Below are positions 1 to 64,000 of a stretch of 64,000 nucleotides of DNA, one piece after another; position 1 is the first letter of the stretch; each line of letters begins with the position of its first letter. The stretch lies in the NCBI GenBank assembly GCA_029946105.1, contig JAQSDW010000016.1, positions 1-64,000 on the forward strand, read 5' to 3'. Below the pieces are notes generated by a model that did not search any database, had not been told where the DNA came from, and saw only the letters and a program-made list of their open reading frames with translations. The position numbers and the translations under genes are program-made. This stretch comes from Reyranella sp. Its GTDB lineage: Bacteria > Pseudomonadota > Alphaproteobacteria > Reyranellales > Reyranellaceae.

Positions 1-92
1 CCGATAACATCGGCATGACACACGTCGGAATGGACATGGCGCCGCCTGTCACAGGTGCGCCGGGCTGTGACACGAGAAGAAGAAACTGTATC

Positions 93-116
93 AAAAAAAG
101 CCCGTGATTCCGGGCT
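93..116 (-). terminator. Intrinsic terminator for the leftward operon (4494->244)
   Basis: On the minus strand: AGCCCG-GAATCA-CGGGCT followed by TTTTTT; lies just downstream of the MBL gene stop. Confidence 0.75.
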
Positions 117-243
117 CGGCCCGGACTCCGGGCCAGTGCGTGTCACAGAAAATGTCACAAGGTGGTGTGACACGCGGGTTGTGACACGCGATCAGGACAA
201 CGGCTCTCCGGCGTGCGGGGAGCTGCCGCGAGAGGACGGCGGT

Positions 244-966
244 CTACGGCTTACCGAGGGGCGGCTTCGCGTAATGATCCGCCAAGCCGTTCAACGCCGC
301 CGCGCCGTCGCCCTTGAACGTCGGCCCGTGCATCAGGGCGATGGTCGTGGGCGCGAGGCCGGCCAGCCGGCGCAGCGTCGGCTCGGCGAGCGGCGTCCAG
401 GGCATGAAGGGCACCTTCGCCGCGGTGTCGATCGCGGGGGCCACGATGTCACTCTCAGTCGTGGGCTCAGCCGGGCCCATCTGGGTGAAGAGGTCGCTGG
501 AGAACAGCGTGCCGGTCGTCTCCTCGTAGAGCAGGCCGGCATCCCAGTTGTGCGGGATGTGCGGCGTGTCGAGCCAGCGCACGCGCTTGCCGCCTAAATC
601 GAGTACCTCGTCGTTCTTGAGCGCCTTGGGCGCGCGGTCGGCCATGTCGGCGAGCCAGATGTTGCAGCCGAGCTGGCCGTGCGCCGGCGTGGCGTTGGGG
701 GCGGCGGCGAGCCATTCGTTGAGCGCGCCCGATTCGTCGCCCTCGACGTGGCTGCACGTCGTCCAGCGCAGCTTGTCGAGCGGGATCACGCGCTTCACCG
801 CGTCGGAGATCAGCGGGAACAGCGCGCGCTGGCCGTAGTGGAACAGCAGCGGCTCGTCGGCGTCGATCAGGAACTGGTTGAAGGTGAAGCCGGTCGGTCC
901 GACCTGCGGGACGAAGGTGGTGAGGCGATAGATCTTGTCGGCAATCTCGGAGACTTCGGTTTTCAT
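244..966 (-). CDS. MBL-fold metallo-hydrolase (flavodiiron/ODP-like)
   Basis: 240 aa ORF with an MBL-fold-like pattern (CSHVEGDESGALNEW, HIPHNWDAGLLYEETTGTLFSSDLF). Confidence 0.8.
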   Translation of the reverse strand: MKTEVSEIADKIYRLTTFVPQVGPTGFTFNQFLIDADEPLLFHYGQRALFPLISDAVKRVIPLDKLRWTTCSHVEGDESGALNEWLAAAPNATPAHGQLGCNIWLADMADRAPKALKNDEVLDLGGKRVRWLDTPHIPHNWDAGLLYEETTGTLFSSDLFTQMGPAEPTTESDIVAPAIDTAAKVPFMPWTPLAEPTLRRLAGLAPTTIALMHGPTFKGDGAAALNGLADHYAKPPLGKP

Positions 967-1002
967 GGTGCGATCCTCCGGTTTGGGATTACCGGCGAGA
1001 GA

Positions 1003-1425
1003 TTACTGGGTCCATTGGTCCTCGATCTTCGGATCGATCGCCTTTGCCGCCTTCTTGTCGGCGGCGGCACCGGCCGTGTCGCCCAGCTCCTGCTTGCAGG
1101 CGTGGCGTGACCAGTAGGCATCGGGGTCCTTCGGATCGTACCTGATTGCCGCCGTGAAGTCCGGGATGGCGAGCCTGCACCGGCCGGTCTGGGCGTAGGT
1201 CAGGCCGCGATAGAAGTAGGCAATGTTGAGGCCCGCGGCATCGGATCGGCCTGACTTGATGATTCGCGTGCAAGCGCTGATCTGGACGTCATCCGGCACC
1301 CCGCCCCGGCCGTCACACAATTTCATCTGCAGGGGATCCACGGTCTGGGCTTGCACCGGGCCGACTGAAAACGCTGCGGCCGCCACCGAGACGCCGACTG
1401 CAACCGCACGAATTGTGGTGAACAT
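1003..1425 (-). CDS. Secreted tetratricopeptide-repeat protein
   Basis: Signal peptide MFTTIRAVAVGVSVAAAAFSVGPVQAQ followed by TPR-like repeat (AYFYRGLTYAQTGRCRLAIPDFTAAIRYDPKDPDAYWSR). Confidence 0.7.
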   Translation of the reverse strand: MFTTIRAVAVGVSVAAAAFSVGPVQAQTVDPLQMKLCDGRGGVPDDVQISACTRIIKSGRSDAAGLNIAYFYRGLTYAQTGRCRLAIPDFTAAIRYDPKDPDAYWSRHACKQELGDTAGAAADKKAAKAIDPKIEDQWTQ

Positions 1426-1532
1426 GTCATCTCCCGGAACGAGGAGCCTTGGCCACAGCCCCCGATATTGCCGGCCAGATGTCATTGGTTAGTCCTTTCG
1501 CCGGCGGCGGTCCTTGATTCAGGTCAAGCCTG

Positions 1533-2516
1533 TCAGGCGAGCGCCTGCCAGATCGTGCTGCGCACCTCGCCGAACTCGCGCGCCAGTTTGGTCCAGCTCT
1601 CGCCGCCGTCGGTCGAGCGGAACGATTGGCCGAGGTTGCTGCAGACGAAGATCAGCTTGGGGTCGGACGGGTTGGTGGCCACCGTCCACGGCGTCGAGTT
1701 GAGTGTGCCCGGGAGCTTCGCGTCTTCCCAGGTGGCGCCATAGTCGCGGCTGCGCAGCAGGCGGCCGGTCGAGCCCGGCGGTCCGTTGCCGTTGGTCAGG
1801 AACACCGTCTGGTCGCCGTCGGCGCGGGCCTTGATGGTGCGGGTGTATTGCCAGGGCGAGTCGAGTTCCTGGAAGCTGAAGGTCTCGCCGTTGTCGCGGC
1901 TGACGTTCAGGCCGCGGTTGGTGGTGGCATAGACCAGCTTGCCGCCGTTCTTGACGCCCTCTTCCTTTACGATCGCCACTCCATGGATGTCCTCGGAGTT
2001 GATGCCCTGGCCCACCTTCTTCCAGGTGCGGCCGCGGTCGGTCGAGCGGTGCACGCCGTCGATCTCGACGCCGGCCCACAGCGTGTCGCGGTCGATCGGG
2101 TCGAACAGGATCTGCGTCACGCGCGGCTTGCCCACGAAGATGCAGGCCTCGGCAAAGGAGCCCTTGGTGGGCGCGAAGCTTTTGCCGCCGTCGGTCGAGA
2201 CGAAGATGTTGGCGGGCTGGGTGCCGACCACGATCGTGTCGGGATCGTCGGGTGCCTGGGCCATCGACCAGATGTCGTAACCGTCGAGCACCGACGGCAG
2301 GTGGGTCCATTTCTGGTCGCCCTCGTTCCAGCGGTAGAGGCCTGAATCGGTGCCGGCCAGGACTTCGCCGGGGCGTTGCGGGTGCGCGGAGAGCGCCCAG
2401 ACGCGGGCTTCGAGATAGAGGCCCGATTCGATGTAGGGCCGGATCCAGGTCTCGCCGTTGTCGCGGCTGAACCAGACGGACATGCCGGCGGTGCCGACGC
2501 AGAGCAGATTGGACAT
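1533..2516 (-). CDS. BNR/sialidase-like beta-propeller (exo-alpha-sialidase/VPS10-like repeats)
   Basis: Repeated S/T-D-G-G/R-x-S/T-W Asp-box motifs (SRDNGETWIR, STDGGKSFAP, STDRGRTWKK, SRDYGATWED, STDGGESWTK). Confidence 0.85.
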   Translation of the reverse strand: MSNLLCVGTAGMSVWFSRDNGETWIRPYIESGLYLEARVWALSAHPQRPGEVLAGTDSGLYRWNEGDQKWTHLPSVLDGYDIWSMAQAPDDPDTIVVGTQPANIFVSTDGGKSFAPTKGSFAEACIFVGKPRVTQILFDPIDRDTLWAGVEIDGVHRSTDRGRTWKKVGQGINSEDIHGVAIVKEEGVKNGGKLVYATTNRGLNVSRDNGETFSFQELDSPWQYTRTIKARADGDQTVFLTNGNGPPGSTGRLLRSRDYGATWEDAKLPGTLNSTPWTVATNPSDPKLIFVCSNLGQSFRSTDGGESWTKLAREFGEVRSTIWQALA

Positions 2517-2527
2517 TGGTCGCTCCC

Positions 2528-3418
2528 TTACGGGGTGAGCTTGTCGATCAGGACCTTATTGAAGGCCTCGGCAGCCTCGTAGGCAACCCAGTGGCCGGCG
2601 CCGGGGATGACGTTCATTTCGAAATTTGGCTGGAGCGCGCGGAAAAGATCGATGCGCTCCTGAATGTGAGGATACGTGGTGGAATCGAACTCGCCCCAGA
2701 TGCCGGTGAACGGCGTCTTCACCCGCGGCAGCACTTCGCTGAGCTTGCCCGCGATGCCCATGTCCCGGCTGCGGGTCTTGGCGCGTGTGGTGTTCAGGAT
2801 CTGCATGTGGATCGCCACGCCATCGATCTTGGCGGGATCGTGGAACATCAGGATTTCGAGGTTTCTCCGCGCTTCGGCGGCCAGGGTCTCGGCCGGCATC
2901 TCGGCCAGGAGCTTGCGGAGTTTCGGGCCGGGCTTGCGCGTGGCTTTGAGGCCACCCGCACCGACGAAGGCGATCTTGCGCAGTTGCTCTTCGAACAGCG
3001 TGGCGATGTGGCCGCCCACCATGCCGCCGAACGAGAAGCCGGTGATGGCGAATTGCCTGTCCCTGGGCAGCAGCTCCTTCATCGCGTGTTCGACGCAGTG
3101 CGTCACCGACCAGACGTCGCGCACGTCGTCGGGCGGGTCGCTGTCGCCCAGGCCCGGCATGTCGGCGGCGTATATCGTGAAATGCTGGCTGAGCGGTACT
3201 ACGTTCCGGATCCAGTGGATCCACGAGCCCGAGCCGCCGTGAAACAGCAGCAGGATGGGTTTGTTGGCGCCGGCGTCCCAGACATGCCAGGTCATGCGGC
3301 CGCCGTTACCCATCGGTACTTGGACGACTTCCGACGCGGTCTTTTCGATCGTCAGGATATGGTCGGCGGCGGTGCGCCCGTCCGGCATGCGCGGGACGGC
3401 CGAATAATCGAGGCTCAT
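2528..3418 (-). CDS. Alpha/beta hydrolase
   Basis: HGGSGSWIHW oxyanion region, GFSFGG nucleophile elbow, C-terminal GAGHW. Confidence 0.85.
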   Translation of the reverse strand: MSLDYSAVPRMPDGRTAADHILTIEKTASEVVQVPMGNGGRMTWHVWDAGANKPILLLFHGGSGSWIHWIRNVVPLSQHFTIYAADMPGLGDSDPPDDVRDVWSVTHCVEHAMKELLPRDRQFAITGFSFGGMVGGHIATLFEEQLRKIAFVGAGGLKATRKPGPKLRKLLAEMPAETLAAEARRNLEILMFHDPAKIDGVAIHMQILNTTRAKTRSRDMGIAGKLSEVLPRVKTPFTGIWGEFDSTTYPHIQERIDLFRALQPNFEMNVIPGAGHWVAYEAAEAFNKVLIDKLTP

Positions 3419-4494
3419 TTGCCGATCGCCCCCAGCAGACGTTCGACGAATTCAGGCGCCTTCTTGCGGTCGATCCAGCGCAGGACCGTCACCAGATCGT
3501 TGTCGGGATCGATCCAGACGATGTGGCTGCCCCAGCCCAGCGCGAAGTAGCTGCGCTCGGAGGCTGCCGCAAACTGCCGCTTGCCGGTGTTGAGCCACCA
3601 CATCAGCCCGTAGAAAGGTGCCACCGGGCAGGGTTTTACCAGCTCGTCGGTCCAGCCTTTGGGCAGGATCTGCTTGCCCTCCCAGACGCCGCCGGCCGCG
3701 ACCAGCCTTCCCATAAAGGAGAGATCGCGCGCCGAGATCACGATGCCGCCGCCCCAATGTCCGCCGCCGGGGACGGAGAGCATCTGCTTGCCGTCGATGG
3801 TGACGGTGGAGGTTTTATAACCGTCCCACTTCCAGCCCTGCGAGGCGCCGATCGGATCCATGATGCGGCGCTTGAGGACCTGGGGCAGCGGCTCCTTGAA
3901 AACCTGCAGCAGCGAGTAGCTGAGCCGGTTCACGCGCACGTCGTTGTATTCATAAAAGGTGCCGGGCTTCTTCATCGCGCGGCGCGTGCCCTTGGGGGCG
4001 TCGGCGACGGTGACGCCCACCACGCGATTGTGGTCGATGCGGTCTTCCTTGCCGAACACGCTGCCCGACCATTCGCTGGTCTGCGTCAGCAGGTGGCGCC
4101 AGGTGATGTCCTTGTTCTGGTCGGACTTGAAGCCGTCATCGAGCGCATAGTCGCCCGCTCTGTCGTCGAGGCTTTTTATCAGGCCATCGCCCAGCGCCAG
4201 GCCGGCCAGCAGGGCGAGGTAGCTCTTGGCGACGCTGAAGGTCATGTCGGCGTGGTCGACGTCGCCCCATTCGGCGAGCTTGGTGCCGCCCCGGTAGGCG
4301 ATACCGGCGTGACCGCCACGCGGCGTTACCGGCCCCAGCACCTCGTTGTCGGGGGATTTTTCGCCGGAATCGTAGGTCATCACGAATTGGCCGTCCGGCA
4401 TGTACATGCTTTTGGGCCAGTGGGATTCGGCGGATTTGGCGAAGTCTACGGCGTCGTTCAACTTGTTCATCGTGTTCATGCCCGCAATCAACAT
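3415..4494 (-). CDS. Serine hydrolase, beta-lactamase family (class C-like)
   Basis: SVAKSYLALL (SxxK) and YNDVRVNRLSYSLLQ; overlaps the next gene by ATGA. Confidence 0.8.
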   Translation of the reverse strand: MLIAGMNTMNKLNDAVDFAKSAESHWPKSMYMPDGQFVMTYDSGEKSPDNEVLGPVTPRGGHAGIAYRGGTKLAEWGDVDHADMTFSVAKSYLALLAGLALGDGLIKSLDDRAGDYALDDGFKSDQNKDITWRHLLTQTSEWSGSVFGKEDRIDHNRVVGVTVADAPKGTRRAMKKPGTFYEYNDVRVNRLSYSLLQVFKEPLPQVLKRRIMDPIGASQGWKWDGYKTSTVTIDGKQMLSVPGGGHWGGGIVISARDLSFMGRLVAAGGVWEGKQILPKGWTDELVKPCPVAPFYGLMWWLNTGKRQFAAASERSYFALGWGSHIVWIDPDNDLVTVLRWIDRKKAPEFVERLLGAIGK

Positions 4495-4529
4495 TGGTGC
4501 CCGGCCGGGAGCAAGCTAGAAAGCGCCTT

Positions 4530-5585
4530 ATGCCCATACCCACAACGCTCACCATCCGCCGCCCCGACGACTGGCACGTCCACCTGCGCGACGGCGCCTT
4601 GCTGGCCGCCTGCGCCGTCCACACTGCCCGCCAGTTCGCCCGCGCCATCATCATGCCGAACCTGGTACCGCCGGTAACCAAGGTGGCCGAGGCGGTGGCC
4701 TATCGCGACCGCATCCGTGCGGCCGTCCCGGCCGATCTGAAATTCGAGCCGCTGATGACCTGCTACCTCACCGACGGCGCCGATCCCGCCGAGCTGATAC
4801 GCGGCAAGGCCGAGGGCGTCTGGGTCGCGGCCAAGCTCTATCCCGCGCACGCCACCACCAATTCCGCGCACGGCGTCACCTCCATGGACCGCGTCGCGAA
4901 AGGCCTTGAAGCGATGGAAAAGGCCGGCATGCCTTTGCTCGTCCATGGCGAAGTGACCGATCCCGGGGTCGACATCTTCGACCGCGAGGCCGTGTTCCTG
5001 GACAAGATCCTGGCGCCCCTGCTGAAGCGCCACCCCGGCCTGAAGATCGTGCTGGAGCACATCACGACCCGCGAAGGTGTGGCCTTCGTCGAGGCAAATC
5101 CCGGCCGCCTGGGCGGCACGATCACGCCGCACCATCTCAGCTACAACCGCAATGCGATCTTCAAGGGCGGCATCCGTCCGCACTTCTATTGCCTGCCGAT
5201 CGCCAAGCGCGAGGAGCATCGTCTCGCTCTGCGGCGCGCCGCGACCTCGGGCGGCACGCAATTTTTCCTCGGCACCGACACCGCGCCGCACACCGCCGAC
5301 ACCAAGGAATGCGCCTGCGGCTGTGCCGGCGTCTTCAACGCCCCCGTCGCGATGCAGGTCTATGCGCAGGTCTTCGCCGAGGAGGATAAGCTCGACAAAT
5401 TGGAAGCCTTCGCCTCGCTGAACGGCCCACGCTTCTACGGCCTCGCGGCAAACGAGGAGCGGGTGACCCTGCGCGCTGCCGCCCTCGATGTGCCCGAGAG
5501 CGTCGAGGTGCCGGGGCTCGCCCCGGGATTGATCAAGACCATCACCGTGTTTCGCCCCGATACGCCGGTCGACTGGTCGTTCTAG
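4530..5585 (+). CDS. pyrC: Dihydroorotase (class II, E. coli PyrC type)
   Basis: TIRRPDDWHVHLRDG N-terminus, MPNLVPPV, VHGEVTD, FLGTDTAPH. Confidence 0.95.
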   Translation: MPIPTTLTIRRPDDWHVHLRDGALLAACAVHTARQFARAIIMPNLVPPVTKVAEAVAYRDRIRAAVPADLKFEPLMTCYLTDGADPAELIRGKAEGVWVAAKLYPAHATTNSAHGVTSMDRVAKGLEAMEKAGMPLLVHGEVTDPGVDIFDREAVFLDKILAPLLKRHPGLKIVLEHITTREGVAFVEANPGRLGGTITPHHLSYNRNAIFKGGIRPHFYCLPIAKREEHRLALRRAATSGGTQFFLGTDTAPHTADTKECACGCAGVFNAPVAMQVYAQVFAEEDKLDKLEAFASLNGPRFYGLAANEERVTLRAAALDVPESVEVPGLAPGLIKTITVFRPDTPVDWSF

Positions 5586-5608
5586 GACGGCTGGTCTATC
5601 GTGGCGGC

Positions 5609-6397
5609 ATGAGCAAAAAACGCATACCCGCCGGCGCCGTCGTGCGCGGCACCGACAAAGGCTACATCCACGGCGATCTGAAACCCGGCAGCGAACGCCC
5701 GGTCGAGAAGATCGAGAAGACCTATCCCTACATACGACCGCGCGATGCCGCGACGCTGATCCTCGTGCGCATGAAGGGCAAGACGCCCGAAGTGCTGATG
5801 GGCTGCCGTGCCGCCGCGCACGCCTTCATGCCAAATCGCTACGTGTTTCCCGGCGGTCGCGTCGATCGCGCCGACGCGCACATCCCGATCGCCACGCAGC
5901 TCGACCGCTACGTGAACGCCCGCCTGCAGAAGGCGGCAACCGCGCAACGTGCCCGCGCATTGGCCATCGCCGCGGTTCGCGAGACCTTCGAGGAAAGCGG
6001 CCTGATGCTGGCCAAGCCGCTGAAAGGTGGCGCCCCGGACAAGGATTACGGCGAGCACTGGAAGGGTTTCCTCGACACGGGCATGGGCCCGGCACTCGAC
6101 TGCCTCGACCTGATCGCGCGCGCGGTGACGCCGCCCGGCCGGCCGCGCCGCTTCAACGCCCGCTTCTTCATGGCGCGGGCCGAGGATGCGAGCGGCGAGA
6201 TCCGGCATTCGAGCGAGATGGGCGATATCCGCTGGGTCCGCCTCGACGAGGCGCGCGAGCTGCCGTTGCCGACCATCACCGGGCTCATCCTGGGTGAGAT
6301 CGGTCGATTGGTGAAAGAGCCGCCCGATCGCAAGAAGCAGCGCAAGATCCCGCTGTTCACGACGATCCACCGCAAGCACCTGATGATCGAGGAGTGA
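5609..6397 (+). CDS. NUDIX hydrolase family protein
   Basis: Nudix box-like AIAAVRETFEESGLML; FPGGRVDRAD. Confidence 0.85.
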   Translation: MSKKRIPAGAVVRGTDKGYIHGDLKPGSERPVEKIEKTYPYIRPRDAATLILVRMKGKTPEVLMGCRAAAHAFMPNRYVFPGGRVDRADAHIPIATQLDRYVNARLQKAATAQRARALAIAAVRETFEESGLMLAKPLKGGAPDKDYGEHWKGFLDTGMGPALDCLDLIARAVTPPGRPRRFNARFFMARAEDASGEIRHSSEMGDIRWVRLDEARELPLPTITGLILGEIGRLVKEPPDRKKQRKIPLFTTIHRKHLMIEE

Positions 6398-6401
6398 CCC
6401 G

Positions 6402-7745
6402 GTGACGGTGCGCGCCGAGATCAACTCGTCGCCCACCGGTCCTGGGCCTACTATTCCCGGGCCCAAATCCGGCCTGCCGCCACGCGGTGTCGTTCGTCTG
6501 CGCGCCCTCGTGCTCATCCGCTGGGCCGCCGTCGCCGGGCAGGTCTTCACCGCCGCGGTCGTGCAATGGGGCCTGGGATTTGGTCTGCCCGTCCTGGCGG
6601 TGGGCGGGACGATCGCGCTTTCGGCGCTGCTCAATCTCACCGTCAGTCTCGGCCGGCCGGCGTCGGCGCGCATCGACGACCGCGAGGCCACGCTCTTCCT
6701 CGCCTTCGACATCCTGCAGCTTGCCGTCCTTCTCTATCTCACCGGCGGCCTGCTCAATCCCTTCGCGCTGCTGCTGCTGGCGCCGGTCGCCATCGGCGCC
6801 ACCATCTTGTCGCTCACCAGCAACATCGCGCTGTCGCTGCTGACGATCGTGAGCACCGCCGTCCTCGGCGTCTTTCACCAGCCGCTGCCGTGGCGAGGAC
6901 CGCCGCTCGAACTGCCGGAGATCTATCAGGCTGGCGCCTGGGCTGGCCTGACGCTCACCACTCTGTTGATTACCCTGTACGGTTGGCGATTGGCGGAGGA
7001 AGCGCGGCAGATGGCCGATGCACTGGCCGCTGCCCAGGCAGCCCTGGCGCGCGAGCAGCGCCTGTCGGCGCTGGGCGCCCTGGCCGCCGCCGCCGCCCAC
7101 GAACTCGGCTCGCCACTGTCGACCATCGCCGTCGTCGCCAAGGAGATGCTACGCGAGATCGAACTCGACGATCCGTTACGCGAGGACGTCGAGTTGCTGT
7201 CGGCCGAATCAGATCGATGCCGAGCGATCCTGGCACGGCTTTCGGTAGATCCCGCGGGCGATGTCTCGGATGCCTACACCCTCGTTCCTCTGCCGGCGCT
7301 GATCGAGGCGGCAGCGCAGAATTACAATCGCGGGACGATCGACATCACCTACGAATCGGGCCCGATCGGTGAAGGCACGCCCGCCGTGGCGCCGATTCAG
7401 GTGCGCAGCCCTGAAATCATGCAGGGCGTCGGCAATATCGTGCAGAACGCCGTTTCTTTCGCGCGGCACGAAATCCGGATCGCGACGCGCTGGACGAACG
7501 AATGGTCCGAGGTCGAGGTGCTGGACGATGGCCCGGGGTTCTCCGAGGCGATGCTCGACGAACTCGGAACGCCCTTCATTTCGACCCGGCAGGGCCAAGA
7601 GGGTCACATGGGCTTGGGCGTCTTCATCGCCAAGACGCTTCTGGAGCGCACCGGGGCCTCGGTGACCTTCGGAAATCGCACCGTTGCCGGGGGAGGCGCC
7701 GCCGTCTCCGTGCGCTGGCCAAACCCGGTCTTCAAGGCTACATAG
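6402..7745 (+). CDS. regB: RegB/PrrB/ActS-family redox sensor histidine kinase
   Basis: Six-TM sensor with GGLLNPF (quinone-site type motif), H-box AAAHELGSPLSTIAVV, SDRCRAIL, DDGPGF and GLGVF. Confidence 0.88.
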   Translation: MTVRAEINSSPTGPGPTIPGPKSGLPPRGVVRLRALVLIRWAAVAGQVFTAAVVQWGLGFGLPVLAVGGTIALSALLNLTVSLGRPASARIDDREATLFLAFDILQLAVLLYLTGGLLNPFALLLLAPVAIGATILSLTSNIALSLLTIVSTAVLGVFHQPLPWRGPPLELPEIYQAGAWAGLTLTTLLITLYGWRLAEEARQMADALAAAQAALAREQRLSALGALAAAAAHELGSPLSTIAVVAKEMLREIELDDPLREDVELLSAESDRCRAILARLSVDPAGDVSDAYTLVPLPALIEAAAQNYNRGTIDITYESGPIGEGTPAVAPIQVRSPEIMQGVGNIVQNAVSFARHEIRIATRWTNEWSEVEVLDDGPGFSEAMLDELGTPFISTRQGQEGHMGLGVFIAKTLLERTGASVTFGNRTVAGGGAAVSVRWPNPVFKAT

Positions 7746-7768
7746 CGGCCGATGTCGAAGGAGTCGCC

Positions 7769-8359
7769 ATGAGCCAGGACGCAGGAGCCGGCCGTCCCAT
7801 ATCGCCTGTGATTGCCGGCACGACGTCGAACAAGGATCGGACGCTGCTGATCGCGGACGACGATGCCGCATTCCGCAACCGCATCGCCCGCGCGCTCGAG
7901 CTGCGCGGGTTCATCGTGACGGCCGTCGGCTCGGTCGCCGAGGCGCTGACGCAGACTGCCCGGCCGCCGGCTTTCGCTGTCCTCGACCTGCGTCTGGGCG
8001 ATGGCAATGGCCTGGAACTGGTCGGCCCGCTCCGTCAGGCCCGCCCGGACATCCGCATCGTGGTACTGACCGGCTACGGCAACATCGCCACCGCTGTCGC
8101 CGCCGTGAAGGAAGGCGCGGTCGATTATCTCGCCAAGCCGGCCGATGCCGACGCCATCGAGCAGGCGCTGACCGCCCATGGCCGCAAGCTGCCGCCGCCG
8201 CCCAGCAATCCGATGTCGGCCGACCGCGTGCGGTGGGAGCACATCCAGCGTGTCTTCGAGCAATGCGACCGCAACGTCTCCGAGACGGCGCGTCGGCTCA
8301 ACATGCACCGCCGCACCCTGCAGCGGATTCTCGGCAAGCACGCGCCCCGCGAACACTGA
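7769..8359 (+). CDS. regA: RegA/PrrA/ActR-family response regulator
   Basis: Receiver IADDDAAFRNRIARAL, VLDLRLGDGNGLELV, KPADAD; C-terminal Fis-type HTH NVSETARRLNMHRRTLQRILGKHAPRE; directly downstream of regB-like kinase. Confidence 0.9.
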   Translation: MSQDAGAGRPISPVIAGTTSNKDRTLLIADDDAAFRNRIARALELRGFIVTAVGSVAEALTQTARPPAFAVLDLRLGDGNGLELVGPLRQARPDIRIVVLTGYGNIATAVAAVKEGAVDYLAKPADADAIEQALTAHGRKLPPPPSNPMSADRVRWEHIQRVFEQCDRNVSETARRLNMHRRTLQRILGKHAPREH

Positions 8360-8386
8360 CGAGCGAATACCGACAAGGCCTGGCGG

Positions 8387-9727
8387 TCAAGCTTGGCGGT
8401 TTTGGGCGTTCCAATAGTGCTCGAGGTTGCTGATCAGGGCCGCGCTGAAGTGGCAGTAGGCCTGCTCGCGCGCGTAGAGCGCGGTATAGCGACGGAACAG
8501 ATCGAGCGGTTCGGCGGCGAGGCGTAGCGCCCGGCGATTGCCGATCGCGCCGACGACACCCGAGCCGGTCAACCGTTCGACGACCTGATCGATCGTGCGG
8601 TCGATCGCGTCAGGGTCCACGACCTCGTCGCATATCAGCCGCCCTTCCTCGGAATCACAATCGAAGCGGCGTTCATACATGATCGCCTGGCGGGCCATCC
8701 GGTCGCCAACGAAGCGCGCCAGCCGCAGGTTCGCCATTGCCGGAATGATGCCCTCTCGTCGGGCCGGCAGGGTCATGTAGGCGTCGCGGGCGGCGATGTT
8801 GAAATCGGTGGCGAGCAGGATCTGGCAGCCACCGCCGATGGCGAAGGTGTCGACCGCCGAGATCCAGAGCTTCTCGATCGAATCGCCCATGACCTCGTCC
8901 GGCGTCACGTCGGGCCGCGCCACACCGCGCACGATCTTGTTCACGAAGCCCGTGTCGCGGATCAGGAACCAGAGGAAAGGGATACGGCCGTGGTAGAGAT
9001 GCGTGAGGTTGATGCCTGCATTGTAGACGTGCCGGCCGGCATATTTCCCTGTGGGAACCACGTCGCCGCGCAGTACGGCCACCTGGCTCAGCGGATCGAG
9101 GATGCAGACGTCGGCGCCGATCTCGGTCGCCGACTGGGTCGAAACGTCCTCCGAGTTGAGGAAGCGCGGATTGGACAGCAACAGCACCGCCGCCTTGCCC
9201 TGGCGTTCGACCTTGGCCGCGCCCAGGTCGAGCCGGCCGTCACGCAGGAATTTCGCCAGCGCCTCGGCGGATTCCTCGCGCGGCAGCAGCATGGTGTGGC
9301 AGAGATGCAGACCGCACGTGGGGTCGGCGAGGAACTGGTTGAACAGGATGCCCTGGTCTATTTCCAGGCCTTCCTTCTCCGACTGGCGCAAGTCTGACTC
9401 GGCCGAGACCTCGGCGCGCGTCGGCACCAGGCCGGGGATGGAATCGGCAGCGTCGTAGGCGAGGCGTTCGATGCGCACGAACTTCCGTCGTCCATCGGTC
9501 AGCCGATCGTAGAGCGTGCGGGCATGGGTTCGCAGGAAGGTGAAGCGCGCGTCGCGGGCGGCTTGCTTGAGAGCCTCGGCGGCCTCGGCCGTGGCAGCGT
9601 CGCGCTGCGGCTTGGCCGGCAGGCGGCCGAGCCGGTCGCGCGAGTTGCGCCAAAAAGCCGAGAAGGCGGCCGCATCGGCCTCGTAGTCGCCGTTGGCCGC
9701 GACCGGCGCCGAAATCACCGCATCCAT
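8387..9727 (-). CDS. DpgC-like crotonase-superfamily protein (cofactor-independent oxygenase family)
   Basis: 446 aa; HLCHTMLLPR, GINLTHLYHGRIPFLWFLIRDTGFVNKIVRG, FAIGGGCQILLATD, ARREGIIPAMANLRL resemble (3,5-dihydroxyphenyl)acetyl-CoA dioxygenase DpgC. Confidence 0.7.
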   Translation of the reverse strand: MDAVISAPVAANGDYEADAAAFSAFWRNSRDRLGRLPAKPQRDAATAEAAEALKQAARDARFTFLRTHARTLYDRLTDGRRKFVRIERLAYDAADSIPGLVPTRAEVSAESDLRQSEKEGLEIDQGILFNQFLADPTCGLHLCHTMLLPREESAEALAKFLRDGRLDLGAAKVERQGKAAVLLLSNPRFLNSEDVSTQSATEIGADVCILDPLSQVAVLRGDVVPTGKYAGRHVYNAGINLTHLYHGRIPFLWFLIRDTGFVNKIVRGVARPDVTPDEVMGDSIEKLWISAVDTFAIGGGCQILLATDFNIAARDAYMTLPARREGIIPAMANLRLARFVGDRMARQAIMYERRFDCDSEEGRLICDEVVDPDAIDRTIDQVVERLTGSGVVGAIGNRRALRLAAEPLDLFRRYTALYAREQAYCHFSAALISNLEHYWNAQNRQA

Positions 9728-9765
9728 GTCGACGTTCCTGCCTGCAACGATCGGTCGTTGTATTT

Positions 9766-9840
<75 letters not shown>

Positions 9841-9897
9841 GTCACCGGCATTCTAGCCCGCGGTTGCGCCGCAGGTCCAATCGTGTATCTGAAACGG

Positions 9898-11055
9898 ATG
9901 CTGGATGAAGTCCTGACGCCTGAGGAACGAGCCGTCGTGGCGCGCGCCAAGGCCTTCGCCGAGACGCACGTCGCTCCCAACGCCGCGCGCTGGGAATGGG
10001 AACGCCGCTATCCGCTGGAGACGATCAAGGCGGCCTGTGCGCAGGGCCTGAACACGATCGAGCTCGCCAAGCAGCATGGCGGGCAGGGGCTGTCCTTCTC
10101 CTGCAAGCTGCGCGCCTTCGAGGAAATCGCGCGACACGATTTCGCCTTCGCCTTCGCGCTGATCAACCATCACAACGCCTGCGCGCGATTTGCGCGCGAT
10201 GGCAAGCCGGCGCAGGTGGCGCGCCTGTTGCCGCGCATGATCGCGGGCGACGTGATCGGCTGCGCGGGGCTGAGCGAGCCCGGCGTGGGCAGCGACTTCG
10301 GCGGACTCGAGATGGCGGCGGTACGCGTCGACGGCGGCTGGAAGCTGAACGGCGCCAAGGCCTGGATCACCAATGCCGCCGTGGCCGGCCTTTCGGTGGC
10401 CTATGCCCAGACCGACAAGAGCCAAGGCTATCGCGGCATCGCCTGCTTTGCGATTGAAGCCGATCGACCTGGCTTTCATCGCGACAAGCCGTTCGAGCTG
10501 CATGGCGGTCACGCCATCGGCGTCGGCGGTTTCCGCCTGGTCGACTATTTCGCGCCCGACGAGGCCGTGCTTCACGAACCGGGCAAAGCGTTCAAGGCGG
10601 CGCTGGCCGGCATCAACGGCGCGCGTGCGTACGTCGCCGCCATGTGCTGCGGCATGCTGCAGGCCTCACTCGAGACGGCGGTGCGCTATACGCAGCAGCG
10701 CCAGACCTTTGGCCAGCCGGTGATCGATCATCAGGGCGTGCGCTGGAAGCTGGTCGATGCCGCGACCGACCTCGAGGCGGCGCGTCTTCTCACCTATCGC
10801 GCCGCCCGCCTGATCGACGAGGCAGGCGATGCCGTGCTGCCCGCGGCCTATGCCAAGAAGTTCGCCACCGACATGGCGGTGACGCGCATCGCCGACTGCA
10901 TCCAGGCAATGGGTGCCAACGGCCTGCGCGCCGAGTATCCGCTGGCCCGCCATCTCGCAGGCGCCAAGATCGCGGCTTATACCGACGGCTCGATCGAGAT
11001 GATGAACGAGCGTATTGGCGCGGGGCTGCCTTCCGTGTTCGGGAAGCCTGCCTGA
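9898..11055 (+). CDS. Acyl-CoA dehydrogenase
   Basis: CAGLSEPGVGSDFGGLEM, KAWITNA, RQTFGQPVIDHQGVRWKL, GANGLRAEYPLARHLAGAKIAAYTDGSIEM. Confidence 0.9.
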   Translation: MLDEVLTPEERAVVARAKAFAETHVAPNAARWEWERRYPLETIKAACAQGLNTIELAKQHGGQGLSFSCKLRAFEEIARHDFAFAFALINHHNACARFARDGKPAQVARLLPRMIAGDVIGCAGLSEPGVGSDFGGLEMAAVRVDGGWKLNGAKAWITNAAVAGLSVAYAQTDKSQGYRGIACFAIEADRPGFHRDKPFELHGGHAIGVGGFRLVDYFAPDEAVLHEPGKAFKAALAGINGARAYVAAMCCGMLQASLETAVRYTQQRQTFGQPVIDHQGVRWKLVDAATDLEAARLLTYRAARLIDEAGDAVLPAAYAKKFATDMAVTRIADCIQAMGANGLRAEYPLARHLAGAKIAAYTDGSIEMMNERIGAGLPSVFGKPA

Positions 11056-11056
11056 T

Positions 11057-12217
11057 TTAGGCGTTGTCGGCGCGCCTGAGCGCCTGGTCGAGATCGTCGA
11101 ACAGATCGTTGCTGGTTTCCACGCCCACCGACAGACGCAGCAGGTCGGTTGGACAGGGCGTGCCCGGTCCCTCGATGCTGGCGCGGTGCTCGATCAGGCT
11201 TTCGACGCCGCCCAACGACGTCGCCCGCTTCCACAGCGCCACGCGCGCCGCGGTGGCGATCGCGGCCCGTTCGCCGCCCTTGATGCGCACCGACAGCATG
11301 CCGCCGAAGCCGCCCTTCATTTGCTTCAGCGAGACCGCGTGGCCGGCAAACGACGGCAGGCCGGGATAGAGCACCTCGCTCACCATCGGATGGGCCGCCA
11401 GGCGTTCGGCCAGCGACTGCGCGGAGCGGCAGGCCCAGTCGACGCGCGGGAACAGCGTGCGCATGCCGCGCATCAGCAGCCATGCCTCGGTCTGGCCGAG
11501 GATCGTGCCGAACTGGGCGCGGATCGCGCGCAGCTTCGCCCAATGGGCGTCGTCGCGCGCGCCGACCAGCGCACCGGCGATGATGTCGGAATGGCCGTTG
11601 AGATACTTGGTTGCCGAATGCATGACGATGTCGGCGCCGAACTCGATCGGCCGCGTCAGCACCGGCGTCGCGACCGTCGAGTCGACGCCCAGCAGCGCAC
11701 CGGCCTTATGCGCGATCTCCGCCGCGGCGGCGATGTCGGTGACGGCCCAGGTCGGGTTGGCCGGCGTCTCCAGCCAGACGAGCTTGGTCTTGCCGGGCTG
11801 CACCGCCGCGGCGATGGCGTCGGTCTTGTCGCCGTCGACGAATTCGACCTTGAGGCCCCATTGCGTTGCAAAGGTACCGAGCCAGTTGCGCAGCGACCAG
11901 TACATGATCCTGGGCGCCACGACATGGTCGCCGGGCGAGAGGGCCAGAAAGCAGGCGGTGGCAGCACTCATGCCGGAGGAAAAGACCAGCGCCTTGGCGC
12001 CGCCCTCCAGCGCCGCGAGCGTCGCCTCAGCCTGATCGAAGGTCGGGTTGTCGGCGCGGGCATAGATCCGGCCCGAGCTGTAGCCGTTGTCCTCGTCGCG
12101 CTGGTAGGTGCTCGCCATATGGATCGGCGGCACCACAGCCTTGGTCACTGGATCGATCCAGCCCATGGCCTGAGCAGCGAGCGAAGCGGCGGAGAATTTC
12201 TTGTCTGTCATCGGCAC
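11057..12217 (-). CDS. Cys/Met metabolism PLP-dependent enzyme (cystathionine gamma-synthase/beta-lyase family)
   Basis: YARADNPTFDQAEATLAALEGG, LVFSSGMSAAT, HSATKYLNGHSDIIAG (PLP Lys), GVESLIEHRASIEG. Confidence 0.92.
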   Translation of the reverse strand: MPMTDKKFSAASLAAQAMGWIDPVTKAVVPPIHMASTYQRDEDNGYSSGRIYARADNPTFDQAEATLAALEGGAKALVFSSGMSAATACFLALSPGDHVVAPRIMYWSLRNWLGTFATQWGLKVEFVDGDKTDAIAAAVQPGKTKLVWLETPANPTWAVTDIAAAAEIAHKAGALLGVDSTVATPVLTRPIEFGADIVMHSATKYLNGHSDIIAGALVGARDDAHWAKLRAIRAQFGTILGQTEAWLLMRGMRTLFPRVDWACRSAQSLAERLAAHPMVSEVLYPGLPSFAGHAVSLKQMKGGFGGMLSVRIKGGERAAIATAARVALWKRATSLGGVESLIEHRASIEGPGTPCPTDLLRLSVGVETSNDLFDDLDQALRRADNA

Positions 12218-12393
12218 ACCGGGAGCTTACGAATGGCTTACTTGGATCGGTATTTAATTGCGTGTCGTCGGGTTGTCTTCACGGACGCATTGGTATCCGC
12301 TGCATCCGACGCTGTTGATACATGAAAGCGCGGTGCCGGTCCCTCCCCAAGGCGAACGGCGGCGCATCCGTGACGACAAACTAGGGGGCTTGA

Positions 12394-13020
12394 ATGGACG
12401 TCGAAGTTCTGCACCGGCAAGTGATGCCGCATCCGGCCGTCAACGGCAGCCGCGTTGCCCGTACCCGCGATGCCATCGTCACCTCGGCGCTGTCCCTGGC
12501 CTCGACGGGCGAAGTCGCTCCCATCGTGCGCGATATCGCCCGGATGGCGGGTGTTTCTGCGCGGACCGTGTTTCAGCATTTTGCCGATACGGCCGAACTC
12601 TATGTCGCCGTTCTCGATCGCGTGCTCGCCGCCGAGTTCGGCGACGGGCCCGAGCCGAGTGCTGCATTGCCGCTGGAAGGGCGCATCCAGTTCGTCGTCG
12701 ACCGCGGTTCCGAGCGCCACGAGCGGTTGCTGTCGATGTGGACCTTCGTCGAGACCCTGCAGCATCGCTCAGTGCCGGCCGCCGACATGGTCGCGCAGCT
12801 CTACGCCACCAACCAGGTCAACCTGGCCCGCTGGTTCGACCGCGAACTGGCTGGCCTGTCCGCCGAGCAACGCGGACGGACGTTGAACGCGCTGGTCTTG
12901 GCTTTCTCGCCCGAGAGCTGGGTCGTCCTGCGTCAGCGGCTCGGTCTGTCGGCCGAGCGCGCCCGTGACGAACTGCGCTTCGTCGTGGGCAGTGCGCTCA
13001 ACGGAGCGGCCCGCCGCTAG
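12394..13020 (+). CDS. TetR-family transcriptional regulator
   Basis: N-terminal HTH VRDIARMAGVSARTVFQHFADTAELYVAVL. Confidence 0.85.
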   Translation: MDVEVLHRQVMPHPAVNGSRVARTRDAIVTSALSLASTGEVAPIVRDIARMAGVSARTVFQHFADTAELYVAVLDRVLAAEFGDGPEPSAALPLEGRIQFVVDRGSERHERLLSMWTFVETLQHRSVPAADMVAQLYATNQVNLARWFDRELAGLSAEQRGRTLNALVLAFSPESWVVLRQRLGLSAERARDELRFVVGSALNGAARR

Positions 13021-13546
13021 CGCCAGCGCGTTGCGCCAGCTCTTCGAGGGGGCGGTCGCGCAAGCCGAGTTCGCGCAGGTGCGTCACCGTGTTGCGAAGA
13101 TAGTCGATGTTGGTGCCGGTGGCGCCCTTGCCGCCCCGCACCAGGGCGGCGGCCTTGGCTGCCGGCAGCTTGCCGGCAAACTGCCGGTGCCGGCGGTCGG
13201 CGAGATAGACCAGCGCTTCGACCACGCGCCCGTCGTGCAGGTGGATCGGCCGGACTTCTTCTTCGTAGACGCCGTCGTTATCGATCTCGCGTGTGCGCAG
13301 ATAACGGCGCACGGCGTCGTAGCCGTTGCGCGGCAGGCGATGGGCGAGGCCGCGACAGGCGCCGCCCGGCAGCAGGCCCAGGATCAGGCCGGGCTTCCTG
13401 GGCGTTCCGCGATAATGTTCGGAATAGATGCAGAAGGCGCGGTGCCAGCCATGCAGGCGGGCGGCTTGCGTTTCGCGCGCCGCGAACCCCGGGTTCCACA
13501 TCAGCGAGCCGTAGCCGAAGACCCAGAAGGGCTTCGCCGTGCTCAC
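12998..13546 (-). CDS. ChaC-like gamma-glutamylcyclotransferase
   Basis: FWVFGYGSLMWNPGF motif; GTG start overlapping the tyrA-like stop (GTGA). Confidence 0.85.
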   Translation of the reverse strand: MSTAKPFWVFGYGSLMWNPGFAARETQAARLHGWHRAFCIYSEHYRGTPRKPGLILGLLPGGACRGLAHRLPRNGYDAVRRYLRTREIDNDGVYEEEVRPIHLHDGRVVEALVYLADRRHRQFAGKLPAAKAAALVRGGKGATGTNIDYLRNTVTHLRELGLRDRPLEELAQRAGASGGPLR

Positions 13547-14427
13547 GCCTGGTTGAGATGGATCAGCGCGCGCCGGATCTCGCGCGTGCGCGTGAACAGC
13601 TCGGACAGCTTGTCGCCCTCGCCCCAGCGGATGGCACGCTGAAGATAGAACAGGTCTTCCTGGAAGCGCTGCAGCACTTCGAGAACGGCTTCCTTGTTGT
13701 TCACGAAGATGTCGCGCCACATGGTCGGATCGGAAGCGGCGATGCGGGTGAAATCTCGGAAGCCGCCGGCCGCGTATTTCAGCACCTCGGCGTTGAGATG
13801 GCCGCCGAGATCGTCGGCCGTACCCACGATCGTGTAGGCGATCAGGTGCGGCAGATGCGAGGTGATGGCGAGGATGCGGTCGTGATGGGCGGGATCGACG
13901 CGGTCGACCTGGCTGCCGAGCGCCTTCCAGAAGGCTTCCAGCCGGTCGACGGCCCCGGCGTCGGTGTCGGGCAGCGGCGTCAGGATGGTCCAGCGGCCCT
14001 CGAACAGGTCGAGCAAGGCAGCCTCGGGCCCGGAATTCTCGGTGCCGGCCACCGGATGTGCGGGCACGAAATGCACGCCCTTGGGAATGTGCGGCAGCAT
14101 GTCGGCGATCACGGTCTGCTTCACCGAGCCGACGTCTGACACGATGCAGCCCGGCTTGAGCGACGAGGCGATCACCTCGGTCGCCGGGCCACAGGCGCCG
14201 ACCGGCGTGCAGACGATCACCAGGTCAGCGTCCTTCACGGCCGCCGCGAGATCGGTGCCGCAATGATCGGCGAGCTTCAGCCGGTTGGCCAAGGCCGCCG
14301 TTTCGGCGCTGCGCGTGGCCGCCACGATCGATTTGGCCAGCCCGCGCTTGCGCGCCTCGAGCGCGATCGATCCGCCGATCAGTCCGATGCCGATCAGCGC
14401 GATCTTGTCGAAGTGAACCTTGCTCAT
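13543..14427 (-). CDS. tyrA: Prephenate/arogenate (cyclohexadienyl) dehydrogenase
   Basis: IALIGIGLIGGSIALEARKRGLAK, HPVAGTENSGPEAALLDLFEGRWTILTP, FRDFTRIAASDPTMWRDIFVNNKEAVL. Confidence 0.92.
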   Translation of the reverse strand: MSKVHFDKIALIGIGLIGGSIALEARKRGLAKSIVAATRSAETAALANRLKLADHCGTDLAAAVKDADLVIVCTPVGACGPATEVIASSLKPGCIVSDVGSVKQTVIADMLPHIPKGVHFVPAHPVAGTENSGPEAALLDLFEGRWTILTPLPDTDAGAVDRLEAFWKALGSQVDRVDPAHHDRILAITSHLPHLIAYTIVGTADDLGGHLNAEVLKYAAGGFRDFTRIAASDPTMWRDIFVNNKEAVLEVLQRFQEDLFYLQRAIRWGEGDKLSELFTRTREIRRALIHLNQA

Positions 14428-15515
14428 TTTCCGGCAGCGACGAACTTGGCGAGCGAGTCACGCACCGCCTTCACTTCGGTCTCGGTGCCGATGGTGATGC
14501 GCAGATGCTCGGGCAGCCCATAGCCCGCGATCATGCGCGGGATCAGGCCGTCGTTCATCATCCAGTCGTTGGCGGCCGCGGCGCGCTCCTTCGAGCCGAA
14601 GCCCACGGTGATGAAGTTGCCGACGCTGGGCAGCGGCTTCAATCCGAGCCTGGCGAGTTCGGTGCCAAGCCACGGCAGCCAGATATCGTTGTTGGTGCGG
14701 CTGGCGTCGGTGTGGGCGATGTCCTGCATTGCCGCGATCCCGGCGATCTGTGCCGGCAGGTTGACGTTGAAGGGCTGGCGCAGCCGGCTCATCACGTCGA
14801 CGATGCCGGCCGGCCCGTACATCCAGCCGAGCCTGAGGCCGCCCAGGCCGTAGATCTTGGAAAAGGTCCGCGTCATCACGACGTTCTCGGCCTGATCGAC
14901 CAGTTCGACGCCCGACTCGTAGTCGTTGCGGCTCACATACTCGGCATAGGCCGCGTCGATCACCAGCAGCACGTTCTTCGGCAGGCCCGCGTGCAGTCGC
15001 CGCACATCGTCCTTGGTGACGTAGGTGCCGGTCGGATTGTTGGGGTTGGCAAGGCAGACCACGCGGGTCTTGTTCGTGACCTTGGACAGCAGTGCATCGA
15101 CGTCGGCCCTGTAGTCGGTTTCCGGCGCCGCCACCGGCGTCGCCCCGACGCCGAGCGCGTTGATCGGGTACATGAGGAAGCCGAACTGGCTGTAGAGCAG
15201 CTCGTCGCCCGGTCCGCAGTAGGCGCGAATCAGGAGGTTGAGCAGTTCATCGGATCCCGCGCCGCAGACGATGCGCGCCGCGTCGAGGCCGTAGTGACGG
15301 CCGATCGCGCTGCGCAGCTTCTCCGCGTTGCCGTCGGGATAGCGATGCAGCTCGGCTGCCGCCTTGGCATAGGCAGCCATGGCCTTGGGCGACGGTCCCA
15401 GCGCGCCCTCATTCGACGAGAGCTTGGCGATGGTCTCCTTGCCATCGACCGAGTCCTTGCCCGGGACGTAAGGGGCGATCTTCATGATGCCTGGACGCGG
15501 AGTGAGCGCGGTCAT
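14424..15515 (-). CDS. hisC: Histidinol-phosphate/aromatic aminotransferase
   Basis: KLSSNEGALGPSPKA, CLANPNNPTGT, TRTFSKIYGLGGLRLGWMYG; overlaps tyrA by ATGA. Confidence 0.92.
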   Translation of the reverse strand: MTALTPRPGIMKIAPYVPGKDSVDGKETIAKLSSNEGALGPSPKAMAAYAKAAAELHRYPDGNAEKLRSAIGRHYGLDAARIVCGAGSDELLNLLIRAYCGPGDELLYSQFGFLMYPINALGVGATPVAAPETDYRADVDALLSKVTNKTRVVCLANPNNPTGTYVTKDDVRRLHAGLPKNVLLVIDAAYAEYVSRNDYESGVELVDQAENVVMTRTFSKIYGLGGLRLGWMYGPAGIVDVMSRLRQPFNVNLPAQIAGIAAMQDIAHTDASRTNNDIWLPWLGTELARLGLKPLPSVGNFITVGFGSKERAAAANDWMMNDGLIPRMIAGYGLPEHLRITIGTETEVKAVRDSLAKFVAAGK

Positions 15516-15550
15516 GGCAGTCTCCCGTAGGTAGCGATCAGGGCCGGGCC

Positions 15551-16402
15551 CTAGGACCGTAGAGTGGCCGGAACGGCATAGGCACCGATCGCGGCGACAC
15601 GGCCGCTCTTCAGTCCCAAAGCCACCCCGAGTTCGCGCAGTCGCGGGTCGCCATCGACGATCACGCCCGGCAGTTCGATGAGATAGTGATGCACGCCGTC
15701 GACAACCTGGTCCAGCGCCGAGGTGAAAGTGGGCAGTCCCACCTTGGCCAGGCCGCCGGCGATACGGTCGCGGCTGAGGCCGGCCGGCGTTTCGATGGCG
15801 ATGAGGGCGCTGTCGTCGCCGCTTTCCTCGGGCTCCATGCGGGCGAGAACCAGGGCCGAGACGCCGCGCGCCCGGGCGTTGGGCATGGCGAGAAAGGGCA
15901 GGCGGGCCACGACGTTGGGCAGTGTCGCATCGCCGCCGGCCAGCAGCGGCCACCACGGGGCGACGTCGGACTCGATGGGGGCCGGCACGATGCCGATGGT
16001 CGTCGGGCCGCTGCGCACGGCCGCCAGCACCTGGGCGGGCGTGTCGTGAGCGATGAAGGGGATCAGGCAGCCGAAATGATCGCGCGCGAGATCCCAGTAG
16101 CCGGGCTGCTCGGCCGGCCGGCAGATGGCGATCTTCAGCCCCGGTGTCTGCATCAGGGTGAGTGCGCACATCATTTCGCGCCACATGCGGAAGACGGCGG
16201 CGACCGGAAAGGGCCCCTTATGAGTGGAGATCCGCTGGCGCAGCACCCGGGCTTCGCGGCCGGGCCGCAGCGCCAGTCCACCCGCCGGCTTGACGCCGGC
16301 GATTCGGCCGACCACGTCGGCGCGCCGGCCGATCAGGCCGTGCAGTTCGCCGTCGATGGCGTCGATTTCTTGCCGCAGGCTGTCGAGATTGGGTTCGTTC
16401 AT
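15551..16402 (-). CDS. Chorismate mutase-domain protein with C-terminal extension
   Basis: LDSLRQEIDAIDGELHGLIGRRADVVGRIAGVK AroQ-type helix, ~290 aa total, in an aromatic amino-acid gene block. Confidence 0.8.
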   Translation of the reverse strand: MNEPNLDSLRQEIDAIDGELHGLIGRRADVVGRIAGVKPAGGLALRPGREARVLRQRISTHKGPFPVAAVFRMWREMMCALTLMQTPGLKIAICRPAEQPGYWDLARDHFGCLIPFIAHDTPAQVLAAVRSGPTTIGIVPAPIESDVAPWWPLLAGGDATLPNVVARLPFLAMPNARARGVSALVLARMEPEESGDDSALIAIETPAGLSRDRIAGGLAKVGLPTFTSALDQVVDGVHHYLIELPGVIVDGDPRLRELGVALGLKSGRVAAIGAYAVPATLRS

Positions 16403-16513
16403 GAGGCCGGTAATTCCTGTGCGCAGCGGCGATACTACGTTCAGCCACACCGCGTAAAGGCAAACAAGCCTCAAGGCCCTTGCACCCGCTGGGCGAGGTT
16501 CGTATAAAAGCCG

Positions 16514-16570
16514 TCCGTGGAATTTGGGCCGACCGGCTTGCGACCACGTTAAACATCGCTAAAAGGTCGG
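16514..16570 (+). promoter_or_regulatory. SAM-II riboswitch (metA motif)
   Basis: CCGTGGAATTTGGGCCGACCGGCTTGCGACCACGTTAAACATCGCTAAAAGG: P1 CGTGG/CCACG, GGCTTGC, ACGTTAAACA and GCTAAAAGG match the SAM-II consensus I know; upstream of metX. Confidence 0.9.
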
Positions 16571-16579
16571 AGAGCTTGA

Positions 16580-16612
16580 AAAAGCCCCCGGCCTTAGGTC
16601 GGGGGCTTTTTC
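16580..16612 (+). terminator. Intrinsic terminator between SAM-II aptamer and metX
   Basis: AAAAAGCCCCCG-gccttaggt-CGGGGGCTTTTTC, directly downstream of the aptamer and upstream of the metX start. Confidence 0.85.
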
Positions 16613-16625
16613 GTTGGAGAAGACG

Positions 16626-17795
16626 TTGCTCCAGGACTTGACCGACGCCGAGCAACTGGCGCTCGCCCAATGCCGCCACGCGGTTCTGGGCGTTGAGCGG
16701 TCGCTGCGCCTCGACTGCGGCGTCGATCTCGGCCCCTATCGTGTGGCCTATCAGACCTACGGCACGCTGAACGCCGACAAGACCAATGCAGTCCTGATCT
16801 GCCATCCGCTGAGTTGCGACCAGTTCGTCTCCGAGCGGCACCCCGTCACCGGCAAGGAAGGCTGGTGGGAGAGCCTGGTCGGGCCGGACAAGGTCCTCGA
16901 TCCGGCGCGTTACTTCATCATCTGCGTCAATGTGCTGGGCCACTGCATGGGCTCCACCGGCCCGCTCGCGCGCGAGCCCGCGACCGGCCAGCCCTGGAAC
17001 CTGCGTTTCCCGGTGGTGACCATCGGCGACATGGTGCGCGCCCAGGCGGCGTTGCTCGATCATCTCGGCATCCCGGACCTGTTCTGCGTCATCGGCGGGT
17101 CGATGGGCGGCATGCAGGTGCTCGAATGGGCCGCGACCTATCCCAAGCGCGTCTTCTCGGCCGTGCCGATCGCCTGCGCCGCGCACCATTCGGCACAGAA
17201 CATCGCGTTCCACGAGGTCGGCCGCCAGGCGATCATGGCCGATCCCGAATGGAAGGGCGGCGACTACCGCCTGCATCAGACGGTGCCGGCGCGCGGCCTC
17301 GCCGTCGCCCGGATGACCGCCCATATCACCTATCTCTCGGAGCAGGCGCTGCAGCGCAAGTTCGGCCGCGCCCTGCAGGACCGCAATGCGCTGGGCTTCG
17401 GCTTCGATGCCGACTTCCAGGTCGAGAGCTACCTGCGTCATCAGGGCTCGACCTTCGTCGATCGCTTCGACGCCAACAGCTACCTCTACATCACCCGCGC
17501 GATGGACTATTTCGACCTCGCCAGCGCGCATGGCGGAGTGCTGGCGAACGCCTTTCGCCGCTCACCCACGCGCTTCTGCCTGATGTCCTTCACCAGCGAC
17601 TGGCTGTTCCCGACGCGCGAGAGCCGCGAGATCGTCCATGCGCTGAACGCAGCAGCGGCCAACGTGTCGTTCGTCGAGGTCGAGAGCGACAAGGGCCACG
17701 ACGCCTTTCTGCTCGACGAGCCGGAGATGTTCCGCACCTTGAGCGGGTTCCTCAAGGGTGCCGCCGCCGTGCGCGGGCTGAAGCAAGCAGCATGA
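16626..17795 (+). CDS. metX: Homoserine O-acetyltransferase
   Basis: [76 protein letters not shown] start at 16626 preceded by GGAGAA (alternative TTG at 16614). Confidence 0.93.
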
Positions 17796-18415
17796 AAAGC
17801 GAACCTGCCGTGACTGCCGCCATCCGCGTCGACCTTCAGCTCATCGCCGACATGGTGACGCCCGACACCCGCGCGCTCGATGTCGGCTGCGGTGACGGCG
17901 CGCTGCTGGCCTATCTGGTCAACTTCAAGCGGGTCGATGCGCGCGGCATGGAGCTCAGCCAGGCCGGCGTGAATGCCTGCGTGGCCAGTGGCCTGTCGGT
18001 GATCCAGGGCGACGCCGACGCCGATCTGCGGGCCTATCCCGACGCCGCCTTCGACTACGTGATCCTGAGCCAGACGCTGCAGGCCACGCGCGAGCCGCGC
18101 GAGGTACTGCGTCAGATGCTGCGCGTCGGCAAACGGGCGATCGTGTCGTTCCCCAACTTCGCGCACTGGCAGGTGCGGCTGCGACTGGTGTTCGGCGGCC
18201 GCATGCCGCAGACGACGTCGCTGCCCTACAAGTGGTACGATACGCCCAACATCCATCTCTGCAGCATCGACGATTTCCGCGCGCTCTGCGGCGACATGGG
18301 TGTGCGCATCGAGCGCGCCATCGTGCTCAACAGCAAGAGCCGGCCGATCCACATGCCGCCGCTGCTCGCCAATGTATTCGGCGAGCAGGCGGTGTTCATG
18401 CTGAGCCGCGATTAG
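17792..18415 (+). CDS. metW: Methionine biosynthesis protein MetW
   Basis: [64 protein letters not shown] overlap with metX. Confidence 0.95.
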
Positions 18416-18497
18416 CTACCCGTCGTCCCGACCGAAGCCGCGCGTCGCGCGGCGCATCGGAGGGAAGGCCCCTCGGCTACGCTCGGGGCGACGGAGG
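18416..18497. repeat. Interspersed palindromic repeat element (copy 1)
   Basis: Ends complementary (CCGTCGTC...GGCGACGG); shares 33 identical nt (AAGGCCCCTCGGCTACGCTCGGGGCGACGGAGG) with 58838-58870. Confidence 0.75.
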
Positions 18498-18932
18498 AGG
18501 CTTTTCATAGTGGCCCTCGATCTCGTCTTCCTTGAGCTTCACGAAGCCGTGGCGCAGGTAGAAGCGGTCGGCCTTGCTGCCGGTCAACACTTCGAGGCGC
18601 ACCGGCAGTCCGGTCGCGTCGGCTTCGTCGAGAAGGACCTTCAGGATCTTCGTGCCGAGGCCGGTATTGTGCAGGCGGCGCTCAAGATAGAACGAGTCGA
18701 TCTTGATCTCGCTGTCACTCGTGCGAAAGCCGACGCATCCCGCGCGCTCGCCGCGCAGCAGGATCAGGCGCATCCCGGGCTCGTCGAAATGCCCTCGGAA
18801 GATTCGCCTGGCGCGCGAGGGTTCGTAGCGGAAGACGCGCTCCAGATGCTCGCGCATGACCTCGATGCGGAGCGCCAGCAGCGGCTCGAAGTCCGCTTCG
18901 CCGACGTGGCCGAAGCGCCACTCGTCAGGCAC
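18477..18932 (-). CDS. GNAT family N-acetyltransferase
   Basis: IDSFYLERRLHNTGLGTKILKVLLDEADATGLPVRLEV acetyl-CoA binding pattern. Confidence 0.75.
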   Translation of the reverse strand: MPDEWRFGHVGEADFEPLLALRIEVMREHLERVFRYEPSRARRIFRGHFDEPGMRLILLRGERAGCVGFRTSDSEIKIDSFYLERRLHNTGLGTKILKVLLDEADATGLPVRLEVLTGSKADRFYLRHGFVKLKEDEIEGHYEKPPPSPRA

Positions 18933-19428
18933 GTGAAGCGATCCTGGCGATGCGCGGCTTGGCGAGGGCCAGCCAGTCCCTGGTGTCGAGTTCCATCGAG
19001 CGGTCGAGACGGCCGGCGTTGAAGAACAGCGTCTCGTTGGTGAGCAGGTCCTCGTCGACCACGACGGCGAGCGCGGGATCGAGCGCGAAGGGTGGCACCG
19101 CCCCCATCACGCAGCCGGTCAGTTCCTGTGCCGTCTCTGGCGAGGCGAAGCCGCATTTGCGGGCTTCGAAAAGCGTCGCCACCGCGGCGAAGTCGAGCTT
19201 GCGGCTGCCCGGCAGGATCGCCAGCACATGGCGCCGTCCGCCACCGCCGCCGCGCACGTCCAGCACCATGGCCTTGGCGGCCTGGTCGGGTCGGTTGCCA
19301 CGGATGACGCTGATCGCCTCGGACTTGCCCTCGGCCTCGTGCTCGATGACACGAAACCTGGCCTTGGCGCCGCTCAGCAGCGCGACCAGCCGGTCGAATA
19401 CCGGTGGGGCGAAAACATCAGACGCCAC
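18925..19428 (-). CDS. YbaK/EbsC-type aminoacyl-tRNA deacylase-like protein
   Basis: FRVIEHEAEGKSEAISVIRGNRPDQAAKAMVLDV, GCVMGAVPPFALDPALAVVVDEDLL; GTG start inferred. Confidence 0.75.
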   Translation of the reverse strand: MASDVFAPPVFDRLVALLSGAKARFRVIEHEAEGKSEAISVIRGNRPDQAAKAMVLDVRGGGGGRRHVLAILPGSRKLDFAAVATLFEARKCGFASPETAQELTGCVMGAVPPFALDPALAVVVDEDLLTNETLFFNAGRLDRSMELDTRDWLALAKPRIARIASRA

Positions 19429-20365
19429 GGATGACCTTCTCGGACAGGATTTTGAGCGCCTCTTCCAGGCTCGGCACCTGGCCGTCGGCCGGCGCGATAT
19501 GGGCATCGACGCTGCGGCGGTGGCTGCGTTCGATCGCTTCGGTCATCAGCGGATCGACGCCGGTCTCGCGCAGGGTCCGAGCCACCAGACCCATCTCCTC
19601 CCAGCGGCGGTGGGCGTGCACGATGTGGGTCTGCACCAGCATGCCGATGAAGCCACTCAACGTCACGGCGTCGGCGTCGCCCAGGCAGCCCATCACCTCG
19701 TCCAGGATGCCCTGGCGTTGCGCCGTCACCAGCGCCTCGACGCCCAGCGCTTCGATGCCCTTGACCAGTACGCTGCGCAGCATTTTCACCGACGAGGCGC
19801 TGCCGGGCTTGGGCCCGAGCAGCTTGGCCTCGAAGCCGCTGGCGTTCATCCACGCCACCGCCGCTTCGGCCTCTGCGCCCGCCACCAGCATCGGTGCCTT
19901 GATACCCTGCTTGAAGAAGCCGCCCATCACGGCGACATCGATGTAGCGTCCACCACCTGTCTCGATCTCGGCGCGATCCTCGTCCGACATCTTGCCGGTG
20001 ATGGTGCAGAGATCGAGGAAGTGCGCCCCCTTCTTCAGGAGCGGCGCCGCGGCGGCGGCGGCGTCGCGCGCAAACTCGCCTTGCACTGCGCAGATCACCA
20101 GATCGGCCTCGCGCAGCGCTTCGGTGTAATGGCCCTCGATCGCGATATCGAGCGCGCGGGCGGTCTTGCCCAGCGCCGTGCCGCGAGCGTCCTTGTCGAG
20201 CGCCGTGTCGATGGCGATCACGCGACGTGGCGCGTTGTCTCCGGGTTTTGGCCCCCCTTCGTCATGACATCCGCGCCAGCCGTCCTCGATGCAGAGGCCA
20301 CGGGCGATGGCCGAGCCCGCTTCACCAAAACCGAGCAACGCGATGACGCGCGGGGAAAATGACAT
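19418..20365 (-). CDS. NAD(P)-binding dehydrogenase (6-phosphogluconate/3-HIBADH-like, DUF1932 type)
   Basis: VIALLGFGEAGSAIARGL Rossmann; FLDLCTITGKMSD; GSASSVKMLRSVLVKGIEAL. Confidence 0.8.
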   Translation of the reverse strand: MSFSPRVIALLGFGEAGSAIARGLCIEDGWRGCHDEGGPKPGDNAPRRVIAIDTALDKDARGTALGKTARALDIAIEGHYTEALREADLVICAVQGEFARDAAAAAAPLLKKGAHFLDLCTITGKMSDEDRAEIETGGGRYIDVAVMGGFFKQGIKAPMLVAGAEAEAAVAWMNASGFEAKLLGPKPGSASSVKMLRSVLVKGIEALGVEALVTAQRQGILDEVMGCLGDADAVTLSGFIGMLVQTHIVHAHRRWEEMGLVARTLRETGVDPLMTEAIERSHRRSVDAHIAPADGQVPSLEEALKILSEKVIRGV

Positions 20366-20382
20366 GTCGTTGTTTCCGGAGG

Positions 20383-21159
20383 TCAGGAGGCGGGCGCTTC
20401 GCCGTCCTTGGTGCTGCGCGCGGCGTGTACGTCGCGCGAGCTGGCGACGCGCAGCTTCGGTCGCACGACGGCGACCGGTTGGTTCTGCGCGCGCTCTGCG
20501 ATGCCGGCATAGAGTTGCTTGCCGGATTCGATCACGCTGACGCCGGCGAAGCGGCCGAGCCATCGTTGGCCGAAGCGCTCGACCGCCGGCGCCATGCGCA
20601 TGGCGAGCCGCGAGCGGGTCGGCGGCATGTAGAGCGCGCGCGTCTGGCGCAGCGGCGCGAACATGTTGGCGCGCAACAACGCCGCGAGTTGGCCAGTGGA
20701 ATAGGGATGGCCCTGGTAGAACGGCGAGCGATCGACCTGGGACCAGAAGCCGGCACGAGTCGGCGCCACCACGATCAGACGGCCGCCATCGGCCATCACG
20801 CGCCAGATCTCGCGCAGCATCGGGCGAAGCTGTTCGGTGCATTCGACGGCGTGGACCAGCAGCACGCGATCGACCGAGCGGTCGGGCAGCGGCAGATCCA
20901 TCTCGTCGACCAGGGTCGCGAGATTGCGTCCTTCGCGCGGCCAGCGGGTGACGCCCTGCGGGGCCGGCATGAAGGCCAGTATGCGTTGGGCTTCCCCGAC
21001 GAACGGCCGCAACAACGGCGTGGCGTAGCCCAGTCCCAGCACGTTCTCGCCGCGAACGCTTGGCCACACTTCGCGCAGCCGGGCACGCAGCAACCGCGCC
21101 GTCGTCTGGCCGAGCGTGCTGCCGTAGAATTCCTCAAGGTCGAGGACGTCGTTCCACAT
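20383..21159 (-). CDS. SAM-dependent methyltransferase
   Basis: VLGLGYATPLLRPF, LPLPDRSVDRVLLVHAVECTEQLRPMLREIWRVMADGGRLIVVAPTRAG. Confidence 0.85.
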   Translation of the reverse strand: MWNDVLDLEEFYGSTLGQTTARLLRARLREVWPSVRGENVLGLGYATPLLRPFVGEAQRILAFMPAPQGVTRWPREGRNLATLVDEMDLPLPDRSVDRVLLVHAVECTEQLRPMLREIWRVMADGGRLIVVAPTRAGFWSQVDRSPFYQGHPYSTGQLAALLRANMFAPLRQTRALYMPPTRSRLAMRMAPAVERFGQRWLGRFAGVSVIESGKQLYAGIAERAQNQPVAVVRPKLRVASSRDVHAARSTKDGEAPAS

Positions 21160-21254
21160 GCGCCGATCCTAGCAGAAAGCGGACCCGGAGGACCACCCGA
21201 GGACCAGGGGGAGGCCATGGCTTGCGCAGGCCAGCTCTGCTAGCGTTGCGCATC

Positions 21255-22031
21255 ATGAGCACAACACTAGACATCGTCCGAATCCCGGTCCTGAGCGACA
21301 ATTACGTGTGGTTGATGCGCGAGCCCCAGAGCGGCGCCGTGGCCGTCGTCGACCCGGCGGTGGCCGGGCCGATCCTGGCCGAGGCGGAAAAGCGCCGCTG
21401 GAAGATCACGCATATCCTCAATACCCATCACCATGGTGATCATGTCGGCGGCAATCTCGAGATCAAGAAGGCCACGGGCTGCACCATCGTCGGGCCGCGG
21501 CGCGACCGGGCACGCATCCCCGGCATCGACGTCGAGGTCGATGATGGCGACCGCTATCGCTTCGGCGAGGCCGAGGCGGAGGTCTTCTTCATCCCGGGTC
21601 ACACATCGGGCCACATCGCCTATGCCTTTCGCGACCAGCACGCGCTGTTCTGCGGCGACACGATCTTCGCGCTGGGCTGCGGCAGGATGTTCGAGGGCAC
21701 GCCGCAGCAGTTCTGGACGTCGCTCAGCCGCCTGCGCGCGCTTCCCGACGACATGCGGGTCTATTGCGCCCACGAATACACCCAGTCGAACGCCCGCTTT
21801 GCCATCACCATCGAGACCGGCAACAAGCAGCTCATGGCGCGCTCGGCCTCGATCGACGCCGCCCGCGCACGCGGCGAGGCCACCGTGCCGTCGCTGCTCG
21901 GTGAGGAGAAAGCCACCAACCCCTTCCTGCGGGCCGACGTGCCGGCCGTGCAGGCCGCGGTCGGTCTTGCCGGCGGCGATCCCGTGGCGGTGTTCGCCGA
22001 GGTCCGCCACCGCAAGGACGTGTTCCGCTAG
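21255..22031 (+). CDS. gloB: Hydroxyacylglutathione hydrolase (glyoxalase II)
   Basis: HILNTHHHGDHVGGN, FIPGHTSGHIAYAF, CGDTIFALGCGRMFEGT, YCAHEYT. Confidence 0.95.
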   Translation: MSTTLDIVRIPVLSDNYVWLMREPQSGAVAVVDPAVAGPILAEAEKRRWKITHILNTHHHGDHVGGNLEIKKATGCTIVGPRRDRARIPGIDVEVDDGDRYRFGEAEAEVFFIPGHTSGHIAYAFRDQHALFCGDTIFALGCGRMFEGTPQQFWTSLSRLRALPDDMRVYCAHEYTQSNARFAITIETGNKQLMARSASIDAARARGEATVPSLLGEEKATNPFLRADVPAVQAAVGLAGGDPVAVFAEVRHRKDVFR

Positions 22032-22168
22032 TCCTGTCGGCGTTCAGGCTCTACCGGACCGCGCGCGTCCCGCGCGCTCATGAGCGAGCTGAAAGCCCGC
22101 GGCCCGGAAATGTACGACAAGTATCCCGAGCGACCTGCCGCAAGAGTCCTTGGCCTTCTTGCCCTGAA

Positions 22169-22189
22169 TGTATATGATGGTAATATACA
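22169..22189. promoter_or_regulatory. Probable BrnA operator (inverted repeat)
   Basis: Perfect inverted repeat TGTATAT-gatggta-ATATACA ending 3 nt before the brnT ATG. Confidence 0.65.
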
Positions 22190-22192
22190 CAG

Positions 22193-22495
22193 ATGCTTGA
22201 CCCGTCGCGGATCGAAGGCTTCGATTGGGATGAAGGCAATAGCCGCAAGAGCGTCGAAAAGCACGATGTCGGCCAGGGCGAAGCCGAGCAGATCTTCTTC
22301 AACGATCCGCTCCTGGTCGTCGAGGATGCGAAGCACAGCGTTCACGAGCCGAGGCTGCAGGCGCTGGGCCGCACCGACGTCGGGCGGTTGCTCCACGTCA
22401 CTTTCACGCTACGCGGCGAGGGCAGGCTGATCAGGGCAATTTCCGCACGGACGATGCATCGCAAGGAACGTGTGCGCTATGAGCAAGAATCCTAA
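22193..22495 (+). CDS. brnT: BrnT family toxin
   Basis: GFDWDEGNSRKSVEKHDV...AEQIFFNDPLLVVEDAKHS...GRLLHVTFTLRGEGRLIRAISARTMHRKERVRYEQ. Confidence 0.88.
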   Translation: MLDPSRIEGFDWDEGNSRKSVEKHDVGQGEAEQIFFNDPLLVVEDAKHSVHEPRLQALGRTDVGRLLHVTFTLRGEGRLIRAISARTMHRKERVRYEQES

Positions 22496-22745
22496 GTCCA
22501 TTCCGAAATTCCGCAGCGAGGCTGAGGAGCGCCGCTTCTGGGAGACACACGACTCCAGCGACCGTGTCGATTGGAGCAAGGCGGAGCGTGTGCGCCTGCC
22601 GAACCTCAAACCATCGACGACGTCGATTTCCCTGCGTCTGCCGGTGACGCTTCTCGACCAGATCAAGATAGCCGCCAACAAGCGCGATGTTCCCTATCAA
22701 TCCTTGATCAAGACCTGGCTTGCCGAAAAGACGGTGAATGGGTGA
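22479..22745 (+). CDS. brnA: BrnA family antitoxin (CopG/RHH)
   Basis: FRSEAEERRFWETHDSSDRVDWSKAERVRLPNLKPSTTSISLRLPVTLLDQIKIAANKRDVPYQSLIKTWL; overlaps brnT. Confidence 0.85.
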   Translation: MSKNPKSIPKFRSEAEERRFWETHDSSDRVDWSKAERVRLPNLKPSTTSISLRLPVTLLDQIKIAANKRDVPYQSLIKTWLAEKTVNG

Positions 22746-22799
22746 GAGGTAGCGGCATCGGTGGCTAGTGGCTGGACCTCTAAGTGGCCTCGGCCTTGG

Positions 22800-22844
22800 G
22801 CGGTGTTCGCCGAGGCCTGCTACCGCAAGGACGTGTTTCGCTAG
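22800..22844 (+). repeat. 45-nt partial duplication of the gloB 3' end
   Basis: gcggtgttcgccgaggcctgctaccgcaaggacgtgtttcgctag vs 21987-22031 gcggtgttcgccgaggtccgccaccgcaaggacgtgttccgctag: 41/45 identical, same stop. Confidence 0.85.
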
Positions 22845-22959
22845 AGATGAACGACTGAAGTTTCGGCAAGGGACTTTGCGAGAGGTCAGACAGGCGATCT
22901 CAGCGCTTCTGGTATTGCCGCCGCTGCTGGTTCGCACCGTCTGTCGCCCGGGTCCGCTG

Positions 22960-23474
22960 CGATAGAGAAGTAGCCGGCTTGCCGTCCGCGGCACGGCGCA
23001 CTCCACATAGCCGTAGAATCGCGCCATACCCTCCCTGGCGGCAAGGCGCTCGTAGTTGCATTGCGCGTCGGTGAAGGCCTGCCACGTCTCATGCGCCGCC
23101 ATGAAGCCCGGAAGGACCGGATCGGTGTGCATTGCAGCGTTCTTGTTGTTCTCGTCGTCCTCAGCGATCGCCGCGACCAATGCGCCATAAGCCTGCTTCA
23201 ACAGCCGTTGCCAGACCTCTAGTTCCGCGCCTGCACAGAACATCGTCGCGACCGCTCAATGGACTTCCTGGCTCTTCTTGCAGCTTTCGAGGTCCAGGAA
23301 AATGCATCTGCGTGCGGAGGTGTCATGGTCATGCTGGCTCTCGACCGATTTGATGCATGCGACGATCTTGGCTTCATCGACGTGGATCTGCTTGTCCTGG
23401 CCCAGCGCGACGTGCGGCAGTGCGAGAAGCAGCAAGGCCACGCAACCGAAATGGCGTAGCGACCGATGGCGCAA
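22960..23474 (-). pseudogene. LprI/DUF1311-like secreted protein with in-frame TGA (nonsense-disrupted)
   Basis: Signal peptide MRHRSLRHFGCVALLLLALPHVALG; same-frame TGA at 23256-23258 (..KKSQEVH*AVATMFCAGAELEVWQRLLKQAYGALVA..) then LprI-like region; left boundary approximate. Confidence 0.6.
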
Positions 23475-23501
23475 GCTTCCTCCGACAATATCGATGGCGC
23501 G

Positions 23502-23993
23502 CTAGCTTACCCGCACACCGTTGAGGGCCGCCATCTCGTCGTCGCCGGGCGGCTGCCAGATCGTCTCGATGAAATCGAACATCGGCCGGGTGACCGTGAG
23601 ACGGAATGTCTCGCCCTTTTCATCGTTGCGCCCTTCGATCCGTCGCCAGCGTTCCGCCGCGTCGATGTCGAGGAAATGCAGGTGCACCGCCAACCCGGCC
23701 GCCAGGGCGGGCGCGGCTACGCGCTGGCGCTGATCGGCGCGCTGCAGGCCAAGATCGAGCACCGAGGGAACGCCGAGCTGCCCGAGCTGAAGGGCGGTGG
23801 CGACGATCTGGCGTTCGCAGCGCGTCGCGCGTTCGTCGATCCATTGCCAGTCGGGGCGCTCGGGCCTGTCGGGGCGGAACAGAGTGACCATCCAGTCGTC
23901 GATCGACAGGTGCAAGGCAGCGAACTGCCGGGCGAGTTTTCCGGCATAGGTGGTCTTGCCGGCGCCGGTCGAACCGCAAACGAGATGGATCAT
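23502..23993 (-). CDS. P-loop ATP-binding (zeta-toxin/kinase-like) protein
   Basis: MIHLVCGSTGAGKTTYAGKLA Walker A; DDWM; short kinase-like architecture. Confidence 0.75.
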   Translation of the reverse strand: MIHLVCGSTGAGKTTYAGKLARQFAALHLSIDDWMVTLFRPDRPERPDWQWIDERATRCERQIVATALQLGQLGVPSVLDLGLQRADQRQRVAAPALAAGLAVHLHFLDIDAAERWRRIEGRNDEKGETFRLTVTRPMFDFIETIWQPPGDDEMAALNGVRVS

Positions 23994-24010
23994 CGGGTTG
24001 CTCCTCGGGA

Positions 24011-24457
24011 TCAGCCGAGGTCGCTGGGCTGACCTGACGTCAGTCGACCCAGCAACTCGGCAAGCGTGGCGATGTCGTCACTGGTCCAGCGGTCGCGGAA
24101 GATATCGGTGGCCATGACTTCGAGCGACGCCCGCGCATTGGCCACGAGTTCCTGGCCAGCCTCGGTGAGGACGACGTAGGCTAGGCGAGCGTCGCGCGGA
24201 TCGGCCTCGCGGCTCACCACGCCCAGCTTTTCGAGGGGTGCGGCCATGCGCGTCACTGTCGACGGGCTGACATAGAGCCGCTTCGCGAGGTCGATCCGGC
24301 TCAGACGCCGCCGCGGCGCCCGTTCCAGGTGCATCAGAAGCAGAACTTCCTTCAGGGCGAGGCCGTGCAGAGAGCCGAGGCCGTTTGAAAAGCGCTCTTC
24401 GAGGCGGGCGTTGGCGCCCAGCAGACGCAGGACGGCGGAGAAGGAGGAAGTGATCAT
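24011..24457 (-). CDS. MarR family transcriptional regulator
   Basis: LSRIDLAKRLYVSPSTVTRMAAPLEKLGVVSREADPRDARLAYVVLTEAGQEL. Confidence 0.9.
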   Translation of the reverse strand: MITSSFSAVLRLLGANARLEERFSNGLGSLHGLALKEVLLLMHLERAPRRRLSRIDLAKRLYVSPSTVTRMAAPLEKLGVVSREADPRDARLAYVVLTEAGQELVANARASLEVMATDIFRDRWTSDDIATLAELLGRLTSGQPSDLG

Positions 24458-24590
24458 GGGGGCGACATAGGCCTATATATTTCCATACGCAAGTAATATG
24501 GAAGTACATTGAACGCTTATGAAATTTGCAGCTTCAGCCGATTCGGGGTAGTATTTTCCCTATTGTGGGGATGATCGCCCCCAATCCCGA

Positions 24591-24622
24591 CGCCCGCCGG
24601 AAGCCTCCGGCGGGCGTTTTTC
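24591..24622 (+). terminator. Intrinsic terminator in MarR/HTH intergenic region (orphan)
   Basis: CGCCCGCCGG-aagcct-CCGGCGGGCG-TTTTTCTTT, 10-bp perfect stem, no annotated ORF upstream on this strand. Confidence 0.85.
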
Positions 24623-24643
24623 TTTGTCCGAAGGGCTTCTGAA

Positions 24644-25027
24644 ATGACTTCTCCAATGGCCAGGATCGTCCGCCCCTGGCGACCACAGGGCCGCTTTTTG
24701 CGCGAACTTGCGCGCAGCGCCTCGGTCTTCGCTGCCTGCCGCACCGCAGGCCTCGCCCGCCGCACCGTCTATCGCTGGCGTCACGCCCGGATCGCGGGCC
24801 GTGTTCTGGTGCCGGACAGTCGCGTGCTGTGGAGGCTGCTGCAGTCGGTGCAGGCGGAAACCTACGGCCCGCGTGCGGCCGAGGTGCAGGCGGCACACGA
24901 CCGCGAAAGCGAACGCCAAGCAGAATTCCGACGAAGGTTGGACGCGGCGGACAGGCGGGTGGCGGTCTACGAAGCGGAGCTTCGCGCCCGGGCGACGCGG
25001 ACGAACACCGACGCGGGCGAACACTGA
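24644..25027 (+). CDS. Small HTH-containing hypothetical protein
   Basis: FAACRTAGLARRTVYRWRHA resembles HTH; 127 aa with coiled-coil-like C-terminus; no family recognised. Confidence 0.5.
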   Translation: MTSPMARIVRPWRPQGRFLRELARSASVFAACRTAGLARRTVYRWRHARIAGRVLVPDSRVLWRLLQSVQAETYGPRAAEVQAAHDRESERQAEFRRRLDAADRRVAVYEAELRARATRTNTDAGEH

Positions 25028-25151
25028 TGACGCGAAGTGACGAGCCGCGGCGGCACGGTTCATCAGGGGGCGATCCGGGCGTGGGTTCAAGGACTTGGTG
25101 GCGATTTGTGGCACAGTCGGCCGAACACCTCGTGGCACAACGAGCTGTGCC

Positions 25152-25172
25152 AAAAAAGCCTCCCGGGAGGCC
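25152..25172 (-). terminator. Intrinsic terminator of the MFS gene
   Basis: Minus strand GCCTCCCGGGAGGC palindrome followed by TTTTTT, immediately after the stop at 25173. Confidence 0.8.
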
Positions 25173-26312
25173 TCAGCGGCGAACCAGGCAGAAATAGCCG
25201 GCGAGGCCCAGCGCGGCGGCGAGTGCTGCGTAAAGCGGCCCCTGCGCCACGTTGAGGAACAGCCAGGGCGCGCTGAGCGGCCCGACGGCGGCGCCGAAAT
25301 CGCGCCAGGTCGAATAGCTCGCCTGGGAAGCGAGTATCCCGCCCCCTCTGTTCCCTGTGCCGCGCTCGATCACCAGCACGGGGATCAGGGTGTTGAACAT
25401 GCCACGGCTCATCACGACCAGCAGCGCGCCGGTGACGTCGCGGCCGAGCGCAATCAGCACGAAGCCGCCGACCAGCAGGGTGCCGTTGACGATCGCGATG
25501 CGGCGCGCGCCGAAGCGGTCGCCGATCCAGCCGCCCAGCGGTCCCGTCGTGATCTCGACCAGCCAGCGCAGCGCCAGCAGCGCCGCGGTCGCCATGACGG
25601 CGGCGACCGAGGTGATCGAGTCCTTCAACAGGAAGGCGAGCGTGAGCAGGAACACGCCGTCGCCCGAGAAGCCCATCACGAAGCCCCAGACTTCGAGGCG
25701 GTGCGGGAGGGGCAGGCGGAAGCCCTTGCCATGTGCCACGGGTTCACGCGGCAGGCGTGGCAGCATCAGCGCGGCGGCCAGCGAGACCAGGGTGAGGGCG
25801 CCGAAGATCACGAAGACCGAACGCGGCCCGACCTGCAGGACGATCCAGGCGCCACCCACCAGCGATATCGCCTGCACCAAGCCGATGGCGGCGCGGCTCG
25901 TGCCCACGCGCTTGCCGGCATTCGCGCGATCGCTGACGGCGTAGGCCAGTGTCGCAAGATTGAGTGAGGCGAATGAAATGCCCCAGAGGATCCGGGCGGC
26001 GACCTGGACGGCGGAACTCTCGCCCAGGCCGTAGAGCGTCGTGGAAACAGCCGAACCGACCGCCGCCGCCACCATCAATCTGTGCGGCCCGACGCGCTCG
26101 CCGATCGCGGCCACGCCTGAGTTGGCGAACAGACGGATCCAGCGGTTGAGCGACAGCAGGACGCCCACCATGGCGAGGCTAAGACCGAAGTCCTCGTGGT
26201 AGAGCGGCAACACGGCATAGAGCAGCGTGTCGCCGATCATGGCGACGGCAATGACAAGTCCCGGCAATGCCATGCCTGTCGGCGCGGCGCCGGGAGGCTC
26301 CGGATTGCTCAC
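25173..26312 (-). CDS. MFS transporter
   Basis: ~12 hydrophobic segments; GWIGDRFGARRIAIV, LALRWLVEITTGPLGGWIGD; GTG start inferred. Confidence 0.85.
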   Translation of the reverse strand: MSNPEPPGAAPTGMALPGLVIAVAMIGDTLLYAVLPLYHEDFGLSLAMVGVLLSLNRWIRLFANSGVAAIGERVGPHRLMVAAAVGSAVSTTLYGLGESSAVQVAARILWGISFASLNLATLAYAVSDRANAGKRVGTSRAAIGLVQAISLVGGAWIVLQVGPRSVFVIFGALTLVSLAAALMLPRLPREPVAHGKGFRLPLPHRLEVWGFVMGFSGDGVFLLTLAFLLKDSITSVAAVMATAALLALRWLVEITTGPLGGWIGDRFGARRIAIVNGTLLVGGFVLIALGRDVTGALLVVMSRGMFNTLIPVLVIERGTGNRGGGILASQASYSTWRDFGAAVGPLSAPWLFLNVAQGPLYAALAAALGLAGYFCLVRR

Positions 26313-26325
26313 TCGAGGTCGGTCA

Positions 26326-27291
26326 TCAGGCGCGCAACACCAATGCCTCGCGCAGCGCCGCGGCGCAGATCGCCGTCCCGCGTCGCGCACCGTGCAGCAG
26401 CATCGGCGCGCTCAGGAAGCCGTGCAGCATGCCGCCGAACTCCACCAGGTCGGCCAGCGTGCCTTCCTGCTGCAGGCGCCAGGCATAGGCGCGGCCCTCG
26501 TCGCGCAACGGATCGTAGCCGGCGGTGATCACCAAAGCGGGCGCCAAGCCGGCGAGCGAGGCGGCGCGCAGCGGCGAGACGCGCCAGTCGCCGCGGCTCG
26601 CCTGGTCGGGCGCATAGTGATCGAAGAACCATTCCATGGTTTCGGCGTTGAGCCCGTAGCCGTCGTAGAAGCGGCGATAGGACTCGGTCCGCGCCACCGC
26701 GTCGGTGACCGGATAGGCGAGAAGCTGCAGGCGCAGGCGTGGCCCGTCGTTGTCGCGGGCCCAGATCGCAACCGATGCGGCGAGATTGCCGCCGGCGCTG
26801 TCGCCGCCGACGGCCAGCCGGTTGGCGTCGATACCGACCGACGCACCGTTGGCCACGACCCACTGCAGGCCAGCCACGACATCGTCGAAGGCGCCCGGGA
26901 AGCGGGCTTCAGGCGCCAGCCGATAGTCGACCGCGCAGACGGCGATTCCGGCTTCGATGGCAAGCTGGGCGCAGAGCACGTCGTGGCTTTCCAGGTTGCC
27001 GAACACCCACCCGCCACCATGGGCGTACAGCAGCGCCGGCAACATCGCATCGGACGCCGCCGCGGCGGGCCGATAGAGGCGGATCGGAATCGCGCCGCCC
27101 TGGTTGGTGGGGTCGGGTCCGGGAATCGTCCGGTCGGTCACCGTCACGCCGGCGGGGCGTGGGCCCTGGGCGGGCGGGCGGAGCGACAGATACTGCTCGC
27201 GCGCGGCCTGCGGGCTCAGCTTGTGCCACGCGGGACGGTTGGCCGCCGCGGCCAGGTCGAGCAGCCGCTGGGATTCCGGATCGAGCGCCAT
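26326..27291 (-). CDS. Alpha/beta hydrolase, HSL/esterase family IV
   Basis: YAHGGGWVFGN (HGGGW), GGDSAGGNLAAS, HGFLSAPML. Confidence 0.9.
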   Translation of the reverse strand: MALDPESQRLLDLAAAANRPAWHKLSPQAAREQYLSLRPPAQGPRPAGVTVTDRTIPGPDPTNQGGAIPIRLYRPAAAASDAMLPALLYAHGGGWVFGNLESHDVLCAQLAIEAGIAVCAVDYRLAPEARFPGAFDDVVAGLQWVVANGASVGIDANRLAVGGDSAGGNLAASVAIWARDNDGPRLRLQLLAYPVTDAVARTESYRRFYDGYGLNAETMEWFFDHYAPDQASRGDWRVSPLRAASLAGLAPALVITAGYDPLRDEGRAYAWRLQQEGTLADLVEFGGMLHGFLSAPMLLHGARRGTAICAAALREALVLRA

Positions 27292-27376
27292 TCCACCAAC
27301 TCCATTGGACGAAGAAACACGTCACTCTAGCAGGCCACGCCCCTGTTTCGTCACGAGGCGAATGGTAAGGTCGGCC

Positions 27377-28408
27377 ATGACATTCGATCCGGATCACGGT
27401 GGCGCACCCGTATCGGCGCCCTCCTGGGGGCGTCGTGCATGGGATCGCGTGCGGGCCTTTCGCCCATTTGCCGCTAAGACCGCTACACCGCGGGGCCGGC
27501 GTACGGCCTGGGGCTGGGCGTGGCGCGCCGCCGTGGTGGTGGTCATTCTCTACTATCCGGTGGGCGCGTTCGTCACCGAGGACATCGACGACGATTCGCA
27601 GTTCGCACCGCGCAACGTGACGCCAGGCGAAAGCCGGGCAGTGGCCGTCGCCGCCGAACTGGTCGATCGCGAGGTCAATGTCCACACCTGGACGCCGATG
27701 CAGCCCTTCTTTATGCCGTCCGGGCTGCTCGACAACATGCCGAACTTCCAGCGCGGCGTCATGGCCGCGCTCGGCCGCTTCAGCACCGAGTTGATGGACC
27801 AGCTCGGCCGCACCCGCGGCTCGAGCCAAACCGACCGCGACCTCGAGCAGGCGCGCGGATTCCTGAACGAACAGCCCAACATCTGGGTCTGGCAGCCCAG
27901 CGTGTCGCTGATGCCGTCGGCCACGTCGGCGCAGAAGTACCGCGCCGGCCGCGAGAAGCTGCTGGCCTACAACAAGCGGCTGGCTTCCGGCCAGGCGATA
28001 TTCGAGCGCCGGGCCGACAACCTCCAGGCGCTGCTCGATCGCATCTCCAATGACGAAGGCTCCGATTCGGGCGTCATCGACCAGCACATCATCGAGAAGT
28101 CGGGCGATCTGTTCGATTCGCGATGCGACGACATCTTCTATTTCAACAAGGGCCGGCTCTACGCCAACTACCTGCTGCTGCGCGAATTGGGCGTCGACTT
28201 CGAGAACATCATTCGTGAAAAGGGGCTGACGAATGCCTGGAACGGCACGGTGGAGACGTTCCGCCTCGCTGCCGAACTCCAGCCCTGGGTCGTGTGGAAC
28301 GGCTATCTCGACGGGTTTCTCATTCCCAATCACCTGGCCGCGCAAGGCTTCTACCTGCTGCGGGCGCGCACCCAGCTGCGCGAAATCAGCAACATCCTGC
28401 TGAAGTAG
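27377..28408 (+). CDS. DUF2333 family protein
   Basis: Single TM then conserved NVHTWTPMQPFFMPSGLLDNMPNFQRGVMAALGRFSTELMDQLGRTRGSS. Confidence 0.8.
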   Translation: MTFDPDHGGAPVSAPSWGRRAWDRVRAFRPFAAKTATPRGRRTAWGWAWRAAVVVVILYYPVGAFVTEDIDDDSQFAPRNVTPGESRAVAVAAELVDREVNVHTWTPMQPFFMPSGLLDNMPNFQRGVMAALGRFSTELMDQLGRTRGSSQTDRDLEQARGFLNEQPNIWVWQPSVSLMPSATSAQKYRAGREKLLAYNKRLASGQAIFERRADNLQALLDRISNDEGSDSGVIDQHIIEKSGDLFDSRCDDIFYFNKGRLYANYLLLRELGVDFENIIREKGLTNAWNGTVETFRLAAELQPWVVWNGYLDGFLIPNHLAAQGFYLLRARTQLREISNILLK

Positions 28409-28417
28409 GCCGGTGCC

Positions 28418-29344
28418 GTGGAAATCTACCTTCCCATTGCCGAGCTATCGATCAACGTGTTCGTGCTGCTGGGCCTGGGAGCCGCGGCCGGACTGCTGGC
28501 CGGCATGTTCGGCGTCGGTGGCGGGTTTCTCGCCACGCCGCTCCTGATCTTCGTCGGCATTCCTCCTGCTGTCGCGGTCGCCAGCCAGGCCAACCAGGTG
28601 ATCGCCAATTCGGTGTCGTCGCTGCAGGTCCATTGGCGCCGCGGCAATGTCGACCTGCGCATGGGGATGGTGCTTTTACTGGGCGGCATGTTCGGCTCGA
28701 CCGCCGGCGTCTGGCTGTTCACCTACCTCAAAGCCATCGGCCAGATCGATTTCGTCATCGCCGTCATGTATGTCATCATGCTGTCGACCATCGGTCTCCT
28801 CATGCTGGTCGAAAGCCTGAGCACCTATGTGAAGCGCCGGCGCAATCCCGGCGCGCCGCGTGGCAAGCTTCATACCCACTACCTGGTCCATCGCCTGCCG
28901 CTGAAGCTGCGGTTCTACAAATCGAAGCTCTACATCAGCGCATTGCTGCCGGTGGGGCTGGGCTTCCTGATCGGCATCCTGTCGGCGATCCTGGGCGTCG
29001 GCGGCGGCTTCGTCCTGGTGCCCGCCATGATCTATCTGCTCGGCATGCCGACGGCCGTGGTGATCGGTACCTCGAATTTCCAGATCCTGTTCGTCGCGGC
29101 CAACGTCACCTTCCTCCAGGCCACGACCAATGGCACCGTCGACGTCGTGCTGGCGCTGCTCCTGATCCTGGGCGGCGTGGTGGGGGCGCCGATCGGCTCG
29201 CGGCTGGCGGCGAAGCTTCCGGGTGTCGTGCTGCGTGGTTTGATGTCGGTTCTGATTCTGGCAGTCGCGATCGAGTTGCTGACCGAACTCCTGCGCACGC
29301 CCGTTTCGCCATTCTCGCTCGGCATCCGCGAGGTGCAGCCGTGA
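28418..29344 (+). CDS. Sulfite exporter TauE/SafE family protein
   Basis: GMFGVGGGFLATPLLIF and second repeat ILGVGGGFVLVPAMIYLLGMP. Confidence 0.9.
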   Translation: MEIYLPIAELSINVFVLLGLGAAAGLLAGMFGVGGGFLATPLLIFVGIPPAVAVASQANQVIANSVSSLQVHWRRGNVDLRMGMVLLLGGMFGSTAGVWLFTYLKAIGQIDFVIAVMYVIMLSTIGLLMLVESLSTYVKRRRNPGAPRGKLHTHYLVHRLPLKLRFYKSKLYISALLPVGLGFLIGILSAILGVGGGFVLVPAMIYLLGMPTAVVIGTSNFQILFVAANVTFLQATTNGTVDVVLALLLILGGVVGAPIGSRLAAKLPGVVLRGLMSVLILAVAIELLTELLRTPVSPFSLGIREVQP

Positions 29345-30201
29345 GACGCCTTCTGTTGGTGCTCGCGGCCGGTCTTGTCTGGGTGGCAAGTCTTGTCTGG
29401 GCAGCGGGTGCGCAGGCCCAGGGACCGCGCATCGAGCCACCCGGCGGCTCCCTGCCGGGGCCGAGCCTGGGTGGATCGGTCGATTCCGGCGCGCCACCGT
29501 CTGTGCCGATCGAGTCGGCCACGCCCGATCTGGTCGTCGATCTGTCGCGCGCGCGCGTGTCGATCACCTCGGCGTTCCAGGGCGAGAGCATCCTGATGTT
29601 CGGGATGTTCGATCCGCCGGGTGAGGTGGTCGTGGTGGTGGTCGGACCGGAGGCGCGCGAGACGGTGCTGCGCAAGCAGCGCGTCCTTGGCATGTGGCTC
29701 AATACCGGCCGCCAGTCCTTCGAGAATGTACCGGCCTACTATGCCATCGCCGCCAGCCAGCCGTTACAGCGGCTGCTCGCCCGGGGCGCCGGCGGCGAGA
29801 TTCTGTCGCTGGAAGATCGGATGTCGATCATCAAGCCGGTCGGGACGCGCTCGGCAGCGGAGTTGGCCAGATTCCGCGGCGGCCTGCTCGAGGTCAAGCG
29901 CAAGGAAGGACTCTATCCGGCGGCCATCGGTCAGGTCACGGTGCAGGCCGGGCGCCTGTTTCGTGTCGATCTGCCCTTTCCCTCCCGGTTGCCCGAGGGC
30001 GTCTATGAGGTGAAGGCCTACCTGCTGCGCGACGGCAAGATCGTCGCCGCGGTGTCGAGGCCGCTGCCGGTCGGCAAAGTCGGCTTCAGCGCCCAGCTGG
30101 CGGGATGGGCGAGCCACGACGGGGCACTCTACGGCCTGGGCGCCATTGTCATGGCGCTGTTCGCCGGTTGGCTGGGCGGCGCGGTCATGCGGCGTCTGTA
30201 G
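29341..30201 (+). CDS. TIGR02186-type alphaproteobacterial transmembrane protein
   Basis: GTG start overlapping TauE stop; signal peptide, VSITSAFQGESILMFGMFDPPGEVVVVVVGPE, C-terminal TM. Confidence 0.8.
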   Translation: MRRLLLVLAAGLVWVASLVWAAGAQAQGPRIEPPGGSLPGPSLGGSVDSGAPPSVPIESATPDLVVDLSRARVSITSAFQGESILMFGMFDPPGEVVVVVVGPEARETVLRKQRVLGMWLNTGRQSFENVPAYYAIAASQPLQRLLARGAGGEILSLEDRMSIIKPVGTRSAAELARFRGGLLEVKRKEGLYPAAIGQVTVQAGRLFRVDLPFPSRLPEGVYEVKAYLLRDGKIVAAVSRPLPVGKVGFSAQLAGWASHDGALYGLGAIVMALFAGWLGGAVMRRL

Positions 30202-30250
30202 GCGGCGGACCGATGATGAGCACAAAGCTGGGTGTGGAGAGGAGAGTACC

Positions 30251-30742
30251 ATGACTGTGAGCGAGCAGCCCGGCCGGGTCGACGAACGCGTCTTTCTGGT
30301 CGTCGTCGACGAAAGCCCCGAAATGCGCAACGCGCTGCGCTATGCCTGCCGCCGGGCCAAGCGCACCGGCGGGCGCGTGGCCATGCTTTACGTCATGGAT
30401 CCGCCGGAGGGCCAGCAATGGGGCGCCGTCGTCGACCTGATGCGCCAGGAAGCGCGCCAGCAAGCCGAAGACGTGGTTGCTCGTCATGCCGACGCGGCCG
30501 CAACCCTCACCGGTCAGCCTCCGACGATCCACATTCGCGAGGGCAAGAGTCGCGACGAACTGATCAAGCTCTTGGCCGAAGACCGGTCTATTTCGGTTCT
30601 GGTACTGGGCAGCTCATCGAGCGGCGAGGGGCCAGGTCCTCTAGTCACGGCCTTCACCGGCAAGCTCGGCGGCCAGCTCCGTATTCCTCTGACCATCGTG
30701 CCAGGCGCCCTGACCGAGTCCGAGATCGACGCAATCTCATAG
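30251..30742 (+). CDS. Universal stress protein (UspA-like)
   Basis: VFLVVVDESPEMRNALRYACRRAKRTGGRVAMLYVMDPP; VLVLGSSSSGEGPGPLV. Confidence 0.85.
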   Translation: MTVSEQPGRVDERVFLVVVDESPEMRNALRYACRRAKRTGGRVAMLYVMDPPEGQQWGAVVDLMRQEARQQAEDVVARHADAAATLTGQPPTIHIREGKSRDELIKLLAEDRSISVLVLGSSSSGEGPGPLVTAFTGKLGGQLRIPLTIVPGALTESEIDAIS

Positions 30743-31044
30743 AGCGTGCGGGGACCGTGCGGGCAATGTCTGCGGCGTCCTGTCAGGCGCCTGTTGGTAA
30801 TCAGGTTTTGCATTTGAGTTGTGAAGGACGAGAAGCGCTGAAAAGATTCATGTAGTATATTGTAATCATTATATAATAGATATATGTTCCATAACTATTA
30901 TACAAATGCACTTAAGAATCAACTTGATCGACTGGACGCCGGTTCCTACGTCCGAGGTGCCGATTGGGGGTGGAGACGTCCCGTTCCCAGCCTGAGCGAT
31001 GCCAGGCGGCTCCGCCGCCAAGCGTTCGATTGAGGAGACCAGGT

Positions 31045-31593
31045 TTGTTTATCCAGACCGAGCAGACGCCGAACCCATCCACCCTGAAGTTCCTCCCTGG
31101 CCGTGTCGTCATGGAGAAGGGGACGATGGATTTTGCGGGCATCGATGCCGCGGGATCTTCGCCCTTGGCCAAGAGGCTGTTTGCGATCGAAGGCGTCGAG
31201 CGGGTGTTCTTTGGCTCCGACTTCGTGACCGTCACGAAGGAGCCGAGCCTCGACTGGCAGATCCTCAAGCCATCCATCCTGGGCGGCATCATGGAACACT
31301 ACACTTCCGGTGAGCCGGTCGTGGCCGACACCGGCGATGTCGCCGTTGCCGCAGCGGATGACGACGAGGTCGTCGCCCAGATCAAGGAATTGCTCGATAC
31401 GCGTGTCCGTCCGGCCGTGGCCCAGGATGGCGGCGATATCGTGTTTCAGGATTTCCGCGACGGCGTGGTCTATCTCCATATGCAGGGGTCGTGCTCCGGC
31501 TGCCCCAGCTCGACGGCCACGCTCAAGATGGGAATTGAGAATCTTCTGAAGCACTACGTACCAGAAGTCGTGGAAGTCCAGGCGGCCCAGTAG
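31045..31593 (+). CDS. NifU/NfuA family Fe-S scaffold protein
   Basis: TTG start; FIQTEQTPNPSTLKFLPG N-domain; VRPAVAQDGGDIVF, GSCSGCPSSTATLKMGIE (CxxC). Confidence 0.93.
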   Translation: MFIQTEQTPNPSTLKFLPGRVVMEKGTMDFAGIDAAGSSPLAKRLFAIEGVERVFFGSDFVTVTKEPSLDWQILKPSILGGIMEHYTSGEPVVADTGDVAVAAADDDEVVAQIKELLDTRVRPAVAQDGGDIVFQDFRDGVVYLHMQGSCSGCPSSTATLKMGIENLLKHYVPEVVEVQAAQ

Positions 31594-31697
31594 GTCGCCT
31601 CCGCTCAAGCGTACAGCGTCGTTACTGCACCGCGGTCCTGTGGGGGACCGTGCGTGGTGGGGTCGTTCGTTCGAGCCAACGAAACGAAGAGTGTGGA

Positions 31698-32810
31698 ATG
31701 AAGTTTTTAATCCGGCCCGCGGTCGAACGCGGGCGTCGTTATGCATTTCCGGCGGCTTGGTTCGCCATGGTCGCCGCGGGGGTGGGTTTCAGCGAACCAT
31801 TGCCGAACGTCGACGTCGCGCCGTATCTGTCCTTCAGCGCGATCGGAGTGGCGAATGCCGCATCTCCGGAGCAGCCGGCATTTCTCGCCATGGACGCCGA
31901 GCCCGTGTCCTTGACGTTCGTACGCCACGAGCCGATCGAGCCCGATGATTATTGGCCTCATTTCACACCGCGCGAGACGACGCTCGGTCACGGGCGCTTC
32001 GCGGCGCCCGGCAATGCCGTCCGCCGGCAGGTCCAGTTGCGGCCCATCAGCCCGCGTACCGCCGACGAGCTTGCCGGGTTCTTCCGTGCCGTTGCCTACA
32101 CGCTGAACGAAGTCCGTCTGGGTGAAGCCGTTCCGCCGATCAAGGTCGATCGCGTGCCGGGCGATCTCAACACCAAGGATGGCAACGAGCGCAAGATGCT
32201 CTTCATCACCGCAATCTTGCCGGTGGTGCTCGAAGTCAACCAGCGCGTGCTCGCCGATCGCGAGCAGCTTCTCTACCTGCGCGAAAAGATCGCGGTGGCG
32301 CCGGAGCGCATGACTCCGATCGAGCGAATCTGGCTCGAGGATCTCGCCGACCGCTACGAGACGCAGGCCGATAAGCTCGACGAGCTGGTGCGCCGCGTCG
32401 ATATCGTCCCGCCCTCGATGGCGATTGCCCAGGGCGGCGTCGAGTCGGGCTGGGGCACTTCATTTGCCGCGCGCAACGGCAACGCCCTGTTCGGCCAGAT
32501 CCAGTCGGGGGGCCGTCACAGCGTCTCCGTTCCGTGGACTCCGGGCGCCGGCATGCCGCAGCCCTTCAAGGACGTCGGCGAGGCCACCGACGCCTACGTC
32601 ACCAATCTGAACACCCATCCTGCCTACGCCGGGTTTCGTGCCGAACGCGCGACGATGCGCCAGCGTGGCGAGCATCCCGAGGGCTATCGTCTGATCGGCA
32701 TGCTGCTGCGCTATTCCGAGCGCGGCCAGGGCTATGTGCAGTTCGTGCGCCAGATCATGCGCGAGAACGAACTCTCCGACTTCGACAAGGCCCGGCTCTC
32801 GAGCTTCTGA
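31698..32810 (+). CDS. Glucosaminidase-domain (Bax-like) protein
   Basis: VVPPSMAIAQGGVESGWGTSFAARNGNALFGQ motif (IVPPSMAIAQ..ESGWG), C-terminal YSERGQGYVQFVRQIMREN. Confidence 0.85.
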   Translation: MKFLIRPAVERGRRYAFPAAWFAMVAAGVGFSEPLPNVDVAPYLSFSAIGVANAASPEQPAFLAMDAEPVSLTFVRHEPIEPDDYWPHFTPRETTLGHGRFAAPGNAVRRQVQLRPISPRTADELAGFFRAVAYTLNEVRLGEAVPPIKVDRVPGDLNTKDGNERKMLFITAILPVVLEVNQRVLADREQLLYLREKIAVAPERMTPIERIWLEDLADRYETQADKLDELVRRVDIVPPSMAIAQGGVESGWGTSFAARNGNALFGQIQSGGRHSVSVPWTPGAGMPQPFKDVGEATDAYVTNLNTHPAYAGFRAERATMRQRGEHPEGYRLIGMLLRYSERGQGYVQFVRQIMRENELSDFDKARLSSF

Positions 32811-32855
32811 GAGATCCCTCGCTTAACTCGGGATACTGGGACCCGGCCTGTCCCG

Positions 32856-33413
32856 TCACATCATCGGTCGTGGCAAATCAGCGTCGCTGACCAGCGGATA
32901 GCGCCGGGCATCGAAGAGCTGATAGTGCCACCACTCGTTGCGGTAGAAGTCCCAGCCTGCGGCGGTCATCAGGCCCATCAGCAGCAGCCGGTTGCGCTGG
33001 GCCTCGGCGGAAACGTCGGTTCGGCCATGATGCGACAACGGTGTAAAGGCGTCGAACGCCGTGCCCATGTCGAATTCGCGGCCACTCTCGTCCAGCAAGC
33101 TGAGGTCGACGGCCACGCCGCGCGAATGCGGCGAGCCGCGGCGCGGGTCGGCGATGAATTCCGGATCGGGATTGACATTCCACAGTGCCCACTGCGCCTC
33201 GACCGGCCGCAGCGCATCGAAGATGCGCAGCCGCAGACCGAGCGGCCGGGCCAACGCCACCGCGGCGGCGAGCCGCTCGGCCGCCGCGCGATGCAGCCAG
33301 CATTCGGCATTCCGGTAGACGGGTCTGCCCGTTAGATTGGCATCGGTCGCATAGGCCAGCGTCACGTCCACATCGAAGTCGGGCGGGGCGATCGCAATCA
33401 GGTCGAGTTTCAT
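32856..33413 (-). CDS. D-alanyl-D-alanine dipeptidase (M15D, VanX/DdpX-like)
   Basis: IFDALRPVEAQW, GSPHSRGVAVDLSL, NEWWHYQL. Confidence 0.9.
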   Translation of the reverse strand: MKLDLIAIAPPDFDVDVTLAYATDANLTGRPVYRNAECWLHRAAAERLAAAVALARPLGLRLRIFDALRPVEAQWALWNVNPDPEFIADPRRGSPHSRGVAVDLSLLDESGREFDMGTAFDAFTPLSHHGRTDVSAEAQRNRLLLMGLMTAAGWDFYRNEWWHYQLFDARRYPLVSDADLPRPMM

Positions 33414-33485
33414 GATCAAAGAATGCCTAGCCGTCCGATCGAACGCCAGAGGCTGGTGGACGGGCCGACTGATCTCGAGCCTGGC

Positions 33486-34175
33486 ATGAGCCTGGTGCTC
33501 GCACTCGACTGTGCGATCAGCGGACTGGGCGTCGCGGTGGTGCGCGACGGCGCCTGCCTGGCATCCCTGCGCGAAGAGGGACGGGACCAGGCGGTCAGGC
33601 TGCTTCCGGCGGTGGCATCGATCCTTCGTGACGCCGGCGTAGCGCGGCGCGACTTGTCGCTGATCGCCGTCACGATCGGCCCGGGAAGCTTCACCGGTGT
33701 GCGGATCGGGTTGGCGGCGGCGCGCGGCCTCGCCATTGGTCTCGCCATCCCGCTGGCCGGTGTTTCGACAACCTCCGTGCTGATTGCCCAGGCGGCGCGC
33801 TTGGCAACTCTGCACAAGCGGTTCGCAGTTGCCGCCATCGACAGCCGCCTCGGCGACTGGTTCTGCGCGATCGATGAGGACGTGCAGTCGCCGTTTGCCG
33901 CCACCGCCGCCGGGCTGGCGGACCGCCTGCGGGACCGGCCTTGTTTGGTCGTTGGCCCTGACGTGGGCCTGCTCGTACCGCATCTGGTCGCGGCCGGCGT
34001 CGATGGCGAAGCCGAGGTGGCCAGCGTGGATCCTGTCACGATTGCACGTCTCGGAGTCTCCGAAGGTGTCGAGACCTGGCGGGCGCGCAACGCAAGTGAG
34101 GGCTTGCCGAGACCGCTGTACCTGCGCGGTGTCAGCATTACCCTGCCCGATGGCGCGCGCCGGACGGTGGACTGA
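33486..34175 (+). CDS. tsaB: tRNA N6-threonylcarbamoyladenosine biosynthesis protein TsaB
   Basis: LVLALDCAISGLGVAVV, ITIGPGSFTGVRIGLAAARGLA. Confidence 0.92.
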   Translation: MSLVLALDCAISGLGVAVVRDGACLASLREEGRDQAVRLLPAVASILRDAGVARRDLSLIAVTIGPGSFTGVRIGLAAARGLAIGLAIPLAGVSTTSVLIAQAARLATLHKRFAVAAIDSRLGDWFCAIDEDVQSPFAATAAGLADRLRDRPCLVVGPDVGLLVPHLVAAGVDGEAEVASVDPVTIARLGVSEGVETWRARNASEGLPRPLYLRGVSITLPDGARRTVD

Positions 34176-34670
34176 GTGCCTGCGCCCCACATGCCCCGTG
34201 CCCTGCGTCCCCTGATTCCGCGTCCCATGGGCGCGCTCGATCTCGACCGTGCGGCCGCGTTGCACGGTGAGGCTTTCACGCCCCTTGGAGAGCGTGGCTG
34301 GACGCGACAGGACATGGCCGAACTGTTGGCGTCGCCGGGTGTCGCGGGGCTTTTGCTTCAAGTCGACGGGACGGATGTCGGCATGGCTATTTGCCGGGTA
34401 GTGGCCGACGAGGCGGAACTCGTCACCATCGCCGTACGACCGGCCGAGCGCCGTCGCGGCGCCGGGCGGGCCCTGCTGGCGGCCGCCCTCGGCCACGTCC
34501 GGGCAACCGGCGCCCGAACCCTGTTTCTCGAGGTCGCCACTGACAATCCTGGCGCCCGGACATTGTACGAGGGTGCCGGCTTTCGCGACGTCGGCCGTCG
34601 GCCGGCCTACTTCCGGCGCGGCGACCGTCCCGCGGTGGACGCGTTCATAATGCGTCTCGATCTCGATTGA
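34176..34670 (+). CDS. rimI: RimI-like ribosomal protein alanine acetyltransferase
   Basis: VRPAERRRGAGRALLAAAL, FLEVATDNPGARTLYEGAGFRDVGRRPAYF; coupled to tsaB. Confidence 0.88.
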   Translation: MPAPHMPRALRPLIPRPMGALDLDRAAALHGEAFTPLGERGWTRQDMAELLASPGVAGLLLQVDGTDVGMAICRVVADEAELVTIAVRPAERRRGAGRALLAAALGHVRATGARTLFLEVATDNPGARTLYEGAGFRDVGRRPAYFRRGDRPAVDAFIMRLDLD

Positions 34671-34684
34671 TCACGCCCGACCGA

Positions 34685-34933
34685 TCACGCCCGGCGGATT
34701 GTCACCATATGGACGCCGCCGGCCGCCTCGATCCCCAAAATAGCGTGGCCCTCGTCTCGAGCGGCGCGCGGGACATTCCTGAGTGGTTCTTCGCCAACCA
34801 GCCTGACCCGCAGAATCTCGCCTGATTTCATGCGCTCAAGCATCAGCTTGGTCCGCACGAACGTCATAGGGCAGACTTCCCCGGTAATATCGATGTCACG
34901 GTCCGGCTGTATAGACTTTGGCTGCATGGACAT
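34685..34933 (-). CDS. tusA: TusA-family sulfurtransferase
   Basis: DITGEVCPMTFVRTKLMLERMKSGEILRVRLVGEEPLRNVPR. Confidence 0.85.
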   Translation of the reverse strand: MSMQPKSIQPDRDIDITGEVCPMTFVRTKLMLERMKSGEILRVRLVGEEPLRNVPRAARDEGHAILGIEAAGGVHMVTIRRA

Positions 34934-34979
34934 GTCCCCAACTATACCGCGAACGCCGACCGGTGTAGGATATTCCCGC

Positions 34980-35417
34980 ATGCCGGACCGGAAAGCCAAA
35001 CTCGAAGTCCTCTGCGTTGAACGCGGTCTCAAGATGACCGATCAGCGCCGCGTCATCGCGCGCGTCCTCTCTGACTCGTCCGACCATCCGGATGTGGAGG
35101 CCGTTCATCGCCGCGCCACCGCGATCGACCCGAACATTTCGATTGCGACCGTCTACCGCACGGTTCGCTTGTTCGAGGAAGCAGGCATTCTCGCCAAGCA
35201 TGATTTCGGAGATGGTCGCGCTCGCTATGAAGAAACACCCGACGAGCATCATGATCACCTGATCGATATCCAGACCGGCAAGGTCGTGGAATTCCACAAC
35301 GGTGAGATCGAAGAACTGCAGCGCAAGATCGCTGAAAAGGCCGGCTATCGGCTGGTCGGTCACCGACTCGAATTATATGGCGTGCCTTTAGACAGCAAGA
35401 CCGACCGGCAAAAATGA
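34980..35417 (+). CDS. fur: Fur family ferric/metal uptake regulator
   Basis: KMTDQRRVIARVL, DPNISIATVYRTVRLFEEAGIL, EHHDHLIDIQTGKVVEF. Confidence 0.93.
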   Translation: MPDRKAKLEVLCVERGLKMTDQRRVIARVLSDSSDHPDVEAVHRRATAIDPNISIATVYRTVRLFEEAGILAKHDFGDGRARYEETPDEHHDHLIDIQTGKVVEFHNGEIEELQRKIAEKAGYRLVGHRLELYGVPLDSKTDRQK

Positions 35418-35482
35418 GTGGACGGAACCATCGCGACCCCGATAATAGCCGGATGATTGGGGCGGCTCCCTGCGGATGAAGC

Positions 35483-36334
35483 ATGCGCATCGACCGCGTT
35501 GACAGTGAAGCCGAACTTCTTGGAACTCCCGCTTCGAGCGCGGAGATCGTTAAAGTCGTTGCCGGCGATTTCGAAGTCCGATTGGCCACCAGTGCCGCCG
35601 AGATTCATGCGGCGCAGGCGCTTCGCTATCGGGTGTTCTACGAAGAAATGATGGCTAGGCCGACGGCGGAGATCGCCGCCACGCGCCGCGACTTCGATGC
35701 CTTCGACAAGGTTTGCGATCATCTGCTTGTGCTCGACCGGCGCCGCGGCGAGGGACCCGAGGGTATCGTCGGAACCTACCGGCTGATCCGCCGGCCTGCG
35801 GCGGCGAAGATGGGTCGCTTCTATTCGTCGGCCGAGTACGACATCCAGCCGATGATCGACTATCCCGGGGAAGTGCTTGAACTTGGGCGGTCGTGCATCG
35901 AGAAGGATGCACGCAACACGGCGACCATGCAGATGTTGTGGCGCGGCATCGCTCTCTATGCGTTCCACTACAATATTCAGGTGATGTTCGGCTGCGCCAG
36001 CCTCCCCGGAACGGATCCGTCACAGCATGCGCTGCCGCTCAGCTATCTCTACCATCATCATCTCGCCCCACCGGAGATCCGAGTGCGCGCGCTCGCCAGC
36101 CGTTTCGTCAAGATGGATATGCTCGCGCCCGGCAGCTACGACGCACGCAAGGCGATGGCGCGGGTGCCGCCGCTCATCAAGGGTTACCTGCGGCTGGGCG
36201 GTTTCGTCGGCGACGGCGCGGTGATCGATCACGAGTTCAACACCACCGACGTCTTCATCACCGTCAAGACCGAACTGGTGACGGAGAAGTACATCCGGCA
36301 TTACGAACGCGGGATTCGTGACCAGCACGACTGA
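35483..36334 (+). CDS. olsB: L-ornithine N-alpha-acyltransferase (OlsB-like)
   Basis: LRYRVFYEEM, GRFYSSAEYDIQPM, LELGRSCIEKDARN, YLRLGGFVGDGAVID. Confidence 0.9.
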   Translation: MRIDRVDSEAELLGTPASSAEIVKVVAGDFEVRLATSAAEIHAAQALRYRVFYEEMMARPTAEIAATRRDFDAFDKVCDHLLVLDRRRGEGPEGIVGTYRLIRRPAAAKMGRFYSSAEYDIQPMIDYPGEVLELGRSCIEKDARNTATMQMLWRGIALYAFHYNIQVMFGCASLPGTDPSQHALPLSYLYHHHLAPPEIRVRALASRFVKMDMLAPGSYDARKAMARVPPLIKGYLRLGGFVGDGAVIDHEFNTTDVFITVKTELVTEKYIRHYERGIRDQHD

Positions 36335-37169
36335 CGCGTCTGTGGCAACGATGTGGATCGGCTCTCCCCTGCGCGGCGCCTTTCGCTTGCTGAGCTACCT
36401 GCTGCTGACGCTGGTACTGCTGCCCTTTCATCTGTTCGCACTGGCGTTCCGGATCACCCCGGTCATCCGCTGGCTGCCCGTCGCCTATCATCGCATCGTC
36501 TGTGTCATCCTTGGCATTCGCGTGCGGGTTCACGGCCAGCCCTCGAAGGCGATGCCGACGCTCTTCGTCTGCAATCATGTCTCCTACCTCGACATCGAGC
36601 TGCTGGGCGGCCTGGTTCCCGGCTGCTTCGTCGCCAAAGCCGAGGTCGCAACCTGGCCGTTCTTCAGCACGCTCGCCAAGGCACAGCGCACCATCTTCGT
36701 CGAACGGCGTTCGAGCAAAACCAGCACCAGCCGCAACGAGATGCTGAAGCGACTGAACACCGGCGACAACCTCCTGCTGTTTCCCGAGGGGACGAGCAGC
36801 GACGGCCAGCGTGTTCTGCCGTTTCGCAGCGCCCTGTTTGCGGTGGCGCAGCTGCGCCGCGACGGTAGGCCGATCGCCGTCCAGCCCGTCGCGATCGCCT
36901 ACACGCGCCTTGACGGCATTCCGCTCGGCCGCTACTGGCGCCCCCTGTTCGCGTGGTTCGGCGATCTCGATCTGGTTCCGCACCTCTGGCAGATGGTTTG
37001 TCTCGGCGAGACCGAGGCGGTCGTGACGTTTTTCCCGACCATCGACATCGACCAGCTGGGCGACCGCAAGAAGCTCGCCGACTATTGTTTCCAGCAAGTA
37101 TCGTTCGGCGTGCAATCGGCGAATTCCGGCCACCCCGAGCTGCTGCCGCCGGCGCGGGGCGCTGCCTAG
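36318..37169 (+). CDS. olsA: Lyso-ornithine lipid 1-acyltransferase (OlsA/PlsC-like)
   Basis: CNHVSYLDIELLGG (HX4D-type), FPEGTSSDGQRVLPF. Confidence 0.9.
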   Translation: MTSTTDASVATMWIGSPLRGAFRLLSYLLLTLVLLPFHLFALAFRITPVIRWLPVAYHRIVCVILGIRVRVHGQPSKAMPTLFVCNHVSYLDIELLGGLVPGCFVAKAEVATWPFFSTLAKAQRTIFVERRSSKTSTSRNEMLKRLNTGDNLLLFPEGTSSDGQRVLPFRSALFAVAQLRRDGRPIAVQPVAIAYTRLDGIPLGRYWRPLFAWFGDLDLVPHLWQMVCLGETEAVVTFFPTIDIDQLGDRKKLADYCFQQVSFGVQSANSGHPELLPPARGAA

Positions 37170-37229
37170 AGCCTCTCGACCCCGGCCGCCGCGGGTGTTA
37201 GGAACTGGTCGTTCCAGCAACGGAGTCCG

Positions 37230-38654
37230 ATGAAGAACGTCCGCACCAACGGGCAGCGCAAGCGCGTGTTCATTCGCACCTACGGGTGCCAGATGAATGT
37301 CTATGATTCGGACCGCATGGCCGATGTCCTGCGGCCGCTTGGCTATGCCCTGTCGGAAGATCCGGAGCACGCCGACCTGGTCGTTCTCAACACTTGCCAT
37401 ATCCGCGAAAAGGCCTCGGAAAAGGTCTATTCGGAACTCGGCAGGCTGCGTGACCTCAAGATCGAGCGGCGCCGCGCGGGCGGCGACCTTGCCATCGCCG
37501 TGGCCGGCTGCGTGGCGCAGGCCGAGGGCGAGGAGATCATCCGGCGTCAGCCCGCGGTCGATATCGTCGTCGGACCGCAGGCCTATCATCGCCTGCCCGA
37601 GCTCCTGGCCCGGGTGGCGCGCAAAGCCGACGAACGGCTGTTCGACGGTCGGCGCCGGCCGGGCGCCGGCGTGCTCGACACCGAGTTTCCCGCCGAGAGC
37701 AAGTTCGATCATCTGCCGGCGCCGTCGGAAGCCGACGTGCGCGCGGGCTCGGCGTTCCTCTCCATCCAGGAAGGCTGCGACAAGTTCTGCACCTTCTGCG
37801 TCGTGCCCTACACGCGCGGCGCGGAGTATTCGCGGCCGGCGACGGCGGTGCTGCAGGAGGCCCGCGCCCTGGCGGCGGCGGGCGCGGTGGAGATCACTTT
37901 GCTAGGCCAGAACGTCAACGCCTATCATGGCGAGGGTGTCGATGGATCGGCCTGGACGCTGGCGCGGCTCATCCGCGCGCTCGCCGAAATCGATGGCCTG
38001 GTGCGGCTTCGTTACACCACCTCCCACCCGCGCGACATGGACGACGATCTCATTGCCGCGCATGGCTGCGTGCCGCAGCTCATGCCCTACCTGCACCTGC
38101 CGGTGCAGTCGGGCTCCGATCGCATCCTCGAGGCCATGAATCGTGGCCACGATCGCGACCATTTCCGGCGGCTGGTCGATCGCCTGCGCGCTGTCAGCCC
38201 GGACCTCGCCTTGTCGTCCGACTTCATCGTCGGCTTCCCGGGCGAGAGCGATGCGGACTTCGACGACACGATGCGGCTGGTCGACGAGATCGGCTTCGCG
38301 TCGGCCTATACCTTCAAATATAGCCGCCGGCCGGGCACGCCCGGGGCGGCGCTGGGCGATCAGCTTTCCGACGGCGCCAAGACGGCACGTCTTGGCGCGT
38401 TGCAGTCGTTGCTCGGCGACCAGCAGCGCGCCTTCAACGAATCCAAGGTCGGCACGGTCGTGCCGGTGCTGTTTGCCGAGGCCGGGCGCAAGCCGGGTCA
38501 GGTGCTCGGCAAGAGTCCGTGGCTGCAGTCCGTCTATGTCGAAGGTGACGCCGACATGATCGGATCGATCGTGAACGTGCGGCTGCTTGCCGCCTACGCC
38601 CTCAGCCTGTCGGGCGAGGTCGTGTCCAAGCAGCCGTTTGGAGTTGCAGCATGA
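37230..38654 (+). CDS. miaB: tRNA-2-methylthio-N6-dimethylallyladenosine synthase
   Basis: [58 protein letters not shown] (radical SAM CxxxCxxC). Confidence 0.97.
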
Positions 38655-39631
38655 ACGGTCCACCGGCTGGTGCTGGCGTCCGCGCCGCCGACGTGCGCCG
38701 CATGACGTTCGACGACAATGCCCTGGTGGCAACGCTCTACGGCAATCACGACCGGCACCTCGTGCGCATCGAGCAGCTTGCGAACGTCCAGTTGAGCGCG
38801 CGCGGCAACCAGCTTGCGATCGCCGGGACGCCGGACGATGCAACGATCGCGCACAAGGCCCTGGCCGCACTTTACGAGCGACTGAAGCGCGGCCTCTCCA
38901 TCGAGATGGCCGATATTGACGCCGCGGTCCGCTTCGCGCGGACGGGCGCCGAGCGCGGCGACGAGGACGGCATCCGCACGCGCCGCCGCACCGTGCAGGC
39001 ACGCACGCCCGGACAGCGCGACTATCTGGCGGCGCTGCGCGAGCGCGACATGGTGTTTGCGCTGGGGCCGGCCGGCAGCGGCAAGACCTACCTTGCCGTC
39101 GCCATGGGCGTATCACTGCTGCTCGCTGGCAAGGTCGAACGCATCGTGCTGTCGCGGCCGGCGGTCGAGGCCGGAGAACGGCTGGGGTTCCTGCCCGGCG
39201 ACATGAAAGAGAAGATCGATCCTTACTTGCGGCCGCTCTACGACGCCCTGCACGACATGGTGCCGGCCGAGCAGATCGCCAGCCGCATGGAATCGGGTGA
39301 GATCGAGATCGCACCGCTCGCCTTCATGCGCGGCCGTACGCTTGCCCATTGCTTCGTCATCCTCGATGAGGCGCAGAACACCACGCCGATGCAGATGCGC
39401 ATGTTCCTGACGCGGCTGGGCGAGGGCTCGCGCATGGTGATCACCGGCGATCCCAGCCAGACCGACCTGCCGGGCGGCCAGAAGTCGGGCCTGAACGACG
39501 CGGTCGACACGCTGCACGACGTCGACGGCGTCCGCTTCGTGCGGCTGACCTCCAAGGACGTCGTCCGCCACGATCTCGTGACCCGAATCGTCGAGGCCTA
39601 TGACGCGCGCGACAAGAAAACCAAGGCTTAG
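38651..39631 (+). CDS. PhoH family ATPase
   Basis: [65 protein letters not shown]. Confidence 0.95.
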
Positions 39632-40064
39632 CTGCCACGTCGTCGTGCTCGATGGAGGCTGGCTGAAAGTCTTGCCCGGTGTGGAACGGCTGGTGCGCAA
39701 GGCTGCGCGCGCAGCGGCAAGACGCGGCAAGTCCCTGAACGTGGCACTCGCCGACGACAGAGCCGTGCGCGTTCTGAACAAGCGCCACGCGAAGAAGGAC
39801 AAACCGACCAACGTGCTGTCCTACCCCTCGGGGGAGCGGGCGTTCCTGGGCGACATCGTGCTGGCTCGCCAGACCGTGTGGCGCGAGGCCAGGGTGCAGA
39901 AGAAATCATCTGCCGATCACGTCACGCACCTTGTCGTGCATGGAACGCTGCATCTGCTCGGCTACGATCATGAGACCAGCGATGCCGACGCCGAACGCAT
40001 GGAAGCGCTCGAGCGCCGGATACTGAAGCGGCTCGGTATCGCCGATCCTTACCTCGCGCGCTAG
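39600..40064 (+). CDS. ybeY: Endoribonuclease YbeY
   Basis: HLVVHGTLHLLGYDHETSDADAERMEALE (HGxLHLxGYDH); start overlaps phoH end. Confidence 0.93.
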   Translation: MTRATRKPRLSCHVVVLDGGWLKVLPGVERLVRKAARAAARRGKSLNVALADDRAVRVLNKRHAKKDKPTNVLSYPSGERAFLGDIVLARQTVWREARVQKKSSADHVTHLVVHGTLHLLGYDHETSDADAERMEALERRILKRLGIADPYLAR

Positions 40065-40070
40065 TTCAAG

Positions 40071-40124
40071 GGAGCGCGCCACTCCAGTAGCGCTCATGAA
40101 TGCGCCACTGGAGTGTCGCGCTCC
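40071..40124. repeat. 23-bp imperfect inverted repeat between convergent ybeY and aldo/keto reductase
   Basis: GGAGCGCGCCACTCCAGTAGCGC-tcatgaat-GCGCCACTGGAGTGTCGCGCTCC (21/23 paired). Confidence 0.85.
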
Positions 40125-40130
40125 AATGAG

Positions 40131-40961
40131 TCACAGCATTTCGAGCGGCTGCTTGCCCTTCGGCCGTGGAAAGGCGCGGTCAAGTGCAGCCAGGATCTGC
40201 GGCGTCAGCTTCATATCGAGCGCGCCAAGATTTTCCTTCACACGCTCGCGCGTCGACGATTTCGGAATGGTGACGACGCCTGGCTGGGCCAGCAACCAGG
40301 CGATCGCGAGCTGGGCCGGCGTGCAGCCCAGCTCATCGGCAAGTTTCTTGAGGGCGGTCTCGTGGAGAAGCGAGCCCTGGTCGAGGGGCGAGTAGGCCAT
40401 CAGCGGGATGGACTTCCTGCGCATCCACGGCAGGAGATCGTGCTCGGGCCCTCGGCGGGAAAGACAATAGAGCACCTGGTTGCTGGCGTTGAGACCCTTG
40501 TCGAGCAGGGCGGCGTCTTCCATGTCTTCGAGGTCGAAATTGCTGACGCCGAAGTCGCCGATCTTTCCGGCCTCGCGCAGGCGATGGAACGCTTCGAAGG
40601 TCTCCTCGATCCTGGCACCACCGCGCCAGTGCAGCAGGTAGAGGTCGATCCGCTCGATCCCCATCCGCTTGAGGCTGCGTTCGCACGCAGCGATCGTGCC
40701 GGCGCGCGAGGCGTTGTGCGGATAGACCTTGCTGACGATGAACGGGCGCACGCCGCGGCCGGCGATCGCCTCGCCGACGATCTCTTCGGCGCCGCCGTCG
40801 CCGTACATCTCGGCCGTATCGATCATCGGATAGCCGAGATCCAGCCCGTATTTCAGCGCGTCCAGTTCGCCGGCGCGCCGGCGCGGGCTCTCGCCCATTC
40901 GCCAGGTGCCGAGGCCGAGGACCGGCATGATGGCGCCGGAGAACAATTTACAGGAACGCAT
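40131..40961 (-). CDS. Aldo/keto reductase
   Basis: LGLGTWRMGE, MIDTAEMYGDGGAEEIVGEAI, SKVYPHNASR, IDLYLLHW, GVSNFD. Confidence 0.93.
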   Translation of the reverse strand: MRSCKLFSGAIMPVLGLGTWRMGESPRRRAGELDALKYGLDLGYPMIDTAEMYGDGGAEEIVGEAIAGRGVRPFIVSKVYPHNASRAGTIAACERSLKRMGIERIDLYLLHWRGGARIEETFEAFHRLREAGKIGDFGVSNFDLEDMEDAALLDKGLNASNQVLYCLSRRGPEHDLLPWMRRKSIPLMAYSPLDQGSLLHETALKKLADELGCTPAQLAIAWLLAQPGVVTIPKSSTRERVKENLGALDMKLTPQILAALDRAFPRPKGKQPLEML

Positions 40962-41011
40962 CAAGAACTTCCTCGATTGCAACGCCGGGCCGATAGCCTA
41001 TCTTATCCATC

Positions 41012-41965
41012 ATGCCCGATTCTACAGCGCACAGTACGCGGCCGGGCCTTGCTGGCCCGGCGTCGACAAGTGAACTCTCTGGGGGACCGGTCCCTTCGCC
41101 GACACCCGAGGTTCCGTCCACGGGCGGAATATTGCGCGCGATCCTGCGCCGCCTGCGCCGCCGCGAGAAAAACGAGGCAGTTCGCGAGGCCATCGAGGAG
41201 CTGATCGAGGAGACGCCGGAGAGCGACACGCCGATCAGCGAGGATCAGCGGGTCCTTCTCGCCAACATCCTCAAGCTGCGCGACAAGACGGTGGCCGACG
41301 TCATGGTGCCGCGCGTCGATATCGTCGCCATCGCCGCCGACACCCCGCTCGACGAGGTTGTGCGCGTGATCCAGGCCGAAGCCCATTCGCGCTATCCGGT
41401 CTATCGCGAGGCGCTCGACGACGTGATCGGCATGATCCACATCAAGGACGTGCTCGCCTACTGGGGCACGTCGAAGAAATTCAATCTCCGCGACATACTT
41501 CGCCGCGTCGTCTTCGTGGCGCCGACGCTTCCGGTGCTCGACATGCTGCTCGACATGCGCCGTTCGCGGACGCACATGGCGCTGGTGGTCGACGAGTTCG
41601 GCGGCACCGACGGCCTGCTCACGATCGAAGACCTCGTCGAGGAGATCGTGGGCGAGATCGAGGACGAACACGACGTCGCCGAGACACCGACGGTCGCCCG
41701 CCGTGTCGACGGCACCATCGACGTCAATGGCCGCACGCCCATCGAGCTGCTCGAGCAGGAGATCGGCCGCGTGCTGTCGGAGGACGAACGGCGCGAGATC
41801 GACACGGTCGGCGGGCTCATCTTCTCGCTGCTCGGCCGCATCCCCGAGCGCGGCGAAGTCGTGCGCCACCCCTCCGGCGTCGAATTCGAAGTCCTCGACG
41901 TCGATCCGCGGCGCATCCGCCGCCTGCGCGTGAGGCAGCCGACGTCGTCTCGGTCCGCCACCTGA
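41012..41965 (+). CDS. CorC/HlyC-type CBS-domain protein
   Basis: VADVMVPRVDIVAIAAD, SRYPVYREALDDVIGMIHIKDVL, VVDEFGGTDGLLTIEDLVEEIVGEIEDEHD. Confidence 0.95.
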   Translation: MPDSTAHSTRPGLAGPASTSELSGGPVPSPTPEVPSTGGILRAILRRLRRREKNEAVREAIEELIEETPESDTPISEDQRVLLANILKLRDKTVADVMVPRVDIVAIAADTPLDEVVRVIQAEAHSRYPVYREALDDVIGMIHIKDVLAYWGTSKKFNLRDILRRVVFVAPTLPVLDMLLDMRRSRTHMALVVDEFGGTDGLLTIEDLVEEIVGEIEDEHDVAETPTVARRVDGTIDVNGRTPIELLEQEIGRVLSEDERREIDTVGGLIFSLLGRIPERGEVVRHPSGVEFEVLDVDPRRIRRLRVRQPTSSRSAT

Positions 41966-41981
41966 TCGTCGCGCCCGTCCA

Positions 41982-43484
41982 ATGAACCTGAAGGGATGGC
42001 GTGCCGCGGGTGCGGCCTTTCTTGCCGGCGCGCTGGCGGCATTGGCGATGCCGCCGCTCTATTGGCTGCCGCTGGCCGTCGTGGGCATGGTCGTCTTCGT
42101 CTGGCTCTGGGAGACGGCACCCGGGCCACGCAGCGCCTTCCTGCGGGGCTGGGCGTGGGGCATCGGCCATTTCGCCGTCGGCTCCTACTGGATCCTCGAG
42201 GCTTTTTCCGTCCCGCCGGCCGACTACGAGTTGCTGGGACCACCGATTGTGGTCGGTCTGTCGGTGATCCTGGGCTTTTTCCCAGGCTTGGCAGCCGGGG
42301 TGGCGCGATGGGCGGCCCTGCGTTGGCCCGCGCTGGCGGGGCGCTATCGCCGTCTCATCCTCCTGGCGATCGCCTGGACCATTGCCGAATGGCTGCGCGG
42401 TCACGTCTTCACCGGCTATCCGTGGAATCCGCTTGGTCATGTCTGGGCCTTCGCGGCCCCCCTCGTACAGGGAGCGGCGCTGTTCGGCGTGTATGGGCTC
42501 GGGGCCTTCACCTTCCTCATCCTGGCGGCGCCGACCGCCGGATGGCGCGCCTCGATCGCTGCCCTGGTCGCGGCGGGCCTGGCCGGCGCCGTGGGGCAGG
42601 TGGCGATCCAGCCCGCCGCCGACGATGGGCCGCTGGTGCGCATCGTCCAGCCAAATATCCCGCAGTCCGAGAAATGGCGACCGGACACCCGGGCCCGGCA
42701 CCTGGCCAAGCTGATCGAGATGAGCCGCCGCCCCGGCTTCGACCGCCTCGCCGCCGTCATCTGGCCGGAGACGGCTCCCCCGTTCATCATCGAGCCGGGG
42801 TCACCGGCGTTGGAAGCCATGGCCGCGGCGGTGCCGCCCCGCGGCTACTTGCTGACCGGAGCTGCCCGCGGGACCGGCCGGCGCGAGGACGGCGTGTGGA
42901 ATTCGCTGCTGGTCATCGACCCGGCGGGCAGCATCGTCGCGCACTACGACAAGGTCCATCTGGTGCCGCTGGGCGAGTACATCCCGTTCCACAAGCAGCT
43001 TGCCCCGGTGTCCGGCCTCATCGGTCGCGGGTCGTTCGAAGTGGGTGAGGACCGCGTCACCCTTGGAATTCCCGGGCTGCCGTCTTTCTCGCCGGTGATC
43101 TGCTACGAGGTGATCTTCCCGGCAGCGGTGACGGGCCCCGGCGAGCGGCCCCGCTGGCTCCTGAACATCACCAACGATGCGTGGTTCGGCCTCTCGAGTG
43201 GCCCCTTCCAGCATCTCGCCAGCGCCCGCCTGCGGGCGGTGGAAGAAGGTTTGCCCATGATCCGCGTCGCCAACACCGGCGTATCCGCCGTGATCGACGC
43301 CTATGGCCGGGTCCTGGCGTCGCTCGACATGATGGAGGAAGGCATTATCGATCACCCCCTCCCGCAAGCGCGCGAGGTGACACCGTATGGTCGCTGGGGG
43401 GACGGCATCCTGTTGGTTATCCTGGCGTTGATGGGTGGCTGTTTGGTTGTGGGAGGAACGCGGGCTGGCCGGACTCGAACCTAG
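41982..43484 (+). CDS. lnt: Apolipoprotein N-acyltransferase
   Basis: GWAWGIGHFAVGSYWI, VIWPETAPPF, YDKVHLVPLGEYIPF, CYEVIFP, NITNDAWFGLSSGPFQH. Confidence 0.95.
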   Translation: MNLKGWRAAGAAFLAGALAALAMPPLYWLPLAVVGMVVFVWLWETAPGPRSAFLRGWAWGIGHFAVGSYWILEAFSVPPADYELLGPPIVVGLSVILGFFPGLAAGVARWAALRWPALAGRYRRLILLAIAWTIAEWLRGHVFTGYPWNPLGHVWAFAAPLVQGAALFGVYGLGAFTFLILAAPTAGWRASIAALVAAGLAGAVGQVAIQPAADDGPLVRIVQPNIPQSEKWRPDTRARHLAKLIEMSRRPGFDRLAAVIWPETAPPFIIEPGSPALEAMAAAVPPRGYLLTGAARGTGRREDGVWNSLLVIDPAGSIVAHYDKVHLVPLGEYIPFHKQLAPVSGLIGRGSFEVGEDRVTLGIPGLPSFSPVICYEVIFPAAVTGPGERPRWLLNITNDAWFGLSSGPFQHLASARLRAVEEGLPMIRVANTGVSAVIDAYGRVLASLDMMEEGIIDHPLPQAREVTPYGRWGDGILLVILALMGGCLVVGGTRAGRTRT

Positions 43485-43684
43485 TCCGCTTCGACGGTCC
43501 ACCGGCCGGAGGTTCAGCTTGCATTATGAATAAGAGGGGCTAATGTGTTATGCAGCTTAGGCGTGCAGATATGCATTTCTGCACATGTGAATTCTACGAT
43601 TCACCACGTGTCCTGAATGTATTTCCCGCCGATCATGCAACCGTATGGCCGTTAAGAAATCGCATATAAGAGGAACCTGGACCG

Positions 43685-44140
43685 ATGGCAAAATCTCATC
43701 CGGTTGACGTCCATGTAGGGTCGCGCATGCGTCAGCGGCGCACGCTCCTTGGCATGAGCCAGGAGAAGCTCGGGACGGCCGTCGGGCTCACGTTTCAGCA
43801 GATCCAGAAGTACGAGCGCGGGTCCAACCGGATTGGTTCGAGCCGGTTGTTCGAGTTCGCCAAGGTCCTGGACGTGCCGGTGTCGTATTTCTTCGACGAG
43901 ATGCCGGCCAACGCGCTGGCCGGGCGGCCGATGTCGGGTCGCGGCCGCAAGGGCTTCGGCGAGGCTGCCACGCCGTTCGAGCAGGAAAAGGACCCCTTGA
44001 TCAAGCGCGAAACCCTCGAACTGGTGCGCGCCTACTACAAGATCCGTGAGCCCCGTGTGCGCAAGCGCATCTTCGAGATGGTCAAGGCCGTGGGTGCGGC
44101 CAGCCACGCCGAAGTCCTGGGCGGCCGCAAAGGCCGCTAG
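43685..44140 (+). CDS. XRE-family regulator, PhrR/PraR-like
   Basis: MRQRRTLLGMSQEKLGTAVGLTFQQIQKYERGSNRIGSSRLFEFAKVLDVPVSYFFDEM; located between lnt and metK as in rhizobial phrR/praR. Confidence 0.88.
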   Translation: MAKSHPVDVHVGSRMRQRRTLLGMSQEKLGTAVGLTFQQIQKYERGSNRIGSSRLFEFAKVLDVPVSYFFDEMPANALAGRPMSGRGRKGFGEAATPFEQEKDPLIKRETLELVRAYYKIREPRVRKRIFEMVKAVGAASHAEVLGGRKGR

Positions 44141-44366
44141 GAGGAGGTCGCTGGGGAGAGGCGGTCCGGAGCTAGGGTTTTAGGGCCGCTTTTCTGTGCC
44201 TCTTGATTTTCATCGATAATTGGAGTTTTTAGCGGCGCGGCCTTGATGGTCGATGCCGCCGCGGACGGATTTGGACGACTTGCCACCGCGAAAATAAAGG
44301 CTAAGCCGGACGTTGGCGGCCCCTGCTGCCCTGCCCGGAGTCCAGTGTGAACTGTGGGAGGGTATT

Positions 44367-45653
44367 GTGGCGCTCAAGGACTATCTTTTTACCAGTGAAT
44401 CCGTCTCCGAAGGACATCCGGACAAGGTCAGCGACCAGATTTCGGACGCGATCCTCGACGCCTTCATTGCCAACGACGTCAAACTTGGCATTGCCGACGA
44501 CAGCCATGCCAACACACGCCTGGGCTGCGAGACGCTGGTCACGACCAACAAGATCGTGATCGCGGGCGAAGGCCGCGCTTCCGAGCCGTACATGAAGAAG
44601 TACGGCACGCACACGGTCGTCAACCGCGAAGCACTGACCGAAATCGCCCGCAACGTCGTGCGCGAGATCGGCTATGACCAGGACGGCTTCTCCTTCCATG
44701 GCGCCGACGTCGACGTCCTGTTGCACGGCCAGTCGCCCGACATCGCGATGGGTGTCGACGCCAAGAAGAAGGGCGGCAATCTCGGCGATCAGGAAGGCGC
44801 GGGCGACCAGGGCCTGATGTTCGGCTTCGCCTGCCGCGACAGCGAGGAATACGAGAAGGGCTCGTTCATGCCGGCCCCGATCTTCTTCTCGCACAAGATT
44901 CTCGAAGTGCTGAGCAAGGCCCGCCGTTCGGGTGAACTCGGCGACCTGCAGCCCGACGCCAAGAGCCAGGTGACGGTGCGCTATGTCGACGGCAAGGCCG
45001 TCGGCGCGGCCAAGGTCGTGGTCTCCACGCAGCACCGCGAGATCACGGCAAAGGGCAAGAAATACAACTCCGGCATGATCCGCGAGATGATCGCGGGTCA
45101 CGTCGCGAAGTCGCTGCCCAAGGGCTGGATGCCCAAGAAGGCCGCCGATTTCTTCGTCAACCCGACCGGCAATTTCGTCGTCGGCGGCCCCGACGGCGAT
45201 TGCGGCCTCACCGGGCGCAAGATCATCGTCGACACCTACGGCGGCTTCGCCCCGCACGGCGGCGGCGCTTTCTCGGGCAAGGACCCGACCAAGGTCGATC
45301 GGTCGGCTGCCTATGCCGCCCGCTATCTCGCCAAGAACGTCGTGGCCGCGGGCCTCGCCGACCGCTGCCTGATCCAGGTCGCCTATGCGATCGGCGTCGC
45401 CGATCCGATGTCGCTCTATGTCGACACCCAGGGCACCGGCAAGGTCGACGAGCGCAAGCTCGAGAAGATCCTCAATGACATCTTTCCGCTGCGCCCGACC
45501 AACATTCGCCGCGGCCTGCAACTCAACAAGCCGATCTACCAGCGCACGGCGGCCTACGGTCACTTCGGCCGCAAGCCCGAGCGCGACGGCGGCTTCTCGT
45601 GGGAGCGCACCGATCTGGTGCCCGAACTGAAGCGGGCGTTCGGCGCACGATAA
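44367..45653 (+). CDS. metK: S-adenosylmethionine synthase
   Basis: [72 protein letters not shown] start. Confidence 0.97.
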
Positions 45654-45674
45654 ATCTGCGATCTGTCGATGACG

Positions 45675-45708
45675 AAAGGCGCGCGGACCTCCGGTCTGCG
45701 CGCCTTTT
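45675..45708 (+). terminator. metK intrinsic terminator
   Basis: AAAGGCGCGC-ggacctccggtct-GCGCGCCTTTT. Confidence 0.85.
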
Positions 45709-45768
45709 GCATTAGGGACATGCCCTAAATGATTGGTTTTGCATGAATTTCTGATATTCTCGGGAGGG

Positions 45769-47988
45769 ATGGCTCCTCTCGAGAACGGCGGCTTCCAGCA
45801 ATCGGCCTGGGACAGCGAAGTCCGCCGGCCGATCGATTCTCTCATGCGGGCGCTGCTCTATGTCGCCCAGCAGATCGGACGGCCCGTCAGCGAAGCCGAC
45901 ATACGACGACTGACGGCAATTCCGGCGTCGGGCCTCGACGAGAGCGCCTTCCTCACGGCCGGCCAGCGACTGGGACTCGAGAGCTACGCCGTCGACCTTG
46001 CCGGCCAGCGGCTGGACGAGCTGCCAACTCCTTTCGTCGTGATCGGCGCCGCCAACCGGCCTGCCCACGTTGTCGTGGCCGCGGCCGGCGGCCAATGCAC
46101 GGTGCTCGACGTCGTCGAGGGACGCATCTGGCGCCTGGCGAGCGATGAAGTCATGGCGCTGGGCACCCGGGCGCTGGTGATGCGCGAGGCGGCGGCCCAC
46201 GAGCGGCGTCGGAAGTGGTACGCGCCCCTGTGGGTCCGCATTCGACCCGTCGTGCTGAAGCTTGCCGCGATGTCGTTCGTCATCAACGTCCTCGGCCTCG
46301 CCACGCCGCTCTTCATGATGGTCGTGTTCAACAAGGTGATCGGCCACGACGGGTGGGCTCAGGGATCGGAGGGGGCCGCCGCGATCATGATCGCGCTCTG
46401 CATCGGTATGCTGATCGCCTATGCACTCGACTTCGCGCTTCGCGTGGGGCGCGGCTGGATGTCGGCCCGAACCGGCGCCCGGCTCGACACCCTCATGAGC
46501 GGCGAAGTGCTCCATCATCTGATGCAGCTTCCCTATCGCCACTTCGAACGTACGCCCTCCGGCGTCATCGCCGAGCGCCTGCGCCAGCTCGACGTGCTGC
46601 GCGGCTTCTTCACCGGCCAGATGCCAGTCCTCGCCATCGACATCGCCTTCGTCGTGCTTTTCCTCGGTGCGACTTTCGCCATCAGCGCCACGCTGGGCAT
46701 GGTCACGGCGCTGGCGGTCCCGGTGGTGATCGGCGTGTCGCTCGCCACCCATCGCACCCAGCGCCGCCTCGCCGAAGAAAGCTTCCAGGCTCTGGCGGCC
46801 AAGAGTTCTACGCTAGCCGAGACGGTCGCCAACGCCGTCACCATCAAGGCGCTCGGGCTCGAGGCCGAGGCCGAAAAGCGCTGGCAGGCGCGCGTCGAAC
46901 AATCCGCCTGGACCAGCTTTCGCGCCAACAACCTCGCCAACGTCGCCTCCAGTGCGTCGGGCGCCCTGCAGCTCCTGGCGTCGCTGGCGATCGTTGCCAT
47001 CGGTGTCCACGAGATCGTCGATCATCGCCTGACGGTGGGTGCGCTGATCGCCGTCAACATGCTGGCGTCACGTGCCTTGCAGCCGATGCGCCAGCTGGTC
47101 ACGGCCTGGCATCAACTTCAGGCGGTCGTGGCGGCCTTCCGGCGTATCGATGGGCTGATGCATGAAGCGGTCGAGACGCCCGCCGGTACGGTGACGCCGA
47201 TGCCGCCGCTCGTGGGCAACGTGACCTTCGAGCGTGTCACCTATCGTGCCTGCGATGACACGCCCGCGATCCTGCAGGATGCCGACCTCGACATCGCCGC
47301 CGGCGAGATCCTGGGAATCGTCGGACCGTCAGGGTCCGGCAAGACCACGATCGCCAATCTCGTCCAGGGATTGTTCCGACCATCGAGCGGGCGGGTGATG
47401 GTCGACGGCACCGATGTCACGCACATTTCGCCGGCGCAGCTGCGCGGACAGATCGGCTGCGTGCCCCAGGAGCTGCAGCTCTTCACCGGCTCGGTGCGGG
47501 AAAACATCGCCATGGGCGTCACCAACAAGGATCCCGGCCGTGTCGTGACGGTGGCCAAGTTCGTCGGCGCCCATGATTTCATCCAGCGCCTGCCGCAGGG
47601 CTACAACACCGTGCTGGGCGAACGGGGGCAGGGGCTGTCGATGGGACAGCGGCAGCTGGTCTGCATCGCCCGCGCCCTGATCCGCAATCCGCGCATCCTC
47701 ATTCTCGACGAGGCGACCAGCGCCCTCGACCCGGCCACGGAGGAGCAGCTGCTGCGTCAGCTCAAGGCCAACACGCGCGGCCGCACCGTCATCATGATCA
47801 CCCACCGTCTGGCCCCGCTGGCGATTGCCGACCGGGTGGCGCTGGTCATGGATGGCCGCATCGAACGCGTCGGCCCGCCGACCGAGATCATGGCCTATGC
47901 GCGCATCCGCATGGCCGAGGCGAGCCGCGGCCGCGGTGCGCCGGGTTCCACGGCGGCACACACCGTGGCTCGCGCGATGATCGCCTAA
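45769..47988 (+). CDS. Type I secretion ABC transporter (permease-ATPase with C39-like N-domain)
   Basis: N-terminal degenerate C39 domain, ~6 TM, GPSGSGKTTIANLVQGLFRPSSGRVMVDG, LSMGQRQLVCIARAL, LILDEATSALD. Confidence 0.88.
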   Translation: MAPLENGGFQQSAWDSEVRRPIDSLMRALLYVAQQIGRPVSEADIRRLTAIPASGLDESAFLTAGQRLGLESYAVDLAGQRLDELPTPFVVIGAANRPAHVVVAAAGGQCTVLDVVEGRIWRLASDEVMALGTRALVMREAAAHERRRKWYAPLWVRIRPVVLKLAAMSFVINVLGLATPLFMMVVFNKVIGHDGWAQGSEGAAAIMIALCIGMLIAYALDFALRVGRGWMSARTGARLDTLMSGEVLHHLMQLPYRHFERTPSGVIAERLRQLDVLRGFFTGQMPVLAIDIAFVVLFLGATFAISATLGMVTALAVPVVIGVSLATHRTQRRLAEESFQALAAKSSTLAETVANAVTIKALGLEAEAEKRWQARVEQSAWTSFRANNLANVASSASGALQLLASLAIVAIGVHEIVDHRLTVGALIAVNMLASRALQPMRQLVTAWHQLQAVVAAFRRIDGLMHEAVETPAGTVTPMPPLVGNVTFERVTYRACDDTPAILQDADLDIAAGEILGIVGPSGSGKTTIANLVQGLFRPSSGRVMVDGTDVTHISPAQLRGQIGCVPQELQLFTGSVRENIAMGVTNKDPGRVVTVAKFVGAHDFIQRLPQGYNTVLGERGQGLSMGQRQLVCIARALIRNPRILILDEATSALDPATEEQLLRQLKANTRGRTVIMITHRLAPLAIADRVALVMDGRIERVGPPTEIMAYARIRMAEASRGRGAPGSTAAHTVARAMIA

Positions 47989-48009
47989 TCGCCAAGACGC
48001 GGGTCGCCT

Positions 48010-48510
48010 CTAAACCATGTCGCCGAAGTCGGGGTCTTCTATGCGGGCCAGACGTTCAGAGGCCAGGCGTGCGCAGTCGACCAGCAGCGCCTTGCGGCGG
48101 GTGGCGGCGACCGGCCGGCGGGGCGGGGCGCGCAGGATCTCGCCGCCATAGGCGTCGGCCACGATCAGGCCGATCTCTTCCGGGATAAGTGCCTGCGGAA
48201 AGTCGACGGGGACGGCGACGTAGAGCTGGTCGCACCAGTCGAGATAGTCCGGCCACTTGCCGTCGACGCGCCAATCCTCGATCGACGATTTCACCTCGAC
48301 GATGACCAGCTCGCCGCCGCGGCCGACGGCGAAGATGTCGGCGCGCCGGCCGTCGGGCAGCGGCAGTTCGCGCAGCACCGAATGACCCGCCTGGCGCATC
48401 AGCCTGCAGGCGCCGCGGCAGACGGCGATGGTGACCTCGGGGCGCGCCTGTCGCGCTGCGGACGATGGTGTGGGCGCTGGAATGGGCGATGGGGGCGACG
48501 ATGGATCCAT
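48010..48510 (-). CDS. mmcB: MmcB-family DNA repair/nuclease-like protein
   Basis: RRADIFAVGRGGELVIVEVKSSIEDWRVDGKWPDYLDWCDQLYVAVP. Confidence 0.85.
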   Translation of the reverse strand: MDPSSPPSPIPAPTPSSAARQARPEVTIAVCRGACRLMRQAGHSVLRELPLPDGRRADIFAVGRGGELVIVEVKSSIEDWRVDGKWPDYLDWCDQLYVAVPVDFPQALIPEEIGLIVADAYGGEILRAPPRRPVAATRRKALLVDCARLASERLARIEDPDFGDMV

Positions 48511-48572
48511 GGCGGCGAAACCTAACGTTTCGCGCGTCGTCTGGCGATTGCCGCCATGCTAGTCACCAAGGC

Positions 48573-49991
48573 ATGTCGTCTCGAAATCTTGCCGAACTCG
48601 ATGCCTGTGTGCGGCGCGACCTGGCGCTGATCTCCTATCCCGAGCTGCGCTGGCTGCCGCCCGTCACCGGGCCGGACGGCGAGAAGGTCGTCGACGTGCT
48701 GATCGTGGGCGGCGGCCAGGGCGGTCAGGCGCTGTCGTTCAAGCTCAAGCTCGAACGCATCGACAATCACCTCGTGATCGACCGCGGCCCGGCCGGCGCC
48801 GAGGGGCCGTGGCGCACGTTCGGTCGCATGAAGACGCTCAGGACCTGGAAGACAGTCACCGGCCCCGATCTCGGTATCCCAAGCCTCACCTACCAGAGCT
48901 GGTTCGAGGCGCAGCATGGTGCTCCGGCCTTCGCGCGCCTGAACAAGATCGCGCGCGAGAGCTGGAGCGAATACCTGCACTGGCTGCGGCGCGTGCTGGC
49001 GCTTCCCATCGAGGTCGGCACGACCTTGCTCGGCCTCGAGCCGCACGGCGCCTTGCTCCGTGCGCGCGTCAGAGATGCCGCGGGCGAACGATCGATCCTG
49101 GCCCGCTACGTGGTGCTGGCGCATGGTATCGAGGCGAGTGGCCGGTGGACGATGCCGGCATTCGTCGAACGCTTGCCGTCCGGCGTGCGCGCCCATGCCG
49201 CCGAGGCTATCGACTTCGCCGCCCTCGCCGGCCGCCGCGTCGCGGTGCTCGGGGCTGGCGCGTCGGCTTTCGACAATGCCGCGACCGCGCTCGAAGCGGG
49301 AGCGGAGGTCCATCTGTTCTGCCGCCGGCCCGAGCTGCAGCGGGTGCAGCCCTACAAGTGGCTGTCGTTCCCGGCGTTCTTCCGGCACTTCGGCGACCTC
49401 GACGATGCGACGCGCTGGAAGTTCATGAACCACGTGCTGTCGTTGCGCGAGGCGCTGCCGGTCGAGACCTGGGACCGCGTGACCTCGCACGCCGCCTTCC
49501 ATCTACACACCGGCGCGCCGTGGCTCGATGCGCGCAGCGACGGCGCCGCGGCCATCGTCGCGACGCCCGCCGGCGATCATCGTTTCGATTTCCTGATCTG
49601 TGGCACCGGCTTCGACGTCGACCTCGATCTGCGGCCGGAACTGGCCACCATCGCGCCGCACGTGCGGACCTGGCAGGACGCCTACGTGCCGCCTGAGGCT
49701 GAGCGCAATGTGCGACTCGAACGCTATCCCTATCTCGGGCCGGGCTTCGAACTGCAGGAGCGGACACCGGGTGCCGCGCCGTGGCTCGGCCGGATCCGGC
49801 TGTTCAATTTCGGGTCGACGCTCAGCTTCGGGCCCAGCGGCTCGTCGATCAACGGCATGAAGTTCGCCGTGCCGCGGCTGATCGAGGGCCTGACGCGCGA
49901 CCTGTTCCGCGCCGAGGTCGACCGGCTGTGGCAGGGTCTCATCGCCTACGACACGCCGGAATTCCCGACACGCCTCGCGCGCGATCGCTAG
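48573..49991 (+). CDS. FAD/NAD(P)-binding oxidoreductase (flavin monooxygenase-like)
   Basis: VLIVGGGQGGQALSFKL, GRRVAVLGAGASAFDNAATALEAGAEVHLFCRR, FLICGTGFDVDLDLRPEL. Confidence 0.88.
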   Translation: MSSRNLAELDACVRRDLALISYPELRWLPPVTGPDGEKVVDVLIVGGGQGGQALSFKLKLERIDNHLVIDRGPAGAEGPWRTFGRMKTLRTWKTVTGPDLGIPSLTYQSWFEAQHGAPAFARLNKIARESWSEYLHWLRRVLALPIEVGTTLLGLEPHGALLRARVRDAAGERSILARYVVLAHGIEASGRWTMPAFVERLPSGVRAHAAEAIDFAALAGRRVAVLGAGASAFDNAATALEAGAEVHLFCRRPELQRVQPYKWLSFPAFFRHFGDLDDATRWKFMNHVLSLREALPVETWDRVTSHAAFHLHTGAPWLDARSDGAAAIVATPAGDHRFDFLICGTGFDVDLDLRPELATIAPHVRTWQDAYVPPEAERNVRLERYPYLGPGFELQERTPGAAPWLGRIRLFNFGSTLSFGPSGSSINGMKFAVPRLIEGLTRDLFRAEVDRLWQGLIAYDTPEFPTRLARDR

Positions 49992-50001
49992 AGGCCGAGC
50001 G

Positions 50002-51201
50002 TCACGGCTTCGGCGGGACGAGGCGCAGGGGTACAGGATTGATCGGCACCTCCGGCGTCGGCGCGAATTTCTGGGCCAAGGCCTCCGCACGTTTGCGGTC
50101 GCGATCGGGAAGCTGCTCGCTGGTCTTTTCCCGGATCGTGCGCGACTCGGGATGGCCGCCGCGCTCGGCCAGGAGCAGCCATTTGTAGCCTTCGACCGGG
50201 TCCGCCGCGCCGCCGGCACCGCTCGTCAGCATGATGCCGTAGGCGTTCTGGGCCTCCGTTTGTCCCTGCTGCGCGGCCCGGCCGTACCAGAGCTGGGCCT
50301 GCGCCAGATCGCGCGTCACACCGGCACCGGCATAGTAGGCATTGGCAAGCTTGAACTGGGCCGATGGCACGCCGGCGTTCGCGGCGACTTCCAGCCAGGT
50401 GATTACCGAATGCAGGATCTTCTCGTTCGTCGCCTTGTCGCGCGAGGCGGGCGTTCGCGCCGCCATGTCGGCCAGCGCGAGGGCGGCCTCGGGAATCCCG
50501 CTCTGCTGCGCATGGATCAGCCAGCGGTGAGCGGCGACGGCGTCGCGTTTGATACCTGAGCCGTCGGCCAGGGCCATGCCGTAGCGCAGCGCGGCCGATG
50601 GGTGGCCTTTTTCGGCTGCCTGTCGATAGAGGTTGGTCGCGCGGACGGAATCGGCGCCGACCGGCCCCATGCTCTCCTCCATGGCGCGGCCCAGGACATA
50701 AAGCGCGTAAGGATCGCCATCGACGGCGGCTTTTTCGAGCCAGGCGCGCGCCTGGATGAGGTCGCGGGGGACGCCCTGGCCGCGCAGATAGAGCGTCCCG
50801 AGATTGAGTTGGGCGCGGCGGTGCCCCTTTTCCGCGGCGCGCGCGAACAGTTCGGCGGCGCGTGCGTCGTTGCGCGGTGTGCCGCCATCGCCCTGGGCGA
50901 AAACCAGCGCCAACCTGTGCGCGCCCTCGGCCGAACCGGCGTCGGCGGATTGCTGGATCAGTCGCAGGCCCTCGCGCTGGAGGCCTCGCTCCAGCAGGAT
51001 CGCGCCCAGCCATGCAGCAGCGTCGGCGTCGGCCGGTGCCAGCGTCCGCAGCGACGATTCGGCGGCGGCAAGATCGCCGGTCCGATACGCCGCCACCGCG
51101 GCGCGCAAAGCGGGCGAGGCGTTGCTGCTATCGTTCGATTGAGCGTGGGCGACGGTCGCGGCAAGCAGTGCCGCGAACGGCACGACTCGCCTCGCGATCA
51201 T
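50002..51201 (-). CDS. Sel1-repeat (SLR) secreted protein
   Basis: Signal peptide and multiple Sel1 repeats (AAEKGHRRAQLNLGTLYLRGQGVPRDLIQARAWLEKAA...). Confidence 0.88.
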   Translation of the reverse strand: MIARRVVPFAALLAATVAHAQSNDSSNASPALRAAVAAYRTGDLAAAESSLRTLAPADADAAAWLGAILLERGLQREGLRLIQQSADAGSAEGAHRLALVFAQGDGGTPRNDARAAELFARAAEKGHRRAQLNLGTLYLRGQGVPRDLIQARAWLEKAAVDGDPYALYVLGRAMEESMGPVGADSVRATNLYRQAAEKGHPSAALRYGMALADGSGIKRDAVAAHRWLIHAQQSGIPEAALALADMAARTPASRDKATNEKILHSVITWLEVAANAGVPSAQFKLANAYYAGAGVTRDLAQAQLWYGRAAQQGQTEAQNAYGIMLTSGAGGAADPVEGYKWLLLAERGGHPESRTIREKTSEQLPDRDRKRAEALAQKFAPTPEVPINPVPLRLVPPKP

Positions 51202-51695
51202 TTGCTCTTGAAGGAGTAGGCCAGCGCCGCTGCCTTGGCCTTGGCGATATCGTCCGCAGTGAGGCCGCGGGCCGCCTGCTCGAGCGCGGCGCCGGCATTG
51301 GGCACGTTCCAGCGCTCGGCGATGGCGATCCATTTGTAGGCCTCGAAGGCACTCTTCGGCACGCCATTGCCTTCGGCAAAGGCGCCGGCCAACGGGATCA
51401 TCGCCGGCAGATAGCCGCGCTCGGAAGCATCCAGCAGCATCGGCGCGGCCTTGTTGATGTCGAAGAGCTTCGATTCGGCGCTGCCGTAGACATAGAATCC
51501 GAGGAGAAACTCGGCGCGCGGATCACGCTCCTTGGCGAGGGGCTGAAGCTCCTTCTCGGCGGCCGCCATGTCGCCGCCCTGCAAAGCCTTGAGAGCCTCC
51601 TCGAAGCCGGCGGCGGCGGGTTGCGCCATGAATGTCAGCAGGAGGACGGCGGCGGCCACGTAAAGCGCGGATCGAATGGAACGGACGTATCGCAC
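51198..51695 (-). CDS. Small Sel1-repeat-like secreted protein
   Basis: Signal peptide ..LYVAAAVLLLTFMAQPAAAGF; DASERGYLPAMIPLAGAFAEGNGVPKSAFEAYKWIAIA; ATGA overlap with 50002-51201. Confidence 0.75.
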   Translation of the reverse strand: MRYVRSIRSALYVAAAVLLLTFMAQPAAAGFEEALKALQGGDMAAAEKELQPLAKERDPRAEFLLGFYVYGSAESKLFDINKAAPMLLDASERGYLPAMIPLAGAFAEGNGVPKSAFEAYKWIAIAERWNVPNAGAALEQAARGLTADDIAKAKAAALAYSFKSK

Positions 51696-52184
51696 AGGCG
51701 AGGACTCCCAATGGCGGCCGCTGCATTGGGCAGCCAATACGGTGAAGGCGGTCCGTCTAGCATGGAATTGGGGCCGAAACACGAAAGCGAGGCAGCTCGA
51801 CGGCGCGTTGTTACCCAAGGTGTGCTTGCCACGTCCATTCGACGCCAGCACGTATCCGGCGCACGCCGTCCCTCTCAAATCCGTCTGGCCGCGATCCTCT
51901 GTCGATTCGCTGCAAGGTCCCGGGTCGGATATCATAAGGCACTGATATTAAATGATAATTCGGGCGGAGCAGCGCAAATTCGAGCCAAACAGAACTACCC
52001 TTTTCGATTATCTTATGCGCGCAATATGCACGAATTATTGAGAATTGCGGGGAACGTCCCCAATCAGATATGCAGTTTTGCAGGTGACGAAGCCTTGGTT
52101 CGTTTGTTAGGGTATTTGCATTAGAGGCGTTTGGTCAGACATCGAAATTCATATCTGAAAGGCATTTGATCCCGACTTGGCAGT

Positions 52185-52360
52185 GCTCCGTCGCCGGAGC
52201 CACCCTTGTCCACCCAGTTTCACATAGCCCGCCGGCGGCCCCCAAGCCGCTATCGTCGAAGTCCCCTTCCCACACACCCCAAGACTTCGACAATCCCACA
52301 GACTAGGCGGGCTTCTAAGGAAGGCCGGTCGTTCCCCAAGCGGCCGGCCTTTCGTATTTT
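52185..52360 (+). ncRNA. Candidate small RNA with CCCCAAG hairpin loops and terminator
   Basis: Hairpins GCTCCG-tcgc-CGGAGC; GCGGC-CCCCAA-GCCGC; GTCGAAGTC-cccttcccacacaCCCCAA-GACTTCGAC; AAGGCCGGTCGTTCCCCAAGCGGCCGGCCTT then TTCGTATTTT. Confidence 0.6.
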
Positions 52361-52609
52361 CGAGACGTGTTGTCCGCACAGGAACGCGTCGGCCGCTTGT
52401 GCCCCCCGAACAACGCCTGAAGGGCGTTCTTGCAGGCTGGGGTGAGGCGGATATTTGCGATTCGTCGCAACACCAGACCTACCAAAAATGCCTATCTTGG
52501 AAAAAATATCCAGCAAAAATCGGGCTATCTCATCCATGAGATATGCATTTTTGCAAGTTACATTCGAATAGTGTCCTGTTAGGATTGGGTCATTAACGAG
52601 ATTCCTATT

Positions 52610-52625
52610 ATATTGGTATCAATAT
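52610..52625. promoter_or_regulatory. Inverted repeat overlapping TetR start (candidate autoregulatory operator)
   Basis: ATATTG-gtat-CAATAT, perfect arms, overlapping ATG at 52624. Confidence 0.5.
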
Positions 52626-53268
52626 GAAAATTGTCGGATTTCCCATCGACGTTTCACGTTCGCAGGATGGCCGGGTCGTGCGCGGCCTGCGAACCCGGCA
52701 GGCCCTGATCCAGGCGACCGTGGATCTCATCCAGGCGGGCGATGTCGAGCCGACCTCGGCCGCCATCGCGACCATCGCCGGAGTCTCCAGCCGCGCTCTC
52801 TTCCAGCACTTTACCTGCCTCTCGGATCTCTATGCCGCGGCCTTCGACCTGGCCGTCAGCCGGGCGTTCGGTGCCAACGGTCCGGTGGACGCCGAAGCGC
52901 CGCTCTCCAACCGCATCGACCTGCTGGTGTCCGATCGCGCCCAGCTCTTCGAGGAATGGTTGCCGGTTTGGCATTTCGCCGAACGCGTCCGCAGCGTGGC
53001 CCCGGCGGTCGGGCTGGGCGTGGCCCAGTTGCGGAGGCTCCTGCGCGAGCGCCTTGCGGCGTGGTTCGCGACCGAACTCGGCAATCTTCATCCGGCGGCG
53101 CACGATCTCGTGCTCGACTCGCTCGACGTCGCCTTTGGTCTCGATAGCTGGATGAACATGCGCGAGCAGCTGCGACTGTCTCCGGTCCATGCGTCGCGCA
53201 CCTGGCGCTTCACCGCCGAGGCGATCGTCCATCAGGCCCTGACGGTCCCAAGCGTGGCAGCAGCCTGA
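52624..53268 (+). CDS. TetR-family transcriptional regulator
   Basis: ALIQATVDLIQAGDVEPTSAAIATIAGVSSRALFQHF; same architecture as 12394-13020. Confidence 0.82.
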   Translation: MKIVGFPIDVSRSQDGRVVRGLRTRQALIQATVDLIQAGDVEPTSAAIATIAGVSSRALFQHFTCLSDLYAAAFDLAVSRAFGANGPVDAEAPLSNRIDLLVSDRAQLFEEWLPVWHFAERVRSVAPAVGLGVAQLRRLLRERLAAWFATELGNLHPAAHDLVLDSLDVAFGLDSWMNMREQLRLSPVHASRTWRFTAEAIVHQALTVPSVAAA

Positions 53269-53324
53269 CCTCGAGGCTCGCCTGACCCACTCTCCGGCTA
53301 CATCGAGATTCTGAGGATCTAATC

Positions 53325-53507
53325 GTGTTCCAGATTGTCGGCTTTTTTCTGGCGCTTGCCGCGGTCGTCGCGACCCTTGCCGCGGCGCCCGTCTACGGCT
53401 TCTTCCTCGCCGTCGCCACGCTGTGCTGGGTCGTCAAGGCCAAACCAGCACAGGTTACCAGGATCGAATACTATGCCGCCGACGGCGGCATAGTGATTCT
53501 GGCTTAG
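53325..53507 (+). CDS. Small hydrophobic membrane protein
   Basis: 60 aa with two hydrophobic stretches; no family recognised. Confidence 0.4.
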   Translation: MFQIVGFFLALAAVVATLAAAPVYGFFLAVATLCWVVKAKPAQVTRIEYYAADGGIVILA

Positions 53508-53514
53508 CCCCTGC

Positions 53515-53970
53515 TTAGTTGGCTTTGACGCGGAACTTGTCGTGGCAGGCGCCGCACGCCTTGCCGGTGGCGCCGAACGCCGCGGTCAAGGCCGCCATGT
53601 CGCCCGAGCCCGCCGCCTTGGCGAGATTGTCGTAGGCCGCGTCCGCCCCCTTGCTGGCAGCCATGAAGCCCGGCATGTCGGTCCACACCGCCGGCAGCGC
53701 CTTGGTCTCGCCCTTGTCGGAGCCGGCCGGGAACATCTTCACGAACGCCGCTTCGAGGGTCTTGAGCTTGGCGGCCTGCTCGACGGCGCCGGCCGTCGGT
53801 CCCTTGGCGTCGATGATGCCCTTGATCGCGCGCATCGCCGCAGCGGTCTGCTTGCGGTTCTCCTGACGCTCCTTGATGACGTCGGCCTGTGCGAACGCAA
53901 TCGTCGCGCCGCCGACCAACGTGCCGGCCGCGAGCGCGCCGATCACAGTCAAAACCAGAGTCTTTCTCAT
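53515..53970 (-). CDS. Cytochrome c'/c-556 family protein
   Basis: Signal peptide; C-terminal CGACHDKFR (CxxCH) heme motif. Confidence 0.9.
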   Translation of the reverse strand: MRKTLVLTVIGALAAGTLVGGATIAFAQADVIKERQENRKQTAAAMRAIKGIIDAKGPTAGAVEQAAKLKTLEAAFVKMFPAGSDKGETKALPAVWTDMPGFMAASKGADAAYDNLAKAAGSGDMAALTAAFGATGKACGACHDKFRVKAN

Positions 53971-54152
53971 GAGCCATCCCCTTTGAATTCAATCGGCCGA
54001 CGGGCCCTTTGGACCTCGCCGGCCATGTATTTGTTGCAGAGGTTGGCGTCAAAGCGAACAAGTAGGGTCCCCTGCCGCCATCACGACTGCGTGTAGTGGG
54101 CTCCGGGTGGGCCGGGGATTGAAAGCGTTGTCGCGGGAGTCGATAACAGGAC

Positions 54153-54851
54153 ATGGCCGAAAAGAATGAACGCCGGATCAGGGTCTGGGATCTGCCCGTC
54201 CGACTGTTCCACTGGACGCTCGTCATCCTGATGGTGATCTCGTATTTCACCGGCCGGGCCGGCGGGGAGTGGATGAAGTTCCACTTCTGGTCGGGTTACG
54301 CGATCATAACCCTGGTCCTCTTTCGCATCGCCTGGGGCTTCGTCGGCAGCACCACCGCCCGTTTCACCGATTTCGTGAAGGGGCCGGCGACGGCGATCGG
54401 CCATCTCCGCGACCTTCTGGGAAGCGGCCGGCCCCGCGAGGCGGGCCACAACCCCGTGGGCGGCGCCATGGTTGTGGCGTTGCTGCTCGCCATCCTGCTG
54501 CAGACGGGCGGGGGGCTGTTCGCGGCGGACACCGACATGGGAACGGTGAACGGGCCGCTCGCCCTGCTGGTCGCCGACAAGTGGGTCGAGCGGGCGACGG
54601 CCTTTCACAAGTTCTGGATCAACGTGCTGTTGTGGATGGTGGCGCTCCACGTGCTGGCCGCCATCGTCTATCTCGTCTGGAAGAAGCAGAACCTGATCGG
54701 CGCCATGGTGAGCGGCCGCAAGCCGATCGACGACGTGGTGCCGCCGGGCCAGCCCGCGCCCAAGCTGGTTTTCGTCTCGGGCCGGCTGGCGGTGTCTCTG
54801 CTGCTCGCGGCGGCGGCGATCGTCTACTTCATCGTGCGGGCTGGCGGCTGA
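54153..54851 (+). CDS. Cytochrome b561 family protein
   Basis: IRVWDLPVRLFHWTLVILMVISYFTG, four TM, FHKFWINVLLWMVALHVLA. Confidence 0.92.
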   Translation: MAEKNERRIRVWDLPVRLFHWTLVILMVISYFTGRAGGEWMKFHFWSGYAIITLVLFRIAWGFVGSTTARFTDFVKGPATAIGHLRDLLGSGRPREAGHNPVGGAMVVALLLAILLQTGGGLFAADTDMGTVNGPLALLVADKWVERATAFHKFWINVLLWMVALHVLAAIVYLVWKKQNLIGAMVSGRKPIDDVVPPGQPAPKLVFVSGRLAVSLLLAAAAIVYFIVRAGG

Positions 54852-54966
54852 GCCGCACCGCAGTGCTGCGGCCCTCGTCTGCGTTTTGGCCTGCTCCCCC
54901 GGCCTTGCTGGCTGGAAGGGCCCCCTCTAGGGTGCCCGTTGCCTTTGTGAATTTGGATTTTGCATC

Positions 54967-55815
<849 letters not shown>

Positions 55816-55843
55816 CGCCCCCGGTGACCAAAGGGAGATCGCG

Positions 55844-57025
55844 ATGTTCGTGAACTTCTTCCTCGAATTGCGTCAGGCCAAGGTGCCAGTCTCCATCAAG
55901 GAGTACCTGGCGCTGATGGAAGGCATGGACAAGGGTGTCTCCGACTACAGCGTCGACGATTTCTATTACCTGTCGCGCGCCATCCTGGTGAAGGACGAGC
56001 GCAACCTCGACAAGTTCGACAAGGTCTTCGGCCATATCTTCAAGGGCCTCGAGGCCGTGCCCGGCGACGGCGTGGCGGCCGAAATTCCCGAGGAATGGCT
56101 GCGCAAGCTCGCCGAGAAGCTTCTCACCGAGGAAGAGAAGGCGCAGATCGAGGCGCTGGGCGGTTGGGAAAAGCTCATGGAGACGCTGAAGAAGCGCCTT
56201 GAGGAGCAGCAGAAGCGCCACCAGGGCGGCAGCAAGTGGATCGGCACGGCGGGCACCTCGCCGTTCGGCGCCCACGGCTTCAATCCCGAGGGCGTGCGCA
56301 TCGGCCAGGACAAGAACCGCGAGGGCCGTGCGGTCAAGGTGTGGGACAAGCGCGAGTACAAGAACCTCGACGACACCGTCGAGATCGGCACGCGCAACAT
56401 CAAGATCGCGCTCCGGCGCCTGCGCAAGTTCGCGCGCGAAGGCGCCGAGGTCGAGCTCGACATGCCCGACACGATCCGCAGCACCGCGCGCAACGCCGGT
56501 TACCTCGACATCAAGATGGTGCCGGAGCGGCGCAACAAGGTGAAGCTGCTGATCCTGTTCGACATCGGCGGCTCGATGGACGCCCACATCCGCGTCTGCG
56601 AGGAGCTGTTCTCGGCGGCGCGCAGCGAGTTCAAGCATCTCGAGTTCTTCTACTTCCACAACTGCCTCTACGAGAAGCTGTGGAAGGACAACCGCCGCCG
56701 TCACGTCGACACCTTCTCGACGGCGCAGCTCCTGCACACCTATCCGGCCGACTACAAGGTGCTGTTCGTCGGCGACGCCTCGATGAGCCCCTACGAGATC
56801 GCCTATCCCGGCGGCTCGGTGGAGCACTGGAACGAGGAATCGGGCCAGACCTGGATCCAGCGCGTGGCCGATACCTATCGCAGCATGGTCTGGCTCAACC
56901 CGGTGCCCGAGCGGCACTGGAGCTACACGCCGTCGATCCAGCTCCTGCAGCAGCTGAGCTCCAACCGCATGTTCCCGCTCACCTTGGGCGGTCTCGACAG
57001 CGCGATGAAGGAACTGAACAAGTAA
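55844..57025 (+). CDS. VWA-domain protein (CoxE-like)
   Basis: LLILFDIGGSMDAHIRVCEELFSAAR (MIDAS DxGxS); immediately downstream of moxR. Confidence 0.92.
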   Translation: MFVNFFLELRQAKVPVSIKEYLALMEGMDKGVSDYSVDDFYYLSRAILVKDERNLDKFDKVFGHIFKGLEAVPGDGVAAEIPEEWLRKLAEKLLTEEEKAQIEALGGWEKLMETLKKRLEEQQKRHQGGSKWIGTAGTSPFGAHGFNPEGVRIGQDKNREGRAVKVWDKREYKNLDDTVEIGTRNIKIALRRLRKFAREGAEVELDMPDTIRSTARNAGYLDIKMVPERRNKVKLLILFDIGGSMDAHIRVCEELFSAARSEFKHLEFFYFHNCLYEKLWKDNRRRHVDTFSTAQLLHTYPADYKVLFVGDASMSPYEIAYPGGSVEHWNEESGQTWIQRVADTYRSMVWLNPVPERHWSYTPSIQLLQQLSSNRMFPLTLGGLDSAMKELNK

Positions 57026-57032
57026 AAGGCAA

Positions 57033-57102
57033 TGTCATCTCGGGCGGAGTAATCTCCGCCCTGGAGCGAAGCGAAGGATCCTTCGCTTCGCTCAGGATGA
57101 CA
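57033..57102. repeat. Composite palindromic element
   Basis: Outer arms TGTCATC/GATGACA enclosing GGGCGGAG-taat-CTCCGCCC and the perfect 30-bp palindrome GAGCGAAGCGAAGGATCCTTCGCTTCGCTC. Confidence 0.85.
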
Positions 57103-57123
57103 CCATCCGATTGGGAGAAAACG

Positions 57124-58758
57124 ATGAAGACCGGTCCGGCAATCGCGGAGATCCTCAAGCGCGAGGGCGTGGAATATCTCTTCGCCTATCCCGTCAACCA
57201 CCTGATCGAGCATTGCGCGGCGATCGACATCCGCCCGATCATCGTGCGCCAGGAGCGCATCGGCCTGCACATGGCCGACGCCATGTCGCGGCTGACCAAG
57301 GGCCGCAAGATGGGCGTCTTCTGCATGCAGAGCGGCCCCGGCTCGGAAAACGCCTATGGCGGCGTGGCCCAGGCCTTCGGTGAATCTGTTCCGCTGCTGG
57401 TCATCCCGGCGGGCTATCCGCGGCGCATCGCCCACGTGCCGCCGAACTTCAACTCCACCATCACCATGGCGCATGTCGCCAAGCATGCCGAGCCGATCAC
57501 CTCGGGCACCGACATCGAGAACGTCATGCGCCGGGCCTTCAGCCTGCTGCGCAACGGCCGCGGCGCGCCGGTCATCATCGAGTTCCCGGCCGAGGCCAAT
57601 GGCGAGGACGCGCCCGATCCGCTGACCTACGTGCCGGTCGTCGCCACCAAATACGGCCCCGATCCGGCGGCGGTGAAGGAAGCCGCCAAGGTGCTGGTTG
57701 GCGCCAAGCGGCCGATCATCTATGCCGGCCATGGCGTGCATTGGGCCGAGGCCTACGACGAGTTGAAGGAACTGGCCGAGCTTCTGGCCATTCCGGTCTG
57801 CACGTCGCTGCAGGGCAAGAGCAGCTTCGACGAGACCCATCCGCTGTCGCTGGGCTCGGGTGGCCGCGCCTATCCGAAGCAGGTGCGCCACTTCCTCGAC
57901 CATTGCGACGTGCTGTTCGGCGTCGGCTGCTCGTTCACCGAGACGAACTTCGGCATCTCGATGCCCAAGGGCAAGACGGTGATCCACACGACGCTGGACC
58001 CCAACCATCTCAACAAGGATGTGCGCGCCCAGTACGGCCTGATCGGCGACGCCAAGCTGGCGCTGCGCGCCATGATCGACGAGTGCAGCAAGCTGGTCGG
58101 CGGAAAGAAGCGCGATTCGGCACCTGTCGTGGCCGAGATCAAGCCGATGGCCGACGCGTGGCTCAAGGAGTGGATGCCCAAACTCACCAACAACGAGGCG
58201 CCGCTCAATCCCTACCGCGTGCTGTGGGACCTGCAGAACACGGTCGACAAGGCCAACACCATCATCACCCACGACGCCGGCAGCCCGCGCGACCAGCTCT
58301 CGCCGTTCTGGAAGACGACGGCGCCGCACACCTACATCGGCTGGGGCAAGACGACCCAGCTCGGCTACGGCCTCGGCCTCGCCATGGGCGCCAAGCTCGC
58401 CTGCCCGGACAAGCTCTGCATCAATGTCTGGGGTGATGCCGCGATCGGCTTCACCGGCATGGATTTCGAGACCGCGGTGCGAGAGCGCATTCCGATCATG
58501 TCGATCCTGCTCAACAATTTCTCGATGGCGATCGAGCTTCACATCATGAAGGTCTCGACCGAGAAGTACCGCTCGACCGATATCTCGGGCGACTATGCCG
58601 CCATGGCCCGCGCCTTCGGCGGCTACGGCGAGCGGGTCACCAAGCCCGAGGACATCATTCCCGCCATCAAGCGCGGCATCGAGCAGACCAAGAAGGGCGT
58701 GCCGGTGCTGCTCGAGTTCATCACCTCCAAGGAAGTGACGATCTCGGTGCCGAAGTAG
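57124..58758 (+). CDS. Thiamine-pyrophosphate-requiring enzyme (acetolactate synthase-like)
   Basis: GVEYLFAYPVNHLIEHC, CMQSGPGSENAYGGVAQAF, NVWGDAAIGFTGMDFETAVRERIPIMSILLNN (GDx..N TPP motif). Confidence 0.9.
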   Translation: MKTGPAIAEILKREGVEYLFAYPVNHLIEHCAAIDIRPIIVRQERIGLHMADAMSRLTKGRKMGVFCMQSGPGSENAYGGVAQAFGESVPLLVIPAGYPRRIAHVPPNFNSTITMAHVAKHAEPITSGTDIENVMRRAFSLLRNGRGAPVIIEFPAEANGEDAPDPLTYVPVVATKYGPDPAAVKEAAKVLVGAKRPIIYAGHGVHWAEAYDELKELAELLAIPVCTSLQGKSSFDETHPLSLGSGGRAYPKQVRHFLDHCDVLFGVGCSFTETNFGISMPKGKTVIHTTLDPNHLNKDVRAQYGLIGDAKLALRAMIDECSKLVGGKKRDSAPVVAEIKPMADAWLKEWMPKLTNNEAPLNPYRVLWDLQNTVDKANTIITHDAGSPRDQLSPFWKTTAPHTYIGWGKTTQLGYGLGLAMGAKLACPDKLCINVWGDAAIGFTGMDFETAVRERIPIMSILLNNFSMAIELHIMKVSTEKYRSTDISGDYAAMARAFGGYGERVTKPEDIIPAIKRGIEQTKKGVPVLLEFITSKEVTISVPK

Positions 58759-58870
58759 CTCCCCGTCGTCTCGACCGACGAGCGAAGCGAGGAGTGGAGA
58801 GACCTTCTTTCAACGAGTAAGGTCTTGCCGTTGAAGCAAGGCCCCTCGGCTACGCTCGGGGCGACGGAGG
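58759..58870. repeat. Interspersed palindromic repeat element (copy 2)
   Basis: CCCCGTCGTCTCGACCGA...AAGGCCCCTCGGCTACGCTCGGGGCGACGGAGG; same ends as 18416-18497. Confidence 0.75.
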
Positions 58871-58874
58871 TATT

Positions 58875-59933
58875 GTGGCAACCATTCTTACCCCAACCGA
58901 CCAATTCGACGTCGCCACCCGCGACGGCCTCTGGATGTCCGCATCCGATGCCGAACGCGTCACTGGCTGGACGCTGAAACCCGAAGGCATGTGCCGCGCC
59001 GAGGCATGCGTGCCGATGCCGGCGTCGGCCGTGAAGAGGACCGAGGTCGACGTCGAAGCGTTCTGGACGAAACTCGGAGGTCCCGTCGTGGCGAGCGAAG
59101 CACGCGACGTGTGGGCGTTGGGCGCGTCACCCGATGAACGCAATGCCACCCTCGAAGGATTGCAGGCGCCGGACTTCACCTTGCCGGACATCGACGGCAC
59201 ATCCCGCACGCTGTCCCAGCTGCGCGGCAAAAAGGTCTTCCTTGCGACCTGGGCCAGTTGGTGAGGTTGCCGTTTTGACTTGCCCGTGTGGCAGGCTCTC
59301 TACAACGAACTGAAGGACAGGAACTTCATGGTGGTGGCCGTGGCCGAGGAAAGCCGTGGCGCCGATCATGCGCGGCCGTGGATCGAGCAGGCCAAGTCCA
59401 GCTACTGGCAGCTTGTCGATACCGAGCATCGCCTCGAAGACCTCTACAACCTCGTGAACGTGCCGCAGGCGGTCTGGATCGACGAGGACGGCAGGATCGT
59501 GCGCCCGCCCGAGACGGCGGGATCGACCGATCATTTCCGCCGCATGGATCTCAAGACCAAGACCATGTCGGCCGAGGATCAAGCCGAGCGTCTGGCGGCG
59601 CGCGAGGCCTATCTCGACGCGGTGCGCGCCTGGGTGACCACAGGCAAGCATGCGCTGCCCGCCAGTTCAGCCCGTATGAATCTGCCCAAGGTGACGCCCG
59701 CGATCGCCGAGGCCCGCACGCGCTTCCGCCTCGGCGTGTGGCTGCGCGTCAACGGCCGCGCCGCCGAGGGCGACCTGCAGATGGCAGAGGCGAGCCGGCT
59801 GCATCCCGAGTCATGGAGCCTGTGGCGCCAGGCCGCCGACCTCGATGAAGTCGGCAAGGCATCGGGCCCAGAATTCTGGAAACGCGTGCAAGCGTTGGGG
59901 GACAGGCCGTACTATCCGGCTCCCAAGCTTTAG
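58875..59933 (+). CDS. Candidate selenoprotein: thioredoxin/TlpA-like redox protein with in-frame TGA as Sec codon (TGA 59262-59264)
   Basis: One frame: ..LEGLQAPDFTLPDIDGTSRTLSQLRGKKVFLATWASW[TGA]GCRFDLPVWQALYNELKDRNFMVVAVAEES..VNVPQAVWIDEDGRIV..; TGA at the CxxC cysteine position. Confidence 0.8.
59279..59295 (+). promoter_or_regulatory. Candidate bacterial SECIS hairpin
   Basis: CTTGCC-CGTGT-GGCAGG, 6-bp stem (one G-U), loop begins 20 nt after the TGA and has G at position 2. Confidence 0.6.
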
Positions 59934-59941
59934 GGAGCCGC

Positions 59942-61270
59942 ATGCGCCTTTCCTGGAACGACCTTGGAACGCCGCGTGCCGACAAGGCCCGCGGCAAGCC
60001 TGTCGAGATCGTGGGCTTTCCGCTCACCGCGTTGCCGACGGGAAACGCCGACTATTTTCTGATGATGGCCGAGCCCGGCTGCTGCCAGGGCTGCGTGCCC
60101 AACAATCCGTCGGCCGTGATCGAGGTCTTCGCCGACAAGCCTCTCAAGCTCGGCAACGGCGCGCTGCGCCTCGTCGGTACCTGGCGCGTTTCGTCCGATG
60201 CGAAGGGCTGGCGCTATCAGTTGCACGATGCCGAAGTGAAGCAGGGCGTCACGCGCCGTGCCCTGATGGCGGCAAGCCCGCTCTTCTGTCTGCCGGTACC
60301 GGCGATGGCGCAGGCGGGCGACGGCACGGCCGTCGATATCCATAGTCACGCTGGCAACGTCATGCAGATGAGCTACGGGCGCGGCCAGGCGCTCGCCATT
60401 GCCGGGCCGATGCGCGAGGGCGGTATCTCCGCGATCTGCCTCGCGGTGGTGGCCGATTCGCCCATCATCACGACGAGCGGCGGCCGCCTGCGACCCGGCC
60501 GCGATCCCCGGCCCGGCGAATTCTACCAGTTCAGCCAGAGTTCCTTCCCGGCCCTGCACAAGCTCGCCCGCGACCAGGATCTGCCGTTGATCCGAACGGC
60601 CGCGGAGTTGCGTGCGGCGCGTTCGGGTCGACCCTCGGTCATCGTGTCCGCCGAAGGGGCCGATTTCCTCGAAGGCCGAATCGAACGTCTCGACGAGGCC
60701 TATCAACGCTGGGCGCTGCGCCATCTCCAGCTCACGCACTACCGGCCGAACGAGCTGGGCGACATCCAGACCGAGCCCAGCGTGCACGGCGGCCTGACGG
60801 CGTTCGGCGCCGAGGTCATTCGCCGCTGCAATCAGATGGGCGTCGTCGTCGATGTGGCGCACGGCCCCTACGAGCTGGTGAAGAAGGCGGCCGCGGTGAC
60901 CACCAAGCCGCTGGTTCTTTCGCACACTTCGCTCAGCAACCGGCAGGCGCTGTGGACGCGGCAGATCACGTCGGATCATGCGCGGGCCATCGCCGCGACC
61001 GGCGGCGTCATCGGCATCTGGCCAGTCACGGCCTTTTTTCCCAACATCGTGAGCTATGCCGACGGCTTTGCGCGGATGGTCGACGTGGCCGGTATCGACC
61101 ATGTCGGCCTCGGCACCGACCAGATGGGCCTGCCCGGCGGCAGCTCGATGCCGAGCTATGCCGACCTGCCGCAGCTCGCCGCCGCCTTGCGGACGAGGTT
61201 CAACGCCGAGGAGACGGCGAAGCTCTTGGGCGGTAACTACCGCCGGGTCTTCGAGGTGAGCCTCGCCTGA
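59942..61270 (+). CDS. Fusion ORF: N-terminal Cys-motif domain + membrane dipeptidase (peptidase M19)
   Basis: N-terminal GCCQGCVPNNPSAVIEVFAD; from ~60236 a signal-like VKQGVTRRALMAASPLFCLPVPAMAQA; then DIHSHAG..LSHTSLSNRQALW..DHVGLGTD. Confidence 0.8.
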   Translation: MRLSWNDLGTPRADKARGKPVEIVGFPLTALPTGNADYFLMMAEPGCCQGCVPNNPSAVIEVFADKPLKLGNGALRLVGTWRVSSDAKGWRYQLHDAEVKQGVTRRALMAASPLFCLPVPAMAQAGDGTAVDIHSHAGNVMQMSYGRGQALAIAGPMREGGISAICLAVVADSPIITTSGGRLRPGRDPRPGEFYQFSQSSFPALHKLARDQDLPLIRTAAELRAARSGRPSVIVSAEGADFLEGRIERLDEAYQRWALRHLQLTHYRPNELGDIQTEPSVHGGLTAFGAEVIRRCNQMGVVVDVAHGPYELVKKAAAVTTKPLVLSHTSLSNRQALWTRQITSDHARAIAATGGVIGIWPVTAFFPNIVSYADGFARMVDVAGIDHVGLGTDQMGLPGGSSMPSYADLPQLAAALRTRFNAEETAKLLGGNYRRVFEVSLA

Positions 61271-61632
61271 TCGGTTCGATCGCTTGACAAGCGTCCTATC
61301 GCGCCCTATTTTCCTACGGACTTGAGATCCTTCGCTTCTCGTTGTGAGACCAGCGTCGCGACAATTGCCCAAGGCCTCCACGGCGCAGTGGGGCGACGTA
61401 AAAAAAGTGATCCGGTGTCCCACGGCGTAGCCGGCAATGGCCGGAATTCGAGAGTTGTTGCAAAGCATTAGACCCCGGGTGGAACGCGTCGTGCGACGTG
61501 AACCCCTGTCCCACGGACTGGCGGGAGGAGGCCGGCGCGATCACACATCCGTGAGTGAGCGGGTCTCTATAGGCGTCACTCGTTCGCTCGGTTAGGCTCC
61601 CGCCATACTCCAAGACAAATCAGGAGACCGGG

Positions 61633-62082
61633 ATGGCTGTCCTCAACGTCAACGGCAAGGCGCTCAACCATAGTGCCGATCCGCGTACGCCGCTGCTGTG
61701 GGTCCTGCGCGAGCAGCTCGCCCTCACCGGCACGAAATATGGCTGTGGCATTGCCCAGTGCGGCTCGTGCACCGTCCACATCGACGGCGTGGCGACCCGG
61801 TCGTGCCAGGTTCCCGTCAACTCGGTGGGCAACCGCAAGATCACGACCATCGAGGCACTGGCCGCCAACGGCACGCTGACCAAGATTCAGAAGGCTTGGG
61901 TCGAGCTCGATGTCCCGCAGTGTGGCTATTGCCAGAGCGGCATGATCATGGCGGCCACCGCGCTGCTCGCCGCCAAGCCCAAGCCGACGGATGCCGACAT
62001 CGACGCGGCCATGACCAACATCTGTCGCTGCGGCACCTACCAGCAGGTGCGCGAAGCCATCCACGCCGCCGCCAAGGCCTGA
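61633..62082 (+). CDS. (2Fe-2S)-binding small subunit of molybdenum hydroxylase (IorA-like)
   Basis: [16 protein letters not shown] and [16 protein letters not shown]...[15 protein letters not shown]. Confidence 0.93.
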
Positions 62083-62096
62083 GGGGAGGACGCATC

Positions 62097-64000
62097 ATGA
62101 CGATTCATCAGACCTCTCTTCGTCCCTCCTCTCTTCGTCGCCCGTCGCTTCGTCGTAGGGGCTTCCTGGTCAGCGGCGCTGCCGTTGCGGGTGGCTTCTC
62201 CCTGGGCTTCAGCACCTTCGGCACGGCGCATGCCGCCGAAGCCAAGGAACTCAATGCCTGGGTCGTTGTCATGCCCGACGACAAGGTGGTGATCCGCATC
62301 GCCCGCTCGGAGATGGGTCAGGGCACGCTGACCGGTCTTTCCCAGCTCGTCGCCGAGGAACTCGAGTGCGACTGGAAGAAGGTCACGACCGAATATCCGA
62401 CGCCCGGCGAGAACCTCAAGCGCGGCCGCGTCTGGAAGAATTTCTCGACCGGCGGCAGCCGTGGCATCCGCGAGAGCAACCAGTATGTCCGCGAAGGCGG
62501 CGCCATGGCGCGCGAAATGCTGATCGCGGCGGCGGCGGCACAGTGGAAAGTGCCGGCGGCCGAGTGCAACGCGGCCAGCAGCGTCATCACCCATAAGCCC
62601 TCGGGCAAGAAGCTCACCTATGGCGCTGTCGCAGCGGCGGCAGCCCAGCTCGAGCCACCCAAGGAAGTGAAGCTCAAGGATCCGAAGGACTGGAAGATCG
62701 CCGGCAAGCCGGTGAAGCGGCTCGACACGCTCGACAAGGTCACGGGCAAGCAGATGTACGGCATCGACTTCACGATGCCCGGCATGCTCGTGGCCACCGT
62801 GCGCGCCTGTCCGGTGATCGGCGGCAAACTCAAGAGCTTCGATGCGGCCAAGGTCGAGAAGATGCCGGGCGTGAAGAAAGTCGTGGCGATCGACGGCAAT
62901 GCCGTCGTGGTCGTGGCCGATACCTACTGGAACGCGCGCACCGCGCTCGCAGCGCTTCCCACCGAGTGGGACATCGGTGATCTCGGCAAGGTCTCCAGCG
63001 AGACGATTACCCAGATGCTGACAGAGGGGCTCATCGCGCCGGAAGCCTTCGTCGGCAACAAGGTAGGCGATGCCAAGGCCGCGATCGACGGCGCCGCCAA
63101 GAAGGTCGAGGCGATCTACAGCTTCCCCTACCAGCACCACGTCACCATGGAGCCGATGAACGCCACGGCGCTCGTCACGGCCGACAAGTGCGAGGTCTGG
63201 TGCGGCACGCAGAACGGCGAGGCGGCGCTCGCCGCCGCTTCCGAGGCAGCCGGCCTGCCGATCGCCAAATGCGATGTCATAAAGCTCATGCTGGGCGGCG
63301 GCTTCGGCCGGCGCGGCCGCTCTGACTATGTCCGCCAGGCCGTCCTGGTCGCCAAGGAGATGCCGGGCACGCCGGTCAAGCTGATCTGGTCGCGCGAAGA
63401 GGACATGACGCACTGCCAGTATCATCCGATCACGATGTGCAAGCTGACCGGCGGCCTCGATGCCCAGGGCAATCTGGTCGGACTGCAGGTCCGCATTTCC
63501 GGCCAGTCGATCCTGGCCTCGCTGCTGCCGGGCAACCTGGTGAACGGCATGGATCCCGCGACGTTCCAGGGCTTGATGGCGAGCGGTGTCGAGGCGGCCT
63601 ACGGCTACAACGTGCCGAACCTGCTGATCGACCACGCGATGCGCAATCCGCATATCACGCCGGGCTTCTGGCGTGGCGTGAACGTGAACCAGAACGCCGT
63701 CTACATGGAATGCTTCATGGACGAGCTGGCCCAGGCCGCCGGCCAGGATCCGCTGGCGTTCCGCATGAAGTTGCTGAAGCCCAAGTGGGCGGCGGTGCTG
63801 AAGGCTGCCGCCGACAAGGCGGGCTATGGCAAGCCGCTGCCGGCTGGCCACTTCCATGGCATCTCGCAGGTCATGGGCTACGGCAGCTACGTGGCCGGTG
63901 TCGCCGAAGTATCGGTTAGTCCCGACGGCCATCTCAAGATCCACAAGATCACGGCGGCCACCAACCCAGGACATGTCGTCAACCCGGCGCAGATCGAGCG
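62097..64000 (+). CDS. Molybdopterin-binding large subunit (IorB-like), truncated at window end
   Basis: Tat signal SLRRRGFLVSGAAVAGG; RSEMGQGTLTGLSQLVAEEL; LGGGFGRRGRSDYV; GFWRGVNVNQNAVYMECFMDELA; open at 64000. Confidence 0.92.
   Translation, partial: MTIHQTSLRPSSLRRPSLRRRGFLVSGAAVAGGFSLGFSTFGTAHAAEAKELNAWVVVMPDDKVVIRIARSEMGQGTLTGLSQLVAEELECDWKKVTTEYPTPGENLKRGRVWKNFSTGGSRGIRESNQYVREGGAMAREMLIAAAAAQWKVPAAECNAASSVITHKPSGKKLTYGAVAAAAAQLEPPKEVKLKDPKDWKIAGKPVKRLDTLDKVTGKQMYGIDFTMPGMLVATVRACPVIGGKLKSFDAAKVEKMPGVKKVVAIDGNAVVVVADTYWNARTALAALPTEWDIGDLGKVSSETITQMLTEGLIAPEAFVGNKVGDAKAAIDGAAKKVEAIYSFPYQHHVTMEPMNATALVTADKCEVWCGTQNGEAALAAASEAAGLPIAKCDVIKLMLGGGFGRRGRSDYVRQAVLVAKEMPGTPVKLIWSREEDMTHCQYHPITMCKLTGGLDAQGNLVGLQVRISGQSILASLLPGNLVNGMDPATFQGLMASGVEAAYGYNVPNLLIDHAMRNPHITPGFWRGVNVNQNAVYMECFMDELAQAAGQDPLAFRMKLLKPKWAAVLKAAADKAGYGKPLPAGHFHGISQVMGYGSYVAGVAEVSVSPDGHLKIHKITAATNPGHVVNPAQIE

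Follow-up and report, generated by a model that had tools for sequence, protein, structure and literature searches.

Within a 64,000-nucleotide stretch of Reyranella sp. DNA (the window), an intergenic region presents CCCCAAG three times in close succession, which raises the question of whether it encodes an RNA that acts in trans through C-rich loops. The reading that best explains the data, and that is probably correct, is a free-standing, Reyranella-specific regulatory small RNA (sRNA) that is co-regulated with a TetR-family regulator and whose C/A-rich loops would pair with mRNAs in trans.

Fold and parts of the predicted RNA

The CCCCAAG copies start at 52240, 52277, and 52334 on the plus strand, exactly where the preliminary description had placed them. 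The motif is not enriched in the window overall (6 observed versus 6.9 expected), and a trio within 101 nt is far above the number expected from the window-wide density. The plus strand of 52185-52362 folds with a minimum free energy (MFE) of −75.5 kcal/mol, compared with −46.3 ± 3.8 kcal/mol for dinucleotide shuffles (z = −7.75), a value reached by 0 of 200 shuffles. The opposite strand gives a z of only −1.9, which is ordinary given its composition.

The predicted structure is a four-helix RNA (52226-52353, plus strand) composed of a closing stem, two inner hairpins, and a terminator (Table 1). Hairpin 2 (52255-52291) has the 9-bp stem and 19-nt loop originally described, whereas hairpin 1 (52234-52251) and the terminator (52319-52353) are present with stems of 6 and 15 bp rather than the 5 and approximately 13 bp first given. 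The preliminary description did not include the 8-bp closing stem, which unites both inner hairpins as a single domain. The terminator stem is directly followed by GTATTTT, and its tail is interrupted (UUUCGUAUUUU). A further hairpin noted earlier, GCTCCG-tcgc-CGGAGC, is present at 52185-52200; it shows no genus-wide conservation and is missing in the short-leader form. Folding of the longer transcript from the predicted start near 52120 retained the main domain. Depending on the start used, the predicted sRNA would be about 135 to 245 nt long.

Table 1. Positions of the predicted sRNA, its promoter, and associated elements in the window
Feature	Position	Strand	Remarks
Operator-like motif AGATATGCAGTTTTGCA	52066..52082	+	just 5′ of predicted sRNA promoter; kept at nearly all genus copies
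Predicted sRNA promoter	52084..52113	+	−35 GTGACG 52084-52089, 18-nt spacer, −10 TAGGGT 52108-52113
Variable 5′ leader, long form	52120..52225	+	absent in short-leader relatives
Inverted partial motif TTCATATCTGA within leader	52148-52158	+	
sRNA main domain	52226..52313	+	same helices in 50 homologues folded singly
Main domain, closing stem	52226-52233/52306-52313	+	compensatory changes
Main domain, hairpin 1	52234-52239/52246-52251	+	loop CCCCAA; compensatory changes
Main domain, hairpin 2	52255-52263/52283-52291	+	19-nt loop CCCUUCCCACACACCCCAA; compensatory changes
Main domain, G-poor linker	52292-52305	+	
Intrinsic terminator	52319..52362	+	stem 52319-52333/52339-52353, loop CCCCA, tail GTATTTTCG
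tetR promoter	52539..52585	+	motif AGATATGCATTTTTGCA 52539-52555, −35 GTTACA 52557-52562, 17-nt spacer, −10 TAGGAT 52580-52585
TetR-family regulator, 214 aa	52624..53268	+	Pfam TetR_N, weak, below curated cut-off
Third motif copy AGATATGCATTTCTGCA	43567..43583	+	upstream of XRE-family gene 43685-44140

Conservation and covariation within Reyranella

Searching the genome itself and 60 relatives at the DNA level retrieved the sRNA from 34 of the 37 sampled Reyranella genomes, the own genome included (E values down to 6e-73 in relatives), and from 0 of 24 genomes outside the genus. An exact 28-nt pattern returned 33 records from the public genome collection; these include R. aquatilis, the cultured strains Reyranella massiliensis 521 and R. 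soli NBRC 108950, and many metagenome-assembled genomes (MAGs) of Reyranella or Rhodospirillales. A few of the MAGs are titled Rhizobium sp. or Enhydrobacter aerosaccus, titles that are probably labels and not other hosts. A covariance model (R1, built before single-sequence folding replaced the RNAalifold consensus) revealed no convincing homologue outside Reyranella among 289 genomes of the class, and the sRNA was found neither in G246, which represents the family's other genus, nor in G037, from the order's other family. Six genomes with weak model matches (E values of 1e-5 to 1e-2) contained, on reading, isolated GC-rich terminator hairpins or nothing.

Indels of 1 to 2 nt in the loops put both inner hairpins in the wrong place in the RNAalifold consensus of a MAFFT alignment; base pairs were instead counted on anchored arms after folding each homologue alone. 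Treated in this way, the 50 homologues repeatedly yield the landmark hairpins, and in 45 of them the number of helices of 5 bp or more is exactly four. All helices vary while mostly retaining pairing, with paired fractions of 0.90 to 1.00. Double compensatory changes are observed in helix 1 (4 positions, 12 cells), helix 2 (3 positions, 6 cells), and helix 3 (4 positions, 17 cells), and exceed nearly all of 500 shuffles, which ignore sequence relatedness. In the closing stem, AGCCCGCC/GGCGGGCT is replaced by TACCCGCC/GGCGGGTA, AGTCCGCC/GGCGGACT, or AGCTCGCC/GGCGAGCT; in hairpin 1, GGCGGC/GCCGCT is replaced by GACGGC/GCCGTT or GGCAGC/GCTGCT; and in hairpin 2, GTCGAAGTC/GACTTCGAC is replaced by ATCGAAGCC/GGCTTCGAT. 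The terminator stem (helix 4) is invariant or compensated in 48 of the 48 sequences tested, and since it hardly varies, its covariation is uninformative. The hairpin and loop pattern, whose conservation in related genomes had been proposed as a check, is thus kept with compensatory changes.

These data bear on the possibility that the locus encodes no functional RNA and consists only of GC-rich palindromes with a terminator, or of a small open reading frame (ORF). ORFs of 76 to 95 aa do overlap the region, and the weak model matches show that similar GC-rich terminator hairpins occur elsewhere in the class. However, the homologues differ between species by 1- and 2-nt indels that leave no consistent reading frame, which excludes a conserved one, and the stems change in a compensatory manner while an unpaired loop stays near-invariant and the promoter is conserved. 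Already contradicted by the covariation, this explanation is extremely improbable. The fold, the terminator, and the frame-breaking indels support the original view of an intergenic, structured RNA with its own terminator. The features generally expected of an sRNA gene are found together here: an intergenic position, an intrinsic terminator, no ORF, and an own promoter, the last predicted from conservation only.

Searches against Rfam 15 at gathering and permissive thresholds gave no match at the locus (the best subthreshold score, 17.9 bits, is at chance level) and none for the sRNA in six relatives, in agreement with the earlier statement that it belongs to no recognized family. On this comparative evidence, the predicted sRNA is real, previously uncurated, and restricted to Reyranella. 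A literature search combining Reyranella and sRNA found nothing related, so the genus appears to have had no structured sRNA family described before. Elsewhere in the window, at 16507-16582 (plus strand), the Rfam search identified a SAM_alpha riboswitch (53.9 bits).

Promoters, operator-like motif, and linkage to tetR

The sRNA lies between a minus-strand Sel1-repeat gene pair and tetR. Its promoter was inferred from conservation and from the position of the −10 element in short-leader relatives, immediately 5′ of the RNA core; a σ70 consensus scan at the locus did not call it. Column conservation places the predicted start near 52119-52121. Almost every sRNA copy is preceded by a block formed by AGATATGCAnTTTTGCA, a −35-like GTGAC, 17 to 18 nt, and TAnnnT. 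The tetR promoter, defined from an alignment of 47 relatives, is near-identical to that of the sRNA, contains the same conserved block, and is equally conserved.

At all loci examined, the sRNA is located immediately 5′ of tetR on the same strand, and this arrangement, together with the identical promoter type, would fit an element that acts in cis on the tetR transcript, as its leader or attenuator, with no separate sRNA. In contrast, the sRNA ends in a strong terminator that is followed by approximately 180 nt and an equally conserved second promoter before tetR begins. Moreover, unlinked third copies of the sRNA exist in five genomes (L032-L036), and no tetR homologue was found near them. 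A leader function is therefore quite unlikely, and a free-standing sRNA is preferred.

The 17-bp operator-like motif, searched with up to 3 mismatches, occurs exactly three times in this genome, upstream of the sRNA, tetR, and an XRE-family gene flanked by ORFs that read as lnt (41982-43484) and metK (44313-45653). It is present in 55 of 61 congeneric genomes, the trio recurs among relatives, and a reversed-pattern control was essentially empty. The XRE regulator lies 8.5 kb from the sRNA, and several relatives show the same arrangement at about 8 kb. Given this common motif, the sRNA, tetR, and the XRE gene probably answer to a single DNA-binding regulator, and because unlinked sRNA paralogues in three genomes also carry a version of it, that regulator must act in trans. 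The motif is centered about 45 to 46 nt upstream of the predicted sRNA and tetR starts, a position that would be more usual for an activator than for a repressor. The motif also recurs in inverted, partial form, as AGATAGGCATTTTTG and TCAGATATGAATTT (minus-strand reading), between the sRNA and tetR (52483-52497) and in the sRNA leader (52145-52158); these copies are possibly paired operator sites.

The XRE protein as the binder of this motif is conceivable but not supported. Upstream of XRE homologues of other orders, the sRNA/tetR motif was not found, and the idea that it is an ancestral operator of the XRE gene was rejected, since these homologues lack it and several have a different palindrome. 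The absence of the motif from these genes makes the co-conserved TetR a better candidate, and TetR is accordingly favored as the putative binder. The palindrome in question (approximately GCATAC-N4-GTATGC), found near promoters of several XRE homologues of other alphaproteobacterial orders (L088-L113), is likely the autoregulatory operator of those genes.

The tetR orthologue is 63 to 95% identical among congeners, and nothing found elsewhere in the class exceeds 35% identity. Six genomes of the genus contain neither the sRNA nor its motif; in five of them no close tetR orthologue is present either, two of these five being poorly complete (77% and 81%). In the sixth (L255, G070:C92), no sRNA was found, and a transposase-like sequence replaces the first codons and the promoter of tetR at the contig end, which reads as a natural disruption of the pair. 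These joint absences indicate that the RNA and the regulator come and go together.

In many relatives a second, partial copy of the sRNA (copy B), corresponding to the 3′ half with the hairpin 2 loop and the terminator, directly follows the tetR stop codon. The tetR of the window has no such copy in its 3′ untranslated region (3′UTR), and its lineage has lost it. Since the sRNA and tetR units are alike at both ends, a shared origin by duplication is suggested. The tetR 3′UTR and terminator could then be ancestral, acting as a regulatory or stabilizing element, with the free-standing copy (copy A) a by-product of little function. Copy B has loop 2 and the terminator in common with the sRNA, and the two units have similar promoters, as this origin predicts; copy A, however, is the better conserved, contains the complete domain, and is kept where copy B was lost (the window and L003-L005), making such a by-product very unlikely. 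A more far-reaching proposal is that the sRNA and tetR are sister transcription units that arose by duplication, matching in promoter and operator at one end and in the sRNA-type 3′ end at the other, one of which then lost its coding part, and that TetR, the free-standing sRNA, the tetR 3′UTR sRNA, and the XRE regulator form one closed protein/RNA circuit. This is offered tentatively, as a doubtful but conceivable extension; if true, the protein and RNA arms of the circuit would derive from related units.

For the preferred free-standing sRNA, the link to a TetR regulator is unusually tidy. One operator motif marking three genes, together with a linked regulator, provides a genetic handle, and natural variants exist with and without the 3′UTR copy, with short and long leaders, and as unlinked paralogues. 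The origin and joint action of an sRNA and a transcription factor that have the same promoter can be examined cleanly at this locus.

Exposed loops, candidate targets, and known systems

Ensemble folding and the 50 homologue structures agree with the original claim that the C-rich loops are exposed. CCCCAAG copies 1 and 2 are unpaired as far as the final G, and copy 3 is unpaired only at CCCCA, five bases that alone lie outside the terminator stem. The proposal that CCCCAAG is a repeated pairing module holds only in part: three exposed C-rich copies are present, but that of loop 1 drifts to CUCCCAAG or UCCCCAGG in relatives, and the third is the 5-nt terminator loop. The 3′ end of loop 2 is CCCCAAG or, often, CCCUAAG, CCAAAG, or CCACAG. 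Because loops 1 to 3 vary or pair among relatives, the trio of CCCCAAG modules is in part peculiar to this genome by chance. Of all exposed strings, CUUCCCACACACCC in the 19-nt loop 2 changes least, being near-invariant across the 50 structures, and a second A/C-only linker, usually AACCCCACACCCA, precedes the 3′ arm of the closing stem. Unpaired bases in these structures are 52% C, 28% A, 16% U, and 4.7% G, whereas paired bases are 38% G. The general property maintained by selection is that a rigid scaffold displays single strands poor in G and rich in C and A.

Targets were sought with the complement of loop 2, as a 17-mer with up to 2 mismatches and as an exact 11-mer. Full-length complements are essentially absent from the genome, and the exact loop-core complement GGGTGTGTGGG occurs in the antisense of the sRNA itself, in a tRNA-like T-arm, and inside a long ORF, and nowhere else. 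Overall, the matches fell in copies of the sRNA itself, in coding regions, in a tRNA-like T-arm, and at dispersed sites that are not orthologous between relatives, so that this search yielded no conserved target site for the exposed C-rich loop. A candidate site beside an ATG in one genome (G020) was dropped because that genome lacks the sRNA. At L248 and L252 (G003:C78 and G002:C17), a short stretch conserved between two genomes contains GGGTGTGTGGGGAGA, which is complementary to the sRNA loop.

The main rival to base pairing in trans is a protein-binding decoy or sponge, in which the scaffold offers repeated A/C-only strands that titrate an RNA-binding protein and no mRNA is paired. The near-invariant exposed strings are indeed A/C-only repeats (CCCACACACCC in loop 2 and usually AACCCCACACCCA in the linker), three exposed C-runs would be well suited to multivalent contacts, and long conserved complementary sites were not found. 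Against this, no candidate protein with such specificity was identified, and base pairing by C-rich loops is an established design, as in GsrN (PMC5869019); a decoy role is considered unlikely. In the preferred base-pairing mechanism, the sRNA would be transcribed from a promoter with a rare operator-like motif common to the adjacent tetR and the nearby XRE gene. The rigid closed domain and the terminator would leave G-poor, C/A-rich single strands exposed, chiefly CUUCCCACACACCC, and these would base-pair, probably with the aid of Hfq, with G-rich parts of mRNAs, either leaders or ribosome-binding sequences, and so change their translation or stability. If the sRNA pairs, it would use short seeds, perhaps of 6 to 8 nt, and the expected mRNA sites would be GGGUGUGUGGG- or CUUGGGG-like near the start codon. 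Hfq is encoded in the genome (PF17209, E = 2.1e-32).

The predicted sRNA is of a known kind and not categorically new. The actinobacterial 6C RNA has two or more hairpins that present C-runs, as do the hairpins of the Reyranella sRNA. The latter, however, comes from a different phylum, has a closing stem around its hairpins, and presents a mixed C/A loop instead of C6; among all curated Rfam families, 6C RNA included, none matched at the locus. Closer in phylogeny, the Rhodobacter CcsR/cuckoo RNAs and rhizobial αr14 (suhB) are alphaproteobacterial sRNAs with repeated C-rich loops that present CCUCCUCCC-type anti-Shine-Dalgarno sequences. The conserved loop motif of the Reyranella sRNA is CUUCCCACACACCC instead, and CCUCCUCCC was found in 0 of 50 aligned homologues.

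In GsrN of Caulobacter, described in eLife in 2018, an exposed C-rich loop pairs with G-tracts in mRNA leaders (katG); this RNA is Hfq dependent, is conserved in sequence only narrowly, at the family level, and is expressed from a σEcfG promoter, being located near ecfG, nepR, or phyR outside C. crescentus (PMC5869019). The C-rich element of GsrN is a 5′ loop, whereas that of the Reyranella sRNA is the 19-nt loop inside a closed domain. The Reyranella promoter is also not of the σEcfG (GGAAC) type but has AGATATGCAnTTTTGCA-GTGAC-N17/18-TAnnnT, and the RNA is linked to tetR and not to ecfG, nepR, or phyR; the neighbors searched correspond to Sel1 repeats, TetR, cytochrome c′, and cytochrome b561. 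Both are alphaproteobacterial RNAs with an exposed C-rich loop and narrow conservation, and by analogy with GsrN (PMC5869019), the Reyranella RNA is most likely a trans-acting, base-pairing sRNA.
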